From NCBI RefSeq assembly GCF_000969885.1, contig NZ_CP009501.1, positions 2,184,908-2,248,907 on the forward strand: 64,000 nucleotides of DNA. Direction: 5' to 3'. Origin of the DNA: Methanosarcina thermophila TM-1 (GTDB lineage Archaea; Halobacteriota; Methanosarcinia; Methanosarcinales; Methanosarcinaceae). The notes under the pieces were generated by a model. That model saw only the letters and a list, made by a program, of their open reading frames with translations, had not been told where the DNA came from and did not search any database. A program made the position numbers and the translations under genes. Below are positions 1-64,000 of the stretch, piece after piece (position 1 is the first letter of the stretch; every line of letters starts with the position of its first letter).

Positions 1-1806
1 GCTGTCTTCACAGCAGGCACTCCTTCTCCCGAAGTTACGGAGCTAATTTGCCGAATTCCCTTAACTGAATTACTCCGACACGCCTTGGCCTTTTCAGCCA
101 GGGGCACCTGTGTCAGTTCTCGGTACGGACATTTAGCAGCCTTTTCACGGGTCCCTGGGTGCAACCGACTTGCGACCTATTCACAGATTCACCCGCTTCT
201 CGCCATTACGGCTCTCCACGGGTTTCGCTGCTTAGACGGAGCGACGACTCCGCTCGGCCTGCCCTGAGACGTCAGACTAAATTGCTAAATGGTACAGGAA
301 TATTAACCTGTTTCCCTTTCGGCGTACTCGAGTTACGGTACGTCTTAGGACCGACTAACCCTCGGCTGACGAACATTGCCGAGGAAACCTGGCCCCTTCG
401 GCGGAAGGGATTCTCACCCTTCTATGCTGCTACTATTACCAGGATTTTCGTTTGCGAACGGTCCACAGGACTTCACAGCCCTGCTTCTGTCCGAACGCAA
501 CGCCTTCCTACAAGATTACCTTGCGGTACTCCGTGGTATCGGTGGTCGACTTGAGCCCCGTCAATTTTCGGGGCCCCAAACCTCGACTGGTGAGCTGTTA
601 CGCACTCTTTAAAGGATAGCTGCTTCTAAGCTAACCTTCCAGCTGTCTTGGGCTTGGGACGCCCTTTAGTGTTAACACTTAGTCGACACTTGGGGACCTT
701 AACCACGGGCTGGGTTGTCTCCCTTACGGACTACAAGCTTACCCCAGCAGTCCGGACTCCGACCTTCTCAGACGACGGTGGGTTTGGAGTTTGACAAGCG
801 GGCGAGGGGTTTCCCCCCCGGAACCGCCAATCAGTGCTCTACTCCACCGACGATCTCCAGTCAGGTCATGCTGCGGCATGTTTCGGAAGGAACCAGCTGA
901 TGCCGGGTTAGATTAGCATTTCACTACGAGACGCAGGTCACGCGAATGATTTGCAGATCAACACCGCTTGCGGTCCTCCACGTAGCTTTCGCCACGCTTC
1001 AACCTGCCCACGCCTAGATCACCCGGCTTCGGGTCGTGTCCCGGTGACTCCACGCACTTGTATACGCCGTGCCTCACTCAAAAGAGCTGCGCACATGTTG
1101 CTTTCGCTTCGGCTGCCCAATTTAATGGTTAGCCATCGCCACCAAAACACACTCCCTGGCCCGTTCTTCAAAACGTAAGATACGACACTGGCAGTGGTAC
1201 TCGTACTGCACCCTCGCGAGTGTTTCCTTCGTACCAGAGATCCTTTCATGCCGTATCGTTCCATCACTACCAGGTTTCAGGCACTTTGCACCTCCCTTCT
1301 CGGGGTACTTTTCAGCGTTCGGTCACCCTACTATTTCGCTATCGGTCTCAAGGAGTATTTAGTTTTGGAGGTTGGTGCCCCCCAGATTCCCGCACGATAT
1401 CCAACGCACGGTACTCAGGGACATGTTCCGGTCTTTTGGTTTACACATACGTGACTGTCACACTCTATGGTCTGCCGTTTCAGGCAAGTTCTGCTTAGCC
1501 GTCAGACGTTTGAACAGCCCTGCAACACCACATTTCCCCAAGGGGATTCGGTTTGAACTGTGCCGGTTTCACTCGCCGTTACTCACGGCATCTCAGTTGA
1601 TTTCTCTTCCTGCTCCTACTGAGATGTTTCAATTCGGAGCGTTCCCGATCATTACTGATCACTATGGAGAGGTCCCATTCGGAGATCCCGGGTTCATTGG
1701 CTCCTTGCGCCTACCCCAGGCTTATCGCAGCTTGGCACGTCCTTCATCAGCTCTTGAGCCGAGCCATCCACCTGATAGCATAGCTCCTGTGTATCCTAAC
1801 CAGGTC
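1..1806 (-). rRNA. 23S ribosomal RNA, 5' part (cut by left window edge)
   Basis: The minus strand reads as the first ~1,800 nt of an archaeal large-subunit rRNA. The 5' end lies near 1800-1810, where the minus strand gives CTGGTTAGGATACACAGGAG and then the conserved helix region containing GATGAAGGACGTGCCAAGC. The remaining 3' part and the 5S gene lie outside the window. The gene follows 16S and tRNA-Ala in the same direction, so this is a standard 16S-tRNA-23S operon. The exact mature 5' end is an estimate. Every open frame in this stretch is spurious. Confidence 0.96.
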
Positions 1807-1828
1807 CAGTAAGCGTCCAGTATACAGC

Positions 1829-1905
1829 ACCTGTACATGACTTCATGTACCTGCGTGTCAACGCAGGCAATCCACCCTTCCCCGGAAATTTATTTCCCGG
1901 GTGCA
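1829..1905 (-). other. Spacer hairpins between tRNA-Ala and 23S
   Basis: Two clear inverted repeats lie in the spacer. The arms GTACATGA (1833-1840) and TCATGTAC (1843-1850) are separated by 2 nt. The arms CCCGGAAA (1881-1888) and TTTCCCGG-type (1893-1901) flank a short AT loop. They probably shape or bound the 23S processing region. The exact cleavage sites cannot be read from sequence. Confidence 0.5.
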
Positions 1906-1911
1906 CAAAAA

Positions 1912-1984
1912 TGGACTTGCTGGGATTCGAACCCAGGGCCTCTGCCTTGCAAAGGCAGCGATCTTCCATCTGATCTACAAGCCC
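1912..1984 (-). tRNA. tRNA-Ala (anticodon TGC), in the 16S-23S spacer
   Basis: The minus strand folds as a 73-nt tRNA. The acceptor pair is GGGCTTG/CAAGTCC with discriminator A. The anticodon stem is CTGCC/GGCAG around loop TTTGCAA (anticodon TGC), and the T-loop reads GGTTCGAATCC. CCA is not encoded, because A-rich sequence follows directly. An alanine tRNA in the 16S-23S spacer is the usual arrangement in euryarchaeal rRNA operons. Confidence 0.97.
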
Positions 1985-2019
1985 AAGAGAGACTAGAGAT
2001 CCACAGTGGACCTCTGGTT

Positions 2020-2058
2020 GAGGATTTTGTTTCGGTTTATCGGCATCTGGGTGGTGAG
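2020..2058 (-). other. 16S processing stem, 3' arm
   Basis: On the RNA this segment, just after 16S, pairs with the 5' leader at 3656-3692. The plus-strand segment 2046-2058 (TCTGGGTGGTGAG) is complementary to CTCACCGCCCAGA at 3656-3668 except for one G-U. The segment 2020-2037 pairs with 3672-3692 around a small bulge. This is the long stem that archaea cut at a bulge-helix-bulge to release pre-16S. The pairing is seen directly; the cleavage is known biology. Confidence 0.8.
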
Positions 2059-2068
2059 TTTTTTGCTT

Positions 2069-3545
<1,477 letters not shown>

Positions 3546-3655
3546 TTGTGTGTCGCACACTGAAAATTAAAGGGCTTGGTCGCAGAAACTGCACTAACAA
3601 CTATCAATTCAGTTATTCCAGTTCCGCGATGATCTGTATTTGTTTATGATAAACT

Positions 3656-3692
3656 CTCACCGCCCAGAATTAACCGAACCGACAAAATCCTC
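3656..3692 (-). other. 16S processing stem, 5' arm
   Basis: This is the leader-side partner of 2020-2058. The two segments 3656-3668 and 3672-3692 pair with the sequence that follows the 16S gene, so the 16S transcript would be closed into a loop by this helix. Confidence 0.8.
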
Positions 3693-3775
3693 GTCAGACA
3701 GGAAAAAACTCCTGACTCCATTAAAAGATGAAAGAGATATGTGATTTAACCCACGCAATCATCTTGCGCAGGATC

Positions 3776-3804
3776 ATATACAAGACATTTCTTGTATATA
3801 AAGC
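3776..3804 (-). promoter_or_regulatory. rRNA promoter module 1 (nearest to 16S)
   Basis: On the minus strand the box TTTATATA (3795-3802) matches the archaeal TATA box. It is directly followed by an inverted repeat ATACAAGA..TCTTGTAT (3778-3797) spanning TATA box to start region. Transcription would start about 25 nt downstream, near 3772, leaving a leader of roughly 225 nt before 16S. It is one of three similar modules. Confidence 0.65.
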
Positions 3805-3842
3805 TTTGCATCATTCCATATTGCTTTTTTAGTTATGGGAAT

Positions 3843-3870
3843 AATACACAATTATTTCTTATATATGAAG
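3843..3870 (-). promoter_or_regulatory. rRNA promoter module 2 (diverged)
   Basis: The minus strand reads TTCATATATAAG followed by an AT-rich stretch with partial similarity to modules 1 and 3. It sits about 67 nt from module 1 and 71 nt from module 3. It is the weakest of the three. Confidence 0.4.
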
Positions 3871-3912
3871 ATTTGGATTATTTCCTTCAGCACATTTGAT
3901 CTGTGTGCGGAA

Positions 3913-3942
3913 CATATACAAGGCATTCCTTGTATATAAATC
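3913..3942 (-). promoter_or_regulatory. rRNA promoter module 3 (distal)
   Basis: It is nearly identical to module 1: TATA box TTTATATA (3933-3940, minus) and inverted repeat ATACAAGG..CCTTGTAT. The near identity over about 29 nt, 138 nt away, argues for a duplicated core promoter feeding the same operon. Confidence 0.6.
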
Positions 3943-4317
3943 TTTTCCCGCGAAGGGGTTTAAACAAATTTGAAAGATGGAAATTGAGAGTAGTTAAAAG
4001 ATTTCAAAAGAGTAATCCTTTTGAATCCTTAACTTTATCCGTTTTTGCAAACCGTTGTTATAGAACAACGCCTCAGGCGCCTTTTGTTACCGTTTTTTAG
4101 ATCTCGTTTTTTAAATTTCGTTTTTCTGGCGCCTTCAAATTTCGTTTTTCAATTTTCGTTTTTAGTTCCCTTGGTCGTCTTGTGACGCCCTGAGAAGCAA
4201 CCCTAGAAAGGTGTATCTAGTATAAATAATTTTCTATCAACAACTCAAAAATAAACTTAAATCAAACTTCAAAAAACTCTCGTGGGTTTTATATACCAGA
4301 AATCTACAATCAAATAG
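3943..4317. other. Intergenic region between rRNA promoters and leuA
   Basis: No gene is seen here; the one open frame (3903-4100) has no start context or family signal. The stretch holds a GC-rich hairpin with arms near CGCC/GGCG at 4068-4082, and then several direct copies of AAATTTCGTTTTT-like sequence at 4100-4165. On the plus strand a TATA box TTTATATA (4288-4295) lies about 23 nt before the first leuA start codon (4318), so the leuA mRNA would be nearly leaderless. Confidence 0.55.
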
Positions 4318-5893
4318 ATGATTACCATGAATGTAAGAACTGAAAGAAGGGATCGATTTTTACATCGAACCCATACGGGATAAAACGATAACTATTTTTG
4401 ACACAACACTGCGCGACGGAGAACAAACCCCTGGGGTATCTCTAACTTCTGCTCAGAAACTGGAAATTGCTTATCAACTTGATAAACTCGGGGTAGACAT
4501 AATAGAAGCCGGATTTCCTATCTCATCAGAGGGAGATAAAGAATCCGTAAAATCGATTTCTAATGCCGGGCTGGACGCTGAGGTCTGCGGACTTGCCCGT
4601 GTGTTGAAAAAAGATATCGATGCCTGTTTTGACAGCGATGTAGGACTTGTGCATACTTTCGTCCCTACGTCTGAAGTACAGCGAAAATATACCATAAAAA
4701 AGAGCCAGGAAGAAGTAATTCAAATGGCTGTGGAAGCTGTACAGTACATCAAAGACAATGGGAGAAAATGCATGTTCTCTGCAATGGATGCTACAAGAAC
4801 CGAGCCCGAGTATCTCATAGAGGTTTTCAAAGCTGTGCAAGAGGCAGGCTGTGATATAATTAATGTGCCTGACACGGTTGGCGTTATGGTACCATCCGCA
4901 ATGTACAGGCAGATAAAAGACATCGCAGCCGAGATAAGAATCCCCATCGATGTGCATTGCCATAACGATTTTGGGCTTGCCGTAGCAAATAGCCTCATGG
5001 CAGTCGAAGCAGGTGCATCTCAGGTTCAGGTTACAGTAAACGGTATAGGAGAAAGGGCAGGAAATGCTGATCTTTCCCAGACAGTGATGAGCCTGATCGC
5101 AATATACGGAGCAAAAACAAATATTCGGACTGAATACCTTGTAGAGACCTCGAAATTGGTTGAAAACTATACGGGAGTCAGGCTTCCTCCGAATACACCT
5201 GTTGTAGGGCAGAATGCCTTTTCCCATGAATCAGGAATTCACAGCCAGGGAGTTCTTGAAAAATCCGATACTTTCGAACCCGGAATAATGACACCTGAGA
5301 TGGTAGGTCACAAACGGCGTATAGTGCTTGGAAAACACACAGGCAAACACGCAGTCAAACAATCTCTCGAATCCGCAGGCATAATAACCAACGACAAGCA
5401 GCTCGATGAGATTGTATCCCGAATTAAAGAAATTGCAAATAAAGGGAAACAAATTACAGATGCGGATCTCAATGCAGTTGCTTCTGCCGTGCTGGGGAAA
5501 GCAAGTTCGGAAGAGGAACTAATTAAGCTTAAAGAAGTCTCCGTAATGACCGGAAACATTCTGACTCCTACTGCAGTAGTCAAGGCAGACATTGAAGGCA
5601 AGGAAATCATCTCAGCAAAAACAGGGGTTGGTCCTGTAGATGCCGCTCTCAATGCTGTAAGGGACATCCTGGGAGAAAATAATCATTTCAAACTTCAGGA
5701 ATTCAGGATCGACGCAATTACAGGCGGAGCAGATGCGCTTGCAGATGTATATATAGGACTTGAAAATGAAAAAGGCAGAATTGTGACTGCACGATCTGCA
5801 AATCCGGACATAGTAATGGCTTCTGTAGAAGCCCTTGTAAATGCCATGAATCTACTGTATAAGAAAGAAAAAAAAGCTAAAACAATAGGATAA
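4318..5893 (+). CDS. leuA: 2-isopropylmalate synthase family protein, N-terminal frameshift
   Basis: This is a DRE-TIM metallolyase of the LeuA/CimA/AksA group. It condenses acetyl-CoA with a 2-oxoacid, most likely 2-oxoisovalerate for leucine. The active-site motif DTTLRDGEQ sits at about 4400-4426, the HCHND metal site near 4960, and a full C-terminal LeuA dimer/regulatory domain covers the last ~120 residues. AksA homologues lack that domain. With the frame restored the protein is about 520 aa, fitting LeuA. The frame of the motif is closed by TAA at 4334 and has no ATG or GTG before the motif. ATG 4318 or 4327 is in another frame that stops at about 4381. Removing one G from the GGG at 4349-4351 joins M-N-V-R-T-E-R-R to I-D-F-Y-I-E-P and the motif without a break. 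The gene is therefore a real frameshift mutant, a sequencing error, or a frameshifted start. CimA is the alternative function. Confidence 0.8.
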
Positions 5894-5958
5894 GGACTGT
5901 ATGTTCGTTTTTCGGGTTTGTATTCCATAAGCCATGTATAAAAGTAAAATAAAATGAG

Positions 5959-6732
5959 ATGGAATACAAACCCATGCCTTATCCAATTATTGATTCTCAC
6001 TGTCACCTTGATTTTCCCAAATTCAATCGCGATAGGGAAGAGACTATTCTCCGAGCCAGACAAGCAGGAGTTGTCGGAATGATCAATTCCGGAATTTCCT
6101 TGAAGGGCAACCGTATGAGTCTTGAGCTTGCGGAGAAAAACGCAGATATTCATGCCACACTCGGGTTAAGTCCCGATATTGGCAGGGGAGGTACGGATAA
6201 AGAAATAGATGCTATCCTCGCCCAGATTACAGCCAATGCAGGAAAAGCAGTTGGCATTGGGGAGGCAGGCCTGGATTTTCAAGACTGCAAAACAAATGAT
6301 GAGCGGGAGAGGCAGACTGCAGCATTCAAAAAAGTGGTCGCACTTGCAAAAGATCTGGACAAACCTCTTGTAGTGCATGCCCGGATGGCTGAAGCTGAAG
6401 TATTGAAGCTTGTCAAAGATATAGATACGGTTATCTATCACTGCTACAGCGGCTCTGTTGAGACCATGCAGGAAATCGTGGATATGGGTTACTACATTTC
6501 TCTGGCAACAATTGTATGCTTTTCTAAACATCACCAGGATCTTGCAAAAGCCGTGCCACTGGAAAATCTGCTTCTGGAGACTGACAGCCCTTTTCTTTCT
6601 TCCCACAAAGGCAGAAACGAGCCTGCCTTCATAGTAGACTCTGTCCCTGTTGTAGCGCAGATTAAAGGTATAGATCCGGCAGAGGTCGCGAAATCGACTA
6701 CCAGAAATGCACGCAGGGCTTTTAATATTTAA
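5959..6732 (+). CDS. TatD family metal-dependent hydrolase
   Basis: It is a TIM-barrel amidohydrolase-fold enzyme of the TatD type; relatives are metal-dependent DNases. Visible metal ligands are HCHLD near residues 14-18, GEAGLDF near 97, VVHAR near 138, YHCYSG near 160, and ETDSPFL near the end. At 257 aa it has normal length. ATG 5959 gives 257 aa; ATG 5974 (M-P-Y-P-I-I-D) is also plausible, with GAGATGG upstream of it. It follows leuA on the same strand after 65 nt but has no obvious functional link to leucine synthesis. The cellular substrate is not known. Confidence 0.9.
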   Translation: MEYKPMPYPIIDSHCHLDFPKFNRDREETILRARQAGVVGMINSGISLKGNRMSLELAEKNADIHATLGLSPDIGRGGTDKEIDAILAQITANAGKAVGIGEAGLDFQDCKTNDERERQTAAFKKVVALAKDLDKPLVVHARMAEAEVLKLVKDIDTVIYHCYSGSVETMQEIVDMGYYISLATIVCFSKHHQDLAKAVPLENLLLETDSPFLSSHKGRNEPAFIVDSVPVVAQIKGIDPAEVAKSTTRNARRAFNI

Positions 6733-6929
6733 AATCTGAGACCTTAAAAAGCCAGAAGTGAACCTGAGAATAACATAAAGAGTTCAGGGAAAAGAGCAAG
6801 AAAAGCCTCAAGGAAAAAAGTAAGGAAAAAATAAGAAAAAAGCAAGGAAAAAAGAGGAATAGAGGAATAAAAGAGGAATAGAGAAATAAAAGAGGAATAC
6901 AAGAATAAAAGAAGAATAGAGGAAAAACT
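6733..6929. repeat. Purine-rich intergenic stretch
   Basis: The plus strand is almost only A and G. It has repeated AGGAATAGAGGAATAAAAG-like units (about 6850-6925) ending in the GAGGAA ribosome-binding site of the next gene. No terminator or RNA gene is seen. Confidence 0.6.
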
Positions 6930-7571
6930 ATGGAAGTCCGGTACATTTGCCCCACAGCCTACGATTCCAGCGTATATCTGGTAAATGGAAAAGTCCTGAT
7001 CGATGCGGGAATGAACAGCGACCTTATTATCAAACAACTGGAGAAGTATATAAAGCTGACAGACCTGGAACTCATAATCCTGACTCACTGTCATTATGAT
7101 CATGCCGCAGCAGCGGCAGTAATTGTAGAAAAGAGCGGCGCGAAAGTCGGAATACATAAAGCTGACCTTGAATGTGTAAATGACGAATATCTCAGCGTGT
7201 CGGTACTCTTTGGGGAGAAGGCCCCTACGGTTAAGCCCACTGTTGCATATGAAGAAGGAGATAAAATTGACATAGGCAATGGGGAATACCTGGAAGTTAT
7301 CCATACGCCAGGACATTCAAGAGGAAGTATCTGCCTCTATGAACCAATCTCAAAAAGTCTATTTTCTGGAGATACGGTGTTTCCAGGCGGGAGTTTTGGA
7401 AGAATGGATTTCGAAGGCTCAGAACCCGAAAAAATGGTTAGTTCTATAGAAAAACTTACAAAATTGGATGTAAAAACGCTGTACCCTGGACACGGAGCTC
7501 CTACAGACAGGGATGGAAACAGCCAGATTATGGCTTCATACAGAATGTTAAAAATGATGATGGGAGAGTAA
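6930..7571 (+). CDS. Metallo-beta-lactamase-fold hydrolase (glyoxalase II-like)
   Basis: This soluble 213-aa enzyme has a complete di-metal MBL site: H53, H55, D57 and H58 in THCHYDHA, then TPGHSRGS near 130, SGDTVF near 146, and the last histidine in YPGHGAPTD near 187. The layout matches hydroxyacylglutathione-hydrolase-like thioesterases, but archaea lack glutathione, so the substrate is open. The start is firm: GAGGAA lies 6 nt before ATG 6930. Confidence 0.9.
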   Translation: MEVRYICPTAYDSSVYLVNGKVLIDAGMNSDLIIKQLEKYIKLTDLELIILTHCHYDHAAAAAVIVEKSGAKVGIHKADLECVNDEYLSVSVLFGEKAPTVKPTVAYEEGDKIDIGNGEYLEVIHTPGHSRGSICLYEPISKSLFSGDTVFPGGSFGRMDFEGSEPEKMVSSIEKLTKLDVKTLYPGHGAPTDRDGNSQIMASYRMLKMMMGE

Positions 7572-7688
7572 AGCAGTCCATAAAAACGAGTCATAAGGAT
7601 AGTCAGAGTGTGAAGCGGTAGGGACTATAAAGCTTCCAGACACTATTTAAGTGGAAATAAAAGAAAATAAGGAGCCTTAAAGCAAATT

Positions 7689-9980
7689 ATGGCTATAGAT
7701 ATAGCAGTTTCAAAGAGAAATAAGAATTTGAGCTCGGAGAAACTAAACAAAGAAAAACCTGGCAGGAAAACAGGTATTTTTACTCCAAAAAAGACTGAAA
7801 TGGAAGAGAAAGTAAAAGAAAAAACTAAATCAGGCACAAAACCCAGGATGAAATCTGGAAAAGCCGAAGGAAAAAAAATAGAAGCAAACCCCTCGATAGA
7901 AGCAGGAGAAAAATCATCAGGAGTAAAATCTCCTAAAGAAGCAGGGGAAAAATCGGAAAAAAGATCCGAAGCTAAACAGGGAAAGAGAAGAAGGAAAGAA
8001 AAACCTGTTTCTTCCCTTATACCTGTATCGAAGTTCCTTCCAATGAGCCTGGAGGAAGTTAAAGCTCGCAGCTGGAAAGAACTTGACATTATTCTGGTTA
8101 CCGGGGATGCTTATGTAGACCACTCAAGTTTCGGCACGGCAATAATAGGAAGAGTCCTTGAAGACGCTGGTTTCAGGGTAGGAATAATTGCCCAACCTCG
8201 CTGGGACAGCCCTGAGGACTTTAAAAGGCTTGGAAAGCCCAGGCTCTTCTTCTCTGTGAGTGCAGGAAATACTGACTCCATGGTAAGCAACCTGACCCCA
8301 GGCCTGAAACCCAGAAAAAAGGATGCTTATTCCCCAGGAGGCAAAGCAGGGCTTCGCCCGAACCGGGCAGTGATTATCTACTCGAACAGGATAAAAGAAG
8401 CCTTCCATGATGTGCCTATAGTGCTGGGTGGAATTGAGGCTTCTTTACGCCGTTTCGCCCATTACGATTACCTTTCCGATAAAGTCAGGCAATCCATTCT
8501 GGCTGACGCACCTGCTGACCTTATAGTCTACGGTATGGGAGAACTCCAGATTGTGGAAATTGCAAAAAGACTGCAAGCCGGCGAAGATATCAAAAATATC
8601 AAAGATATTCCAGGCACAGTCTGGAAGATGGAAGTTAAAGCCTGGAAAGAGCTAAAAGAAAGAATCCAGGCGTTAGGAAACAAGGAAAGTACTGAAAATC
8701 CAGAGAAAAAAGAAAGAGTGGAAAATCCAGTTAAAAGATCGGATAAACCGGAACAGGAAAAAGCTGAACAAAAAAACTGGAAAATTACAGAGGATGAAGC
8801 CGAATTTTTAAAGGAATATATCGAAATCCCTTCCTTTTCAGAGGTTTCTCAGGATAAAGCAGCTTTTGCAAAGGCTTTTCGCATGTATTTCGAGGAACAG
8901 AACCCTGTTACCGGAAAGGGAGTTATCCAGCTTCACCCGAAAACTGTAATTGTACAGAACAAACCAATGCGCCTTCTGACAGAAGCTGAAATGGATCATG
9001 TATATGAACTGCCTTTTACTGGCGAAGCCCACCCTTCCTATACCGAGCCAATTCCTGCCCTGGAAATGATAAAATTCTCCCTGACAACACACAGGGGTTG
9101 TTTCGGAGGCTGCGCTTTCTGTGCAATTACAGAACATCAGGGTCGCATGATTGCAAGCCGCAGCATCGAGTCTGTTCTGCGTGAAGCTAAAAGACTTATA
9201 GAGAGACCGGATTTCAAGGGTATCATAAACGGAGTCGGTGGCCCAAGTGCAAACATGTACGGAATGAAGTGCAGAACCTGGGAGAAAAAAGGAGCCTGCT
9301 TGGATAAGTCATGCCTTTATCCTCGCATTTGCCCTGCACTTGATACCAGCCACAAAAAGCTGATCGAACTCTTACGCCGCCTGCGCGAGCTTCCAGGGAT
9401 CAAGCAGGTCTTTACAGGTTATGGAGTGCGCTATGACTTGGCTCTTAAGGACGAAGAGTATCTCGAAGAACTTTGCGCTTACCATATTAGCGGACAATTG
9501 CGAATTGCACCTGAACATTTCTCAAGGCAGGTCACGAATACAATGTGCAAACCCGGAAGAGAAGTTTATGAAAAGTTCATCAAAAAATTTGAAGCTCTTA
9601 ACCGAAAGTGCGGCAAAGAACAGTACATTGTAAATTACCTGATGTCAGGGCATCCGGGGTGCACCCTTGAAGATATGGTAGAGATGGCAGAGTATGTGAA
9701 GGAACATGGGGGCTATACCGAACAGGTACAGGATTTCACCCCAACACCTATGACTGTATCCACCTGCATGTATTATACAGGCCTTGACCCGTTCACAGGC
9801 AAAAAAGTATATGTTGCAAGAAACAAGAAAGAAAAAGCCATGCAGAGAGCTCTTATGCATTACAGGAATCCTGCAAACTACGAACTTGCATATGAAGCTC
9901 TGGAAAAAGCAGGAAGACTTGACCTTGTCGGAAATGCCCAAAAATGCCTGATTAGAAGAAAAGAAAGGAGAAAAAGATAA
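7689..9980 (+). CDS. YgiQ-type radical SAM protein with lysine-rich N-terminal extension
   Basis: It is a UPF0313/YgiQ family radical SAM enzyme. The 4Fe-4S cysteine motif CFGGCAFC lies near residue 470, in the middle of the protein as is usual for YgiQ, after a B12-binding-like N domain (DIILVTGDAYVDHSSFG near 130). Residues 1-110 are a highly charged Lys/Glu/Ser extension without a fold, and a second charged insert sits near 335-365. These explain the 763-aa length against roughly 600-700 in bacteria. The reaction of this family is not established. AAGGAG upstream at about 7670 supports ATG 7689. Confidence 0.9.
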   Translation: MAIDIAVSKRNKNLSSEKLNKEKPGRKTGIFTPKKTEMEEKVKEKTKSGTKPRMKSGKAEGKKIEANPSIEAGEKSSGVKSPKEAGEKSEKRSEAKQGKRRRKEKPVSSLIPVSKFLPMSLEEVKARSWKELDIILVTGDAYVDHSSFGTAIIGRVLEDAGFRVGIIAQPRWDSPEDFKRLGKPRLFFSVSAGNTDSMVSNLTPGLKPRKKDAYSPGGKAGLRPNRAVIIYSNRIKEAFHDVPIVLGGIEASLRRFAHYDYLSDKVRQSILADAPADLIVYGMGELQIVEIAKRLQAGEDIKNIKDIPGTVWKMEVKAWKELKERIQALGNKESTENPEKKERVENPVKRSDKPEQEKAEQKNWKITEDEAEFLKEYIEIPSFSEVSQDKAAFAKAFRMYFEEQNPVTGKGVIQLHPKTVIVQNKPMRLLTEAEMDHVYELPFTGEAHPSYTEPIPALEMIKFSLTTHRGCFGGCAFCAITEHQGRMIASRSIESVLREAKRLIERPDFKGIINGVGGPSANMYGMKCRTWEKKGACLDKSCLYPRICPALDTSHKKLIELLRRLRELPGIKQVFTGYGVRYDLALKDEEYLEELCAYHISGQLRIAPEHFSRQVTNTMCKPGREVYEKFIKKFEALNRKCGKEQYIVNYLMSGHPGCTLEDMVEMAEYVKEHGGYTEQVQDFTPTPMTVSTCMYYTGLDPFTGKKVYVARNKKEKAMQRALMHYRNPANYELAYEALEKAGRLDLVGNAQKCLIRRKERRKR

Positions 9981-10071
9981 AAGCTCTTCGCATACAAATT
10001 AGAATGAGTCGGTTAACGGTCTTTACCTGAGAGGTTATGAATCAAACACGACATCCTTGCACGTAGCACTA

Positions 10072-10365
10072 TTAAAGTCCCTGGCACTCACGCCAGAAAG
10101 CCTTCAATTTCCCACTTACCTGCCCGCAGTAAGTATTAAGAGATCTTTCCTTGATCTCAATTACCAAGTTTGCCTCACCATCCCAGCTAAAGTGGGCAAC
10201 AATTCCATTTCCTTCAAGCATTCCGGAATTCCCGGATTGGACTTCGATCCCATAATCCTGAAGCTTTTTCTTCATGCAGGAAAAGACTTCAGGAGTCACG
10301 TTTTTGAATCTAACCCCCTGGCAGCCTTCAGTATCAATCTTTCGTCCGGTCATACTAAATCCCAT
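10072..10365 (-). CDS. Small conserved protein, downstream copy of a tandem pair
   Basis: I do not recognise a family. The protein of 93-97 aa aligns end to end with its neighbour at 10382-10639. Shared features are V-R/K-F-K/H-N-V-T/S-P-E near the start, CMKKKL, a G-N-x-G turn, F-x-WDG in the middle and C-x-G near the end. A start at the second Met (10353) would match the length of the neighbour better. It is soluble, with an alternating alpha/beta pattern. It lies 16 nt after the neighbour's stop, so the two form an operon. Confidence 0.7.
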   Translation of the reverse strand: MGFSMTGRKIDTEGCQGVRFKNVTPEVFSCMKKKLQDYGIEVQSGNSGMLEGNGIVAHFSWDGEANLVIEIKERSLNTYCGQVSGKLKAFWRECQGL

Positions 10366-10381
10366 ACTGGTCCAGATGTTT

Positions 10382-10639
10382 TCAAGAACCGTGACATTGT
10401 CTCACAAATTGCTTTATTTTCATGGCTGCGACTTCACAGCTAACGATGAAAGGTTTTTCTGTGATTGTAATCGTAAGATTAGACTGCCCGTCCCACTCAA
10501 AATCTGCAGTAATCCCTTTGCCAGATAGTTCTCCTCTATTTCCTGGCGGAACATGGATGCCAGCATTCTGAAGTTTTCTCTTCATGCAATTGAATGTTTC
10601 AGGAGAAACATTATGAAATTTTATAGGTTTACAGCCCAT
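10382..10639 (-). CDS. Small conserved protein, upstream copy of a tandem pair
   Basis: It is a paralogue of the next gene (see 10072-10365), 85 aa from ATG 10639. That start has AGGTGA about 7 nt upstream and is preferred over the longer reading from 10684. The core motif is FEWDGQSNLTITITE, equivalent to FSWDGEANLVIEIKE in the partner. The function is unknown. The pair looks like a tandem duplication that has since diverged. Confidence 0.7.
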   Translation of the reverse strand: MGCKPIKFHNVSPETFNCMKRKLQNAGIHVPPGNRGELSGKGITADFEWDGQSNLTITITEKPFIVSCEVAAMKIKQFVRQCHGS

Positions 10640-10895
10640 TATCTTTTCACCTAACCCATCTCTAAAGCTCATATCCAGCCGCAAAATCCAGTAAAGAAAG
10701 GTCGTTTTCCTGAAATAAAAATATGATGTTATACGTCGTTAATAGAGACTAGATAGTATCTACCTACCATAGAGGATAGGATTAATTGTTAAGGAACAAA
10801 AAAAGAGAGGATTGAGCCGATCAAACCGGCTCTTGGTAGAATTACTCAGAGGCAGGCAGTTAAACTTAAAATATCCAGACTCAGAAATAGCCAGA

Positions 10896-12068
10896 TTATT
10901 CCATTGACATTGCCACGAGTTCTACAAGGTCAATGACCTCAATATTTCCGCCTGCGTCTCTGAGATTCCTTACACAGAGAGGACAAGAGGTAACAATGTA
11001 ATCCACACCTTCTGGCACATCCTGAAGCCTGTTTTTCGCAAGCTCGAGTGAGATATCAGGATATCCTATTCTTACCCCACCTCCGCCGCCACAGCAGCGT
11101 GCGTTTTCTTTAATGTTTTTCATCTCTTTGAGAGTTGAGATTGCCTCGATGACTTTCCTTGGAGCATCATAAATCTCATTGTGCCTGCCCAGGTGGCAGG
11201 GGTCGTGATAAGTGACAGTGAAATCCAGTTTCTTTAAATTAAGTTCTTCCAGGTGTTCGGCAAGGAATTCAGGGAGGCTGATAACTCTGAATTCTTCAGG
11301 GTAATTGTTTTTGAGAGTTGTATAACAGCCAGCGCAACTTGTAATAATCGTGTGCGCTCCCATTTTCCTGATCTGTTCAAGGTTGCGCTGCATGACCTTC
11401 TCTGCATCTTCTTTAAATCCTGTACGCAGGAGAGGAGAAGCACAGCACTGCTCATCAGGCAGGAGAGTAACTCCGAAACGCTGCAGGACTCCAAATGTCT
11501 TTTTGGCAAACTCCGGATAGCGATAGGAATCAAAACAGCCCACGAAATAGATGTAGTCTGATTTTTCAGGAATCCTTGAAAGTTCTGTTTCGGAAAGCCA
11601 GTGTTTACGGTCTTTTGTTTCCCCGAAAGAGTTTCCATATGTCAGAACTGCCGACTTCAGCTTTTCCTGTGACTCGGTTTTGATACCACATTTTACAAGT
11701 TGAGCCCGGGCAGCTTCTACAACCTCAGGTGGATTTGCTCCTGCAGGGCACCTGGAAGCGCAGATTCCGCAGGTTGTGCATGAAGCAAGGCTTTGGAGGA
11801 CATCTTCTGAAGGTGCCCTGCCTTCGAGTAAGCTTTTAATAATGAGCATTCTGCCGCGTGTATTTGCTGATTCCCATCCTACCACGCCAAATACCGGGCA
11901 AACCGAGCGGCAGGTTCCACACTGTACACATTTGTAAACCGACCTAGGGTCAACTTCAAAGGAAAGCTTTCCGCTCTCTTTCCCGGCTATCTCAGTCTTA
12001 TCCTGATTTCTTGCCTGCTCAATTACTTTTTTCCCTTCGTTTTTCATGATTTTTACAACCCCGTTCAT
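10896..12068 (-). CDS. GlcF/HdrD-like iron-sulfur subunit of a FAD-linked oxidoreductase
   Basis: It is an electron-transfer partner of the flavoprotein encoded just upstream. Two ferredoxin-type 4Fe-4S motifs lie in the first third (CVQCGTCRSVCPVFG and CTTCGICASRCPAG). Two CCG domains follow (EQCCASPLL with CAGCY, and HDPCHLGRH with RCCGGGGG and CPLCV). CCG domains occur in GlcF, LutA and heterodisulfide reductase HdrB/HdrD. At 390 aa it resembles GlcF or HdrD-like proteins. The start codon lies 5 nt after the glcD stop, so the two are translated together. The likely role is oxidation of a 2-hydroxyacid such as D-lactate, passing electrons to a membrane or heterodisulfide carrier. Confidence 0.85.
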   Translation of the reverse strand: MNGVVKIMKNEGKKVIEQARNQDKTEIAGKESGKLSFEVDPRSVYKCVQCGTCRSVCPVFGVVGWESANTRGRMLIIKSLLEGRAPSEDVLQSLASCTTCGICASRCPAGANPPEVVEAARAQLVKCGIKTESQEKLKSAVLTYGNSFGETKDRKHWLSETELSRIPEKSDYIYFVGCFDSYRYPEFAKKTFGVLQRFGVTLLPDEQCCASPLLRTGFKEDAEKVMQRNLEQIRKMGAHTIITSCAGCYTTLKNNYPEEFRVISLPEFLAEHLEELNLKKLDFTVTYHDPCHLGRHNEIYDAPRKVIEAISTLKEMKNIKENARCCGGGGGVRIGYPDISLELAKNRLQDVPEGVDYIVTSCPLCVRNLRDAGGNIEVIDLVELVAMSME

Positions 12069-12073
12069 GGTTT

Positions 12074-13468
12074 TTACAACCCCAGCTTCCCCGGATTCAG
12101 TATACCTTTAGGGTCAAAGGCCTTTTTGATTGCACGCATTACCTCAAGGGCAGGGCCCCACTGGGTTTCCATATATTCCGCCCTTGCCGCACCTACCCCA
12201 TGCTCAGAGCTGACCGTGCCTCCAAGCTCAATCGCGGTCCTGTGTACCAGATCTGCAGCTTTGTTCAGACGATCCCATTCATCTTTATTCAGAACATCAA
12301 TGAATAGGGCAAGATGCAGGTTTCCATCTCCTATATGCCCATACTTCATAGCAGGCAGGTTGAATCTCTCGGAAATTTCCTGTACTCGCTTTAGTAGTTC
12401 TGGAATTTGCTTTATAGGAACTCCTACATCTTCTCCGACATAAATACGGGTCTTGGTCGGATCCAGACGAGAGACTGCAGCTCCTACGAGTTTTCTGGCT
12501 GCCCAGATATCTTCCATTTCCTTTTCACTCTCTGCAAGCCTTATGGAAAGCGCCAGAGGAGCACAAACTTTCATTATCTGCTCTGCAGCTTCACGCGCCG
12601 AACTTTCCATTCCATCAACCTCAAAAAGTATCACATCTCCTTCCGAAGGAAGTACAAGGTTCGGATCGTAACGTTTTAGCACTTGCAGGGAAATTCTGTC
12701 AAGGATCTCACAGGCTGAAGGAATTACCCCGTTTGAGAAGGTTTTTACAACCGCCTGTCCTGCAATTTCCGCATTTTCAAAGGAGGCAATAACAAGTTTT
12801 CGGGTTTTCGGGAGAGGAGCAATCTTCAGGCTGGCTTTCGTGATAATGCCCAGGGTACCTTCCGAACCTATGATAAGCTGGGTCAGGTCATATCCTGCCG
12901 CAGACTTCAGCATTTTTGAACCGGTGTGAATAACTGTCCCATCCGCAAGCACCACTTCAAGGTCGCGGACATAGTTTCTGGTAGTGCCGTATTTAACGCA
13001 GCGCATCCCGCTTGCATTGTAAGCTATCATACCCCCGATAGTGCACATGGCTGAACTGCCAGGATTAGGAGGGAAAAAGAAACCATATGGCTTTAGCGCG
13101 TCATTTAAAGAATCCTGAATAATTCCGGGCTCCACTACAACAAGGAGATTATCAATATCCACTTCAAGAATCTTGTTCATGCCCGACATATCGAGTACAA
13201 TGCCCCCTGCGACAGGAACTGCCCCGCCTGCAAGCCCAGTGCCGGCTCCCCTCGCAGTCACAGGGATATCATTTTCATAAGCAAGCCTGACAATCCGGCT
13301 TACCTCATCCGTACTTTTCGGGCGTACCACGTAGTCAGGCATCCCCTTTACCTGGGATGCGTCAGAAGAATAACAGTAAAGTTCCGAAGGCGAGACTGAT
13401 AGCCGCCCGCCAACAATCTTTCGAAGTTCTGCAGTTATATCCATTTTAGACCTCAAATTGGAATTCAA
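12074..13468 (-). CDS. FAD-binding 2-hydroxyacid (D-lactate/glycolate) dehydrogenase subunit, GlcD-like
   Basis: This 464-aa flavoprotein of the VAO/PCMH family resembles GlcD and archaeal D-lactate dehydrogenase. It has the N-terminal FAD domain with ARGAGTGLAGGAVP (near 96-109) and GGMIAYNASGMRCVKYG (near 147-163), then the C-terminal substrate domain ending in HGVGAARAEYM and FDPKGILNPGKLG. It is the first gene of a two-gene operon with the Fe-S subunit. The 249-bp gap to arcS would carry divergent promoters. The substrate is inferred from the family, not visible in the sequence. Confidence 0.87.
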   Translation of the reverse strand: MNSNLRSKMDITAELRKIVGGRLSVSPSELYCYSSDASQVKGMPDYVVRPKSTDEVSRIVRLAYENDIPVTARGAGTGLAGGAVPVAGGIVLDMSGMNKILEVDIDNLLVVVEPGIIQDSLNDALKPYGFFFPPNPGSSAMCTIGGMIAYNASGMRCVKYGTTRNYVRDLEVVLADGTVIHTGSKMLKSAAGYDLTQLIIGSEGTLGIITKASLKIAPLPKTRKLVIASFENAEIAGQAVVKTFSNGVIPSACEILDRISLQVLKRYDPNLVLPSEGDVILFEVDGMESSAREAAEQIMKVCAPLALSIRLAESEKEMEDIWAARKLVGAAVSRLDPTKTRIYVGEDVGVPIKQIPELLKRVQEISERFNLPAMKYGHIGDGNLHLALFIDVLNKDEWDRLNKAADLVHRTAIELGGTVSSEHGVGAARAEYMETQWGPALEVMRAIKKAFDPKGILNPGKLGL

Positions 13469-13717
13469 ATGTGAAAAAGTAGAATTTCTGTCCCTATTGT
13501 AGACAGATAGTTGACAGATAGTTAAAAGATGAGCTGCAGCAGATAATCAAGATTAATAATATATAAATATACCATCCTTCTTCCTCCTGAGCGGCTATTA
13601 AGGGATAAAACGTAAAGCTGAGCATCGCTCAACTTAGGAAACATTAGCAGTAAAAAGAAACTCTCAGGAAAAGTGCAGGATAAACCTTTACATCCTGATA
13701 GAGATAAGAGGACAAAC

Positions 13718-15592
13718 ATGACACAGTACTTTGAGGTAGAACAGAGAGATGGAGCAGCAAGGATCGGAAAACTCATGTTGTCTCCCGAGCTTCGTACCCC
13801 CTGTATTTTGAGTACGACAGAACTGGGAAAGCTTGAAAGCCCTGGTCCTGTCGTTGATGCAGGGAGTTTCTGGGCTGTAAAATCTGATGAAGAGCTTGAT
13901 ATACGCGTAAAGCAAATCCGGAAAAAAGCAGGAAACGGGACTCTTATAATCTTGCCGCATCAAGCTTATCCGCCTGCCATTCCAGCCGAATGCCTGGGAA
14001 AAGTCGAAAAATTTACTGCTACAAGTGGTGAAAACATTGAGGGACCGACAGGTTCCCTCCTGAGAGTGGGAGGAATACCTGAAAAAACTGACCTGTATGT
14101 GATGGAAGGGGCAGGTACCCTGGAAAACAATGCACGGAGATTTCTTGAAACCGTAATAGAGCTTAAAAACCATATTCCTCCTGACACCGCCCTTTACGCC
14201 CCGAATCTCGCACTTCCTGAAAATATAGCTATGCTGGTCTATCTCGGAATTGATGTTATGGATGATACGAGAGCGGAAATTGCAGCCTATTCTGACATCT
14301 ACCTGACAGTTACAGGCAGCTTTCATCTGGAATCCCTGACAGAGTTTCCCTGCAGGTGCAGGATGTGTGCTTCAAGTACGCCCGCAGAGCTCAGGAAGCT
14401 CCCGAAGATCGAGAGAGCAAAGTTCCTTTCAGCACACAACAGGGATGCCCTTGAAGCCGAGCTTTCTCTTGTTCGGGAGAGAATCAGAGCCGGGAACTTG
14501 AGGGAATATATCGAAGGACAGTGCAGGGTAAAACCCTGGCTCACAGCCCTGTTAAGACTTGCAGATTTCGAATACTCCTACCTTGAGGAAAAAACTCCTG
14601 TTTTCAGGCAAAACCAGCTTCTTGCTGATACTTCCGAAGCTCTATCCCGGGTTGAGGTGGTAAGATTTGCACGGCGAGTACAGGAAAGGTACACACCTCC
14701 GGAACTTGAGATTCTCGTGCTTTTTCCATGCTCAGCCAGAAAGCCATATTCAACATCACAATCCCATCAAAAATTTATTCTGGCGCTTGGTAAATACCGA
14801 AAGTTTGTTCATGAAGTGATCTTGACCTCGCCTCTTGGAATAGTACCCAGAGAACTGGAACTGACATATCCTGCGGCTCACTATGACACTGCAGTTACAG
14901 GGCACTGGGACGAGGAAGAAAAAGCCTGGGTTTCCGGATGCCTTGAAGCTTATCTTTCAAAAAACAGATATAAAGCCGTAATTGCCCATGTAGAAGGTGC
15001 ATACAGGGAGATCTGTGAGCGTGTAGCAGACAAACTCGGTATTGAGATGATCTACACTGTCGCTGGAAATTCTGTGTCTGGAGAGTCGCTTTCAAACCTT
15101 AAAAATACTGTTGAGTCTATCTGCACAGCCGAGAGCTTCAGCAAAAAAAGCCTGAATGCGGAAGAGGAGAAAAAGAATTTCCTGCGAGCAATTGCAGAAT
15201 ATCAATTCAGAGAAAATGCCTCACTTCTTTTTTCTGAAGAAGCTGGAAAGCTTGCAGTCAAAGGTCGATTCCCCAAATATCAGCTCTTTGCCGGGAAAAA
15301 ACAACTTGCAACCCTGGTTCCGCAATACGGAATGCTTGCTCTTTCCCTCGAGGGAGCTGAACTAATGCTGGAAAGTGAGAAGTACCTGGTAAAAATTGAT
15401 GATTTTCTCCCACGCGGTTCAATTCTTGCTCCAGGTGTTAATCAGGCTGACCCAGGAATACGGCCCAATGATGAGGTAATTGTGATTGGAAAGAAAGCGC
15501 TCTGTGTAGGGCGGGCTGTAATGAGCGGAGAGGAAATGGTAAAATCCAGTAGAGGAGTTGCAGTTGACGTCAGGCATGTCAAGAAACTCTGA
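13718..15592 (+). CDS. arcS: Archaeosine synthase ArcS (TgtA2)
   Basis: It converts preQ0 at position 15 of archaeal tRNAs toward archaeosine. The diagnostic motif PCSARKPYSTSQSH (PC-x3-KPY-x2-S-x2-H) lies near residue 345, after a degenerate TGT-like N domain. A C-terminal PUA domain runs from about residue 550 (RGSILAPG, near the end VAVDVRHVKKL). From ATG 13718, preceded by GAGGAC, it has 624 aa. An upstream start at 13673 has no ribosome-binding site. The tgtA partner gene is not in the window. Confidence 0.92.
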   Translation: MTQYFEVEQRDGAARIGKLMLSPELRTPCILSTTELGKLESPGPVVDAGSFWAVKSDEELDIRVKQIRKKAGNGTLIILPHQAYPPAIPAECLGKVEKFTATSGENIEGPTGSLLRVGGIPEKTDLYVMEGAGTLENNARRFLETVIELKNHIPPDTALYAPNLALPENIAMLVYLGIDVMDDTRAEIAAYSDIYLTVTGSFHLESLTEFPCRCRMCASSTPAELRKLPKIERAKFLSAHNRDALEAELSLVRERIRAGNLREYIEGQCRVKPWLTALLRLADFEYSYLEEKTPVFRQNQLLADTSEALSRVEVVRFARRVQERYTPPELEILVLFPCSARKPYSTSQSHQKFILALGKYRKFVHEVILTSPLGIVPRELELTYPAAHYDTAVTGHWDEEEKAWVSGCLEAYLSKNRYKAVIAHVEGAYREICERVADKLGIEMIYTVAGNSVSGESLSNLKNTVESICTAESFSKKSLNAEEEKKNFLRAIAEYQFRENASLLFSEEAGKLAVKGRFPKYQLFAGKKQLATLVPQYGMLALSLEGAELMLESEKYLVKIDDFLPRGSILAPGVNQADPGIRPNDEVIVIGKKALCVGRAVMSGEEMVKSSRGVAVDVRHVKKL

Positions 15593-15715
15593 GATTGCAC
15601 ATTGTTTCTAAATAAGCCAGCTAAAACATGTTTTGAGAAATCTGGACTGCCGGACTCCAAAAGCAATTTTTCCTTTTAGAAGAAATAATAATATGGCAGA
15701 GATATATTAGTTATT

Positions 15716-16246
15716 ATGATAAGGCGTTTTGCACCTGAGGACTTTCAGGAAGTAGTTGAGATTGAAAGCGAAGCCTTTTCGGAGCACAACTCCCTCTTAT
15801 ATATGAGTTTTTATGAAACGGTGGGGGATGGTTTTCTTGTTGCGGAACTGGACGGAAAAGTCGTGGGGTATGTGGTAGGTTACCGTTCCGCAGAAAATGA
15901 GGGGCACATCTTTTCGGTCGGTGTCAGAGAAAAGTATCGAAGAAGGGGAATAGGCACAAGTCTGATCCATGCCATCTGTGATATCTTTGTTGCAAATGGG
16001 CTTCGATATGCAAGGCTCGAAGTAAGAAACAGTAATAAAGAAGCACAAAAGTTATACCGATCTATAGGATTCGTGCCCTGCTGGACCGAAAAAAAATATT
16101 ACTTAGATGGAGAAGACGGTTTGGTGATGAAAATGCATCTTCACCCTTACCGTCTCCTGATCTCAAAACAAAAATATCTGGAACCTGTACTTTCAGACGA
16201 CGAATTATTTGTCACCTTCAGAAGCCCTATCAGTTATTACCCATGA
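15716..16246 (+). CDS. rimI: RimI-type N-terminal acetyltransferase
   Basis: It is a GNAT-fold enzyme of the RimI/ArdA group that acetylates protein N-termini. The acetyl-CoA loop is YRRRGIGTSLI (near 82-92), and the RimI-type beta strand-helix element LEVRNSNKEAQKLYRSIGF follows. It has 176 aa, slightly longer than typical, with a short C-terminal tail. The last 17 bp overlap the end of the convergent UPF0058 gene. ATG 15716 sits just after an AT-rich promoter-like stretch with little leader. Confidence 0.85.
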   Translation: MIRRFAPEDFQEVVEIESEAFSEHNSLLYMSFYETVGDGFLVAELDGKVVGYVVGYRSAENEGHIFSVGVREKYRRRGIGTSLIHAICDIFVANGLRYARLEVRNSNKEAQKLYRSIGFVPCWTEKKYYLDGEDGLVMKMHLHPYRLLISKQKYLEPVLSDDELFVTFRSPISYYP

Positions 16247-16508
16247 GCTTGATGACGGAATTTAGCGATTCCCTCATCAGAGTTGGTGTTTCCTCTAAGA
16301 TAGGGTCATCCCGGGACATAAGATTCGCAAGCTCGCTTCCTAAAATAAAAATCGCTCGCTTGTGATCCGCCTTACTCCGATGAATGTGCACAGGGCTTAT
16401 GGATAAAGCCTTGTAATCATCGAATTCGTGCGTTACTCCGCGCCTTTCGAAATACCTCTTCATTTGTGCCATGTATGTGTGCAGTTGTATGAGCTCTTCC
16501 TTATGCAT
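16230..16508 (-). CDS. UPF0058 family protein
   Basis: The 92-aa all-helical protein MHKEELIQLH...YKALSISPVHIHRSKADHK fits the UPF0058 (DUF1059-independent) small archaeal family, which is widespread in Euryarchaeota and of unknown function. The conserved His-rich segment PVHIHRSKADHK suggests metal binding, but that is inference. Its 3' end overlaps rimI by 17 bp, tail to tail. Confidence 0.8.
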   Translation of the reverse strand: MHKEELIQLHTYMAQMKRYFERRGVTHEFDDYKALSISPVHIHRSKADHKRAIFILGSELANLMSRDDPILEETPTLMRESLNSVIKLMGNN

Positions 16509-16871
16509 AGCGAACAGACCTACAATTTTACAAGATCAATTTAATATTATCTTTAAATCGAATAAAAGAATTATCCGAGGAAGCGTTTTTCCTAGTTTTA
16601 GATAATAAAGTTTTCCATATAATGTATATGATAAATAATGAAGAATTATGGTAGAAAGTGTGAAGTTTAGCACCGTGATGTGAAATAATGACAAATCGTG
16701 GTGGGCTTGCCCCCCCAATACATAAGTGCTACATATAAAGCCTACAGTCCTTAAAAAACTAACTCTGCAAGAGAAAAATAAATGCAGGTATCGATTTAGA
16801 AAACTTAAGAAAATAAAAGAAGGAAAATTGGGAAGGTAAAAAGAGGTAAATTGAGAGAAGAAAAAGGTCTC
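16509..16871. other. Intergenic region between UPF0058 and dnaG
   Basis: No gene is seen. It is AT-rich with one GC island at about 16700-16717, where GGGC-TT-GCCC forms a short hairpin within GTGGGCTTGCCCCCCC. The A/G-rich stretch at 16800-16865 follows the dnaG stop. No U-tract terminator is evident. Confidence 0.5.
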
Positions 16872-18428
16872 TCAAAGCATGCTTGCGGTTAAAACTTCCA
16901 TGTCAGCAGGAACCTTGGCTATGTTCCCTATCTTTACACCTATAAGGTTCTTAATTGCGTTACTCGAAGCAATATCAACTAGCCTCTGGGTAATTACACC
17001 GTCAAAAACAACACTCTGAATATTGTCTTTATAGACTTTTAGCCTGCTGGCAAGATCTCGAACAGCAATTTCCTCTATTACATTGTCCTGAGGGTCAAGA
17101 ATTCTGGCCGTTAGAGTCCCTTTCAAAGCTTCGACATGAGGCCTGAATCTGGCAGCTTCGGGAGAGATGGGAACTATTTTTGCCGGGGCAGGTGATACCC
17201 TGACTGCCTCGCCTCCAGGGACTTTGACAGCCGTCGTAACTTTCTCAGAAGGTTCTTCTGTGGAAACTTTGCTGGCAGCAGTAACTGCCCTCGCCGAGAT
17301 CTGGGGTTTTGCGACCACAGGTCTTGATTTAACTTTCTCTGCAGTCACTGGAGAGATTTCGGAGACTTTCTCAGCAACCTCCTCAGGGACCTTTTCAAAA
17401 GTTTTTTCAGGCTCTGCTTCTCTCTTCTCTTCTTCAGAGATTTCCTCTCTGGTAAGATCCGGCTTTGGAGCGAGCCTGTGAACCTTAATACGCTTGTGCA
17501 ATTTCTTCTCAGCAGTCCTGAGGGCAATTTCAGGTGCCCTTATTTTTCTCTTGGGGCTTCTCTCAACTCTGCAGACACTATCTTCGCCTTTCCTTTCCTG
17601 GATTCCGTACTTCTCAATGATCTGTTCAACAGGAACTTTCCGGCGAAGAGCCCTTATAATTTCTTTCTGGACAAGGTCTTCTACACATTTTCCATCTGGG
17701 GCGCGGGCAACATAGTCAATGTCTGCAACCTGAAGGAGCTCACGTATTATTAGTTCGCCTCCACGATCCCCGTCCGTGAAAGCCGTAACTGTTTTCTTTT
17801 TAGTAAGCTCTGCAACCTCAGGGGGGATGTTTGTTCCTCCTACACAGATGGTATTCTTGATACCATAACGGAGGAGGTTCAGAATATCAGCTCTCCCTTC
17901 GACAATAATAATTGCATCTGAATTAAGCACGTTCGGTCCGCAGGGAATCCTGGATTTGCCATAGTAAGTAAGTTCGTCAATTCTCACGGATTGTCGAACT
18001 TCATCTGCTAGTTCCTGAGATTCGGGCACAGTCTCATCGAACATTTTGGTGAAAATGAACTTTGCCCTTTCAATAATCTTCTTTCGCTTCACAGCCCTTA
18101 CGTCTTCTATCTGAAAAACCTCAATTTTGGCGCTGCACGGTCCTACTCTGTCAATCGTCTCAAGAGACGCAGCAAGAATTGAGGTTTCAACCTTATCAAG
18201 GCTTGAGGGAACAAAGATATTTCCTTTTGTTTTTCCCCCTTTAGCTGTAACCATCACCTCAATCCTACCAATCCTACCAGTTTTTTGCAGGTCACGTAGA
18301 TCAAGATCAGCCCCAAGAAGCCCCTCAGTTTGTCCGAAAATCGCGCCTACGATATCAGGACGTTCGATTACCCCATCAGCGCTAATTTTAGAATGGATGA
18401 TGTACTTTGTAGTATCTGTATTTTGCAT
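16872..18428 (-). CDS. dnaG: Archaeal DnaG primase / exosome-associated toprim protein
   Basis: It is the archaeal DnaG-like protein, which has a bacterial-type toprim domain and is found with the exosome in several archaea; some show primase activity. The toprim glutamate lies in [11 protein letters not shown] (near 173) and the acidic pair in [10 protein letters not shown] (near 217). The conserved N-terminal region is [17 protein letters not shown]. Residues 290-440 form a low-complexity Lys/Glu/Val/Pro linker that lengthens the protein to 518 aa, followed by a conserved C-terminal domain. CGGAG 7 nt before ATG 18428 fixes the start. Confidence 0.92.
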
Positions 18429-18660
18429 GTGAATTCTCCGAGTTATTGTAAATGATTTATCATGATAATTTTCTTAAACTATATTCACTAGGAATTTATT
18501 TCTGACTTTTATGACTGGTTGGTTTTCTGGATACAAGCCATCGAGTTTCCCGGAAATATAAACTATTTTTCTATGCTCCTAAAACTCGTAAAGTCTGCAG
18601 TGCAAAAATAATAAAAAACCAGATCCTGTACCAAACCAGGTATAAAACACCCTCTAAGAG

Positions 18661-19120
18661 GCAGATTTAAGAATAAATGGCATTATTACTATTACCGGAA
18701 AGAAATTTCCGAATCTGCCTGGAATTCCCATTATACTTATGCTAGGAGACTTGATCCGGCGGTGGAACGCCAGAATTACGCGGTCTAATGAAAGCTCTTA
18801 CTTATGGAAACCTCATAAGGCTCCAGGTTGTGTTAGCCTGGCTTAAGGCTCTCCCTGAAAGAGTGATCTGACATTTAAGTCGGGTAAGCCAATAATATCT
18901 GCATTGTCCTGAGGCTTTCAGCATTTGCTCGAAAGCCTTTGCCCTAACATAAGTTTTTATTATGACTCTGAGACAATCTCAGAGCCTGTAGTCAAAAAGA
19001 ATGTTCACCTTTCAATGAGCCTGATAACTCAAGTTTCCAAGAAATGCCCCTGAAACGCGGGTAATCGGGCATGAGCAGCCACAACATGCAAGATACCCTA
19101 TCCCGTAAATTAGAGGCTGC
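18661..19120 (+). other. Structured, relatively GC-rich intergenic stretch; candidate RNA, unidentified
   Basis: A run of inverted repeats lies in otherwise AT-rich DNA: GCAGATT/AATCTGC (18661/18712) enclosing CGGAAA/TTTCCG, GGCG/CGCC (18758-18771), CTTATG/CATAAG (18800-18820), CCAGG/CCTGG (18823-18841), CTTTC/GAAAG (18915-18935), CTCTGAGA/TCTCAGAG (18966-18984), ATGCCC/GGGCAT (19044-19072) and GCAGCC/GGCTGC (19075/19113). No open frame fits. I do not find the conserved RNase P motif (GGAAAGTCC type) or the SRP helix-8 motif. It could be a non-coding RNA, a long regulatory region or a decayed ribozyme or intron. The strand is uncertain. Confidence 0.35.
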
Positions 19121-19626
19121 ACTGTGATAATTGGTAAGCGGTAAGTGAAATTCATATCAGGTTTATTGAGAGCACTTTTTGACTTTTACTTTATGGGTGA
19201 TGATGTATGGATTCAAGTTTTATACTGAGTGGTGTTTTAGCCCTGGATGATATGCAGTAATCTGAAGTTTTTAATATTCTGCATATGGATTAATTACACT
19301 GGATTATCTTTACGAATTTAGCAATGATGAGTGATGAAGTTGTTAATCAATGATATGACCTGACAGAACACTCTCGCCCACCTTTAAAGAAGGTTCGGCA
19401 AATGAGGTTTCTGTATGTCACATATTTTAATTTCATTTATTTAATGCTCGCAGGCTTTAAGAACTTTGCGGTTATTTAAAAATATTGCTAACTCCAGATC
19501 GTTCTCTTGTGCCTGATATTTCTGAAAGCAGGTTATTTTAAACAACTTTAGAAGAATATTCTAAAACAACTCCAAAAGAGATTTAAAAAAATAAAAAAAA
19601 TAATATACTGGAAAAATTTAGAAAGG

Positions 19627-19637
19627 TATATATAAAA
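19627..19637 (+). promoter_or_regulatory. TATA box of the putative small RNA
   Basis: TATATATAAAA is the strongest archaeal TATA match in this region. It lies about 25 nt upstream of the 5' arm of the hairpin at 19657, so the predicted start falls at the base of the stem. Confidence 0.65.
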
Positions 19638-19656
19638 CGAAGGAGTTGTAAAAATT

Positions 19657-19752
19657 TGAACGGGCGAGACGTCTAAACTTTTTTATGTACTAACCCCCCC
19701 ACTCCCAAACTCGCTCGTTCAGACCCCTACGAATCGTATGAATATTTTTTTG
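19657..19752 (+). ncRNA. Putative small regulatory RNA with C-rich loop
   Basis: A 12-bp stem joins TGAACGGGCGAG (19657-19668) and CTCGCTCGTTCA (19710-19721) with one G-U pair. The 41-nt loop carries seven consecutive C (19694-19700) and then ACTCCC. After the stem come ACCCC, a small hairpin TACGA-A-TCGTA (19728-19738) and U-tracts (T7 at 19745, T6 at 19755) that fit archaeal termination. With the TATA box at 19627, all parts of a stand-alone sRNA gene of about 95 nt are present. The C-rich loop could pair with G-rich ribosome-binding sites (GGAGG/GGGGG). Methanosarcina sRNAs that act on ribosome-binding sites are known, for example sRNA41 of M. mazei. Whether this is a homologue I cannot tell. 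Confidence 0.65.
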
Positions 19753-19951
19753 TATTTTTTCAACGGTATCAGAGGAAACCTGTATCATTTCCACATAAAA
19801 TCTCAGATTTTGAGATTAATTTATTTTAAAAAAATCTGATTTATTTTAAAAAATCTGGTTAAAAACTTTGATAGATTCTGTATTAGATAGCTTGTAGACT
19901 TCCAGGACACTTAAAAACTTATAATAGGCGTGAGGCACAACTACTAAGAGT

Positions 19952-21436
19952 ATGGGAAGCCGTCTTGCCACACAAAGTGCTGTAGATGTTGATATTCAGA
20001 AGGCGACCGGAGCTAAGGGAAGACCTCAGGAAGCAGTATTCGCGCAGAATCCTGAAAAAGGAGATCCATTAAGGGTAGTTATTATAGGGGGCGGAGCCTG
20101 CGGCATGGCAGTTGCCACCAAAGTTCGAAGGCAGAGTGATTTTGATATTATTGTACTTTCAAGAGATTCTCATACTGCTTATAGTCATTGTGGAATCCCT
20201 TTTGTTCTGGGCAGGGAAATTGAGAATTTTGAGAAGCTGATAGTAAAGCCCCTGGATTTCTTCCAGAAAAACAGAATAGATGTCAGGCTAAATGAGTGTG
20301 CAAGCTCAATAGACCTGGATCCAAAGATTGTTCGGACAGGGAAAGGAGTTTATCCTTTTGACAAACTTGTAATTGCTACAGGCAGCCTGCCCTTTGTACC
20401 TCGAATAAGCAGCGCAAATATTCTCCCCTATGGAGTCTTTACCCTGAGAAGCCTCAAGGATGGTATACTTTTTGAAAGAGCCCTTGAAACTGCTAATAGA
20501 GTTTGTATAATAGGCGCAGGAACACTAGGAATAGAGTGTGCAGTCGCGCTTGCAAAAAGAGGAATAAAACCTTTCCTCATAAGCAGAAGCAAAAACTTGG
20601 TTTCCAAGCAGCTTGATCCTGATATCTCTGTAATTATACGGGAACATCTGGAGAATATTGGGATTGAGGTTATCACCGGAGCAACTGTGACTTTTCCTGA
20701 AAATTTCTGGAAAGAAAAAATCCTGTTCCTTGAGGATAGGAAGCTCCCTGCAGATCTTGTACTTTTTACAAGCGGAGTTAGGCCTGAGACATCCATTGCT
20801 ATGGATGCAGGAATAAAAATCGGAAAATCCGGAGGGATAATTGTAAATGAAAGGCTCCAGGTTAAGGTAGGAGAAGAATTTCTTCCCTATGTATATGCAG
20901 GTGGGGAGTGTGTGGAAGTAACAGACCTTATAACAGGGGAACCCAGGTTAAGTCAATTGGGTACAACAGCCCGACATATGGCCGACATAATCGCCAACAA
21001 TATCACAGGAAAGCATGCCGTTCTCAGACCGCTTGCAGACCCTTGGGTAGCCGTGGCAGGAGATTTGCAATTTGGTGCAGTTGGTATCACTTCAAAAGAA
21101 GCCGAAAGCCATGGAATAAAGGTAGTCACAGGATTTTCCCGAGGACGTACAAGAGCTTCCTATTACCCGGGCAGGAAAGATCTGTATATTAAACTCCTGT
21201 TCAAAGATGAGATTCTGGTGGGTGCTCAACTTGTAGGAGGAGAAGGGATAAAGGAAAGAATCGATGCACTTTCTCTTGCAATCAGAAAGAAAGCAACGAT
21301 AAGAGACCTCCTTGATCTGGAAACATGCTACGTACCACCGTTATCTATGCTTGTAGATCCTCTCAAACCGGCTGTGAAAGCTGCAATCCGAAGTATAAAG
21401 GAAGAAGAAAAAAAGAAAAAGATGGCAGCAGGATAA
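19952..21436 (+). CDS. CoA-disulfide reductase / NADH oxidase-like flavoprotein
   Basis: It is a class III pyridine-nucleotide disulfide oxidoreductase. It has an FAD-binding Rossmann motif GGGACGMAVA near 46-55, a redox cysteine in AYSHCGIPF near 82, an NAD(P)H motif IGAGTLGIECA near 190, a second FAD segment VYAGGECVEV near 317 and a dimerisation domain. The single active-site Cys in SxCGxP places it with CoA-disulfide reductases and NADH oxidases and not with glutathione reductase. It has 494 aa, including a 40-residue N-terminal extension before the first strand. The likely role is disulfide or oxygen stress defence in the cytoplasm. The gene is monocistronic or co-transcribed with rtcA 37 nt downstream. 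Confidence 0.87.
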   Translation: MGSRLATQSAVDVDIQKATGAKGRPQEAVFAQNPEKGDPLRVVIIGGGACGMAVATKVRRQSDFDIIVLSRDSHTAYSHCGIPFVLGREIENFEKLIVKPLDFFQKNRIDVRLNECASSIDLDPKIVRTGKGVYPFDKLVIATGSLPFVPRISSANILPYGVFTLRSLKDGILFERALETANRVCIIGAGTLGIECAVALAKRGIKPFLISRSKNLVSKQLDPDISVIIREHLENIGIEVITGATVTFPENFWKEKILFLEDRKLPADLVLFTSGVRPETSIAMDAGIKIGKSGGIIVNERLQVKVGEEFLPYVYAGGECVEVTDLITGEPRLSQLGTTARHMADIIANNITGKHAVLRPLADPWVAVAGDLQFGAVGITSKEAESHGIKVVTGFSRGRTRASYYPGRKDLYIKLLFKDEILVGAQLVGGEGIKERIDALSLAIRKKATIRDLLDLETCYVPPLSMLVDPLKPAVKAAIRSIKEEEKKKKMAAG

Positions 21437-21473
21437 AGTAAGATCGAATCAGAACAGGGATGGGGGGAAGGAA

Positions 21474-22469
21474 ATGTTAGAAATCGATGGTTCTTACGGT
21501 GAAGGGGGAGGGCAGCTAGTCAGAACCGCTGTTGCTCTTTCTGCAGTTACAGGCAAAGAGATCAGGATTACAAATATCAGGAAAAATAGACCAAGCTCTG
21601 GATTAAAACAACAGCATTTAAAAGCCCTTGAAACTGCAGCGAAAATTTGCGAAGCCCGAGTTTCGGGACTTTTCCTGGGCTCTACTGAGCTTTCTTTTGC
21701 TCCAGTGGAAATAAAGGGGGGTAAGTATAATATTGATATTGGGACAGCAGGAAGCATAACCCTGCTGCTCCAGTGCATCATGCCAGCTCTGCCATTTGCG
21801 AAAGAAGAGGTTGAGTTAACGATAAAAGGAGGGACAGACGTGGCATGGTCTCCGACAGTACACTACTTACAACATGTGACCCTCAAAGCTCTGGGAAAGC
21901 TTGGCTATTCAGGTAGCGTAACCCTGAAGGAACACGGTTACTATCCTAAAGGAGGAGGGAAAATTTCCGCTTCATTTAAACCTTGCAGGCTTAAAGGATT
22001 TCATTTTTTAAAAGAAAAGGAAGAGATAAAGGGGATTTCTCACGCTTCGAATCTTCCTGCCCATGTACCTTTACGTCAGGCTGAAGCTGCCACCGCAAGA
22101 TTAAAAGAAGCCGGATATTCCTCACAGATCGAGACTCAATCTTTTGAAGCCTTTTCGACTGGAAGCGGAATAACTCTCTGGACAGGTTATATAGGTGGGA
22201 GTGCACTAGGGGAAAGAGGGCTGCCCGCTGAAAAAGTAGGCAAACGCGCCGCAGATGAAATTATTTCTGAACTTAGAGCAGGCGCTTCTGTGGATACACA
22301 CCTGGCAGACCAGCTAATACCGTACATGGCTCTTGCAGGAGATAGTTCTTACACAGTAAGGGAACTTTCTCTTCATACTGCTACAAATATCTGGATTACT
22401 GAACAATTCCTTGATGTTAAATTCAAGATAGAGGAAAAAGAAGGCGTTTTTGAAGTATCCGTGGATTGA
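21474..22469 (+). CDS. rtcA: RNA 3'-terminal phosphate cyclase
   Basis: It converts RNA 3'-phosphates to 2',3'-cyclic phosphates using ATP. The N-terminal signature is EIDGSYGEGGGQLVRTAVALS (the family's GxGGGQ patch), RPSSGLKQQHL follows, and HLADQLIPYMALA near the end carries the nucleotidylated histidine. At 331 aa it is full length. The GGGGGAAGG upstream is a strong ribosome-binding site for ATG 21474. It lies 37 nt after the flavoprotein gene on the same strand, and faces the kptA gene tail to tail. At 21702-21719 the coding sequence contains an exact ORB core (see findings). Confidence 0.93.
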   Translation: MLEIDGSYGEGGGQLVRTAVALSAVTGKEIRITNIRKNRPSSGLKQQHLKALETAAKICEARVSGLFLGSTELSFAPVEIKGGKYNIDIGTAGSITLLLQCIMPALPFAKEEVELTIKGGTDVAWSPTVHYLQHVTLKALGKLGYSGSVTLKEHGYYPKGGGKISASFKPCRLKGFHFLKEKEEIKGISHASNLPAHVPLRQAEAATARLKEAGYSSQIETQSFEAFSTGSGITLWTGYIGGSALGERGLPAEKVGKRAADEIISELRAGASVDTHLADQLIPYMALAGDSSYTVRELSLHTATNIWITEQFLDVKFKIEEKEGVFEVSVD

Positions 22470-22621
22470 GATATTAGAGAAAGTAGAGAAAGGACAGATA
22501 CAGGAGACTGCAGAAAAAGAAAGAGAAGAAAAAAGAGAGGGAAAGAGAAAAAAACTTGTGGAAAAGAGAAAAAGAATAGAAAGTAAAAGTACAAATCGAA
22601 ATTTGCTGGAAATTTTTAAGG
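22470..22621. other. Purine-rich convergent intergenic stretch
   Basis: The plus strand is A/G-rich (GAAAAAGAAAGAGAAG-type) between the ends of rtcA and kptA. No clear terminator hairpin is seen. Confidence 0.4.
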
Positions 22622-23245
22622 TCAATCTTCAATGACATAAAGATATTCAGGAGGTATCTTTTCCGTAAGTACGATGTCGTCAGTTGCAATTTTGAGAGAA
22701 ATCCCATCTTCCTGGGCTTTAAATGCATCTATTTGAAGGATGATAGGGTTTTCAGTATGAATAAGGGCTACTTCTAATGCCTTCTCATATGAGGTGCTGA
22801 GGTGGACGTATCTCTGTTTTACTGGAAAAATCCCATTCTCAAGCAGAACATCGACTTCCTCAGGGCTTGCCCCATAATATAGGTATGGATAATCGCTTTC
22901 CTTATAGTCCAGGTCAATATTGACAGAATGCCCATAACGTGCCCTGATTTTAGAATTACGAATTTCATACCTTCCTTTTTCATCGGATTCTACAAGGGCA
23001 TAAAGGTATTCCTTTTTCATCCAGTTGTACCGTTTTCTCATAACATCATAGAAATCATTGATATTAACCCAGCCGAACATGTCCATTTCAACCCCTGCAG
23101 ATGCTGGGAAATGCCGGAGAGTGCCTGATACAAACCTGCCAAGCTTTTCTTCCTTACTGTCGTCCAGCAGGTATCTGCCAGGGCGTTTACACTGCAGACA
23201 GCTGCCTCCTCTAAAATAGCCGTGCTCAGTGCATTTCCTAATCAT
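22622..23245 (-). CDS. kptA: RNA 2'-phosphotransferase (KptA/Tpt1)
   Basis: It transfers an internal 2'-phosphate from RNA to NAD+. The core has the expected RYGHSVNIDL (near 98), LYYGAS and VKQRYVHLSTSYEKAL segments with the Arg-His-Arg set of Tpt1 enzymes. The N-terminus carries a small zinc-finger-like knuckle with C5, H8, C16 and C19, seen in many archaeal members. It has 207 aa. It is convergent with rtcA, so two RNA-end enzymes are neighbours without sharing a transcript. Confidence 0.9.
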   Translation of the reverse strand: MIRKCTEHGYFRGGSCLQCKRPGRYLLDDSKEEKLGRFVSGTLRHFPASAGVEMDMFGWVNINDFYDVMRKRYNWMKKEYLYALVESDEKGRYEIRNSKIRARYGHSVNIDLDYKESDYPYLYYGASPEEVDVLLENGIFPVKQRYVHLSTSYEKALEVALIHTENPIILQIDAFKAQEDGISLKIATDDIVLTEKIPPEYLYVIED

Positions 23246-23337
23246 GATATCACGTACATAATGAAACTTTACTATAAATAAGGTTTTGTTTTAATGTCCC
23301 GTTTTGACAAAGCTGCAATGTTAAAGTTTTCAGTCTC

Positions 23338-24423
23338 TCAATCATTCTTGGTGTTAAAATTGTCTCCAAATACTTTATAGAATAATAAACCTGAAATAGC
23401 CAGAAAAGCAGCTCCTAATGCTGTTTCCCTAAAACCGAGAAGCTGGGAAGAAATTCCCCCCAGGAAAGCGCCTGCAACTCCTGCAGCGCCAATCATTGAA
23501 TTGATAAAACCCGCTGCTGTTGCTTTATCTGGATTCAGTTCGACAACCTGGCGGGTGGAGCCCACATACAAAAAAGACCAGGCACAGGCAACGAGAAACA
23601 TACTGGGTATAATATAAAGATAAGACGGGGCTAATGCATAACTTACAAAGCCAATAGCTGAAATGAGGTACCCTGCATAAATCAGTTTTCTGTTTTCAAA
23701 GGAATCCAGCCTGCGCATAATTAAAAACTGGACTGCGGGGTTAATAGCGTAGATAAATCCTATCCAGAAAGCACTTGCTCCTAGCTGCTTAAGATACAGA
23801 GGATAAAATGCCCAGACTCCTAGGGCCCCGGTATGGCGGAGGAAAAGAGGAAAATAGATTCCTGAATTCTTCAACAGAGTATTCAAAGAAAAGTATGGAG
23901 CGCCAAGCCTGGGTTTTATAACGTTTTCCAACTTTAGAGCCTGTAAAAAACATAATAGGTAAAAAGTGGCAGAAAGCAGGAAGAGTATACTCATTTTTTC
24001 TCCTATAAGACCTGCTAACAGGAAGCCAGCCATCCATCCCAGAGAACCTAGGGAAATAAATCTTCCCAGGCTCTCTTTCTGGTAGTACACATACGCGATC
24101 AATGCCCCAGGGCAAATTCCTACAGTAAAACCTGTAAAAGCTCTTGAAAGCATGAGAGAACCCGGGTCATTGGCAAAAATCTGAAGGAAAAAAGCTACAG
24201 ATGAAAATCCAAGACCTCCGAGGAGAATTATGCGTAGATTATGGAAGTCTCCAAGCCTGCCAAAGATAAAGGAGGAAAGCAAGATCGCAGCTGAGTAAAT
24301 ACTCACTATGAGACCTACCTCAAAATAAGAAGCTCCAAAGGATGTTGCAAATATAGGAATGAAGAATAAGGAAAGCACATTTGCTGTATTTGAGAGGAAC
24401 TGAATCCTATTTACCTGTATCAA
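23338..24423 (-). CDS. Major facilitator superfamily transporter
   Basis: It is a 361-aa membrane protein with about 11-12 hydrophobic helices and the MFS loop motif FGRLGDFHNLRIILLGG between helices 2 and 3 (near 54-70). A second internal repeat half begins near residue 185. It is short for the superfamily (usually 390 or more), mostly through short loops, and no truncation is apparent. The substrate cannot be read from the sequence; neighbours give no hint. It may be a drug- or sugar-efflux type carrier. Confidence 0.83.
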   Translation of the reverse strand: MIQVNRIQFLSNTANVLSLFFIPIFATSFGASYFEVGLIVSIYSAAILLSSFIFGRLGDFHNLRIILLGGLGFSSVAFFLQIFANDPGSLMLSRAFTGFTVGICPGALIAYVYYQKESLGRFISLGSLGWMAGFLLAGLIGEKMSILFLLSATFYLLCFLQALKLENVIKPRLGAPYFSLNTLLKNSGIYFPLFLRHTGALGVWAFYPLYLKQLGASAFWIGFIYAINPAVQFLIMRRLDSFENRKLIYAGYLISAIGFVSYALAPSYLYIIPSMFLVACAWSFLYVGSTRQVVELNPDKATAAGFINSMIGAAGVAGAFLGGISSQLLGFRETALGAAFLAISGLLFYKVFGDNFNTKND

Positions 24424-25454
24424 GCAATCAACACCAGAAAAGCATGGGTGCAGTCTATTAATATTGTTTCCGTTTTTTGTTAGAAAGTACTTTCGTCGGG
24501 CACGCGGCAGTTTTTAGTAAAACGGCATGTATATCATAGCGAGATTTAAGGTATTTTTGAACGAAGGTATTTTTACTGAACACCGCACTCAACGCTACTT
24601 AAAGCCTGATGGCATATAGATTGAAACTTTCGAAGCTAGGTTGAGAATTGGGTCAACAGTCTCACTGAGATGATTTATGAACCTGGCTTCAAACATAGTA
24701 AAGTCTATATACAAAAGCCTTATAGGGGCAAAATCTTCTAAATTGCCTGCAAGTGGTTACTACAGCCAGGACAAAAAAACATAAAATATAACTTAGACAA
24801 TAGGACTTAAAACATAAGATTTAACAGATTAAATTTAGCAGATTAAAGTTTATTAAAGTTTAAAGCAGTGGAAACACAAAACAAAAATAATAAGAAAGTT
24901 CTACAAATATCTGGCTACAACATTTGTCTGGCTATAACCTTTCTTGTTGTAGATTCATAAAAGATATAAATTTTGAGATACGCTACTTTGAAATCTTGTA
25001 TGAAATATGTCTGAAATCTGGAACATGTCTAAATATATTTGTCTGAAATATGTCTGAATATACTTGTCTGAAATACGTCTGAATATATCTGGAATATATT
25101 TGAAATACCCGGAATATATCTTGTCTGAAATATCTGAATATATCCGGAACATATCAGAATGTATCTGGAACATTTATTGAATATTTATGGAATAATTATG
25201 GAATATTTATGGAAATGCCTGAAATGTGCGTGAAACTTAATTGAAACATTCTTAATTTTTATAGTAATATTAAATTTTCTAATCAACTGGTATCATAAAC
25301 ATTTATAAACAATTTTTAGATTGTATGCCTTAATGCCGGAGCTTGATCCAAAGCAATAGCCTCACTAGCAGCAACCTTACCAGCACATTAATGCCGCCGG
25401 AACTTAAACAAATAAAAAACACGGAAAATAAGAATTGTACTTTAAGGGGATAAT
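24424..25454. other. 1-kb intergenic region upstream of the RPA gene
   Basis: No gene is supported. The middle part (24770-24890) is AT-rich with short direct repeats of ATTTAACAGATTAA type. The block at 24990-25220 is a degenerate tandem repeat, listed separately. Promoter elements of rpa must lie within the last 100 bp, but no single TATA box stands out. Confidence 0.5.
24990..25220. repeat. Degenerate tandem repeat (about 10-22 bp units)
   Basis: Many copies of a unit resembling CTGAATATATCTGGAA(C/T)AT occur in a row, with drift in length and sequence. An open frame on the minus strand across it (24955-25173) is only the translation of the repeat. Confidence 0.75.
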
Positions 25455-26909
25455 ATGACAGATGTTGAATCAATATATAAAAAGCTCAGCCATGTCATCA
25501 GTAAAGAAGATTTTCTGCAGCGTGTCCAGAGAAAGATGGAAAGCATGGGCGGGCTTTGTGATGAACCTATGGCTGCCATGCTGGTTGCCAATGAACTAGG
25601 ATTTTCAGATGTAAGTCGGGAAAATGTAAAGATTAAGGACATTAAAGCTGACAGCGGACCGGTTAACTTTATTGCAAGAGTATTATCGGTTTTTGATGCC
25701 AAGGAATTTACCCGGAATGATGGGACGATAGGAAGGGTGGGAAATTTAATTGTCGGAGATGAGACCGGAAAAATAAAGCTTACTCTCTGGGACAGTATGG
25801 CAGATCTCATCAAGGTTGGAAAAATCAAAGTAGGGCAAACCCTCCAGATCAGCGGCTATGCAAAGCAAGGATACTCCGGAGTGGAAGTCAATGTAGGAAA
25901 TAATGGAGTCATAACCGAGAGTGAAGAAGAAATCGATGTGGTTGCAAGCAGCCAGAAGATTAAGGATGTAAAGGATGGCATGGGAGACCTGAATTTGATA
26001 GGTAAAGTTCTGGAAGTCTCAGAAATAAGGACTTTCCAGAGAAAAGACGGCAGCACTGGAAAGGTTGGAAGTCTGCTCCTTGGGGATGCAACAGGCACAA
26101 TCAGAGTGACATTATGGGATGAGAAAACCGAGTTTCTGAACCAGATAGAATATGGAGATACTGTGGAGCTTATCAATGCTTACGCCCGGGAAAATGCATT
26201 TAGTCAGAAAGTTGAGCTTCAGGTAGGAAGCCGAAGTATAATCCGGAAAAGTGAAAAGGAAATTGAGTATAAGGAGAAATTTACCCCGATTGCAGATATC
26301 AGTGCTGATATGAATGATGTCAATGTTTGTGGGAGGGTACTGGACATTGGGGAAATTCGCACCTTTGAGAAAAGAGATGGGTCCACCGGAAGAGTCGGAA
26401 ATCTCCTTATTGGGGATTCCACAGGAAAAATCAGGCTGACTCTCTGGGATGAAAAAACCGACTTTCTGGATGAGATTGATTTTGACGAGACAATAGAAGT
26501 ACTCCATGCCTATTCTCGGGAAAATGCTTTCAACCAGCAGGTGGAGCTGAATCTTGGAAGCAGAGGGATAATCCAGAAAAGTGAGAAGGAAATTGAGTAT
26601 AGAGAAAAGTTTACGGATATCGCTGATATTGTCCCAGGGGAGAGTTACTCAGTCCAGGGGAAAGTTTCCGAAATTGGAGAACTCCGGGAGTTTGAGAGGG
26701 AAGATGGAACCGAAAGTGTGGTTGCAAATCTGCAACTTGAAGACGAAACCGGTAGCATAAGGATAACTCTCTGGGGAGAGCAGGCATATGTTATCGAGGA
26801 TCTTGATATTGATTCCGAGATACAGATTATTAACGCATATGCAAAATATGGTCTGAACGAGGAAATCGAGTTGAGTGTCGGGAACCGGAGCAGAGTGATT
26901 ATACTTTGA
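25455..26909 (+). CDS. Single-stranded DNA-binding protein RPA, four OB folds
   Basis: It matches the single-subunit RPA1 type of Methanosarcina. It binds ssDNA during replication, repair and recombination. A short helical N-terminal part (1-60) is followed by four OB folds at about 62-150, 170-260, 285-375 and 395-484. Each has the pattern D-x-T-G-x-I-(K/R)-x-T-L-W. OB2 and OB3 are very close in protein and DNA (GKIRLTLWDEKT versus GTIRVTLWDEKT), a sign of internal duplication. There is no zinc finger. The start ATG 25455 follows AAGGGG. It is the last gene before a 683-bp gap that carries two ORBs. Confidence 0.92.
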   Translation: MTDVESIYKKLSHVISKEDFLQRVQRKMESMGGLCDEPMAAMLVANELGFSDVSRENVKIKDIKADSGPVNFIARVLSVFDAKEFTRNDGTIGRVGNLIVGDETGKIKLTLWDSMADLIKVGKIKVGQTLQISGYAKQGYSGVEVNVGNNGVITESEEEIDVVASSQKIKDVKDGMGDLNLIGKVLEVSEIRTFQRKDGSTGKVGSLLLGDATGTIRVTLWDEKTEFLNQIEYGDTVELINAYARENAFSQKVELQVGSRSIIRKSEKEIEYKEKFTPIADISADMNDVNVCGRVLDIGEIRTFEKRDGSTGRVGNLLIGDSTGKIRLTLWDEKTDFLDEIDFDETIEVLHAYSRENAFNQQVELNLGSRGIIQKSEKEIEYREKFTDIADIVPGESYSVQGKVSEIGELREFEREDGTESVVANLQLEDETGSIRITLWGEQAYVIEDLDIDSEIQIINAYAKYGLNEEIELSVGNRSRVIIL

Positions 26910-26989
26910 TCATTCCCCTTCTTCGCTTTATTCCTGATTTACTCCTTCAACCCATATTTTAGCAAAATAAAAGTTTATGAAGTTGCGTT

Positions 26990-27010
26990 CCAGTGGAAAT
27001 AAAGGGGTCT
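26990..27010 (+). repeat. Origin recognition box (ORB) A, distal site
   Basis: It reads CCAGTGGAAATAAAGGGG followed by TC. This is the archaeal ORB layout: a dyad around TCCAGTGGA plus a G-string, bound by Orc1/Cdc6 in other archaea. Confidence 0.75.
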
Positions 27011-27166
27011 AAAAAATTTCCTGCGAGAAAATAGAAAGCATTACAAATATAATTTGAGTTTTTTCTAAACTGTATAAGCCTGCTTTCTAAAATATACTTT
27101 TCTTCTGCACTTATTCTTTATACTTTCTGCAAACGGTTAAAGATTTTTCAGTCTCAGCAAAAATCT

Positions 27167-27187
27167 CCAGTGGAAACAAAGGGGTTC
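27167..27187 (+). repeat. Origin recognition box (ORB) B, distal site
   Basis: It reads CCAGTGGAAACAAAGGGG followed by TTC, in the same orientation as ORB A and 177 bp from it. Similarity continues for about 20 bp downstream of both boxes, so they arose by duplication of a longer unit. Confidence 0.75.
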
Positions 27188-27330
27188 TGAAAATTTTCCT
27201 GCAAAAATCCCCTAAATTTTTCTTCATGAAAAGCAAAAGGTACCTTAAAAAGAATGCCCTCCTTACTTCTTGCAAACTTCTATTCTCTGCAAAAAAAGCA
27301 AATGCCGTTATCGTTATGTACCATTGACTC

Positions 27331-27340
27331 ATATATATAA
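27331..27340 (+). promoter_or_regulatory. TATA box of the first CBS gene
   Basis: ATATATATAA predicts transcription from about 27362 and a leader of about 230 nt, long for an archaeal mRNA. Confidence 0.45.
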
Positions 27341-27592
27341 GTATCACAAAAACACCCGAAAAGTGTGGGGAAGACACTTAGAGGGAGCGAACAAAAAAAA
27401 TAAATCCGAAAACTAAGGATTTGCTGGAGTATCATCTTTAAAAAAGCTAATTATTGCAGGACCTGAACCGGAGGGAAGACTAAGGTAGTCTGAAAGTTTT
27501 TTCCAAAGGAAACTGGAAGCCTGATGAGCTTTTATATCGTGAGTTTTATTATTGAATTGCCGGAGTTTGGAACGAAGGGGGAGCGGCAGTAA

Positions 27593-28858
27593 ATGGCAGA
27601 TGGACCTGAGAGGGACATAGATGCTGAGAGCGGAAATTATGCTGACATTCACAATAGAGAGATTGAAAGAGAGCTCTCAGTTGCTGAAGTTATGAATAAA
27701 GCAGTTATAGTAATAGATATCAACTCAGATATTCCTGCTATTGCAAGAGAAATGGTCAGTCGTGATGCTGGAAGCGTCATTATCACTGAGAATGGTCAGG
27801 CTATGGGCATCATAACTGAAAGAGATCTTGTAAAAAGTATTGTTACAGAAAACAGAAAACCAGATGAAGTGAAAGCAGAGGAAGTCCTCTCAAGTCCTCT
27901 TGTAACTATAGAGCCTGAAGCTGATATAATAAAAGCTTCTGAAATCATGTTAAAAGCAAATATTAAAAGGCTGCCAGTCCTGAAAGACAGAACAGTAATA
28001 GGAGTGATTTCAAATACTGATATTCTGATGGTAACACCTGGACTTAATACTATTCTTAAAGATCTTATTGAAATGAATAGAGACGCTCTCCTCTCCATTC
28101 CGCCAAGAGACGAGATCCCGGATTTAAAAAATTCCAGAATAAATGTATGTGAATCCTGTGACTCTATTTCCTTTGACCTGAAGTATCTAGACGGCAGGTA
28201 TTTATGTGGAAGCTGCCGGCATGAGCATGATATAGAGGCTGACAGGGGAAGATATGCTGGTCTCCACAATAGAAATATTGGTAAAGTCTCAGTTGCTCAA
28301 GCTATGAACAAGGCAGTCATAATAATGGACATAGACTCAGATATTCCTGCTATTGCAAGAGAAATGGTCAGCCGTGATGCTGGAAGCGTCATTATCACTG
28401 AGAATGATAAGGCTATGGGCATCATAACTGAAAGGGATCTGGTAAAAGGTATTGTTGCAGAAAACAGAAAACCAGATGAAGTAAGAGCGGAGGACATTCT
28501 CTCAAGCCCTCTTATAACTATAGAACCCGAAAAAAGTATTGCAGAAGCTTCCGAAATAATGTTAAAAGCAAACATTAAAAGATTGCCAGTTCTGGAAGAC
28601 AGAAAAGTAATAGGAATAATTTCGAATACTGATATCCTGATGGTAACACCTGGACTTAGTACTATTCTTAAAGATCTTATTGATATGAACAGAGAAGCTC
28701 TACTATCTGTCCCATCGATTGAAGAAATTTCAGAGTCTGAAGATTTTCCCTCGGGAATATGTGAATCCTGTAATACTTTCTCATATGACCTTAAATTAGT
28801 GAACGGACAGTACCTATGTGGAAGATGTCGGGAAGAAGTAGGGGAAAATTACGAGTAA
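27593..28858 (+). CDS. CBS-domain protein, internally duplicated, with two zinc ribbons
   Basis: The 421-aa protein is two copies of one module. Each module is a pair of CBS motifs (Bateman module; about 35-150 and 240-360) and then a small C-x2-C...C-x2-C ribbon (CESCDSISF..CGSC near 185-208 and CESCNTFSY..CGRC near 395-415). The copies share long identical runs such as AIAREMVSRDAGSVIITEN at about 67 and 274, and DNA identity is also high, so the duplication is recent. Bateman modules usually bind adenosine ligands and control a partner. No catalytic domain is present. It is the first of five CBS genes in a row. Confidence 0.85.
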   Translation: MADGPERDIDAESGNYADIHNREIERELSVAEVMNKAVIVIDINSDIPAIAREMVSRDAGSVIITENGQAMGIITERDLVKSIVTENRKPDEVKAEEVLSSPLVTIEPEADIIKASEIMLKANIKRLPVLKDRTVIGVISNTDILMVTPGLNTILKDLIEMNRDALLSIPPRDEIPDLKNSRINVCESCDSISFDLKYLDGRYLCGSCRHEHDIEADRGRYAGLHNRNIGKVSVAQAMNKAVIIMDIDSDIPAIAREMVSRDAGSVIITENDKAMGIITERDLVKGIVAENRKPDEVRAEDILSSPLITIEPEKSIAEASEIMLKANIKRLPVLEDRKVIGIISNTDILMVTPGLSTILKDLIDMNREALLSVPSIEEISESEDFPSGICESCNTFSYDLKLVNGQYLCGRCREEVGENYE

Positions 28859-28957
28859 TAATTTAATCTTGAATATAATCTTGAAATAGTAATGTATAAT
28901 CTTGAGATAGTAATTTCCAGAAATTCTTTTTCTAAAGGGAGTATAGGAAGGTAGACA

Positions 28958-29773
28958 ATGAAGGTTAGCGAGATTATGTCAGAAGAGCCTGTGAGCATCA
29001 AAGAGGAGGACTTTATTACTCATGCCCGTAAACTGATGCGAAACCACCTTCTTCGAAGCCTCGTTGTTGTTGACGAAGAGAACAGGCTTGTTGGAATGTT
29101 GAACGACCAGGATATCTTGAGGGTTACGTCTACACGTTCAAATGTCACAGTAGGGGGGTATGCAAGCCAGTCTCCTACAATCACTCCAGATATGGATATT
29201 ATGAAGGCTGCAAAGTTAATGGTAGAATCAAAGCAAAATAGAGTTCCGGTTGTTAAGTCAACTACGGACCGCACCGTTGTTGGAATTCTCAGCAGTGTTG
29301 ATATTCTTAGAAATGTGGAAGTCCCAAAGAATGTTCCCAGCACGCTGGAGGCTATAATGACGAAAAAAGTCAAAACCTGTTCGCCAGATGACAAAGTTAA
29401 CACGGTTTGGGGGCATATGCTTGAGACAGATTATACGGGTATTCCTGTTATCTCAAAGAAGGGCGAGCCTATTGGAATGATAACCAGAAGGGATATAATC
29501 AAATCGGGTGCAGTCCGCATTGAAGTCGAAGATGAAAGGCATACAAAGCCTAAAGAAAGCCCGAAAGTTGAAAAGGTAATGTCAACTCCTGCCTATACAC
29601 TTTCTGAAAACGACTCAATCCAGAGTGCAATTGATGTGATTCTTCGCTATGATATTGGAAGAGTTACCATAGTAAATGAAGAGGGTAGAGTTTCTGGAAT
29701 CGTTGATAGACAGGATCTTCTGGAAGCCATTGCCAATGCATGGCCCGAAAAACTCCTCGATGATCGCTTTTGA
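28958..29773 (+). CDS. CBS-domain protein (four CBS motifs)
   Basis: The 271-aa protein consists only of two Bateman modules: [15 protein letters not shown] and [13 protein letters not shown] in the first half, [15 protein letters not shown] and [15 protein letters not shown] in the second. The last motif ends [11 protein letters not shown]. It is a probable ligand-binding regulator with no output domain. AGGAAGG about 9 nt before ATG 28958 supports the start. It lies 99 nt after the previous CBS gene and is likely co-regulated. The ligand and partner are unknown. Confidence 0.85.
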
Positions 29774-30097
29774 AAGAAATTATATGGGATATCTTTGGTG
29801 AAGATATAGCGACTAACAGAAGGCAACAGCTGACAGAGAATTAACCTGAAAAGCGGTTGAATATTTTCACGCAAAAAGATTATAACGTCAAAGATCATCA
29901 TTAATAATAATTATAGATTCACAAATGAAAAGAAACTTCTAGGAAAGATTCGGGGGAAATTGCTTTCAGGTTTTATTTTTTCCAGGAGCAAACCCGTGCC
30001 TGCTAAAAATTTAACTGTGGACTCCATGTAAATTTCTGCAAGACAGAAAGAAAAAGAAACGGAATATGAAAAAAGCAATTAACTGTAACTGGATTCG
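29774..30097. other. Intergenic region within the CBS cluster
   Basis: 324 bp, AT-rich. I see no hairpin terminator, repeat or ORB here. Confidence 0.4.
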
Positions 30098-31096
30098 GTG
30101 ATCCTATTGAACAGAAATAGTACATTTTCGTCCGTCGATAAGATGAAAGTTCAGCCAGGTGTGAGCAAGTCCAAGAAAGCGCAGCAGAAAGACCCGCATA
30201 CGATTAGCAGCATGGGCACTATGCGAATAGGTCCTGAGTTTAAATCCCGTATCTCAGAACATGAGGGAAAGATCCTGGCCCTGGCAACAAGAAATGTAGT
30301 AACCCTCCCTCCTACCGCAACAATTATGGAAGCAATCAAGATTATGACTGAGAAGAGGTTCCGGCGCATTCCAATTACAGACGCTGGAACGAGAAGACTG
30401 GAAGGGGTGGTTACTTCCGTAGACATTATCGATTTCCTGGGGGGTGGCACAAAGAACCTGCTTGTTGAGAATCGCTTTAAAGGTAACCTTCTAGCTGCAA
30501 TCAACGCCGAAGTAAGGCAAATAATGGAAACTAATATTCCTTATCTCAATGACCAGGCTGACTTTAAAGATGCAGTCTCAATGATGGTCGAAAAGAGGAC
30601 AGGCGGACTGCCAATTGTGAATAATAACATGCAGGTTGTTGCAATCTTTACCGAAAGGAATGCAATTGAACTGATGGGCGGGCTTGTGACAAATCGGACT
30701 GTTGATGAGTACATGACCGAGAACGTCAAGATGGTATCAACCGATACACCTATTGGTCAAGCAGCAAAAGTAATGGTAAGTAACAGACTCCGAAGGCTTC
30801 CTGTAGTTAAGGATGGGATCTTTGCGGGAATTGTCACTTCCTCTGATATTGTCCATTTCCTTGGCAGAGGAGATGCTTTCACCAAACTGACAACAGGAAA
30901 TATTCATGAGGCATTTGACCAGCCTGTAGGATCTATCGTCTCAAGAGAACTGATATGGACTGAACCAGGGACAGACCTGGGAAAGGCAATGGAAATAATG
31001 CTTGAGAAAAAGATAGGTTCACTCCCGATTCTGGAGGATGGGGTGCTCCGTGGCATCATTACTGAAAGGGATTTCCTGAGATCACTGCTTGAATGA
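30098..31096 (+). CDS. CBS-domain protein with N-terminal extension (four CBS motifs)
   Basis: The 332-aa reading has about 60 residues without a clear fold, then two Bateman modules: [16 protein letters not shown] and [17 protein letters not shown], then [16 protein letters not shown] and [16 protein letters not shown]. It ends in [12 protein letters not shown]. The start is uncertain. GTG 30098, TTG 30107 and ATG 30143 are all in frame, and GGTGATCC (30097-30105), complementary to the 16S end, is too near TTG. ATG 30143 would remove 15 residues. The function is inferred to be adenosine-nucleotide sensing, as for its neighbours. Confidence 0.82.
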
Positions 31097-31688
31097 ATTG
31101 CGAAGAAATGAATTGATTGGAACCAATCCCTATTAGTTTTGAACGATGCGGGACAGTTCGAGCTGGCAAAAATTGGCGAAAACTGTCCCAAATGTCCTCA
31201 AACTATCCCGGAATTTGACACAGTATAATGAAGTTGGAGTGTAAGAACTGGATCTAGAGTGTAAAAGTTGGATCTGGAATGTAAAGCTGGATCTAGAGTA
31301 TAAAAGTTGAATCTGGAATGTAAAACTGGATCTGGAGTGTAAGAAACGGATCTGGAGTATAAGAACTGGAATTACAATAGACCCGGAATTAGAATAGATC
31401 CGAAGATTTAGGACGTAATCTTTCGAGAGCTTAAATTTTCAGGAGTTTTGGAGAAAAGGAAAATTCCCTGGTGGAAAGATTGAGAAGTAACTCGACTTTG
31501 AATATTCAGGATTTTGAAGTGTAGCCCATTTTGAATAGAACTTTTTCAAGTTAGCCTCACTTCAACAAAAAGCATACGTTACTTCTCTAAAACTTTAGCG
31601 TATACAGCTAAAAATTGTGAAGTCTGCAATCAATTCAAAAACTATAATTATCGATACTTATATATTATGAAAGTGAAGGAGGTACTTC
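31097..31688. other. Intergenic region with tandem repeat inside the CBS cluster
   Basis: 592 bp. The repeat block at 31228-31385 is listed separately. The remaining sequence is AT-rich. GGAGGT at 31679-31684 is the ribosome-binding site of the next gene. No RNA gene is recognised. Confidence 0.5.
31228..31385. repeat. Tandem repeat, 19-20 bp unit, about 7 copies
   Basis: Copies of GTGTAAGAACTGGATCTAGA and its variants (GTATAAAAGTTGAATCTGGA and similar) stand head to tail. Confidence 0.85.
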
Positions 31689-32534
31689 ATGAACGTGGCG
31701 GACATCATGAGCTCACCTGTATATGTTATAAATGCAGATGAGCCCGTGTCACATGCGAGAAAACTGATGTTAAGGCATAAAATCAGTACGCTGCTTGTCC
31801 TCAACGAAGGCAAGATGGTGGGAATCGTCACAAAATCAGACATCGCTAACCGGCTGGCTCAGGCCGAACCTCTCTGGAGGAGGAGGCCAATAGACCAGGT
31901 GCCTATCAAGTTATTGATGACTGAATCGGTTATTACCATCTATCCCGAAGCCTCTATTTCCCAGGCAGCTGCTTTAATGCTTGAAAACAGAGTGCACAAC
32001 ATTCCGGTAGTAAAGAACGATATTGTAGGCATTGTAACCAGGACAGATCTTGTGCGCTATGTTGCAGAAAATGAAGAGGAAATAAAAACAAAAATCCCCA
32101 AATTAATGACGGAAGATATCGTTTCTGTTCACAGACATCACACAATCAACCATGTAATTGACGAAATGAACAGAAATGAGATCGAAAGAGTAATCGTTAA
32201 AGATGATGCAGGAAAACCAGTAGGGATTATTTCCAGAAAGGACCTTGCTTTAAACCTCTTAACTGACTTTCAGGGCGAACTTTCCACAAAGAACATAAAA
32301 ATGACTCGTAAATCTTCTCCTGGAGGCCAAAAAACCTACAGATATGTAAAAGAGGTACCTTTAACCGCAGAGGACATAATGGTTTCTCCGATAGTTTCCA
32401 TTGACGTAAATGAAACTGTCAGTAACGCCGCAAAAAAGATGATTGAAGAAGGGCTGACTGCGCTGCCTGTCAGTGATGGAGAAGATATAGTGGGAATATT
32501 AAGCAGAACCGACATTATGAAAGCCGTCCTCTGA
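31689..32534 (+). CDS. CBS-domain protein (four CBS motifs)
   Basis: The 281-aa protein has four CBS motifs: [48 protein letters not shown] and [17 protein letters not shown] basic linker ([17 protein letters not shown]) comes before the last one. It has no other domain. GGAGGT 7 nt before ATG 31689 is a strong ribosome-binding site, better than those of its neighbours. It ends in [12 protein letters not shown], the same tail pattern as the other CBS proteins here. Confidence 0.86.
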
Positions 32535-32704
32535 AACATTGTAATGTGAAATACATGCTGCATAAAAAACGTGAAGAAGTTAATAAAGCAGCAAAAGTAA
32601 GAGAAAGATGCAAAATTAAAGTGCAGGAAAACGGATGAAGAAAACACGCAGAAAATTGCGGAAAAGTATGATTCAAAACTCTGGATACGCATGAGGTGAA
32701 TTGC

Positions 32705-33481
32705 ATGCAAGTTAAAGACATAATGGTACAGCCATATAAAATTAACAAGTCAGACACCATATCTCACGCCCTGGACCTTATGGAAAAGAAGAATACAAAG
32801 CGCCTGCTGGTAGTCAACGGCGATCAGGTAATGGGTGTACTTACAATGAGAAGTCTGACAGAGCAGCTCGGAACTCGCAAGAAACTGAGCAAACCTGCAT
32901 CCTCTTTGCATGTTGCAACAGCCGTATCCGACAACTTTGTAAAGGTTCTGCCCGATACCGATGTCAGAGATGCCCTTACCCTAATGAAAAAGAAAGGTGG
33001 CGTAATTATTGTCACTGATAACGGAAACGCCCTGGGTTGGGTGACACCCCAGGAATTCATGAAGATAAACCACTTCACTGGCTTTGTTGGGGAAGTAATG
33101 GAGAAAAACCCTATCGTTGTCAGCCCTTCTGACAGAGTGAGCCACGCCAGACGGCTTATTCTTGATAAGAATGTGGGAAGGCTGCCAGTAGTTGAAAATG
33201 GAAAACTCGTAGGTATTATTGCTGAGGATGACATCGCCTTTGCCATGCGTTCTTTCAGAGACCTGGTAGCTGACAACCAGCAAGATTCAAGGATAAGAAA
33301 CCTGCTGGTAGGGGACATTATGACCCGCAGTGTCATAAGTGTTCATACCAATACTCCTCTTGCAGAAGCTGTCCAGATAATGATAGAACACGATGTTGGA
33401 GGTGTTCCGGTCCTTAACCTGGAAGAGGAACTTGTTGGTTTCCTTGCCCGGAGGAATATAATAAATACAATTGAGGAATAA
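32705..33481 (+). CDS. CBS-domain protein (four CBS motifs)
   Basis: It has 258 aa from ATG 32705, which has GAGGTGA 5 nt upstream; the GTG at 32696 overlaps that site and is rejected. Motifs are [15 protein letters not shown], a diverged second repeat ([19 protein letters not shown]), [16 protein letters not shown] and [16 protein letters not shown]. The second CBS lacks the usual D-I-M start, so this module may bind ligand at one site only. It is the last gene of the CBS run and is followed by a terminator. Confidence 0.86.
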
Positions 33482-33565
33482 GCTCAAATCCAGAAAGACT
33501 GAGCCAGAAAAAACTTAATTAAAGCACTAAATCAATTAATTAAATGGAAGAAAATAATTAAGAGA

Positions 33566-33594
33566 AAGCCTGTTCTATTAAGGCAGGCTTTTTT
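33566..33594 (+). terminator. Hairpin-T terminator after the CBS cluster
   Basis: The arms AAGCCTG (33566-33572) and CAGGCTT (33584-33590) with an 11-nt loop run into six T. It is the clearest terminator-like structure in the window and ends the five-gene CBS region. Confidence 0.7.
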
Positions 33595-33796
33595 CAATTT
33601 CTAATTTTCCTTTGGATTGATTTCTCATTTCTTAATGATTTCTGTTCTATAGTGAATCCTATTTTACAGCGGGTTCTATCCTGCAGCAAACTCTATTTTG
33701 AAGCAAGTCCTGTTTTGCAGCGAATTCTATTTTACAGTAATTTCTGTTTTAGTGCTGTTTTAGTGTGATTTTTTGATCTTACAACTATCTCATGTT
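33595..33796. repeat. Degenerate repeat between CBS cluster and AIM24-like gene
   Basis: Copies of TTCTATTTTACAGCGAA-like units (period about 23 bp) occupy roughly 33650-33750. No gene is seen. Confidence 0.6.
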
Positions 33797-34588
33797 TTAA
33801 AAGCCTTTATCTCCACCAATCAGGCCTCCAAGGACATCACTTCCAAGTATGCCGCTCTGTTCTTCCCGGTTGCGACCGTAGGCAGAAGCTGCAATGATCC
33901 TGTCAGCGAGGCGGGAGAAAGGCAGGCTCTGCAAATATATTGTGCCCGGACCTGTAAGGGTTGCAAGGACAACTCCTTCACCGCCGAAGAGAGCATTTTT
34001 AAAATTCCTTGACCAGGTTATATCATAGGTCACAGTTTCGGTGAAAGCTGCCACACAGCCTGTATCGACACGGTATGTCTCGCCAGGTGCCAGATCCTTT
34101 CTTATGACTGTACCCCCAATATGTAGGAAAGCCAGGCCGTCACCCTTCAATCTCTGCAGGATAAAACCTTCGCCACCGAATAGCCCTGCCCCGAGCTTGC
34201 GGGTGAAAGCGACTTCTATTTCTACTCCGCGAGCTGCACAGAGAAATGAGTCTTTCTGACAGAGGAGGCTGCCTCCGAATTTGGTAAGGTCAATAGGGAT
34301 AATCTTGCCCGGATATGGAGCTGCAAATGCTACATGCCCTTTCCCGGAACCCTTATGGATAAAGCTTGTAATGAAGAAACTTTCTCCTGCAAGCACTCGT
34401 TTAAGTCCTTTTTTCAGGCTTCCGAAAAGTCCACCTCCTTCATTACCCATGCTTGTCTGCATCTGGATTCCTGGTCCCATATAAGCCATAGCCCCGGCTT
34501 CTGCCTGGACGGCTTCTTCAGGATCGAGCTCGATTTCAACAATCTGCATATCGTCGCCCATAATCTGGTAGTCGATTTCATCTGCCAT
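33797..34588 (-). CDS. AIM24 / TIGR00266 family protein
   Basis: It has 263 aa from ATG 34588, preceded by GGAG; the upstream Met at 34618 has no ribosome-binding site. It is an all-beta protein with repeated glycine-rich turns: GPGIQMQTSM, GGGLFGSLKKGLKRVLAGESFF, APYPGKIIPIDL, GLFGGEGFILQRLKGDG and LFGGEGVVLATLTGPG. This matches the TIGR00266/AIM24 family found in archaea, bacteria and mitochondria, whose biochemical role is not established. It has no signal peptide. It is convergent with the CBS genes and divergent from the RNA ligase gene. Confidence 0.86.
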   Translation of the reverse strand: MADEIDYQIMGDDMQIVEIELDPEEAVQAEAGAMAYMGPGIQMQTSMGNEGGGLFGSLKKGLKRVLAGESFFITSFIHKGSGKGHVAFAAPYPGKIIPIDLTKFGGSLLCQKDSFLCAARGVEIEVAFTRKLGAGLFGGEGFILQRLKGDGLAFLHIGGTVIRKDLAPGETYRVDTGCVAAFTETVTYDITWSRNFKNALFGGEGVVLATLTGPGTIYLQSLPFSRLADRIIAASAYGRNREEQSGILGSDVLGGLIGGDKGF

Positions 34589-34807
34589 TTTACAATCTCC
34601 AATTTTTTGCAAACTCAAGTAAAACAGGATTAGAAACAGATTAGAACCGAATACTTAAAAAGATTTTTAATGTATGGTCATTTCTCAAGATTTTTCAATT
34701 TATCTCCTGAAAAATAACCTGTTAGAATATACCCGATTCGAAGACATGTTCCGAATATATGCCTGAGAATGGCAATTTATTTCAGGGCTGAGGACAGATA
34801 AATAAAC

Positions 34808-35980
34808 ATGAGCAGAGAGGGTAATGAGGAAGTAGATCCTGAATTTGTGTCCCGGCTTGCCAGCTATCTAGGGTTTAATAAGGAAAGAGTTCAACATCTT
34901 TTTGAGAAGAGTTATCTCGCCCGAAACTGGGGAAAATATGAAAATTTGCTCCGTTTCGATAAGGAAATATCCCATATCGAAAGAGGAACAGTACTTTATG
35001 AGAAAGACGGTTCTTTCGAAGCCATTGTGGGCTTTCCGAAAATCCGACGAGCTATGGTGCTGAATCCTACGATTAAAAAACACTTCAGCGGACTTGAGAA
35101 AGTAGCCGTGGAAGAAAAAATGAATGGATATAATGTCCGTATAGCGATTGCAAAAGATGAAATCCTTGCAATTACACGAAGCGGATATATCTGCCCTTAT
35201 ACGACTCAAAAAGCAAAAGAGAAATTGAACCTGAAGTTCTTTGAAGATTTCCCAGAGCTTGTACTCTATGGAGAAATGGTAGGACCTGATAACCCATATG
35301 TTCCAAAAGAGATCTATGATATCGAATCTGTAGAATTTTACATATTTGATATCCGGAAGAAAAACAGTGGTGAACCTCTTCCAATAAAAAAGAGGCAGGA
35401 AATCCTGGAAAAATATGGTTTTTTCCAGGTAAGGTTTTTCGACGAATTCCCATTGGAAACTGCTGCTGAAGAAATTGAAAAAATTATTCGGGAACTTGGA
35501 GAAATAGAACATGAGGGTGTTGTAATAAAGGACCCAGACATGATGCTTTCCCCGTTAAAATATACCTCTTCACAAAGTAATTGTTCGGATCTCAGGCACG
35601 CCTTTAAGTTTTACAATGAAACAGGCAGAGATTACATGCTTTCCCGAATTGTCAGAGAAGGTTTCCAGACAGTTGAATGGGATGAGGATGAGACCGAATT
35701 TGAAGAACGCTGTATGAAACTTGGAAAAAGCATATTGGGCCCTCTCAGAGAATCTATAAGAACTGTGAAAAACGGTCAAAGGCTATATGAAGAGGCAAGG
35801 ATAAGGGTAAGGGACTTAAAAACTGCAGCCGATTTTGAGGGATACCTTAAAAGACTCGGGATCGATGCAATTTTTGAAGAGCCTCAACCGATCGGAGACG
35901 AGTATCGGATAGTTATAAAGAAGATTAATAAAAGCACCAATGATAAGACTCATGCAATCTTGCAAGGTGAGACGTGGTAA
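34808..35980 (+). CDS. ATP-dependent RNA ligase, Rnl3 (archaeal Pab1020-type)
   Basis: It is a nucleotidyltransferase-fold ligase that joins or circularises RNA 5'-phosphate and 3'-OH ends. Motif I with the lysine that takes AMP is EEKMNGYNVR (near residue 103). Motif IV is EHEGVVIKDP (near 237-246), and a VLYGEMVG motif III-like strand lies near 155. The C-terminal helical domain is the archaeal Rnl3 dimerisation part. At 390 aa it is full length. No neighbour shares the transcript. With rtcA and kptA it is the third RNA-end enzyme in the window. Confidence 0.9.
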   Translation: MSREGNEEVDPEFVSRLASYLGFNKERVQHLFEKSYLARNWGKYENLLRFDKEISHIERGTVLYEKDGSFEAIVGFPKIRRAMVLNPTIKKHFSGLEKVAVEEKMNGYNVRIAIAKDEILAITRSGYICPYTTQKAKEKLNLKFFEDFPELVLYGEMVGPDNPYVPKEIYDIESVEFYIFDIRKKNSGEPLPIKKRQEILEKYGFFQVRFFDEFPLETAAEEIEKIIRELGEIEHEGVVIKDPDMMLSPLKYTSSQSNCSDLRHAFKFYNETGRDYMLSRIVREGFQTVEWDEDETEFEERCMKLGKSILGPLRESIRTVKNGQRLYEEARIRVRDLKTAADFEGYLKRLGIDAIFEEPQPIGDEYRIVIKKINKSTNDKTHAILQGETW

Positions 35981-36358
35981 TTCTTTCCTCAGAATGTTAT
36001 TCTTGAGCTTTGAAGTCTTGAGACCCTTTTTCAAAATGTTTCGAAAAGAAATATATTATAGTATAATTATACCAGATGCAAATTTCAAAGTTGTAATATC
36101 ACTAAGGTCTCAGAGGTACATAGAACAATTCTCACTTATAAAACAATTCTCACTTACAAAACAATTCTCACTTATAAACTCACTATAAAACAATTCTCAC
36201 TTGCAAAACAACTCGCACTTACAAAGCAATTCTCGCTTATAAAACAATTCGCACTTATAAAATAATTTACACTCACAAAATAACTCATGATAATAAAATA
36301 AATCACACTTAAACAGTTTTTAAATATAGAAATTTAAGGAACGAAAAAGGGATCCAGT
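35981..36358. other. Intergenic region before the EF-Tu paralogue
   Basis: 378 bp. It is dominated by the tandem repeat at 36118-36310. No gene is seen. Confidence 0.5.
36118..36310. repeat. Tandem repeat, 18-bp unit, about 10 copies
   Basis: The unit is ACAATTCTCACTTATAAA. Early copies are nearly identical, and later copies drift (ACAACTCGCACTTACAAA, GCAATTCTCGCTTATAAA). The array stops about 50 bp before the next gene. Confidence 0.9.
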
Positions 36359-37435
36359 ATGACAAATCTTGCAATTATCGGGGCGGAAAAAAGTGGAAGA
36401 ACTTCCCTTGCCGCAAACCTGGGGAGAAAAGGAACATCCTCCGACGTAACTATGTACAATAACGATAAGGAAAGCCGGAAAATGGTTTTTGTGGACCCTC
36501 ACGGCTATCCTAAAGCCATAAAGCCGTTGATCACGGCACTGAATATTTCGGATATGGCGATTCTCTGCATCCCTCCTGACGGCTTGGATAAGAACAATCC
36601 TGCAAGTGTTCATACAGGAGAATGTATTGTTGCCCTGGATCTGCTCGGTTTCAAGTATGGAATAATTGCCCTTACAAAGTCCGACAGTACCCATATGCAT
36701 GCGATCGATGAGCTGAAAAAGAAAATAAAATTAATGACTGCAGGCACTTCTCTTCAGGACTGGGAATGCATTTCCTTGAATACCAATAAAGGTGCAAAAA
36801 ACCCTTTTGAAGGTATGGAAGAGCTTAAAGCCAAGATTAACAAGATTTCGGAAAAGATCGAAGCTGAACAGGCTGAGTTGAATAACCTGCCTGCCAGGGT
36901 GTTTATAGACCATGCCTTCAATGTTACTGGAAAGGGCTGTGTTGTTCTTGGTGTTGTCAAACAGGGAATCTCAAAAAGTAAGGACAAGACCAAAATTTTC
37001 CCGCTGGACAGGGATATTGAAATCAGGTCAATTCAGAGCCATGATGTCGATATTGACAGCGCACCCGCAGGCACCAGAGTTGGGATGCGCCTTAAAAACG
37101 TGCAGGCAAAAGATATCGAAAGGGGATTTATTATCTCTGATAAGGAAATTGTAAGTACTGACTATATCCTTGAATGCACCATCTCAAAATTTACACGGGC
37201 AATTGAGACCTCGGGTGTGCTTCATCTCTTTGTTGGTCTGCAGTCCGAACCCGTGCGTGTGGAAAAGATTATGGTTGATGGTCAGGAAGTTAAAGAAGTA
37301 AAGCCTGGCAGTACCTGTGTGATGGAACTCTCAGGCAATAAAAAAGTAGCTTATAGCAAAGAGGATCGTTTCCTGTTGGCAAACCTCGACCTTCCACAGC
37401 GGTTTGTAGGCTACGGCTTCCCCAAGTTTCTTTAA
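36359..37435 (+). CDS. EF-Tu/SelB-like GTPase paralogue with degenerate P-loop
   Basis: The 358-aa protein has the EF1A/SelB layout: a small GTPase-like domain (1-190), beta-barrel domain 2 (195-275) and domain 3 (276-358). The P-loop reads GAEKSGRTS (8-16), with Arg in place of the usual Lys. G3 is DPHG and G4 is TKSD, so GTP binding may be weak or altered. Methanosarcina uses pyrrolysine, not selenocysteine, so a classical SelB role is unlikely. It could be a specialised translation factor or a decayed one; I cannot decide. GGGATCC upstream supports ATG 36359. The GGCT-like gene follows after 17-32 nt. Confidence 0.8.
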   Translation: MTNLAIIGAEKSGRTSLAANLGRKGTSSDVTMYNNDKESRKMVFVDPHGYPKAIKPLITALNISDMAILCIPPDGLDKNNPASVHTGECIVALDLLGFKYGIIALTKSDSTHMHAIDELKKKIKLMTAGTSLQDWECISLNTNKGAKNPFEGMEELKAKINKISEKIEAEQAELNNLPARVFIDHAFNVTGKGCVVLGVVKQGISKSKDKTKIFPLDRDIEIRSIQSHDVDIDSAPAGTRVGMRLKNVQAKDIERGFIISDKEIVSTDYILECTISKFTRAIETSGVLHLFVGLQSEPVRVEKIMVDGQEVKEVKPGSTCVMELSGNKKVAYSKEDRFLLANLDLPQRFVGYGFPKFL

Positions 37436-37467
37436 ATTATTTTTTTAAAGGAATGAAAGGTAATAAT

Positions 37468-38007
37468 ATGGAAAACGACTCAGGAAAAAAGGGAACCATA
37501 CATGAAAATGGGGAAAATAAGGTAAGGGATAAAACCCTTTATGGGCGCGTCTTTCACAGAAATGTCTGCTGGCAGCGTTCTTATGAGAGACCGGAAGGTG
37601 AAGAGCTTATTATGGCACTATACGGCAGCCTCAGAAATGGTCTTTACAACAGCAGGCGTTTCGATCTGCCGAACAAATCAGAATTCCTGGGCATAACAAA
37701 AGTGAGAGGATACTCTCTTTACTCTCTGGGTCCCTATCCTGGCGTCTACCCTTCAGAAGAAGATTCGTATGTCATAGCTGAAGTGCGCAGGTTTTCAGGA
37801 AAACAGCAACTTGAGGTCGCCAGAACAATTGATTATATTGAACTCTTCGGAGGATACCACAGAGAATATGTGGATCTTGAAATTGGCGAACAGAAGCTCA
37901 AGGGCTTTATTTATGTTTGTGATGAGAAGCCCGAGTCAGAAAAGATCGAGCATGGCGACTGGGTCAGATACCTGAAAGAGAGAGGGTTAGAGGAAGAGAG
38001 TAATTAA
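37468..38007 (+). CDS. Gamma-glutamylcyclotransferase-fold (AIG2-like) protein
   Basis: It has 179 aa from ATG 37468, with AAAGG about 7 nt upstream; the first ATG, 37453, has that site too close. The signature ALYGSLRNGLYN (near 51-62) is the GGCT substrate loop YGSLR. The fold continues as GVTxVRGYSLYSLGPYPGVYPSEEDSYVIAEV-type strands, described here in general form. The likely chemistry is cyclising or hydrolysing gamma-glutamylamines, but many family members are uncharacterised. It is probably co-transcribed with the EF-Tu paralogue upstream. Confidence 0.78.
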   Translation: MENDSGKKGTIHENGENKVRDKTLYGRVFHRNVCWQRSYERPEGEELIMALYGSLRNGLYNSRRFDLPNKSEFLGITKVRGYSLYSLGPYPGVYPSEEDSYVIAEVRRFSGKQQLEVARTIDYIELFGGYHREYVDLEIGEQKLKGFIYVCDEKPESEKIEHGDWVRYLKERGLEEESN

Positions 38008-38110
38008 AGGAAATAAATGGAAAATAGAGAGGAATGGATATTAGAAAATAGAGGAATAGATATTGGAAAATAAAGGATTATATTATTCCTTGAGAAATGA
38101 AACATGAAAA

Positions 38111-38884
38111 TCACAGGTTCCTTAAAAACTCAAGGCTTTCGATTCCCTCTTCTACCGAATTCACTTCGGTAACAAAAATTCCTTTATAATCAGAAAGTTT
38201 TTCCATAACTCGTTTCCAGTCTATTGTTCCTTTACCCAGTGGAAGATGTTCATCTTTTTTACCCATATTGTCATGGATATGTACATGGGAGATTTTTTTT
38301 GTAAGAAGATCAAGGAATTCGTCAATAACCCCAACTGTATTCGCATGACCGACATCAAAAGTAAAGCCAACATTATGGCTTCCGATAGATTCTAACATTT
38401 CTAGCATTTCTTCAGGATATTTCCCGAAAATTTTCGGCAGATCAGGCATATTTTCAACGGCAACTAGGATTCCAAAATCTGCTGCAAAATCACAGATTTC
38501 CCGGAGAGAGGCAAGATTGGTAAAATAAGCTTCCTGCGGAACCTGCGCACCATAAGGGGAAAGATAACCTGGGTGAATTACAGCCAGATTAACATAGTTA
38601 GAGGCAAGAGTCAGGTGATGTTTCATTTGCCTGATCACCTCTGCCCTGATTGAGTCATTCAGACCTGCCAGATTCATATCTGAGAAAGGCAGGTGCAGAG
38701 TTAACTCAAGACCAGTGGTTTCACTGATGTTTTTTAAATTCTGGATGTTCTTACTATTCAGGCATTGAGACCCTTCCTGTACGATCTCCCAACCGGTATA
38801 CCCATAATCCTCAAGCGTGTAAGCCCACTTGAAAGGGTCTTCAACGACTGAGCGCGACGAATAGCTTATTCTCTGCAATTGCAT
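38111..38884 (-). CDS. Xylose-isomerase-like TIM-barrel protein (sugar phosphate isomerase/epimerase)
   Basis: The 257-aa AP-endonuclease-2/xylose-isomerase-like barrel shows LHLPFSDMN near 62, VIHPGYLSP near 101, AVENMPD near 141, FTFDVGHANTVG near 174 and HVHIHDN near 200: the His/Glu/Asp metal ligands expected in this superfamily. The substrate is unknown; it could be an isomerase or a deoxyribonuclease IV-like enzyme. ATG 38884 has AAGGA upstream at a somewhat long distance. It is a single gene, convergent with the GGCT gene. Confidence 0.83.
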   Translation of the reverse strand: MQLQRISYSSRSVVEDPFKWAYTLEDYGYTGWEIVQEGSQCLNSKNIQNLKNISETTGLELTLHLPFSDMNLAGLNDSIRAEVIRQMKHHLTLASNYVNLAVIHPGYLSPYGAQVPQEAYFTNLASLREICDFAADFGILVAVENMPDLPKIFGKYPEEMLEMLESIGSHNVGFTFDVGHANTVGVIDEFLDLLTKKISHVHIHDNMGKKDEHLPLGKGTIDWKRVMEKLSDYKGIFVTEVNSVEEGIESLEFLRNL

Positions 38885-38985
38885 AACACAACTTCATTCC
38901 TTTTCATTTATCAATACGTTTGTGGGCGCGAATTGAGATATATTTAACTAAATCATTTAACTAAATGTGAATGAACCGCTAAAGC

Positions 38986-39474
38986 TTAAGCCCCCCAATC
39001 TCTTTGCACATAGTCCATCTCTACTTCAACAACAGGTTTTCCTTCTTCAGTAGGAGGTAAAAGCCATTCAAAAAGTCTTTCCATTTCTTCCTGAGAGTCA
39101 GCCCTGATAATAATTTCGATAGATCCGAGAGGTTCTTCCTGTGCAGGAATACTGGGAACTCCGACAAAAGCAGCCTGTTTGTTGAGTAAAAACCGAACCG
39201 AAAGCCTATCACTGGATAAGCCTTCAATGAATGCCTTGTTGCGAACACTATCTATGATTTCTTCTCTGCGAATTAGCCCATGCAGAGTTTGTAAGATCTC
39301 AATTCCTCCCTCCGCTGAAAAGAAAAAAGAAGGAGAAGCCTCTGTTTCAGACCCTGTGGTATTAATAACTTCTTTTCTGAGTTTGATGTCATTAAAAAGG
39401 GATGAAATAGCTTTAATAACTTTTTCCGGGTCTTCCGTAGGATATACAGCTGCTGAAACTTTAACTCGTATCAT
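38986..39474 (-). CDS. UPF0201 family protein
   Basis: It has 162 aa from ATG 39474 (MIRVKVSAAVYPTEDPEKV), which begins at the family's conserved start; the longer reading from 39531 is rejected. It is an alpha/beta protein of the archaeal UPF0201 family, of unknown function. It stands next to the UPF0200 kinase in the same direction, a pairing that I recall as common in methanogens. A repeat of about 150 bp separates the two. Confidence 0.84.
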   Translation of the reverse strand: MIRVKVSAAVYPTEDPEKVIKAISSLFNDIKLRKEVINTTGSETEASPSFFFSAEGGIEILQTLHGLIRREEIIDSVRNKAFIEGLSSDRLSVRFLLNKQAAFVGVPSIPAQEEPLGSIEIIIRADSQEEMERLFEWLLPPTEEGKPVVEVEMDYVQRDWGA

Positions 39475-39522
39475 AAGTCTGCTCCAATGAATTAAAAAAT
39501 GGATTGTCTCCGTACCTACCGT

Positions 39523-39690
39523 ATTTTTCATTCAGGAGATTATACCTATAGTGTATTTCGTTCAGGTGATTATACCTATACTGTAAGTGTATTTTGCTCA
39601 GAAATTATACTAGTATATTCATTCCGGAGATTATACCTTAGTATATTTCATTCGGGAATTAATTTCGTAATCTGCTCAGAAAAATTATTT
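39523..39690. repeat. Degenerate tandem repeat (about 34-bp unit) between UPF0201 and UPF0200 genes
   Basis: About four copies of TTCATTCAGGAGATTATACC with a variable tail TATAGTGTA are present. Copies differ by several bases. Confidence 0.75.
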
Positions 39691-39704
39691 TTTCTATTCT
39701 ATTT

Positions 39705-40274
39705 TTAAGATTTATTCTGTAGGCTCTTTCCTAAGTAGTTGCTCAAAACTTCAATAACATCTTTTCTGAAAGTTTCCAGAGTGAAATTATTTTCAATTTC
39801 GATATTGGATGCTTCTATAGCTTCCCCCATACCCCAGCTGAGTTCTCGCTCGTCCCGACGGCGGAGCCCTTCTATGCTGTCCATATCATCACTTCTGCCC
39901 CGTTTCTTGATTCTGGAGAAACGAACTTCGAGAGGAGCGTATATAGAAATCAAGATGAAGCCTTCTCCGAATTCTCGCCTGAAACATTCCACTTCAGCAA
40001 TCCCGCGTACCCCATCCACAACAATGATGTCAGAACCTGCTTCTTTTATTTGAGAAATGCAGCGTATGGCGACTGCGTCCATGCCTTCACACTTGCGAAG
40101 CTGTGTTGCAACCATCCCGGTATTGAAATCGTTGGGCTCAAGCCCGCGCTTTAGAACTTCCTTCCGGATTACGTCACCCATATTAACAACGGGAATACCC
40201 ATCTTAGCAGCAATTTTGGCAGCTTCGGATTTTCCAGACGCTGGCATGCCTACGAATGCTATTATTTTCATCAA
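39705..40274 (-). CDS. UPF0200 family nucleoside-monophosphate-kinase-like protein
   Basis: The 189-aa P-loop protein has a Walker A GMPASGKSEAA near 9-19, DGVRGIAEVE near 88 and a lid-type segment KKRGRSDDMDS. It resembles adenylate/dephospho-CoA kinase folds. The family is UPF0200 (archaeal). The reaction is unproven; a role in nucleotide or coenzyme A metabolism is possible. It starts at the double Met at 40274. The gap to orc1 is filled with short repeats. Confidence 0.83.
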   Translation of the reverse strand: MMKIIAFVGMPASGKSEAAKIAAKMGIPVVNMGDVIRKEVLKRGLEPNDFNTGMVATQLRKCEGMDAVAIRCISQIKEAGSDIIVVDGVRGIAEVECFRREFGEGFILISIYAPLEVRFSRIKKRGRSDDMDSIEGLRRRDERELSWGMGEAIEASNIEIENNFTLETFRKDVIEVLSNYLGKSLQNKS

Positions 40275-40286
40275 AAATTACCTTTT

Positions 40287-40346
40287 AAACTTGAATAATT
40301 AGATTTGAGTTATTATAAACTTGAATAATTAGATTTGAGTTATTAA
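40287..40346. repeat. Two perfect-type copies of a 30-bp unit
   Basis: The unit begins AAACTTGAATAATTAGATTT and is repeated with a 30-bp period. It is followed at 40365-40440 by shorter repeats of TCATTGACTGAACTGTTA. Confidence 0.85.
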
Positions 40347-40868
40347 CTTGATTGTTTAGTCCTGATTCATTGACTGAACTGTTATCATTGACCGAACTGT
40401 TATCATTGAACTGTCATCATTGACTGAGTTGTAATCAGACTTATTAAATTTACATTAATAAGTTAAACTATCGAACCATTATATTTGCGTTAATAAGTTA
40501 AATACCAACCATTAGATTTGAATTATTGAGTTATTGAATTTAAATAGAAAATTGGCTGTCATCAAATCTTAACTACAGAGTGAGCAGGATTTGAATCATA
40601 ACTTAGAGTAGCTTGAATAATGAAGTTTATATGTCAGCTGCATAAGTCAGTACGTTAACTGCATAGTTAATATGACTCTAGTCAAACCACAGGATCATAT
40701 ATATTATTTCCTGAAAACTTACGCTGATTAATTGAAAAATTCCTGAAGTAAGAGCAATTAAGAGTGGCTGAAGGAAAATAATTAAGAGTGGCTGAGAGAA
40801 AATTTGAAAAATAAGGAATCAACGCTGGGTCAGGAAAAGTAAGGATAGAGAGATAGAGGGGAAGACCC
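40347..40868. other. Intergenic region downstream of orc1
   Basis: 522 bp without a gene. The left part is short tandem repeats; the right part (40740-40865) is purine-rich. No ORB is seen on this side of orc1. Confidence 0.5.
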
Positions 40869-42113
40869 TCATGAAAACATTTTGCTAAAAGCAGACGTTT
40901 TAAAATCCACCAGGGGTTTGAGCCTGTAATCCTCAAGAAGTACTTTTCGAGTGTTTTCTACTGGAACACTCAGGGAAATTTCTTTAGTTCTGCCGTAACG
41001 ACCTTTGCTTACAACCACTGCATTAACTATGCCCAGCATATCAAGCTCGGACATGAGGTCGGTAACCCTGCGTTGCGTAAGGATATCTACGTCAATGTGA
41101 TGGCAGAGCTGGCGGTAGACGTTGTACATCTCGCCTGTCGTGACATTCTTACCTTCTCTGCCCCGGCTCCGCAGCAGAATAATGCTGTAAAGTACGAGTT
41201 TGGACTGGGTGGGAAGGGTCCTTACTACTTCGACCACGCGATCGATTTCGATTTTTTCCTGAGCACGTCTGACATGCTCTTCAAGAACCTGGGGCTGGTT
41301 TTCCCGCTCTGCAATTTCTCCTGATACCCGAAGGAGGTCAAGTGCACGCCTTGCATCACCGTGCTCCTGGGCTGCAAATGCAGCGCATAAGGGAATTACC
41401 ATTTCACCTAGAGCGCCTTCATTGTAAGCCATCTTTGCTCTTTGTTTCAGGATATCACTGATCTGTTCAGCATCATATGGAGGGAAAATGAGTTCCTCTT
41501 CACCCAGGGAACTTTTAACCCTGGGGTCCAGAAACTCAGTGAATTTCAGATCGTTTGAGACACCAATCATACTGACTTTGGCTCTCCGCAAATCTGTATT
41601 GATTCTCGATAGATTGTAAAGGACATCATCACCTTTTTTGATAAGCTTATCAATTTCGTCCAGAATTATGATAATAACCTGCTCTTTTGAGTCAATTGCC
41701 TCCTTAAATTTCATGAAGACCTGATCCGTAGGCCACCCGGTCATAGGAACTTCTTCTTCAAAATGCCTGGCAAGATTTGCAAGGAGCCGATACTGTGTGT
41801 CGATTACTTCACAATTAATATAAACAACTGAACAAAAAAGTGATTTTTCTTCGCTTACTCTTTCAAGTTCTTTTCCAACGTAGCGAGTGACTGCTGTTTT
41901 TCCTGTTCCTGTTTTTCCATAAATCAACACATTGGAAGGAGTTTCTCCTCGGAGTGCAGAAACCAGGATTGTTGCCAGACCATTAATTTGCTCGTTCCTA
42001 TGCAGTAAAAGATCAGGTGTATAAGAAGGTCGAAGTACTTCTTTATTTTTGAAAATTGATTTTCCCTCAAGTAATTTTTCGAATAAGCCGTCCAATGATT
42101 GAGTTTTTATCAT
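40869..42113 (-). CDS. orc1: Orc1/Cdc6 replication initiator
   Basis: This AAA+ initiator binds ORBs and loads MCM. Walker A is YGKTGTGKTAV (near 65-75), Walker B is IIILDEIDKL (near 150), sensor 1 is GVSNDL, and sensor 2 is in HGDARRALDLL. A winged-helix domain covers the last ~110 residues (LTQRRVTDLMSELDMLGIV). At 414 aa it is a complete archaeal Orc1. The upstream 2.5 kb is the likely origin, the usual arrangement of origin next to orc1 in archaea. The gene reads away from it. Confidence 0.95.
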   Translation of the reverse strand: MIKTQSLDGLFEKLLEGKSIFKNKEVLRPSYTPDLLLHRNEQINGLATILVSALRGETPSNVLIYGKTGTGKTAVTRYVGKELERVSEEKSLFCSVVYINCEVIDTQYRLLANLARHFEEEVPMTGWPTDQVFMKFKEAIDSKEQVIIIILDEIDKLIKKGDDVLYNLSRINTDLRRAKVSMIGVSNDLKFTEFLDPRVKSSLGEEELIFPPYDAEQISDILKQRAKMAYNEGALGEMVIPLCAAFAAQEHGDARRALDLLRVSGEIAERENQPQVLEEHVRRAQEKIEIDRVVEVVRTLPTQSKLVLYSIILLRSRGREGKNVTTGEMYNVYRQLCHHIDVDILTQRRVTDLMSELDMLGIVNAVVVSKGRYGRTKEISLSVPVENTRKVLLEDYRLKPLVDFKTSAFSKMFS

Positions 42114-42343
42114 AATGATCCTCTATAAAGATTTATGATGTCAAGTATGTTTGGGGTTAAGGTAGTTGATATACATTTTTTTATAAAGATAGTTGACACA
42201 TTTATTTACTTTTAACATGGATAATCGGCACACTCAGCGTATTTGAGCAATGCTAATATACGCGATTAATTAATAAAGTAATATAATATACATAATTATA
42301 TAATATACAAAGTTATACATGGCTATAAGGTGCACATTAAATT

Positions 42344-42412
42344 TGTAAAGTAAACATAATATACACTGTTAATTGACACAGTAAATAACTCGTATACTAT
42401 CTTTACTTTACA
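42344..42412. repeat. Nested inverted repeat upstream of orc1
   Basis: The outer arms TGTAAAGTAAA (42344-42354) and TTTACTTTACA (42402-42412) are exact complements. An inner pair ACTGT/ACAGT lies near 42365-42382. It could be a cruciform, or an operator in the orc1 promoter. Confidence 0.6.
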
Positions 42413-42929
42413 CCTACATTCATTTTTGCTTTTACAGCAACTGTTTTTAATGTTTTATTGCTTTAAAGTGTTTTTCAGCTGCCTGAAATCAGGATTTTTC
42501 ACAGGCGGCTCCGTTTTTAATTCTCTGAACCTACAGCATTGAATACTCATGTTTTTAGAGCTATATTTTTATAAGTTCTCTAGGTATCTTTCCTGAAGTT
42601 ACCTGCCTAAATTACCTGTTTAGATGACTTGCATAATCTGATTACTTGCCTAATAATCCTGATTATACTTGCCTAATAATCCTGATTACTTGCCTAATTT
42701 TTCTATCCATATTTTAGATAGCTGTAACCGTAATTGCTGTATAAGCCCTGTATTAATATCAATTGCTGCTAAACTATTTTCAGGTAATATTTTCTAAGTG
42801 GAGTTGTTTTTAGGTGATATTTTTAGGTAATGTTATGCTCTTGATCAAAGAGAGTCTCAGAGCCGTTATGAATAAGATTTTTTAATGGGAGTTCTGAAAG
42901 GGGGATTTGGAAAAGAATGTTTTTTAATT

Positions 42930-43065
42930 CCAAATTTCACTGAACTTCTAATCCAAATCTCACTAAACTTCTAATCCAAATCTCACTAAACTTCTAATCT
43001 TTAACTTCTAATAATCTTTAACTTCTAATCTTTAACTTCTAATCTTAAGATTCTACTATAAACTT
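42930..43065. repeat. Tandem repeat in the origin region
   Basis: Repeats of AACTTCTAATCCAAATCTCACT shorten into (T)TTAACTTCTAATC units. There are about seven copies of the AACTTCTAAT core. Confidence 0.85.
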
Positions 43066-43539
43066 TAATTTTGGTTTTTAATTTCGAGCGTTTAACTTTT
43101 AATTTTTAACTTTGAATGTTTAACTGCAAATTCTTAAATTAAAATTCTTAAATCTATATTATTATTTCGAGATTTCGAGGGTTAAACTCTACTTTATGAT
43201 TGTTGGATATTTAGTACGCTGGATTTTTACCACATTGGATTTTTACTAGATATTTTTCTGCTTTCTATGAAAAAACCTGTAAACCCCAATCATGAGGGAG
43301 AAGGGATAGTAGATACATGTTTCTTATAGTTAATGCTTGAAATTCTTACCTTCTGTTAATTGCTCCTAAGACGTGGGGCAAATTTTACTTATTGAGGCGC
43401 ATCTCAAGCCTGAAGAAAACCTTTATTCGGGGTCTTCTTTAGCCAAAATTTTAGGTGAAATTGGTATATAAACAAGTAATTTTAAGCTATATTTGCAGTA
43501 GATGCAATGGAAGTACACGTTATTAATTGTTATGGTATA

Positions 43540-43561
43540 GACCCTTTTATTTCCACTGGAA
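43540..43561 (-). repeat. ORB 1 of the origin region
   Basis: The minus strand reads TTCCAGTGGAAATAAAAGGG plus TC. The dyad is intact, and the spacer to the G-string differs slightly from the consensus. Confidence 0.75.
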
Positions 43562-44110
43562 CTTGATTTTATTTTAAATATATACCAAGAAAAACGATAA
43601 CAGGAAACATAATCAATTTGAGCAAAAATATTCTTGATTCCATAACCACTGGAGGTTAAATTTTAATCCTTCTTTTCGTATGGAAGAAGTTATGAAAAGT
43701 TTTTACTCTTTTTCTAAAGTTAAAAGAATAAAAATTTTAAGATAAAATAAGAATCCTGTGTGAATTCAGTATGAGTGAATTTATTGCTGTAGTAAATTGA
43801 AAAAATTAAGATAGAGAAAATTGGAAAAATAAAAAATAGAAAATGAAAAATCAAAAGTTGGTCATAAAAATAAAGAAATGAGTAAAGTGAAAGAAAAATA
43901 AGTGAAAGTGGGCAGGAAAATAAGGGAAATTAGGAAAATAAAGGAAATAGGAAAAGTGAAAGAAAATAGGAAAAATAAGGGAAATAGAAAAGGTTAGAAA
44001 AGGTGAAAGGAAATAAAGAAAAATTAAAAAATAAGGGAAAAATAAGGAAATCTGGAAGAAAAAAAGAAAAGCTGAGAGAAAATAAGGAAAGAATGAATGA
44101 AAATAAAAAA

Positions 44111-44133
44111 GGACCCCTTTGTTTCCACTGGAA
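44111..44133 (-). repeat. ORB 2 of the origin region
   Basis: The minus strand reads TTTCCAGTGGAAACAAAGGG plus GTCC, the closest match to the archaeal ORB consensus in the window. A TATA-like TTTATATA (44136-44143, plus strand) touches it. Confidence 0.85.
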
Positions 44134-44149
44134 AGTTTATATAACCCCC

Positions 44150-44169
44150 GGACCCCATGATTTCCACTA
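44150..44169 (-). repeat. ORB-like site 3 (degenerate)
   Basis: The minus strand reads TAGTGGAAATCATGGGGTCC. It keeps half of the dyad and the G-string and stands in the same orientation as ORB 2, 17 bp away. Confidence 0.5.
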
Positions 44170-44194
44170 AAAAGACATCAGGGCTTGAGCCAAC

Positions 44195-44217
44195 AAAATA
44201 AAACGAAGTTTTATTTT
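44195..44217. repeat. Inverted repeat in the AT-rich origin core
   Basis: AAAATAAAAC (44195-44204) and GTTTTATTTT (44208-44217) are exact complements around GAA. It lies at the left edge of the AT-rich core. Confidence 0.65.
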
Positions 44218-44350
44218 AGTTGGGAACAAAATAATGTTGTTTAGTTATAGAAATTTTATTATATATAGTTAACTATTACTAAATATTTAATAATTAGTTT
44301 ATTTAAATGAAAAGTAATGGAAAGATCGTCATTTTTTACCATTAGAAGAC

Positions 44351-44386
44351 AGTTCCATTTGACATTTTAGTTCCATTTGACATTTT
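44351..44386. repeat. 18-bp direct repeat beside ORB 4
   Basis: AGTTCCATTTGACATTTT occurs twice in tandem (44351-44368 and 44369-44386), directly before ORB 4. Confidence 0.85.
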
Positions 44387-44406
44387 CCTTCTTCCATGAA
44401 AACATC

Positions 44407-44429
44407 TCCAATCGAAATAAAGGGGTCCC
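44407..44429 (+). repeat. ORB 4 of the origin region
   Basis: It reads TCCAATCGAAATAAAGGGGT plus CCC. The dyad has changes (AATCG in place of AGTGG), and the spacer and G-string are consensus. It faces ORBs 2 and 3 across the AT-rich core. Confidence 0.6.
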
Positions 44430-44586
44430 TCTCTAAAGAAGACATCTCTATGATTAAGATTTTGTGGAATTTTTTCTCTACTTTTTATTCTTTAAAGCAA
44501 GGTTTGGCTCTTCTAATTGTATTGTAGATTATCCGGTAATTAGCAGTTAATTCCATAAATCTTTTAAATAAAACTGGTTTTACTCT

Positions 44587-45792
44587 ATGCACATGAATGA
44601 GAAGGGTCTTTCCGAGAAGGAGATATTTTCCTATCTGGAACATGTAAAGTCAGAAGATACGGATTACTATAAGGTTTTAAGTTCAATGTGTACTCGCCCA
44701 CATAAAATTGCGGTTGAGGCTCACAGGATGTTTATTGAGGCTAACCTCGGTGACCTGGGACTTTTTGCAGGTGCTCACAGGCTGGAAAGGGAAGTGGTTA
44801 TGATGCTTGGAGAACTTCTCCATGCTCAATCTGTTAATGCTCAGTCTGCTGAGACTCCTTCTGGGAGACCCGGTGAGGGTTCGATTTACGGTTATCTCAC
44901 AACAGGAGGTACGGAATCCAATATCCAGGCTGTCAGGGGCATGAAAAATCTGGCTACTGCGGGTAAGAAGATAGTGGGGACGCCCAACATAGTTATTCCC
45001 GAATCAGCTCATTTCTCGTTTGACAAAGTTGCCAATATGATGGGCATTGAGGTTAAAAGAGCTCTTCTGGACTCTGAATTCAAGGTGGATATTGTATCTG
45101 TAAAAAGCCTGATAGATGCAAATACTATAGGACTTGTAGGAATAGCAGGAACTACAGAATTCGGCCAGATAGACCCTATTGAGAAACTCTCAAAACTTGC
45201 TCTTGATAATGAGCTATTCCTTCACATTGATGCAGCTTTCGGTGGGTTTGTGATCCCATTCCTTGAAAACCCGCAGCCTTTTGATTTCAAAGTTCCAGGT
45301 GTCACTTCCATTGCGATAGACCCACACAAAATGGGGCTCTCTACAATCCCATCGGGTGCCCTGCTATTTAGATCTCCTTCTTTCCTTGACTCTCTCAGAG
45401 TAAGCACTCCGTATCTTACAACCAAGGCACAGTTCACTCTTACAGGCACCCGCAGTGGGGCTTCAGCTGCTGCCACATATGCAGTCATGAAACATCTGGG
45501 CCGTGAAGGGTATAGAAAAAATGTACAGTATTGCATGCAGCTTACTGAAAAACTGGTTAAAGGAGCTAGGAAACTAGGTTTCGAACCTCTGATCGAGCCC
45601 ATAATGAATGTAGTTGCCCTGAGAGTTCCAAACCCTGACCTTGTTCGGGAACAACTCCTTAAAAGATTCGGATGGAATGTCTCAATCACCCGTAATCCCA
45701 GATCTCTCCGTCTAGTTCTCATGCCCCACAACACAGCTCGGGACATAGAAGAATTTCTGCAGGATTTGAAAAAAATAACAGCAGAAATTTAA
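44587..45792 (+). CDS. mfnA: L-tyrosine/L-aspartate decarboxylase MfnA
   Basis: This PLP enzyme makes tyramine for methanofuran, and beta-alanine from aspartate in some archaea. The signature [14 protein letters not shown] lies near 99-112, [10 protein letters not shown] near 212, and the PLP lysine in [14 protein letters not shown] near 245. The 401-aa length is normal. ATG 44587 or 44593 can start; neither has a strong ribosome-binding site. It is a single gene directly beside the putative origin and reads away from it. Its role in cofactor synthesis fits with ftr about 5 kb away, an enzyme that uses formylmethanofuran. Confidence 0.92.
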
Positions 45793-46448
45793 AGCTTTAA
45801 TTCTTTTATCCGAAAATTTAAAGCTTTACTTCTTTTGTCCGATTTTCCTATATTCTCCCTGCATTCATTTTTTCCTTCTCATCTACATTTCTTCTTATTA
45901 TCCTATAATTTACTAACATCTTTTCCTTTTCATCTACATTTCTTCTTATTTATCCTACAATTATACTAATCTTCTACAATATCCTATAATTTACTAATTA
46001 CTAATCGCCCATAAGCAAATATGTATAGTATTATCGCCAAATAATAAATGGGATCAACTGCCCTTATTAGAAAAGAATATTAAAAACTACTTTACGAGGA
46101 AAGATTTGCAAGGTAGCCCGCTCAAGAAAGTTTATTAAACAATTCTAAATTCTATAATGAAAAATTATCGCTATAGAAAAATAACCACTATAGAAAAATT
46201 ATCATGGGGACTCATTAGGAAAATCAGGGAAACCTGTGAGCAGAATCAGGATAATCTGTGGCAAAACTAATGGATAACTCCAATTTTCTGAGAATATACT
46301 GTTTATGATATCTGGACTTAATATTTAAGTTCAAATTTGATGTCAAGATTTATAATATATAAATTCATAACTTAATAAAGATATAATAAACAGAAACTTC
46401 TTGATATTGTTTAGCCTTAATCCATAATCAGCGCTAACTCTAATCAGT
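45793..46448. other. Intergenic region between mfnA and the site-2 protease
   Basis: 656 bp, AT-rich. Direct repeats occupy 45868-45995: CATCTACATTTCTTCTTAT occurs twice, each time followed by TCCTA(T/C)AATT(T)A..CTAA. No gene or hairpin terminator is seen. Confidence 0.55.
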
Positions 46449-46623
46449 GTTATAATAGTAAAAATGGGGGTATTTATCTCGTGAAATCGCCATTGAAAAT
46501 TGGAAGTGTGATAGGTATACCTATCATGCGGCACAGTTATAACAATAAAAATGGGAGGGTATTTATCTCGTGAAATCGTCATTGAAAATTGGAAGTGTGA
46601 TGGGTATACCTATCATGCTGCAC
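46449..46623 (+). repeat. Tandem duplication of the site-2-protease gene start
   Basis: Copy 1 (46449-46534) and copy 2 (46536-46623) match over about 86 bp with a few substitutions and a 2-nt length difference just before the start codon. Each contains the ribosome-binding region, GTG and the first ~17 codons. Confidence 0.85.
46481..46573 (+). pseudogene. Duplicated 5' fragment of the site-2-protease gene (30-codon mini-frame)
   Basis: From GTG 46481 the frame reads V-K-S-P-L-K-I-G-S-V-I-G-I-P-I-M and then runs out of register and stops at TGA 46571-46573. That TGA overlaps the real GTG start at 46570 (GTGA). It is a fragment made by the local duplication. Because of the GTGA overlap it could still be translated and couple to the full gene; that is inference. 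Confidence 0.6.
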
Positions 46624-47664
46624 ATAACTTTTCTTCTCATACTGCCCATATTCTCTTATGTATTTGCAATTAACCCGCAACCTTTCGGTTTTAAGGGAGT
46701 TGAGCCGGCTGTCATAAGATATTCTCTTTCAGTCCTGACCGCTATACTGCTTTTTCTTTCAATTGTTTTACATGAACTCGCCCACTCATATATGGCAATG
46801 CGCTATGGGGTTAAAATTGAGAGTATTACTCTCTTCCTGTTTGGGGGCGTATCGGCTATGGAAGAGATACCCAGGAAACCTGGGGAGGAGGCAAAGATGG
46901 CTTCTGCTGGACCTCTTACAAGTCTTGTAATAGGCTTTGCTTGCCTGTTTATTTATGGAAACCTGATCGCCCCTAACCCTGCACTTTCTCAAAACCCGGC
47001 ATACCTAGTTATCTGGATTCTTGGAGTTATGAATCTTGTACTGGGGATCTTCAATCTGCTACCGGCTTTTCCAATGGACGGGGGCAGAGTGCTTCGTTCA
47101 TTTTACGCAAGAAGAATGTCTTATGTGAAGGCTACCCATAGTGCAGCGACTGTAGGGAAATTTTTTGCTATTCTTATGGCAATTTTCGGGGTTCTCATAA
47201 ACAATCTCTGGTTCCCTTTGATTGCACTCTTTATCTATGTCGGCGCATCTGAAGAAGAGCGAGCTACCCGTGATGAGGTAATGCTCGAAAATATTCTGGT
47301 GAGTGATATTATGACCAGAGATGTGGTTTCAGTTAGTCCTTCCATGAGCGTTGAAGATCTGGTCAAATTCATGTTTGAAAAGAAACACATGGGTTACCCT
47401 GTAATGGAGGGAGACAGCCTCAAAGGAATCGTAACATTTACCGACCTCCGTCGAGTTCCATATATTGACCGCCCAGTATCCAAGGTATCGGATATCATGA
47501 GTAGAGATGTTATCTCGGTACCTTCAAATGCACAGGCTAGTGATGCACTGAAACTGATCAAATCTAAAAACATAGGAAGGGTTATGGTTATTGATGATGG
47601 GTCGGTAGTAGGGATACTCTCAAGAACGGACCTTGTACGAGTCCTGAGACTCCGTTCAGAGTGA
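46570..47664 (+). CDS. Site-2 protease (M50) with C-terminal CBS pair
   Basis: It is an intramembrane zinc protease. The zinc motif HELAH lies in VLHELAHSYMA near residue 68, and the third ligand is in PAFPMDGGRVLRS near 170. About six hydrophobic segments cover residues 13-225. A Bateman module fills the C-terminus (SDIMTRDVVSVSPSMS near 243 and SDIMSRDVISVPSNAQ near 305), ending in ILSRTDLVRVLRL. It has 364 aa. The fusion of S2P and CBS domains is known in archaea and suggests control by a nucleotide ligand; the substrate protein is unknown. It starts at GTG 46570 and has GGGAGGG upstream. Confidence 0.9.
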   Translation: MKSSLKIGSVMGIPIMLHITFLLILPIFSYVFAINPQPFGFKGVEPAVIRYSLSVLTAILLFLSIVLHELAHSYMAMRYGVKIESITLFLFGGVSAMEEIPRKPGEEAKMASAGPLTSLVIGFACLFIYGNLIAPNPALSQNPAYLVIWILGVMNLVLGIFNLLPAFPMDGGRVLRSFYARRMSYVKATHSAATVGKFFAILMAIFGVLINNLWFPLIALFIYVGASEEERATRDEVMLENILVSDIMTRDVVSVSPSMSVEDLVKFMFEKKHMGYPVMEGDSLKGIVTFTDLRRVPYIDRPVSKVSDIMSRDVISVPSNAQASDALKLIKSKNIGRVMVIDDGSVVGILSRTDLVRVLRLRSE

Positions 47665-47689
47665 TATCATATTAATGCTCATTAAAGAA

Positions 47690-47806
47690 TGCTATAGGGC
47701 GTTAAAGGCTATAGTTATTAAAGACTATAATGCATAGGGCATTAAAAGCTATAATGCATAGGGCATTAAAAGCTATAATGCATAGGGCGTTAAAGGCTAT
47801 AGGGCA
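47690..47806. repeat. Tandem repeat, 24-bp unit
   Basis: The unit is GCTATAATGCATAGGGCATT plus AAAA, about three near-perfect copies with degenerate copies on both sides. Confidence 0.88.
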
Positions 47807-47984
47807 TTAGTTGATAAGGAGATTTTAATAAGGAGATTTTCATCAAAAGATATTTTTATCAAAAGATCCTACTTCCTTAAGTTATTGATAAACAAAATCT
47901 TCCGAAAATATATTTAAAATATATTGTATAGTTTATAAAGAATTATATAAAATGAGGACTATAGAAAATAGGGATAAAACCTGA

Positions 47985-48090
47985 AAAAAGACTTGAAGGA
48001 AAACCTTAAGGAAAATCTGAAGGAAATCTGAAAGAAAACCTTAAGGAAAATCTGAAGGAAAACCTTAAGGAAATCTGAAAGAAAAATTGA
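47985..48090. repeat. Tandem repeat of AAGGAAAATCTG/AAGGAAAACCTT units
   Basis: Alternating AAGGAAAATCTG and AAGGAAAACCTT 12-mers, about eight copies, are purine-rich on the plus strand. Confidence 0.8.
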
Positions 48091-48315
48091 AGCGGTAAAG
48101 TATAAATCCTTCACAGATTATTTCCAGCAGTTAATTATCTGCTTATAACTAACATCTGCTTATGGCTAAGTTGTCTACAACTTGGTTATTTTATGTGAAG
48201 ATAATATCTTGGTTATTTTATGTGAAGAGCTTAATTATTCATGCGATAAAATACAATCTTTTAGTGATATATTCTCATGCATCACTTTTAACTCGTCACA
48301 GCAGAGAGATTAACA

Positions 48316-49845
48316 ATGAACAAACCTAAAATTACAAATTCTCAGGGCAGGGACCCTGAGTACAGTTTTCATAGTTCATCTCAGGAGTTAACATATTCTA
48401 TGGACAAACTTATGACCGAATCCGCAGAGAACTTTATTTCTGCCGGAAAGTCTAGACTTTCTGATTCTTCAATTAACGTACCACAGGAAGACAAAATCTC
48501 TGCACCGACACCCGAAGTAGAAGCCGACGAGCTTGAAACACGGCTTGACATAAGTTCCGAATTTATTGCAGAATCCATTCCTAATTCTGCCTCTAAAGTT
48601 TCAGTTTCCTCGCCTTCCCAGTTATCAGATGGTTTTCAGGATGAATACCAGCCGTCAAAAATTGTGCTTATAGGGACAGCCCATGTCTCGGAAAAGAGTG
48701 TTGCTGAAGTCAAGGATGCTATAAGGAATCTGAAGCCCGATATTGTAGCTGTTGAGCTTTGCAGGGGAAGGTATGACGCCCTCAAGGGTAATGTGCAGGA
48801 AAAGCAGGTCCCGATAAAAGAAATTCTCACCGAAGGCAAGGTTTACTATTACATTATTCACTGGCTGCTTGCCTATGTGCAGAAAAAGATCGGTGATGAC
48901 ATGGGAGTAAAACCCGGAGCCGAGATGCTCTCTGCAATCGAAGAAGCTGAAGCTATCGGGGCTAAAGTTGCTTTAATTGACCGGGACATCCAGGTTACAC
49001 TCCAGCGTTTCTGGGGGAAGATGAAATTTCTGGAGAAAATCAAGATGATTGGCTCCCTTCTGGGCGGTCTGATAGGGATAGGAAAAGGGACTGAGATCGA
49101 TATCGATAAAATCACGGATAAGGACATTGTGACTGCCCTTGTAGATGAACTCAGGGGTTTTGCCCCAACTGCAGCTGAGGTTCTTATTGACGAAAGGGAC
49201 GCATATCTTGCAGGGAGCATTCTCAGGGTTGCGGCAGGCGGAAACAAAACTGTCGTTGTAGTAATCGGAGCCGGACACAAACCCGGAGTGCTCAGGTATC
49301 TCAAGAATCCGAAAACTGTCCCTTCTCTGGATGCCCTTATGGAAATTCCAAAAAGACGCATAGGAATAGGGAAAGTTGTAGGTTTTGCTTTTGTAGGCCT
49401 TATAGTTGGATTTTTCTTACTGCTGCTGCTTTCCGGCGTTGATCTGAGTGTTCTTTTGACGGCTTTCGGGTGGTGGTTCATTATCACTGGAACCTTGAGT
49501 GCAGCTGGCACTCTGCTTGCAGGAGGGCATCCTTACTCAGTTTTAACTGCCTTTTCAGTTGCCTGGCTAACTACTCTGCACCCATTAATTGCTGCAGGCT
49601 GGTTTGCGGGCATTGTAGAAGCAAGACAGCGAAATCCTACTACCGCAGATATAAAAGCTCTGGCAGGAATAGAGACTTTTAGTGAAATGTTTAAAAACAA
49701 GTTCATGCGCGTCCTTCTTGTTGCAAGTTTTGCAAATATAGGAAGCATGACAGGGACTTTCCTTGGAGCTTATGTTATGATGCAGGTTACTGGCATTGAC
49801 CCTAGAGAAATTCTCCTTGCAGGTCTCAATGCAATTGGACTTTGA
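48316..49845 (+). CDS. TraB/PrgY family membrane protein
   Basis: The 509-aa protein has three parts. Residues 1-110 are polar and probably unfolded. Residues 113-330 form the TraB domain with IGTAHVSEKSVAEV (near 116) and VAVELCRGRYDAL (near 138). Residues 350-505 carry about four to five membrane helices. The first part is absent in most relatives. TraB/PrgY proteins are known from bacterial pheromone shutdown and from archaea and eukaryotes, probably as membrane-anchored peptidase-like proteins; their reaction here is unknown. It starts at ATG 48316. It is a single gene, convergent with ftr. Confidence 0.85.
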   Translation: MNKPKITNSQGRDPEYSFHSSSQELTYSMDKLMTESAENFISAGKSRLSDSSINVPQEDKISAPTPEVEADELETRLDISSEFIAESIPNSASKVSVSSPSQLSDGFQDEYQPSKIVLIGTAHVSEKSVAEVKDAIRNLKPDIVAVELCRGRYDALKGNVQEKQVPIKEILTEGKVYYYIIHWLLAYVQKKIGDDMGVKPGAEMLSAIEEAEAIGAKVALIDRDIQVTLQRFWGKMKFLEKIKMIGSLLGGLIGIGKGTEIDIDKITDKDIVTALVDELRGFAPTAAEVLIDERDAYLAGSILRVAAGGNKTVVVVIGAGHKPGVLRYLKNPKTVPSLDALMEIPKRRIGIGKVVGFAFVGLIVGFFLLLLLSGVDLSVLLTAFGWWFIITGTLSAAGTLLAGGHPYSVLTAFSVAWLTTLHPLIAAGWFAGIVEARQRNPTTADIKALAGIETFSEMFKNKFMRVLLVASFANIGSMTGTFLGAYVMMQVTGIDPREILLAGLNAIGL

Positions 49846-49908
49846 AGGTCTTATAAGGCTCTAAAATTCAGTAAAGCACGGATACTAAACAAAAATAAAT
49901 TATTGAGC

Positions 49909-50802
49909 TCAGAAGAGCTCGTGCAATTTAAACTGATATTTCCCAAGCTTTCCGCCGTAGTTTCCTGCAGAGATTCTCTTAATGCCCGGAACAGTTACAG
50001 CGGCTTTAATTCCTGCTTTCATGGCAGCTTTTATGCTTTCTTCATCAAGCCCGTTAATAACAATTTCATAAATAGCATTGACATCTGCCGGGACTTCAGT
50101 GTTTTCAATTTTATCCTTTATGGAAGGGCAGAATTTTTCGTTAGCAGTAGCCTTCAGGAATTTGTATTTGTTTGCACCGGATTTGGATCCGCTGGATACA
50201 ATGCCTCCGGGGAAGGGAGTAATTGTACCTTCAAGCTCTGAGATTGCATCGACAGCGGCTTCTGCTGCGGTCAGGGCGCTCATCTGAGAGTCGCCAAAAA
50301 TAAAGAAATTGCCACCTGCAATTCCATCTACAGCTCCGATATTTTCTTCATTCAGGTAATCTCCTTCCATGATGGGGATTTTATGCATTTTGCGACCTGC
50401 AATCTCAGTTACAGACTCCATACCGTCTGCAAAGAATTTGAGTTTAAAGCCGATATTAAATTGTTTTTCAGCCTCAGGAAGTCCGTTGAAAACAGCAGTT
50501 GTGGGAGCTGTTAGCACACACTGTCCAATCCTCTCAAGCAACTGTTCTTCCAGAGCTTCATATTTGAAAGTGCAGATCTGGATATAAACACCAGGCCTTC
50601 CGTCAGGGGTTTCGCTGGGACTTGCTAACCTCTCAATTCCTGCTTCTGCGGGACACATTATAACAGATGTTGCAAAACCTGTAGCTTCAGTAGCTGCCAC
50701 AAGAGCCCAGCGCTTTGTAGCTGCTGTTATTAGTATCCTTGCAATCTTGATAGGAAACGCTTCTGCATATGTATCTTCGATTTCTACTCCATTAATTTCC
50801 AT
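49909..50802 (-). CDS. ftr: Formylmethanofuran:tetrahydromethanopterin formyltransferase
   Basis: It is the second step of CO2 reduction to methane: it moves the formyl group from methanofuran to tetrahydro(sarcina)methanopterin in the cytoplasm. It has 297 aa from ATG 50802 (MEINGVEIEDTYAEAF), the usual length. The upstream in-frame start at 50826 is rejected because GAAGGA sits about 7 nt before 50802. Conserved parts include ATKRWALVAATEATGFATSVI and PFPGGIVSSGSKSGANKYKFL, described by their key residues. It is a single gene, as is common for ftr in this group. Confidence 0.95.
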   Translation of the reverse strand: MEINGVEIEDTYAEAFPIKIARILITAATKRWALVAATEATGFATSVIMCPAEAGIERLASPSETPDGRPGVYIQICTFKYEALEEQLLERIGQCVLTAPTTAVFNGLPEAEKQFNIGFKLKFFADGMESVTEIAGRKMHKIPIMEGDYLNEENIGAVDGIAGGNFFIFGDSQMSALTAAEAAVDAISELEGTITPFPGGIVSSGSKSGANKYKFLKATANEKFCPSIKDKIENTEVPADVNAIYEIVINGLDEESIKAAMKAGIKAAVTVPGIKRISAGNYGGKLGKYQFKLHELF

Positions 50803-50947
50803 AAAGATTCCTTCTTTGTCTATCATTGTTATTTGAAGTCGCTTTGTTAATAGTCAGGTTTAGATTTTCCCTGTTTCTCAGTCTTCTATAAGCTTTCAGA
50901 ACTTTCCTGATACCTTACAGAATAACATAATATATCGTTTACTCAAA

Positions 50948-51135
50948 ATGTCACTGAAAGCTTTGGAGTTTCACTGAAAGCCTTAGGGTGTTACTGTGAT
51001 CTTCTGAGTGCTACTGGGAGCATTGAAGTTTCACTGGAAGCTTTAGAGTGTCACTGAAAGCCTTAGAGGTGTTACTGAAAGCTTCAAAGTGCTTCAGGAG
51101 CATTAGTTTCACTGAAAGCCTTGGAGTGTTACTAA
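50948..51135. repeat. Degenerate tandem repeat, about 22-bp unit
   Basis: The unit resembles TTTCACTGAAAGCCTTAGAG with about eight copies, several degenerate. Confidence 0.85.
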
Positions 51136-51318
51136 AACACTACTTAACTTCAGACTTAGCCTTAGACATACGTTTACGTTTAAAGTTTTATGCTAATTTA
51201 TTTACTTTGGTTTTATTAGTGGGGCTAACAATGTCAGCTATAATATTTATACCAAATATATAATTTTTCAAAGAAAAGATAGAAAATAAGGTGGCTTTAC
51301 TTAATTAGATACAAAATA

Positions 51319-51415
51319 ACTCTCATTCTCTCAATAACTCTCATTCTCTCAATAACTCTCATTCTCTCAATAACTCTCAATCTCTCAATAACTCTCAATC
51401 TCTCAATCTCTCAAG
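51319..51415. repeat. Tandem repeat, 18-bp unit, five copies
   Basis: Three copies of AACTCTCATTCTCTCAAT are followed by two of AACTCTCAATCTCTCAAT and a broken copy. Confidence 0.92.
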
Positions 51416-51472
51416 ATAACTTCAATGATAATCAAACACGTAAAATTATACACAAGTAAAATTATTAATCTC

Positions 51473-51949
51473 TCAAATTATCCAGTCTCCTCTTAAAATT
51501 GTTCTTACGAGGAGATCACCAGTGGAGGTATCAAGAGTTACTGAGCGCCCGTAATTTTTCCCGGTATCCTCAGCTACAATTGGTATCTCAAGTTTTTCCA
51601 GGGTATTTCTGGCACATTCTATATTCCTTTCGCCTATGTTCATGTTCCCATTCTCAAACATGTGCGCTCCTCCAACAAGTTTTGCTTCGAGCTTTTTTCT
51701 GGAAGAGCCCTTTTTTACTATCTCAGTTACGAGATATTCTATCCCGGAATCCGTATATCTCAGGGGGTTATCCTTTATCCGTGCCTGATTTATACTAGGG
51801 AGCATCGCATGGAGAAGCCCACCTCTTCTCTCCTGCTTATCATATATTGTTACACCTACACATGAGCCCACGGAGGTCTTAATTTTCATCGGACTTCTGG
51901 CTAATGCACAGGCTCCTATTCCCACTATAATTATGCCCGAGTCAGTCAA
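51473..51949 (-). CDS. cheD: Chemoreceptor glutamine deamidase CheD
   Basis: It deamidates receptor glutamines and binds CheC. The catalytic Cys30 lies in [13 protein letters not shown] and His47 in GGLLHAMLP. The third polar residue is in [10 protein letters not shown], and the conserved GGAHMF is present. At 158 aa it is complete. It is the last gene of the minus-strand che block, 98 nt after cheC. Its presence with CheC suggests an adaptation system of the Bacillus/archaeal type and not the Escherichia type. Confidence 0.93.
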
Positions 51950-52047
51950 CCTTAGAAAGCCTCCTGATTGCGAAATCTCCCTAGTAAACGTCTTCTGGTT
52001 AGAAGTAGTCTTATAGCTAGGAGCGATTTCTCCGGTTAATCAGATTT

Positions 52048-52719
52048 CTAATGAGGTATTTCGTTGATTCGTTTTAACAGGCGGTCCAGGGAAGCAGGAT
52101 CAAAAAGAGTTAAAACATAACCGCAAATTTCTTTTTCTTTTATCAGAAACTCTGTATCGAGCAAGAGGGAAAAGTCCGTCTTGTAACTCATCTCCGTAAG
52201 CACAGAATTGAGGATAGAGCTGGACATATCATATACTGTATAAGGGGCTGAAACCAGAATTGTGAGATCAAGAAACTTTGAGAGTGCAGTTACGTAAGTT
52301 CCTGCCACGATATGGCTAACTTCTTCTATTAAAGACCTGCTCATGGTATCAATCAGATCTGTTCCTTTTTCTATTAAAGGCCTGTTCATAGCATTAATCA
52401 GATCTATTTCTTTTTCTTCATCTAAAAATATTAAAGCAAGGTTCTTTACGCTTTTTTCAGGGAAAAAGACCAGAATATACCCTGCCAGATCTTTTTCAAT
52501 ATGCATTAATGACCCCAAAATCGGGAACTCAGAAATGCTGGTTATTTTCGGTATATTTTCGATTAAATCTAATTTCGCGCTCAAAACTCTTGTCTGAACC
52601 AGGCTATTTGTTAGCTTATAGAGGGAAGTCGCTGAATTTCCGATTCCGATGTTTCCAAGCTCTTTCAAAGCCCCATACTCGTATTCACTTAAATTCCTTA
52701 GATTCCCGATCTCTTCCAT
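52048..52719 (-). CDS. cheC: CheY-P phosphatase CheC
   Basis: It is a CheC/FliY/CheX-family protein. Two helix motifs of the D/E-x3-N type are visible: ELGNIGIGNSA near 15 and EEVSHIVAGTYVTAL near 128. An insert around 100-122 contains two similar segments (LINAMNRPLIEKGTD and LIDTMSRSLIEEVSH), as if one helix had been duplicated. It is 223 aa, slightly longer than the usual ~200-210. It begins inside the end of cheR (35-nt overlap), so the two are translationally coupled. Confidence 0.9.
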   Translation of the reverse strand: MEEIGNLRNLSEYEYGALKELGNIGIGNSATSLYKLTNSLVQTRVLSAKLDLIENIPKITSISEFPILGSLMHIEKDLAGYILVFFPEKSVKNLALIFLDEEKEIDLINAMNRPLIEKGTDLIDTMSRSLIEEVSHIVAGTYVTALSKFLDLTILVSAPYTVYDMSSSILNSVLTEMSYKTDFSLLLDTEFLIKEKEICGYVLTLFDPASLDRLLKRINEIPH

Positions 52720-53644
52720 AAATATCCCTTGAGATTTCTTTTACATACAGGCGCTCTCTTGTATTATAAGGTTTAAATAGACTGGATGCGGCTCCAATCA
52801 GTGTTTCCGACTTCCCTATTATAAAAAATCCTCCTTTTTCAAGAGCTTGATAGAAATTAAGCTGCAATTTTTCCTGGATCTCTTTTTTAAAATAAATCAT
52901 TACATTTCGGCAGACAATAATGTCAAAACGATCAATTTTTGCACCTGAAATGAGATCATGATGTTTAAAACGTGTTATGTTTTTCAGCTCGTCTATTACC
53001 TGATATGTATCTCCCTGCTTCACAAAATAGCGTTCTTTTGTGCTGAGATCAAGATTTTTAAGTGAATTCTCGCAGTAAATGCCTTTCCTGGCTTTTTCCA
53101 GGCTTTTGGCATCAATATCTGTACCTATAATTCTTATTTTATATTTATCGAAATCGCTTCTCATTACCCTATGCAGCAGAATAGCAAGGGAATAGGCTTC
53201 TTCTCCTCCAGCACAGCCAGCACTCCAGATGCGGATTGATCGGATCAATGACCCTGATCTGTTTTTAACAATAGGAGGAATGACCTCTTTTTCAATTATA
53301 CTGAAGGTCTCTGGGTTTCGGAAAAATTCACTTACATTTACAGTAAGGGTGTCAACAAGAAATTTATATTCCTGAGGGTCTCTTTTTAAAAGTTTCAGGT
53401 AAGCTCCATAACTCTCGGAGTTAGTGGCTCGAATGCGTACATTAATCCTGCGTTTGAAATGAGCTTCTTTATAATGCTCACAGTTAAAGCCGGTGTTTCC
53501 AGTAATAATTTTCTTTAATAGCTCAAAGCCCGGATCTATCTCTTGGATTCGACTGATTTCCTGGATTCGACAGGACTTTGTTTCTCTGTTTATCTCTTTG
53601 TTTGTTTCATTCTCACTTGCTTTTCTAACCGAATAATTACCCAT
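52685..53644 (-). CDS. cheR: Chemoreceptor methyltransferase CheR
   Basis: It methylates receptor glutamates with S-adenosylmethionine. The N-terminal CheR domain has NCEHYKEAHFKRRINVRIRA near 53-72. The SAM domain has IWSAGCAGGEEAYSLAI near 144 and DIIVCRNVMIYF near 240. It has 319 aa, including a non-conserved first 40 residues with a repeat (RIQEI twice). It lies between cheA and cheC and overlaps cheC by 35 nt. Confidence 0.94.
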   Translation of the reverse strand: MGNYSVRKASENETNKEINRETKSCRIQEISRIQEIDPGFELLKKIITGNTGFNCEHYKEAHFKRRINVRIRATNSESYGAYLKLLKRDPQEYKFLVDTLTVNVSEFFRNPETFSIIEKEVIPPIVKNRSGSLIRSIRIWSAGCAGGEEAYSLAILLHRVMRSDFDKYKIRIIGTDIDAKSLEKARKGIYCENSLKNLDLSTKERYFVKQGDTYQVIDELKNITRFKHHDLISGAKIDRFDIIVCRNVMIYFKKEIQEKLQLNFYQALEKGGFFIIGKSETLIGAASSLFKPYNTRERLYVKEISRDIYGRDRESKEFK

Positions 53645-53771
53645 CTCTTCACCGGCAGTTCGTTTATCCAGACACTTTAACCTGATCTTAGTCTTGTACT
53701 ATATTTGTCATTATGCAGAATTTAATTTTTTTCGAAAATTTAATCTGTCTCGCTTATTCCAAATGAGGGAG

Positions 53772-55799
53772 TTAGCACCAACTATCAAAATTTGATATCA
53801 AGGCATTAACATCAATTATCAAAATAACGTTTCCGTCGCCCAGAATCGTCGCTCCTGCAAATCCCCTGGTGTTCTCAAGGAGCTTGCTTTTGAAACTCTT
53901 AACTATTACTTCCTGTTTTCCAAGCAGTTCATCAACAATTAACCCAATATGTTGCCCATGCCTCTCAACCAGAATTACAAAGTTATTATTCTTATTTTTA
54001 TCTTCATCAGGCAGCTGAAATACTCTTCTTAACCTCAGAAGCGGAATAATTTTATCATCTATTAAAATTACCTCCTGCCCGTTGATATGCTTAATTTCCT
54101 GCGAGCTGATTTCTATATTTTTTACTATATTTGTAAAAGGAATTGCATATCTTTCCTCTCTCACTCTTATCAGCATAGCCTGATAAACTGCAATGGTTAA
54201 AGGCAGCCTCAATTCGAATCTGGAGCCAATGCCGGGCTTTGACTCGACTCTTACTGATCCTCCAAGGCACTCAACTCTGTTTTTTACAACATCCATTCCG
54301 ATTCCCCTTCCAGAGATATCGGTAATTGTGCCAGAGGTACTGAATCCCGGAGCAAAGATAAACTGCATTACCTCATTTTCCTGAAGTTGTTCCGCACTTT
54401 CTCTTGATATGATTCCTTTTTTCAATGCAGCTCTCAGGATTTCGCTGGTATCTATTCCGCGTCCATCATCCTCGATTTTTATAAGAGCAAAATTTTCCTG
54501 TCTTGAAGCTGTAATGATTATAGTGCCGGTCTCTCTTTTCCCAAGCTCAGCACGTATTTCAGGAGTCTCGATGCCGTGATCAACTGCATTTCTTAGCAGG
54601 TGCACCAGAGAATCTCCGATTTCTTCAAGAATAGTCCTATCAAGTTTGATTTCCTTCCCTTTGATTATAAGATCAATTTTTTTATTCTGGGCTCGTGCAA
54701 GATCCCTTACCATCCTGGGATAGATATAGGTAATGTGATCCAGGGGTACCATTCTTGCTTCGATAATCTCATCTTGCAACTCTTTCGTCAGATTATAAAA
54801 TTCTGAAAGTGCAATCTCAAGATCTTTTGATCTCATGTTGATTGTAAGCTCATTTATTCTGCTACGATTAATTATGAGCTCACCCACAAGATTCATCAAT
54901 TTATCAAGCTGCTCGGTGCTGATTCTTGAGCTCTGGATAGTTTTTACTTTAAAATCAGATTTTGGAGAAATAGAATTATTTTCCTTTTTTTCTGCCTGAT
55001 GAGTTCTTTTTTCAGTCTCGTAACCTTTTTCAGTTTCGTAACTTTTTTCAGTCTCGTAAATTTCTTCTTTAATACTGTAAGATTTCTTTTCAGTTTCCTC
55101 AGTACTTCTTTCAATTTGATGAACAGCTTCTGAAATTCTTTCAGTCAATGCCGCTTCTTCAATACTTGATAAGTTCTGATTTTTATTGCTCTGCTCTTCC
55201 AAAAATAAGGATCCTTCTTCATCTAAAGACTTATCTTCATTTAAGTATCGTTCATCTAAAGACTCATCCTCATTTAAAGACTGTTCATCTTCATCTAAAG
55301 ACTCATCCTCATTTAAAGACCGGTTGTCTTCATCTAAAGGTTTATCTTTATCTTTTTGAAGTGGAGCTTTTTTGAGAGGCTGATTAACATTTCTTAAAGT
55401 TCTCAGCAACTCGTCAATATCAGAATAAGATTTGTATTCATTGCCTGTGTCTTTTTCTATCTTTCCAGAGCTGTTTTCATTCTCATCAAGGGCATTTTCA
55501 ACAAGCTTCTCAAGAGTGTCCACACATATCAGAAGAACATCAATCAGAGAAGAATCAAGTATAAGCTGCTGTGTGCGCAGCTTATCTATCAGGCTTTCCA
55601 TTTCATGTGTTAATTTGACAATCTGTTTGAAACCCATTGTTGCAGCCATACCTTTGAATGTATGAGCTGCACGAAATAGTGTATTCATCTGTTCTGAATT
55701 ATCAGAATCTTTCTCAAGTGCGAGCAGGGAATCGCTCATTTCTTTAATGTATTTTTCAGATTCTGCCCTGAAAATATCCATATATATTGACATGTCCAT
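53772..55799 (-). CDS. cheA: Chemotaxis histidine kinase CheA
   Basis: It is the sensor kinase that phosphorylates CheY and CheB. It has an Hpt domain with the phosphorylated His in FRAAHTFKGMAATMG near 46, then a linker with a repeat, and a dimerisation helix pair (LDKLMNLVGELIINRS). The ATPase has LRNAVDHGIE, EDDGRGID and GRGIGMDVV, and a C-terminal CheW-like domain follows. GTG 55823 would add 8 residues; ATG 55799 has GCAGGG upstream and is preferred, giving 675 aa. The linker at about 160-215 is a tandem Ser-Leu-Asn-Glu-Asp-Glu repeat, and a second repeat Y-E-T-E-K follows near 245. A classical P2 domain is not recognisable. Confidence 0.93.
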   Translation of the reverse strand: MDMSIYMDIFRAESEKYIKEMSDSLLALEKDSDNSEQMNTLFRAAHTFKGMAATMGFKQIVKLTHEMESLIDKLRTQQLILDSSLIDVLLICVDTLEKLVENALDENENSSGKIEKDTGNEYKSYSDIDELLRTLRNVNQPLKKAPLQKDKDKPLDEDNRSLNEDESLDEDEQSLNEDESLDERYLNEDKSLDEEGSLFLEEQSNKNQNLSSIEEAALTERISEAVHQIERSTEETEKKSYSIKEEIYETEKSYETEKGYETEKRTHQAEKKENNSISPKSDFKVKTIQSSRISTEQLDKLMNLVGELIINRSRINELTINMRSKDLEIALSEFYNLTKELQDEIIEARMVPLDHITYIYPRMVRDLARAQNKKIDLIIKGKEIKLDRTILEEIGDSLVHLLRNAVDHGIETPEIRAELGKRETGTIIITASRQENFALIKIEDDGRGIDTSEILRAALKKGIISRESAEQLQENEVMQFIFAPGFSTSGTITDISGRGIGMDVVKNRVECLGGSVRVESKPGIGSRFELRLPLTIAVYQAMLIRVREERYAIPFTNIVKNIEISSQEIKHINGQEVILIDDKIIPLLRLRRVFQLPDEDKNKNNNFVILVERHGQHIGLIVDELLGKQEVIVKSFKSKLLENTRGFAGATILGDGNVILIIDVNALISNFDSWC
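55215..55345 (-). repeat. Coding tandem repeat in the cheA linker
   Basis: On the plus strand CATCTAAAGACTCATCCTCA and variants recur in tandem, encoding S-L-D-E-D/E and S-L-N-E-D-E units. It is acidic, in frame, and probably disordered. Confidence 0.8.
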
Positions 55800-55871
55800 A
55801 ATTTTTCCCTGCTCTGGTTCCACAAGTTACTTTATTTTTTTATAAAAGTTACTTGTTATTCTTATAAAAAG

Positions 55872-56957
55872 TTAGCTTATCATTTTTATAATCTTTTCAG
55901 CCATTTTGTTCAGAGGAAGCACAAAATCTGCAAGATTTCGCTTCACAATCTCTTTTGGCATTCCGTAAATTACACATGAACTCTCTGCCTCAGCAATTAT
56001 TTTTCCTCCCATTTTTTTAACTTCCTCAGCTCCATCCGCTCCATCGCAGCTCATTCCTGTCAGAACGAGGGAAACCACTCTGGAACCATAAATCGGGGCA
56101 ATAGACCTGAAAAGGGCATTTACTGACGGTCTTGAGCCCAGCTCTTTCGGGCCAGATGAAAGATGCACGATTTCTCTTTTTCGACCGTTTACGGTTCTCT
56201 GTACGATTTCCATATGATAATTTCCAGGGGCTACAAGGACAGTCCCTTCTTCTACCCTGTCCCCCTCCTGTGCTTCTTTTACCCTGAGGGCTGTTTTTAA
56301 ACTAAGTCTTTTACAAAGAGATGTCGTAAAACCTGGAGGCATATGTTGTACTACCAGGATTGCGGCAGGAATGTCGGCAGGAAATGCACTTATGAGCTTC
56401 TCCAGGGCTCTTGGACCTCCAGTGGATGCGCCTATTGCAAGCACGTTTCTCACGAAAACATTTTCTCTCTGGGGTCTGCTCTTTTCTGTTTTTTCTCTCA
56501 TTCCATTTATTTCCGGCTCTACCAGTTCTTGATTTCGCATGCATTTCAGATTTTCAAGATTGGCTTTTGCAGCTGCCCGGACTTTTCTACAAATTTCTTC
56601 TGCTATGTCTGGCATGCTCTGACTGAGAATTCCTTCAGGTTTCTGGATTACATCCACTGCGCCGTATTCAAAAGCTGTAAGCGTAATTTCTTTAGCTCTC
56701 TCCCCAAGGGCTGAGACTATCACAACAGGAGTCGGACACTCTTTCATAATTCGCGCAAGAGTTTTGAGACCATCAAGGACAGGCATAACATTGTCTAGAA
56801 GAACAACATCAGGCTTCAATTTATCAATCTTTTCAAGTCCGTCCTTTCCATTAACTGCTGTTCCTATGACCTCGATATTTGGGTCTCTACTGAGAATATC
56901 GGAAAGAAGCTTGCGAATTAAAGCAGAATCATCTACTATGAGTGCGCGGATAGTCAT
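55872..56957 (-). CDS. cheB: Receptor methylesterase CheB
   Basis: It removes receptor methyl groups when phosphorylated by CheA. The receiver domain has the phosphorylated Asp in LLDNVMPVLDG (near 55), and the esterase triad is Ser in AIGASTGGPRAL, His in VVQHMPPGFT, and Asp in GMSCDGADG. It has 361-364 aa. ATG 56957 (MTIRALIVDD) is the probable start; the frame opens at 56966. It stands 48-72 nt before cheA in the operon. Confidence 0.94.
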   Translation of the reverse strand: MTIRALIVDDSALIRKLLSDILSRDPNIEVIGTAVNGKDGLEKIDKLKPDVVLLDNVMPVLDGLKTLARIMKECPTPVVIVSALGERAKEITLTAFEYGAVDVIQKPEGILSQSMPDIAEEICRKVRAAAKANLENLKCMRNQELVEPEINGMREKTEKSRPQRENVFVRNVLAIGASTGGPRALEKLISAFPADIPAAILVVQHMPPGFTTSLCKRLSLKTALRVKEAQEGDRVEEGTVLVAPGNYHMEIVQRTVNGRKREIVHLSSGPKELGSRPSVNALFRSIAPIYGSRVVSLVLTGMSCDGADGAEEVKKMGGKIIAEAESSCVIYGMPKEIVKRNLADFVLPLNKMAEKIIKMIS

Positions 56958-57273
56958 CTCAAGCACTTTTTGTTAAATGTGGAGTTATGTAGAGTTCAAT
57001 TTTTAATACTCTGACCAACAATAGTTAAGTTAAAATAATAATGATTTAATCAAAAGCAACTGGATTTGATAAGTTAATTTTCTATTTGTAAATTAGATTT
57101 ATTTGATAAATCAGATTTATACTTGATAAATTAGATTTATCTAGAGCTTCACTTTTATCTAGAGCTTCACTTAACGAAGTTTGATTTAAAGACAACCAGA
57201 TTTAACTCGATTTAACAGCACTCTGATTTAACTCGATTTAACAGTAGCCTGACTTAACGGGCTTCAAACCTAT
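56958..57273. other. Intergenic region between cheY and cheB
   Basis: It is AT-rich with tandem pieces of GATAAATTAGATTTAT and AACTCGATTTAACAG (about 57060-57255). No gene is seen. The gap breaks the minus-strand operon, so cheB may have its own promoter. Confidence 0.5.
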
Positions 57274-57639
57274 CTAATTTGGTTCAGCGATTTTCCGAAT
57301 TACATCCAGCATTCCATTAGGCTCAAAAGGCTTTACAATAAAACCCATAGCACCTATCTTCATTGATTCGGTTATGAGCGCCTGTTGTCCAAGGGAGGAG
57401 CACATTACTATCTTTGCTTCCGGGTCCACAGTAAGAAGCTTTTGCAGTGCCTCTCTTCCATCCATATCTGGCATAATTATATCCATTAACACAATATCGG
57501 GCTTTACTTCGAGATATGTCTGAATAGCCTCTTCCCCGTCACCTACCTCAGCAACCACTTCATGTCCATGCATAAGAAGGATATCTCTAATTATCATTCG
57601 CATAAATTCGGCATCATCCACGATCATAACTCTGGCCAT
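57274..57639 (-). CDS. cheY: Chemotaxis response regulator CheY
   Basis: The stand-alone receiver of 121 aa has acidic pocket D8/D9, phospho-Asp53 in LMDIIMPDMDG, Thr/Ser in CSSLGQQ and Lys in VKPFEP. It transmits the CheA signal; in archaea with motility it acts on the archaellum through adaptor proteins, none of which are in view. The start is ATG 57639. Confidence 0.93.
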   Translation of the reverse strand: MARVMIVDDAEFMRMIIRDILLMHGHEVVAEVGDGEEAIQTYLEVKPDIVLMDIIMPDMDGREALQKLLTVDPEAKIVMCSSLGQQALITESMKIGAMGFIVKPFEPNGMLDVIRKIAEPN

Positions 57640-58576
57640 GCATTTCCCTTCTTTCGTTCTTGAACAAGCAACAATATCGGAAATTTTTACACTCTTATTT
57701 TTGAGCGTTCCGACACCTTATTTACCACGTGTGCCGAATTTCGCTTCTTGCCTGCGTATTCTTCAAACCAATCTATGAATCAAAACACCTCAGTTAAAAA
57801 GCTACTCACGGTTAACAAACGTAACCGGCGCAAATCCTCCTGTTAAGGCAAATCTATTCCAATTGTTAGAAAAATATATGCGAGACATGCTATATTAAAC
57901 TTTTTTAATTATCTTTTCCAAATTATTAAGTTAAAAATTTATTAAGAAGATTCAAGAAATAGCATGTTAACATTGCGTTCATAAAATTTGTAGACTGTAT
58001 TCTAGACTGTATTTAATTTTTCAGTTTAATCTTGATTTGATCTCTAGAGTTAAATAAAAATATTAATAACATTCACCTTAAAAAGTAAGAATACTACCAT
58101 ACTTGTTTTTAACCTGGTTTTGCCTTGATTTTAAACCCTTTTCTAAAATAATAACGCCAAAAATGATACCACAGTTTAAATAAGTTATTTTTATCGCTGT
58201 TTATATATTGAAAATATGACTCTAAAGTTAGCAAATAAATTTATATTCTCTCAAATTTCATATATGACCAATAAACTGAGAAATTATTCTGATATAATTT
58301 ACAGGTCTAGATATACTCGCTGAAAATATAAATGAGAAATTTCATTTCATATTTTCCTGTATCAGATCTTTCAGAAAAGGTTCGTTATTCGACGCTCCAT
58401 TAGAAATCCCATTACATGGAAGCTTGCTTACAAGGTTTCTCTTGTAAAAATCGTGCTTATAAAATTCCCTTCACAAAAACATTATTTATAGAAATCTTAA
58501 CGAAGACCATACGTATGAGAAATTCTCTATAGAGATCCTTTACAAAATCTTCAAGTCCCCCTAGGAGTAGATTCCA
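57640..58576. other. Divergent promoter region between the two che blocks
   Basis: 937 bp without a gene, strongly AT-rich. Candidate boxes are TTTAATATA on the minus strand near 57888-57897 (for cheY) and TTTATATA on the plus strand near 58199-58206 (for the receptor block). The last part (58430-58560) has short repeats of CTTACAAAA/CTTATAAAA. No RNA gene is recognised. Confidence 0.5.
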
Positions 58577-58951
58577 GTGCCCAAAATCCTGATTGTTGAA
58601 GATAATTTACTCAATCTGACGGTTGAAGCCAACTTACTTAAATCTTTTGGGTATGAACCGAAAAAGGCTAAAAATGGATTTGAAGCTCTTGAGATTCTCA
58701 ATAAAGCGAAAATTGATCTAATATTGCTTGATATGGAACTCCCTAAAATGAATGGTCTTGAGCTGCTTCAAAGAATCAAACATAATCCTGAAACCCGAAG
58801 CGTTAGGGTAGTTGCAGTTACAGGTCATTCAGACTCCGAAAGTAGAGAGAAGTTTCTTAAGGCTGGATGTCATGCTGTTGTCGCCAAACCCATAAATTTT
58901 GGCGATTTTGGCTCGCAGGTCGAAAAATTTCTTACAAGTTCAGAACCCTGA
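58577..58951 (+). CDS. Stand-alone response regulator (receiver domain)
   Basis: It is a receiver of 124 aa with E8-D9, phospho-Asp52 in LLDMELPKMNG, Thr in VAVTGHSD and Lys in VAKPINFGD. It is closer to the DivK-like single-domain regulators than to CheY, from the ELPKMNGLELLQRIK pattern. It starts at GTG 58577 with TAGGAG upstream. It precedes the MCP gene by 116 nt and may belong to the same pathway as a second output or phosphate sink. Confidence 0.88.
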   Translation: MPKILIVEDNLLNLTVEANLLKSFGYEPKKAKNGFEALEILNKAKIDLILLDMELPKMNGLELLQRIKHNPETRSVRVVAVTGHSDSESREKFLKAGCHAVVAKPINFGDFGSQVEKFLTSSEP

Positions 58952-59115
58952 TAACTAAAGATTAAACATAAACATGGAGTTGCAGTCTCAAAAACAAAAT
59001 ATTAATAATTAAGGTAAAAACCTTCAGCGGGTGGTGCTGCCAGCGTAATAGCTCAATTGCAGGTAGAATGGGTATAGAGGCAGAGAAGCTGGAGGTACGG
59101 GTGAGGGTGAAAAAG

Positions 59116-61185
59116 ATGTATAAAACCACAAAAATAGGGCATGTAGTTATAGGTTTTGCTCTTCTTCTGATTTTGATTTTTTTTGTTGGGTACACAGGCT
59201 ATCAGGGTATGAGCGATGTTGAGAAAAAGAGCCGAGCCATTCAAAACATGACCTTTATCATGAATAACATGCAGGGAGCCCTGGGAGCTCAGGAATATTA
59301 TGTTATTCATGGTGACCCTCATTATAAGAACGAGACTTATAGACGTCTTGATCTTGTACCCACACAGGCAGCTATATCCAAGGAAATATATCTGGGCTAT
59401 CTTGACCCTGCTAATCAGGAACGGATGGATGCCGTTCTGGAGACGTCGAAGAAATTTAGAGAAAATTTTGACAGTTATGTTGCAGCAGAGAATGAAGAGA
59501 CTGCTCTGAGGACCGATATTGTCTCAAATGGCGAGCTTATTCTGCAGAAAGCGGATGAGATCTATCAGGACCAGATGCTTCAATATGAACAGTATCAGGA
59601 GAACGATTCATCGAGTGAGATTCTCCAGCAAAAATTGTCCAATGCTCAGGAAGCCCAGAAAGTCAGCATACTTGCAATGAGAGCTCAAAATGAATATCAG
59701 AGCTATATAATTACTTCCGAAAATGAGCATGCGGAAAACTTCGATCGGCTTATGGAAGATATAATTGAAGTCACCGGGGACTTGAAAGAGCAGATGGTGG
59801 AACCTGAAGATGTTGAGCGTGGAGATTCAATAATTGCCAGTGCCAGAGAAATCCAGACTGCATTTGATCGCCTGAAAGTTCTTAAAGAAAGAAAGGCTGC
59901 TGAGATGCAGAATATGGCACTCATAGCTGCGGAGGTTGAAGGAATTGCTCAGGAGGCCAGTGCTGACCAGAAAGCGAGACTTGATACTCTGATAACAGAT
60001 TCTATGAATAAAATCTTCCTGGTTACTTTTCTTTCAATACTTATCGGTGCCTTACTTGTTTTTGTAATTCTGAATGTCTACAGGAAACCTATTTACGAAT
60101 TACTTGAAGCAGCCGAAAGGATCTCTGAGGGAGACCTCAATGTTCAGATAAAAGGGAATTCCAGGAGTGAAATCTCTCAACTATCAGAGGCTTTTAAATC
60201 AATGGTTGAGAGCCTTCAAAGTCTGATCAAAGGAATTCAGGAAAGTTCAATTCATCTCTCCACACTTTCGGAGGAGATGTCTGCCTCTTCTGAAGAAGTA
60301 GCGTCGGCGTCAAGAAAAATTTCTGACACCGCAGCTGAGATCTCAAACGGGGCAGAAATACAGAGTGCAAAGATAGTGGATATAACTCATGCAATGCGGG
60401 ACATGACCCATAATATCCAGGAAATTGCGGACAACACTCAGAAAGTTTCTAAAAATACAAATCTTGTTAATAATACTGTAAATAATATTGGAGATGCTTC
60501 AAGAGAAATCCTGTCAAAAATGGATCTTATTCGCTCCTCCGTTGATGAGACCCAGAATGTGATAATGGATCTGGACTCTAAATCTCAGCAGATCTATGAG
60601 ATTGTAACTCTTATTACCCGAATTGCGGACCAGACAAATATGCTTGCACTGAATGCTGCAATTGAGGCTGCCCGAGCTGGCGAACACGGCCGAGGTTTCT
60701 CTGTTGTGGCTGATGAGGTCCGAAAACTTGCTGATGAATCTGGCCGCGCAGCGAATAGTATTTCCAAACTGATCGACGAAATAAGAAGCAGCATCAGCGA
60801 AACCGTTGAAAGCATAGAAGCCAGCAAGAAAGATGTGCAGATCGGCTCACAATCCGTTAGCAATGCAGTTGAAATGGTTGCGGGGATTGTTTCTACAATC
60901 AATGAAATCACAAATATGATAGAGGACATTGCAGCCGCTACAGAGGAGCAGTCCGCATCCATTGAAGAGATCACTTCCACCCTGGAAGATATTTCCTCAA
61001 TCTCGGAGCAGTCAGCCGCAGGGACCCAGGAAACTGCTGCAGCTCTTGAGGAACAGAGTGCTTCAATGTCAGAACTTGCCAATATGGCAAGCGACCTTTC
61101 TTTGCTTGGAGAAAAGATGAGAAAAGCTACGGAGAAATTCAAGCTTGGTGACTCAAAAGAAGGTTCAGAAAGTACAGTGGGTTAA
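59116..61185 (+). CDS. Methyl-accepting chemotaxis protein
   Basis: It is a membrane chemoreceptor. Helix 1 (near 7-30, [15 protein letters not shown]) and helix 2 (near 305-325, [19 protein letters not shown]) bracket an extracellular, mostly helical sensor domain of about 270 residues. A HAMP domain ([19 protein letters not shown]) and a long signalling coiled coil with the conserved hairpin tip [27 protein letters not shown] follow, described by key residues. ATG 59116 (M-Y-K-T-T-K) with GAGGGTG upstream is preferred; ATG 59068 would add 16 residues. It is the only receptor in the window. Its last codons are duplicated just after the stop. Confidence 0.92.
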
Positions 61186-61230
61186 AATTCGGAATTAGAA
61201 GGTTCGGAAAGCACAGTAGATAAAAATTCG
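61160..61230 (+). repeat. Direct repeat at the 3' end of the MCP gene
   Basis: GGTTCAGAAAGTACAGTGGG before the stop and GGTTCGGAAAGCACAGTAGA after it, each followed by a TAAAAATTCGGAAT-like tail, form a tandem copy of about 37 bp. Confidence 0.8.
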
Positions 61231-61245
61231 GAATCAGTTTGAGGA

Positions 61246-61764
61246 ATGCAAATGTTTGAAGAGACATTAGAAGAGAATTCAAAGCTCCAGGAAGAAAGTC
61301 TCCATTTAGTAACCTTTGAGCTCTCAGGCGAAGAGTTCGGAGTAGATATCATGCAGGTCTCTGAAGTTATTCCTGTCCCGAGAATCACCCGCATTCCTCA
61401 GGCTCCTGAATGCGTAAAAGGACTCATTAACCTGCGGGGAAAAATTCTCGTGGTGATAGATCTTAATAAGCGGCTTGGCTTTCAGCCAAAAGATACCGAC
61501 AGCTTGTCCAGAATTCTCATAGTGGAAGTCAAAGATACCGTCACTGGAATGCTTGTAAATTCTGTAAAGGAAGTTATGCACCTGCCTCTCTCTTCAATTG
61601 AACCGCCCCCTGAGATAATCAAATCGAAAATCAATTCAGAATATCTAACCGGTGTCGGAAAAGTGGGGGACAGGCTTCTTATTATTCTGAATCTTGCGAA
61701 AGTACTTGGAGAAGAAGAAATTGAAGAACTTAATGAACTGTCCTCTGCTAAAGAAAATATTTAA
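61246..61764 (+). CDS. cheW: Chemotaxis adaptor CheW
   Basis: It links receptors to CheA. The CheW fold begins at LVTFELSGEEFGVDIMQVSEV (near 24), and the conserved VKGLINLRGKILVVIDL near 62 and GVGKVGDRLLIILNL near the end are present. It has 172 aa, including an acidic 20-residue N-terminal arm. It follows the MCP by 60 nt in the same operon. The ATG is 61246. Confidence 0.93.
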   Translation: MQMFEETLEENSKLQEESLHLVTFELSGEEFGVDIMQVSEVIPVPRITRIPQAPECVKGLINLRGKILVVIDLNKRLGFQPKDTDSLSRILIVEVKDTVTGMLVNSVKEVMHLPLSSIEPPPEIIKSKINSEYLTGVGKVGDRLLIILNLAKVLGEEEIEELNELSSAKENI

Positions 61765-61788
61765 AAATTCATGGGCAAATTTTAAAAC

Positions 61789-62643
61789 ATGCATCCTGTG
61801 ATTATATTTTTTCTCGCCCTTTTCTTAATTCTGCTTCTTACAGCTAGATTCAGGTTGCACCCTTTTCTTAGCCTTATTCTTGTATCTGTGTTTACGGGCA
61901 TTCTTGCAGGAGAACCCCTGAGTACGGTTGAAGCGATAACCAAAGGGTTAGGCAGTGTTTTTTCCCGTTTTGCTATCATTATTACATGTGGAAGTGTCAT
62001 CGGAATTCTGCTGCAGAGCACGGGAGGAATGTCCTTAATAGCTTCTGATATTATACGTTTTTCCAGAAATCCTCTGCTTGCTCTGAATCTCTTTGGTTTT
62101 CTTTTTTCTGTGCCCCTGATGTGTTACATTCTTGCCTATGTTATCTTTATTCCAATAACTAAAGAGTTGGCTGCCAGACTTGATGACCCCCTTATTTCCA
62201 CTGCAACTGCACTTGCACTTGGGGCTGTTGCCTCGTTTAACCTGGTCTACCCATCACCTGTAGTAATTTCGGCAGCGGGGGAACTCTCAGCAGCATTGAC
62301 AGGCTTTTTATCCTGGGACTTCTTGTTGCAGTTCCGGTTTCCATTGCAGGTTACCTTTATGCCAGATGGCTTGGAGAAACTGAACTCAAAAGCATTTCTA
62401 ATAGAGTAAATGAAAAAAGAGCTGAAATTCTGAAAAAAATATGAAAGTTTATAAGAGTACTGCTGAAAAACCCCGGCGGCTTGAGGCTTACGCTCCTATC
62501 TTTTTCCCTTTAATCTTTATTTTCTTTAATACAGGTTTTGAACATTCGTACCCTATGCTTGAGTTTCTGGGAGATCCAAACATTGCGCTTCTTACAGGAG
62601 TTATCCTCTCCATTTTTTCCGGGAGGAGGCTCGACTCTTTTTG
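61789..62643 (+). pseudogene. GntP-type permease remnant (two frameshifts, truncated 3' end)
   Basis: The first piece (61789 to about 62290) encodes about 170 residues of a gluconate-permease-type membrane protein with hydrophobic helices (PVIIFFLALFLILLL, IIITCGSVIGILLQSTGG). The second piece continues in another frame (L-F-I-L-G-L-L-V-A-V-P-V-S-I-A-G-Y) to a TGA at 62442. The third continues in a third frame from 62441 (EAYAPIFFPLIFIFFN, FEHSYPMLEFLGDP). It ends near FSGRRL, about 285 residues against roughly 430-450 in intact GntP. A functional permease from this locus is unlikely. Confidence 0.8.
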
Positions 62644-62693
62644 TATTTTCATATCCTTTTTATTTTTGCTAAAGCACAACTATAAGTTCATAA

Positions 62694-62709
62694 TTTGGCA
62701 TGTGGCAAA
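62694..62709. promoter_or_regulatory. Imperfect dyad upstream of the DtxR-type gene
   Basis: TTTGGCATGTGGCAAA is a 16-bp imperfect palindrome (12 of 16 positions match their complement) 32 bp before the regulator start. It could be an autoregulatory operator. Confidence 0.35.
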
Positions 62710-62740
62710 CAATAAATACCGGTTTTTTGTATTTCTTTAT

Positions 62741-63202
62741 ATGAACGATCAAAGCTATCCTGAATTTACAGGTCTTGAACTCTCCCCAAGAAAGGTAGAT
62801 TATCTCAAGTTCATTCTTGAAAAAGGAGGTACTGTAAAAACTACAGAAATATCCTCTGGTCTGCAGGTTGACCCTTCAACTACAAGCAAAACCTTAAACG
62901 AGCTTGCAAGTGCAGGCTACCTGAATCACGTCCCCTACAAGGGTGTAGACCTGACTGAAATGGGAAAAGCATATACCCAATTTCTTGTCCGAAGACACAG
63001 GATTCTCAGTCTTCTTTTAACCCACTACGGGCTTTCTTCGAAGGAGGCATGTGATGAGGTCTCACGCTTTGAAGCTTTTGTCTCCAGGGACGCCGTAAAT
63101 AAAATCTGCAACTCAATGGGTCATCCGATGTTTGGAGTATGTGGAGAAATAAGTCATGAAAAGTGCCTGCATGAAGAAAATCATCATTCAGTGCCGAAAT
63201 AA
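62741..63202 (+). CDS. DtxR/MntR-family metal-dependent transcriptional regulator
   Basis: It has 153 aa from ATG 62741. The winged-helix part has TTEISSGLQVDPSTTSKTLNELASAGYLNHVPYKGVDLTEMGKA, described here by fold, and the metal/dimer domain has RRHRILSLLLTHYGLSSKEACDEVSRFEAFVSRDAVNKI with the usual Cys/Glu/His ligands. The same frame opens further upstream into the GntP remnant (62441), but that part is a permease fragment, so the regulator starts at 62741. It precedes a metal-binding transporter protein gene, so it is a likely zinc or manganese sensor. Confidence 0.87.
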   Translation: MNDQSYPEFTGLELSPRKVDYLKFILEKGGTVKTTEISSGLQVDPSTTSKTLNELASAGYLNHVPYKGVDLTEMGKAYTQFLVRRHRILSLLLTHYGLSSKEACDEVSRFEAFVSRDAVNKICNSMGHPMFGVCGEISHEKCLHEENHHSVPK

Positions 63203-63459
63203 ATGAAGTATAGATGGAATACTAACATAAAATAAATCCCTATTAATAAATTTATAGAGATAAATTTGGGCTTGTACCAAATAAGTTTTCTGATAACTCA
63301 AAAGTTTGGGGTATGTCCAAATTTGAATATTACAGGCTCTGGATGTAAATAAATTCTGGATTCCAGGTTTATTTTTTTCTGACATCGGTCTTTATTCCAT
63401 CCAGAAATGAGTTAGTCAGCCAGGAAAGAAGTGAGAATGAAGAAAGCGTGATCTCAAGC
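63203..63459. promoter_or_regulatory. Promoter region of the znuA-like gene
   Basis: The dyad TTTGG..7 nt..CCAAA (63305-63321) resembles the dyad before the regulator gene in its outer bases. It may be the target of the regulator. No SD-independent RNA feature is seen. Confidence 0.35.
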
Positions 63460-64000
63460 ATGAATCTGAAAATTCTACCTTTATTGATGCTCTTGACTGT
63501 AGGTTTGAGCCTTTTTGCCAGCGGTTGCATGAGTCCAGGCGATTCCCAGGTAAATGGAAGTACAGGACAGGCAGTAGAAAAAGCAGAAACAGGTGAGCCT
63601 ATAATTGTAGCTGTAAGTGTACTTCCTCAAGCCGAATTTGTAGAAAAAGTGGGTGGAGATAAAGTAAAAACCATTGTCGTCATTCCTCCGGGAGCAGATC
63701 CTCACACTTATGAGCCTTCTCCAAGAGAACTGAGGGAAGTAAGCAAAGCTCGTATGTATGTAACGGTCGGAACTGGAATGCCCTTTGAGGAGGTCTGGAT
63801 CAGGAGGTTTGAAAGCGCCAGCAGTGAGACTCTTATTGTAAACACTTCTAGCGGAATTGAGCTGAAGGAGCTTGCTGCCCACGGTGAAGAAGAGACGAAA
63901 GGAAGACCTCCAGGCGAGCTTGAAGGACATGAGGGCGAATCTGTGACTGATGCACATAAAGAGGAGCTTGATCCCCATATCTGGACGTCTCCTGCAAATG
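63460..64000 (+). CDS. ZnuA/TroA-type metal ABC-transporter binding lipoprotein (cut by right edge)
   Basis: It is the extracellular metal receptor of a zinc/manganese ABC importer. It begins with a signal peptide ending in a lipobox LFASGC (lipidated Cys near residue 20). Then comes the cluster A-1 fold with metal ligand His in ADPHTYEPSPREL near 80, and a His/Glu-rich loop (HGEEETKGRPPGEL...EGHEGESVTDAHKEEL) before the second ligand DPHIW near 173. That loop is typical of ZnuA. The 3' part lies beyond the window. ATG 63460 is the first usable start, since ATG 63437 stops after four codons. It is likely controlled by the DtxR-type gene just upstream. Confidence 0.9.
   Translation, partial: MNLKILPLLMLLTVGLSLFASGCMSPGDSQVNGSTGQAVEKAETGEPIIVAVSVLPQAEFVEKVGGDKVKTIVVIPPGADPHTYEPSPRELREVSKARMYVTVGTGMPFEEVWIRRFESASSETLIVNTSSGIELKELAAHGEEETKGRPPGELEGHEGESVTDAHKEELDPHIWTSPAN

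Follow-up and report, generated by a model that had tools for sequence, protein, structure and literature searches.

A predicted replication origin in Methanosarcina thermophila and conserved Orc1-type boxes at loci outside it

The window, the whole stretch of DNA analysed here, comprises 64,000 nucleotides (G000, C1, positions 2184908 to 2248907) of the single-contig 3.13-Mb genome of Methanosarcina thermophila TM-1. An initiator gene, orc1/cdc6, is separated from mfnA by a gap that the sequence-only reading had singled out as the longest gene-free region and proposed to be a chromosomal replication origin, with four ORBs and an AT-rich core. It is indeed the longest stretch of the window without an ORF of at least 80 aa, the runner-up being 1523 bp. 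The features of this locus are as follows.

40869 to 42113, minus strand: orc1/cdc6 initiator gene, 414 aa (NCBIfam NF001625, ORC1-type DNA replication protein, 728.5 bits; cut-off 501)
42114 to 44586: intergenic region between orc1 and mfnA bearing the predicted origin, 2473 bp
43540 to 43561, minus strand: ORB1, TTCCAGTGGAAATAAAAGGGTC, 1 mismatch against the consensus
44112 to 44133, minus strand: ORB2, TTCCAGTGGAAACAAAGGGGTC, 0 mismatches
44151 to 44172, minus strand: ORB3, a degenerate dyad with G-string, 39 bp from ORB2
44195 to 44219: core inverted repeat of the type CAAAATAAAA-N5-TTTTATTTTG
44227 to 44248, plus strand: core element CAAAATAATGTTGTTTNGTTAT, 0 to 3 mismatches in 12/12 origins
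44260 to 44267: AT-rich core TATATATA, putative unwinding element, ATATATA being aligned in 12/12 genomes
44406 to 44427, plus strand: ORB4, inverted with respect to ORB1 to ORB3
44587 to 45792, plus strand: mfnA, the other flank of the gap

The orc1 product is one of two members of the genome above the cut-off of the TIGR02928 profile, and its best solved relatives are the archaeal Cdc6/Orc1 proteins 2qby_A (E 1e-112) and 2v1u_A (E 2e-106), both solved on origin DNA. All four proposed ORBs are real, and with up to 3 mismatches a 23-bp ORB pattern matches the window seven times, where shuffled sequence would give 0.00. ORB2 and ORB3 stand opposite ORB4 across the AT-rich core, giving the inverted arrangement that had been described, and the interval between ORB3 and ORB4 is up to 92% A+T. 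The perfect 10-bp inverted repeat noticed in the core, AAAATAAAAC (44196 to 44205) and GTTTTATTTT (44209 to 44218), is also present. Most of the 12 genomes aligned have kept it, and in G008 both arms carry matching changes. Overlooked at that stage was a second strongly conserved piece of the core, the element at 44227 to 44248, for which samples totaling 0.96 Mb of the genome gave a single match elsewhere, at 4 mismatches. Sulfolobus oriC1 likewise has inverted ORBs on either side of an AT-rich core, within which is another conserved motif, ucm (PMC12141716); the likeness to CAAAATAATGTTGTTTNGTTAT is one of layout. The element may be where a second origin-binding protein attaches, comparable to the ucm/UBP pairing of Sulfolobus, and its conservation provides a specific target in the search for such a protein.

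For comparison the orc1-mfnA gap was taken from 11 genomes; from G001, which showed no mfnA within 9 kb, only the ORB core was used, making 12 origins. The order ORB1(-), ORB2(-), ORB3(-), ORB4(+) with an AT-rich core is common to 12/12 of these Methanosarcina origins, the design being held although the surrounding sequence diverges. The spacing of ORB2 and ORB3 is exactly 39 bp in every origin in which ORB3 was scored (that of G013 is unscored), and ORB1 has a counterpart in the other scored genomes at a variable distance. Between ORB1 and ORB2 lies a symporter-like (solute:sodium) gene or fragments of one in G001, G007, G009, G010 and G011, accompanied in G007 and G010 by transposase-like ORFs, these gene names being read from sequence; ORB1 thus tolerates distances of several kb.

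The known archaeal oriC design is an intergenic region adjacent to orc1 with polar ORBs opposed across an AT-rich core (PMC12141716, PMC4010727), and the region from 42114 to 44586 has both the neighboring orc1/cdc6 gene and the polar inverted ORBs around such a core. The sole second orc1/cdc6 gene of the genome (at 2305116) has no surrounding ORBs at up to 4 mismatches. The region is almost certainly the chromosomal replication origin, oriC, a prediction supported by this agreement in design, by the layout shared by 12/12 origins and by the lack of ORBs at the second orc gene. The check on GC skew that had been suggested gave no significant break (permutation p=0.44), and neither TA skew (p=0.83) nor coding-strand skew (p=0.76) gave a significant two-arc split in the same sample of 60 stretches of 16 kb, or 31% of the genome; as archaeal composition skews are low in amplitude (PMC12999951), this is a weak negative. 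As an origin the region is ordinary, one having already been predicted for Methanosarcina mazei.

Three of the seven ORB matches in the window are outside the gap, at 26988, at 27165 and in the 62185 region, and a further box, at 21700, emerges from a scan of the genome; the sequence-only reading had passed over these as well. They are given here as satellites of the origin.

21700 to 21721, plus strand: satellite ORB inside rtcA (RNA 3'-phosphate cyclase), with synonymous sites frozen in 27 genomes
26988 to 27009, plus strand: satellite ORB rpa-1, 0 mismatches, in the intergenic region between rpa and a CBS-domain gene
27165 to 27186, plus strand: satellite ORB rpa-2, 177 bp from rpa-1 and in the same orientation
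62185 to 62206, minus strand: satellite ORB in the gene of a GntP-type permease; 21 genomes agree at 100% of the scored bases

Allowing up to 3 mismatches, the genome has 13 ORB sites, of which 11 are no more than 60 kb from the origin. The exact core of the box, CAGTGGAAAYNNNGGGG, has 79 matches in ten complete genomes (43.6 Mb) against 0.34 expected by composition, and in the same genomes the reversed-pattern control has 0 matches on either strand; such controls rule out chance matches as the source of the boxes. Nine exact sites are present in the M. thermophila genome, all on seven loci: the origin (ORB2), aroE, rtcA, the rpa pair, gntP, a site 3' of a methyltransferase-like gene (a name read from sequence, there being no Pfam match) and a distant pair. 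In other Methanosarcina genomes, too, these loci bear boxes. Of the six non-origin loci, five lie less than 60 kb from the origin (binomial p=4.8e-7), with aroE, rtcA and the rpa pair to its left and gntP and the methyltransferase-like 3' site to its right. Few of the 79 exact cores are off the known loci, those at G001 2965158 and G008 2374784 being apparently unrelated sites; a 3-mismatch match inside a 1145-aa gene (2279807) and a weaker match found in two genomes within a DisA-like gene were omitted from the satellite set. By sequence, initiator-type boxes are present at conserved loci outside the origin, one of the features by which a titration locus would be recognized.

Three of the satellites are inside genes, and their codons were compared in 27 genomes for rtcA, 30 for aroE and 21 for gntP. 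The rtcA box has CCA, GAA and ATA in 27/27 genomes and GGG in 26/27; that of aroE has GAA in 30/30, GGG in 29/30 and GTG in 28/30, and that of gntP has CCC, TCC, ACT and GCA in 21/21, with variation mainly at the three unconstrained positions that separate the dyad from the G-string. Codon 81 of rtcA specifies K, E, R or G and codon 120 of aroE K, R, E, G or M, and in each the third position, which supplies the G-string with its first G, is invariant. Among 116 codon columns with a variable amino acid, the third base is invariant in eight, and five of the eight are within boxes. By mean base conservation the box ranks 6 of 1952 windows in rtcA, 2 of 1646 in aroE and 1 of 946 in gntP, ranks whose draws are not independent because of shared ancestry, with the contrast to the remainder of the gene being internal to the same trees. 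Conservation at the protein level is ruled out by the codon tests as the cause of these boxes; they are under selection at the DNA level. In M. thermophila gntP is broken and truncated (window 61789 to 63202; Pfam GntP_permease) and its ORB is kept, an intact ORF of 438 aa being present in a relative (G006). The tail of the broken gene continues into a regulator-like ORF.

Bacterial parS sites are dispersed, origin-proximal, palindrome-like and often intragenic, with selection acting on the DNA. A comparable role for the satellites, centromere-like or nucleoid-organizing, with Orc1 or some other reader of the dyad marking an origin-proximal domain, would suit both their clustering near the origin and their frozen state inside genes, and the occurrence of boxes on both sides of the origin fits either a segregation or architecture role or an early-duplicated initiator sink. 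The motif is, however, that of the origin's own ORB, polar G-string included, and the distant cluster is beyond the origin domain; such a role is unlikely, if still the one among the alternatives to be taken most seriously.

The rpa pair is 17 kb from the origin, flanked by genes for a multi-OB-fold single-strand-binding protein and a CBS-domain protein (Pfam). It is present in 13/13 genomes of the genus with a spacing of 177 to 180 bp, in 17/17 testable named loci (genomes partly overlapping the genus set) with a spacing of 167 to 180 bp and one of 247, and, beyond the genus, in four genomes from two genera, where the spacing is 167 to 168 and 135 bp. The gap between rpa and the CBS-domain gene has no Rfam match up to E=1, and a non-coding RNA there was rejected on that basis. 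At 27300 to 27380 of the window, upstream of the CBS-domain gene, there is a very conserved CGTTATCATTATGTACCATTGA with a TATA-like run, kept in two other genera. The five consecutive genes from 27593 to 33481, downstream of rpa, are CBS-domain-like, the first of them by a Pfam check.

At some satellites Orc1 could instead be acting as a transcription factor, for instance on the CBS-domain gene downstream of rpa, where a promoter-like block always follows the pair at ~145 bp, in other genera too, and there is a precedent in Orc1-2, a non-initiator Orc1 paralogue that regulates DNA-damage-responsive expression in archaea (PMC9738581). The genes with satellites have no common function, however, and a purely transcriptional role is disfavored because three of the boxes are intragenic and those of the distant cluster sit between convergent gene ends, where a promoter would be unexpected. 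Such a role is doubtful, and more so than a parS-like one.

The distant cluster, 390 kb from the origin in M. thermophila, is between the convergent ends of genes for a DeoC-family aldolase and a radical-SAM protein (Pfam). From one to three boxes, all in the same orientation, are present in 27/30 loci of the genus, with 0 control matches, and boxes are present in two testable genomes of another genus as well. Insertion-sequence-like ORFs occur inside the cluster in several genomes, where the boxes are not all lost. In a further genus five genomes have an ORB just 3' of the same aldolase gene with a different neighbor on the other side, which is suggestive rather than a census as these five were picked for having an ORB match. 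Two aldolase genes that resemble one another (L079 4067 to 4864 and L078 6092 to 6952) are each found near a satellite ORB, one at the aroE operon and the other at the distant cluster.

That satellite clusters, and the distant one in particular, serve as secondary or dormant origins is the least probable of the alternatives, and quite improbable: several ORBs in an A+T-rich intergenic region kept across the genus would suit it, as would the dormant origins known in Haloferax (PMC4595724), but the boxes of the rpa pair and the distant cluster run one way, with no inverted ORB found apart from one 5-mismatch match in G005, and the distant cluster has no neighboring orc gene and a distance from oriC that varies among genomes from about 0.2 to 1.8 Mb. 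The core element CAAAATAATGTTGTTTNGTTAT has no match at up to 4 mismatches in the rpa and distant satellite regions, and its absence rules out these two loci as whole-origin copies. With both core element and inverted boxes missing, the rpa and distant satellites are probably not origins.

The best explanation, to which we give a probability of about 0.5, is that of an oriC with satellite ORBs that titrate Orc1, or otherwise regulate it, after firing. Binding of Orc1 at the satellite boxes is likely because they match the ORBs beside orc1, polar G-string included, and the nearest solved relatives of the protein are 2qby_A and 2v1u_A. Orc1, made next door, would bind the boxes that flank the AT-rich core, ORB2 and ORB3 opposite ORB4, and would open that core, and it would also bind the fixed set of satellites. 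As most of these are within 60 kb of the origin they would be replicated early after firing, doubling the number of competing Orc1 sites, and on the simplest view could then withdraw free Orc1 from the new origins, or alter its nucleotide state nearby, with the outcome that re-initiation is limited.

Several features sit less easily with titration. Eight perfect boxes would be a small sink if Orc1 were plentiful and the sites did not act catalytically, and the position of the rpa pair upstream of the promoter block of the CBS-domain gene also fits control of transcription. Strict proximity is not required, as satellites lie far off in a few genomes: in G004 the distant cluster is ~1.76 Mb and aroE ~1.42 Mb from the origin and the boxes are still retained, which action in trans of the datA kind would allow. 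In bacteria, E. coli datA and DARS and other clusters of DnaA boxes are non-origin initiator boxes at fixed loci, near to or far from the origin. The Methanosarcina satellites resemble them in being non-origin boxes at fixed loci (datA is cited in PMC3936714) but are boxes of a different initiator family, the comparison made here being one of box placement rather than of nucleotide-state effects or dependence on IHF.

Titration or regulation of Orc1 is ranked first because of a precedent in Haloarcula hispanica, where the ORB-rich oriC2D exerts negative control over an origin, probably via titration of Cdc6, and has been likened to datA (PMC3936714). The region has no origin activity itself and is proposed to titrate the cognate Cdc6, the kind of role suggested here for the satellites. 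What counts against carrying the parallel over is that oriC2D is a single region directly downstream of its cdc6 gene, whereas the Methanosarcina boxes are single or paired over ~100 kb with a distant cluster besides, three of them being intragenic.

The origin predicted for M. mazei by Z-curve is, as cited in PMC4164010, a single one, as in M. thermophila in the same genus; the account as given there makes no mention of dispersed boxes, a 39-bp spacing or a core element, all of which M. thermophila has. A search of a collection of open-access papers turned up no account of conserved ORBs away from the origin in methanogens, and the novelty of the network is to be taken as provisional.

By what means archaea restrict initiation to a single round per cycle has been stated to be unclear (PMC7617429). 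Conserved satellite ORBs, three of them inside unrelated genes, suggest a way in which initiations could be counted or restrained. More tentatively, and at somewhat less than even odds, control of this kind in Methanosarcina via fixed distal Orc1 boxes, some intragenic, may be an archaeal counterpart of bacterial initiator titration that uses an initiator of eukaryotic type. If so, the same control logic would have arisen in bacteria and in archaea on unrelated origin architectures. The short list of conserved 17-bp Orc1-type boxes in a genetically tractable genus makes the control of initiation directly testable.

Two further sequences bear a resemblance to the boxes described. At L081 5675 to 5755 (G000 2270674 to 2270754) a dyad lacking a G-string stands 59 bp ahead of the perfect ORB found 3' to the methyltransferase-like gene. 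In another genus of the Methanosarcinaceae the ORB-like TTCGAGTGGAAATAAAGGGGT is found near the start of a mutL-like gene (L406, L412 and L413, of G095, G097 and G093, respectively).
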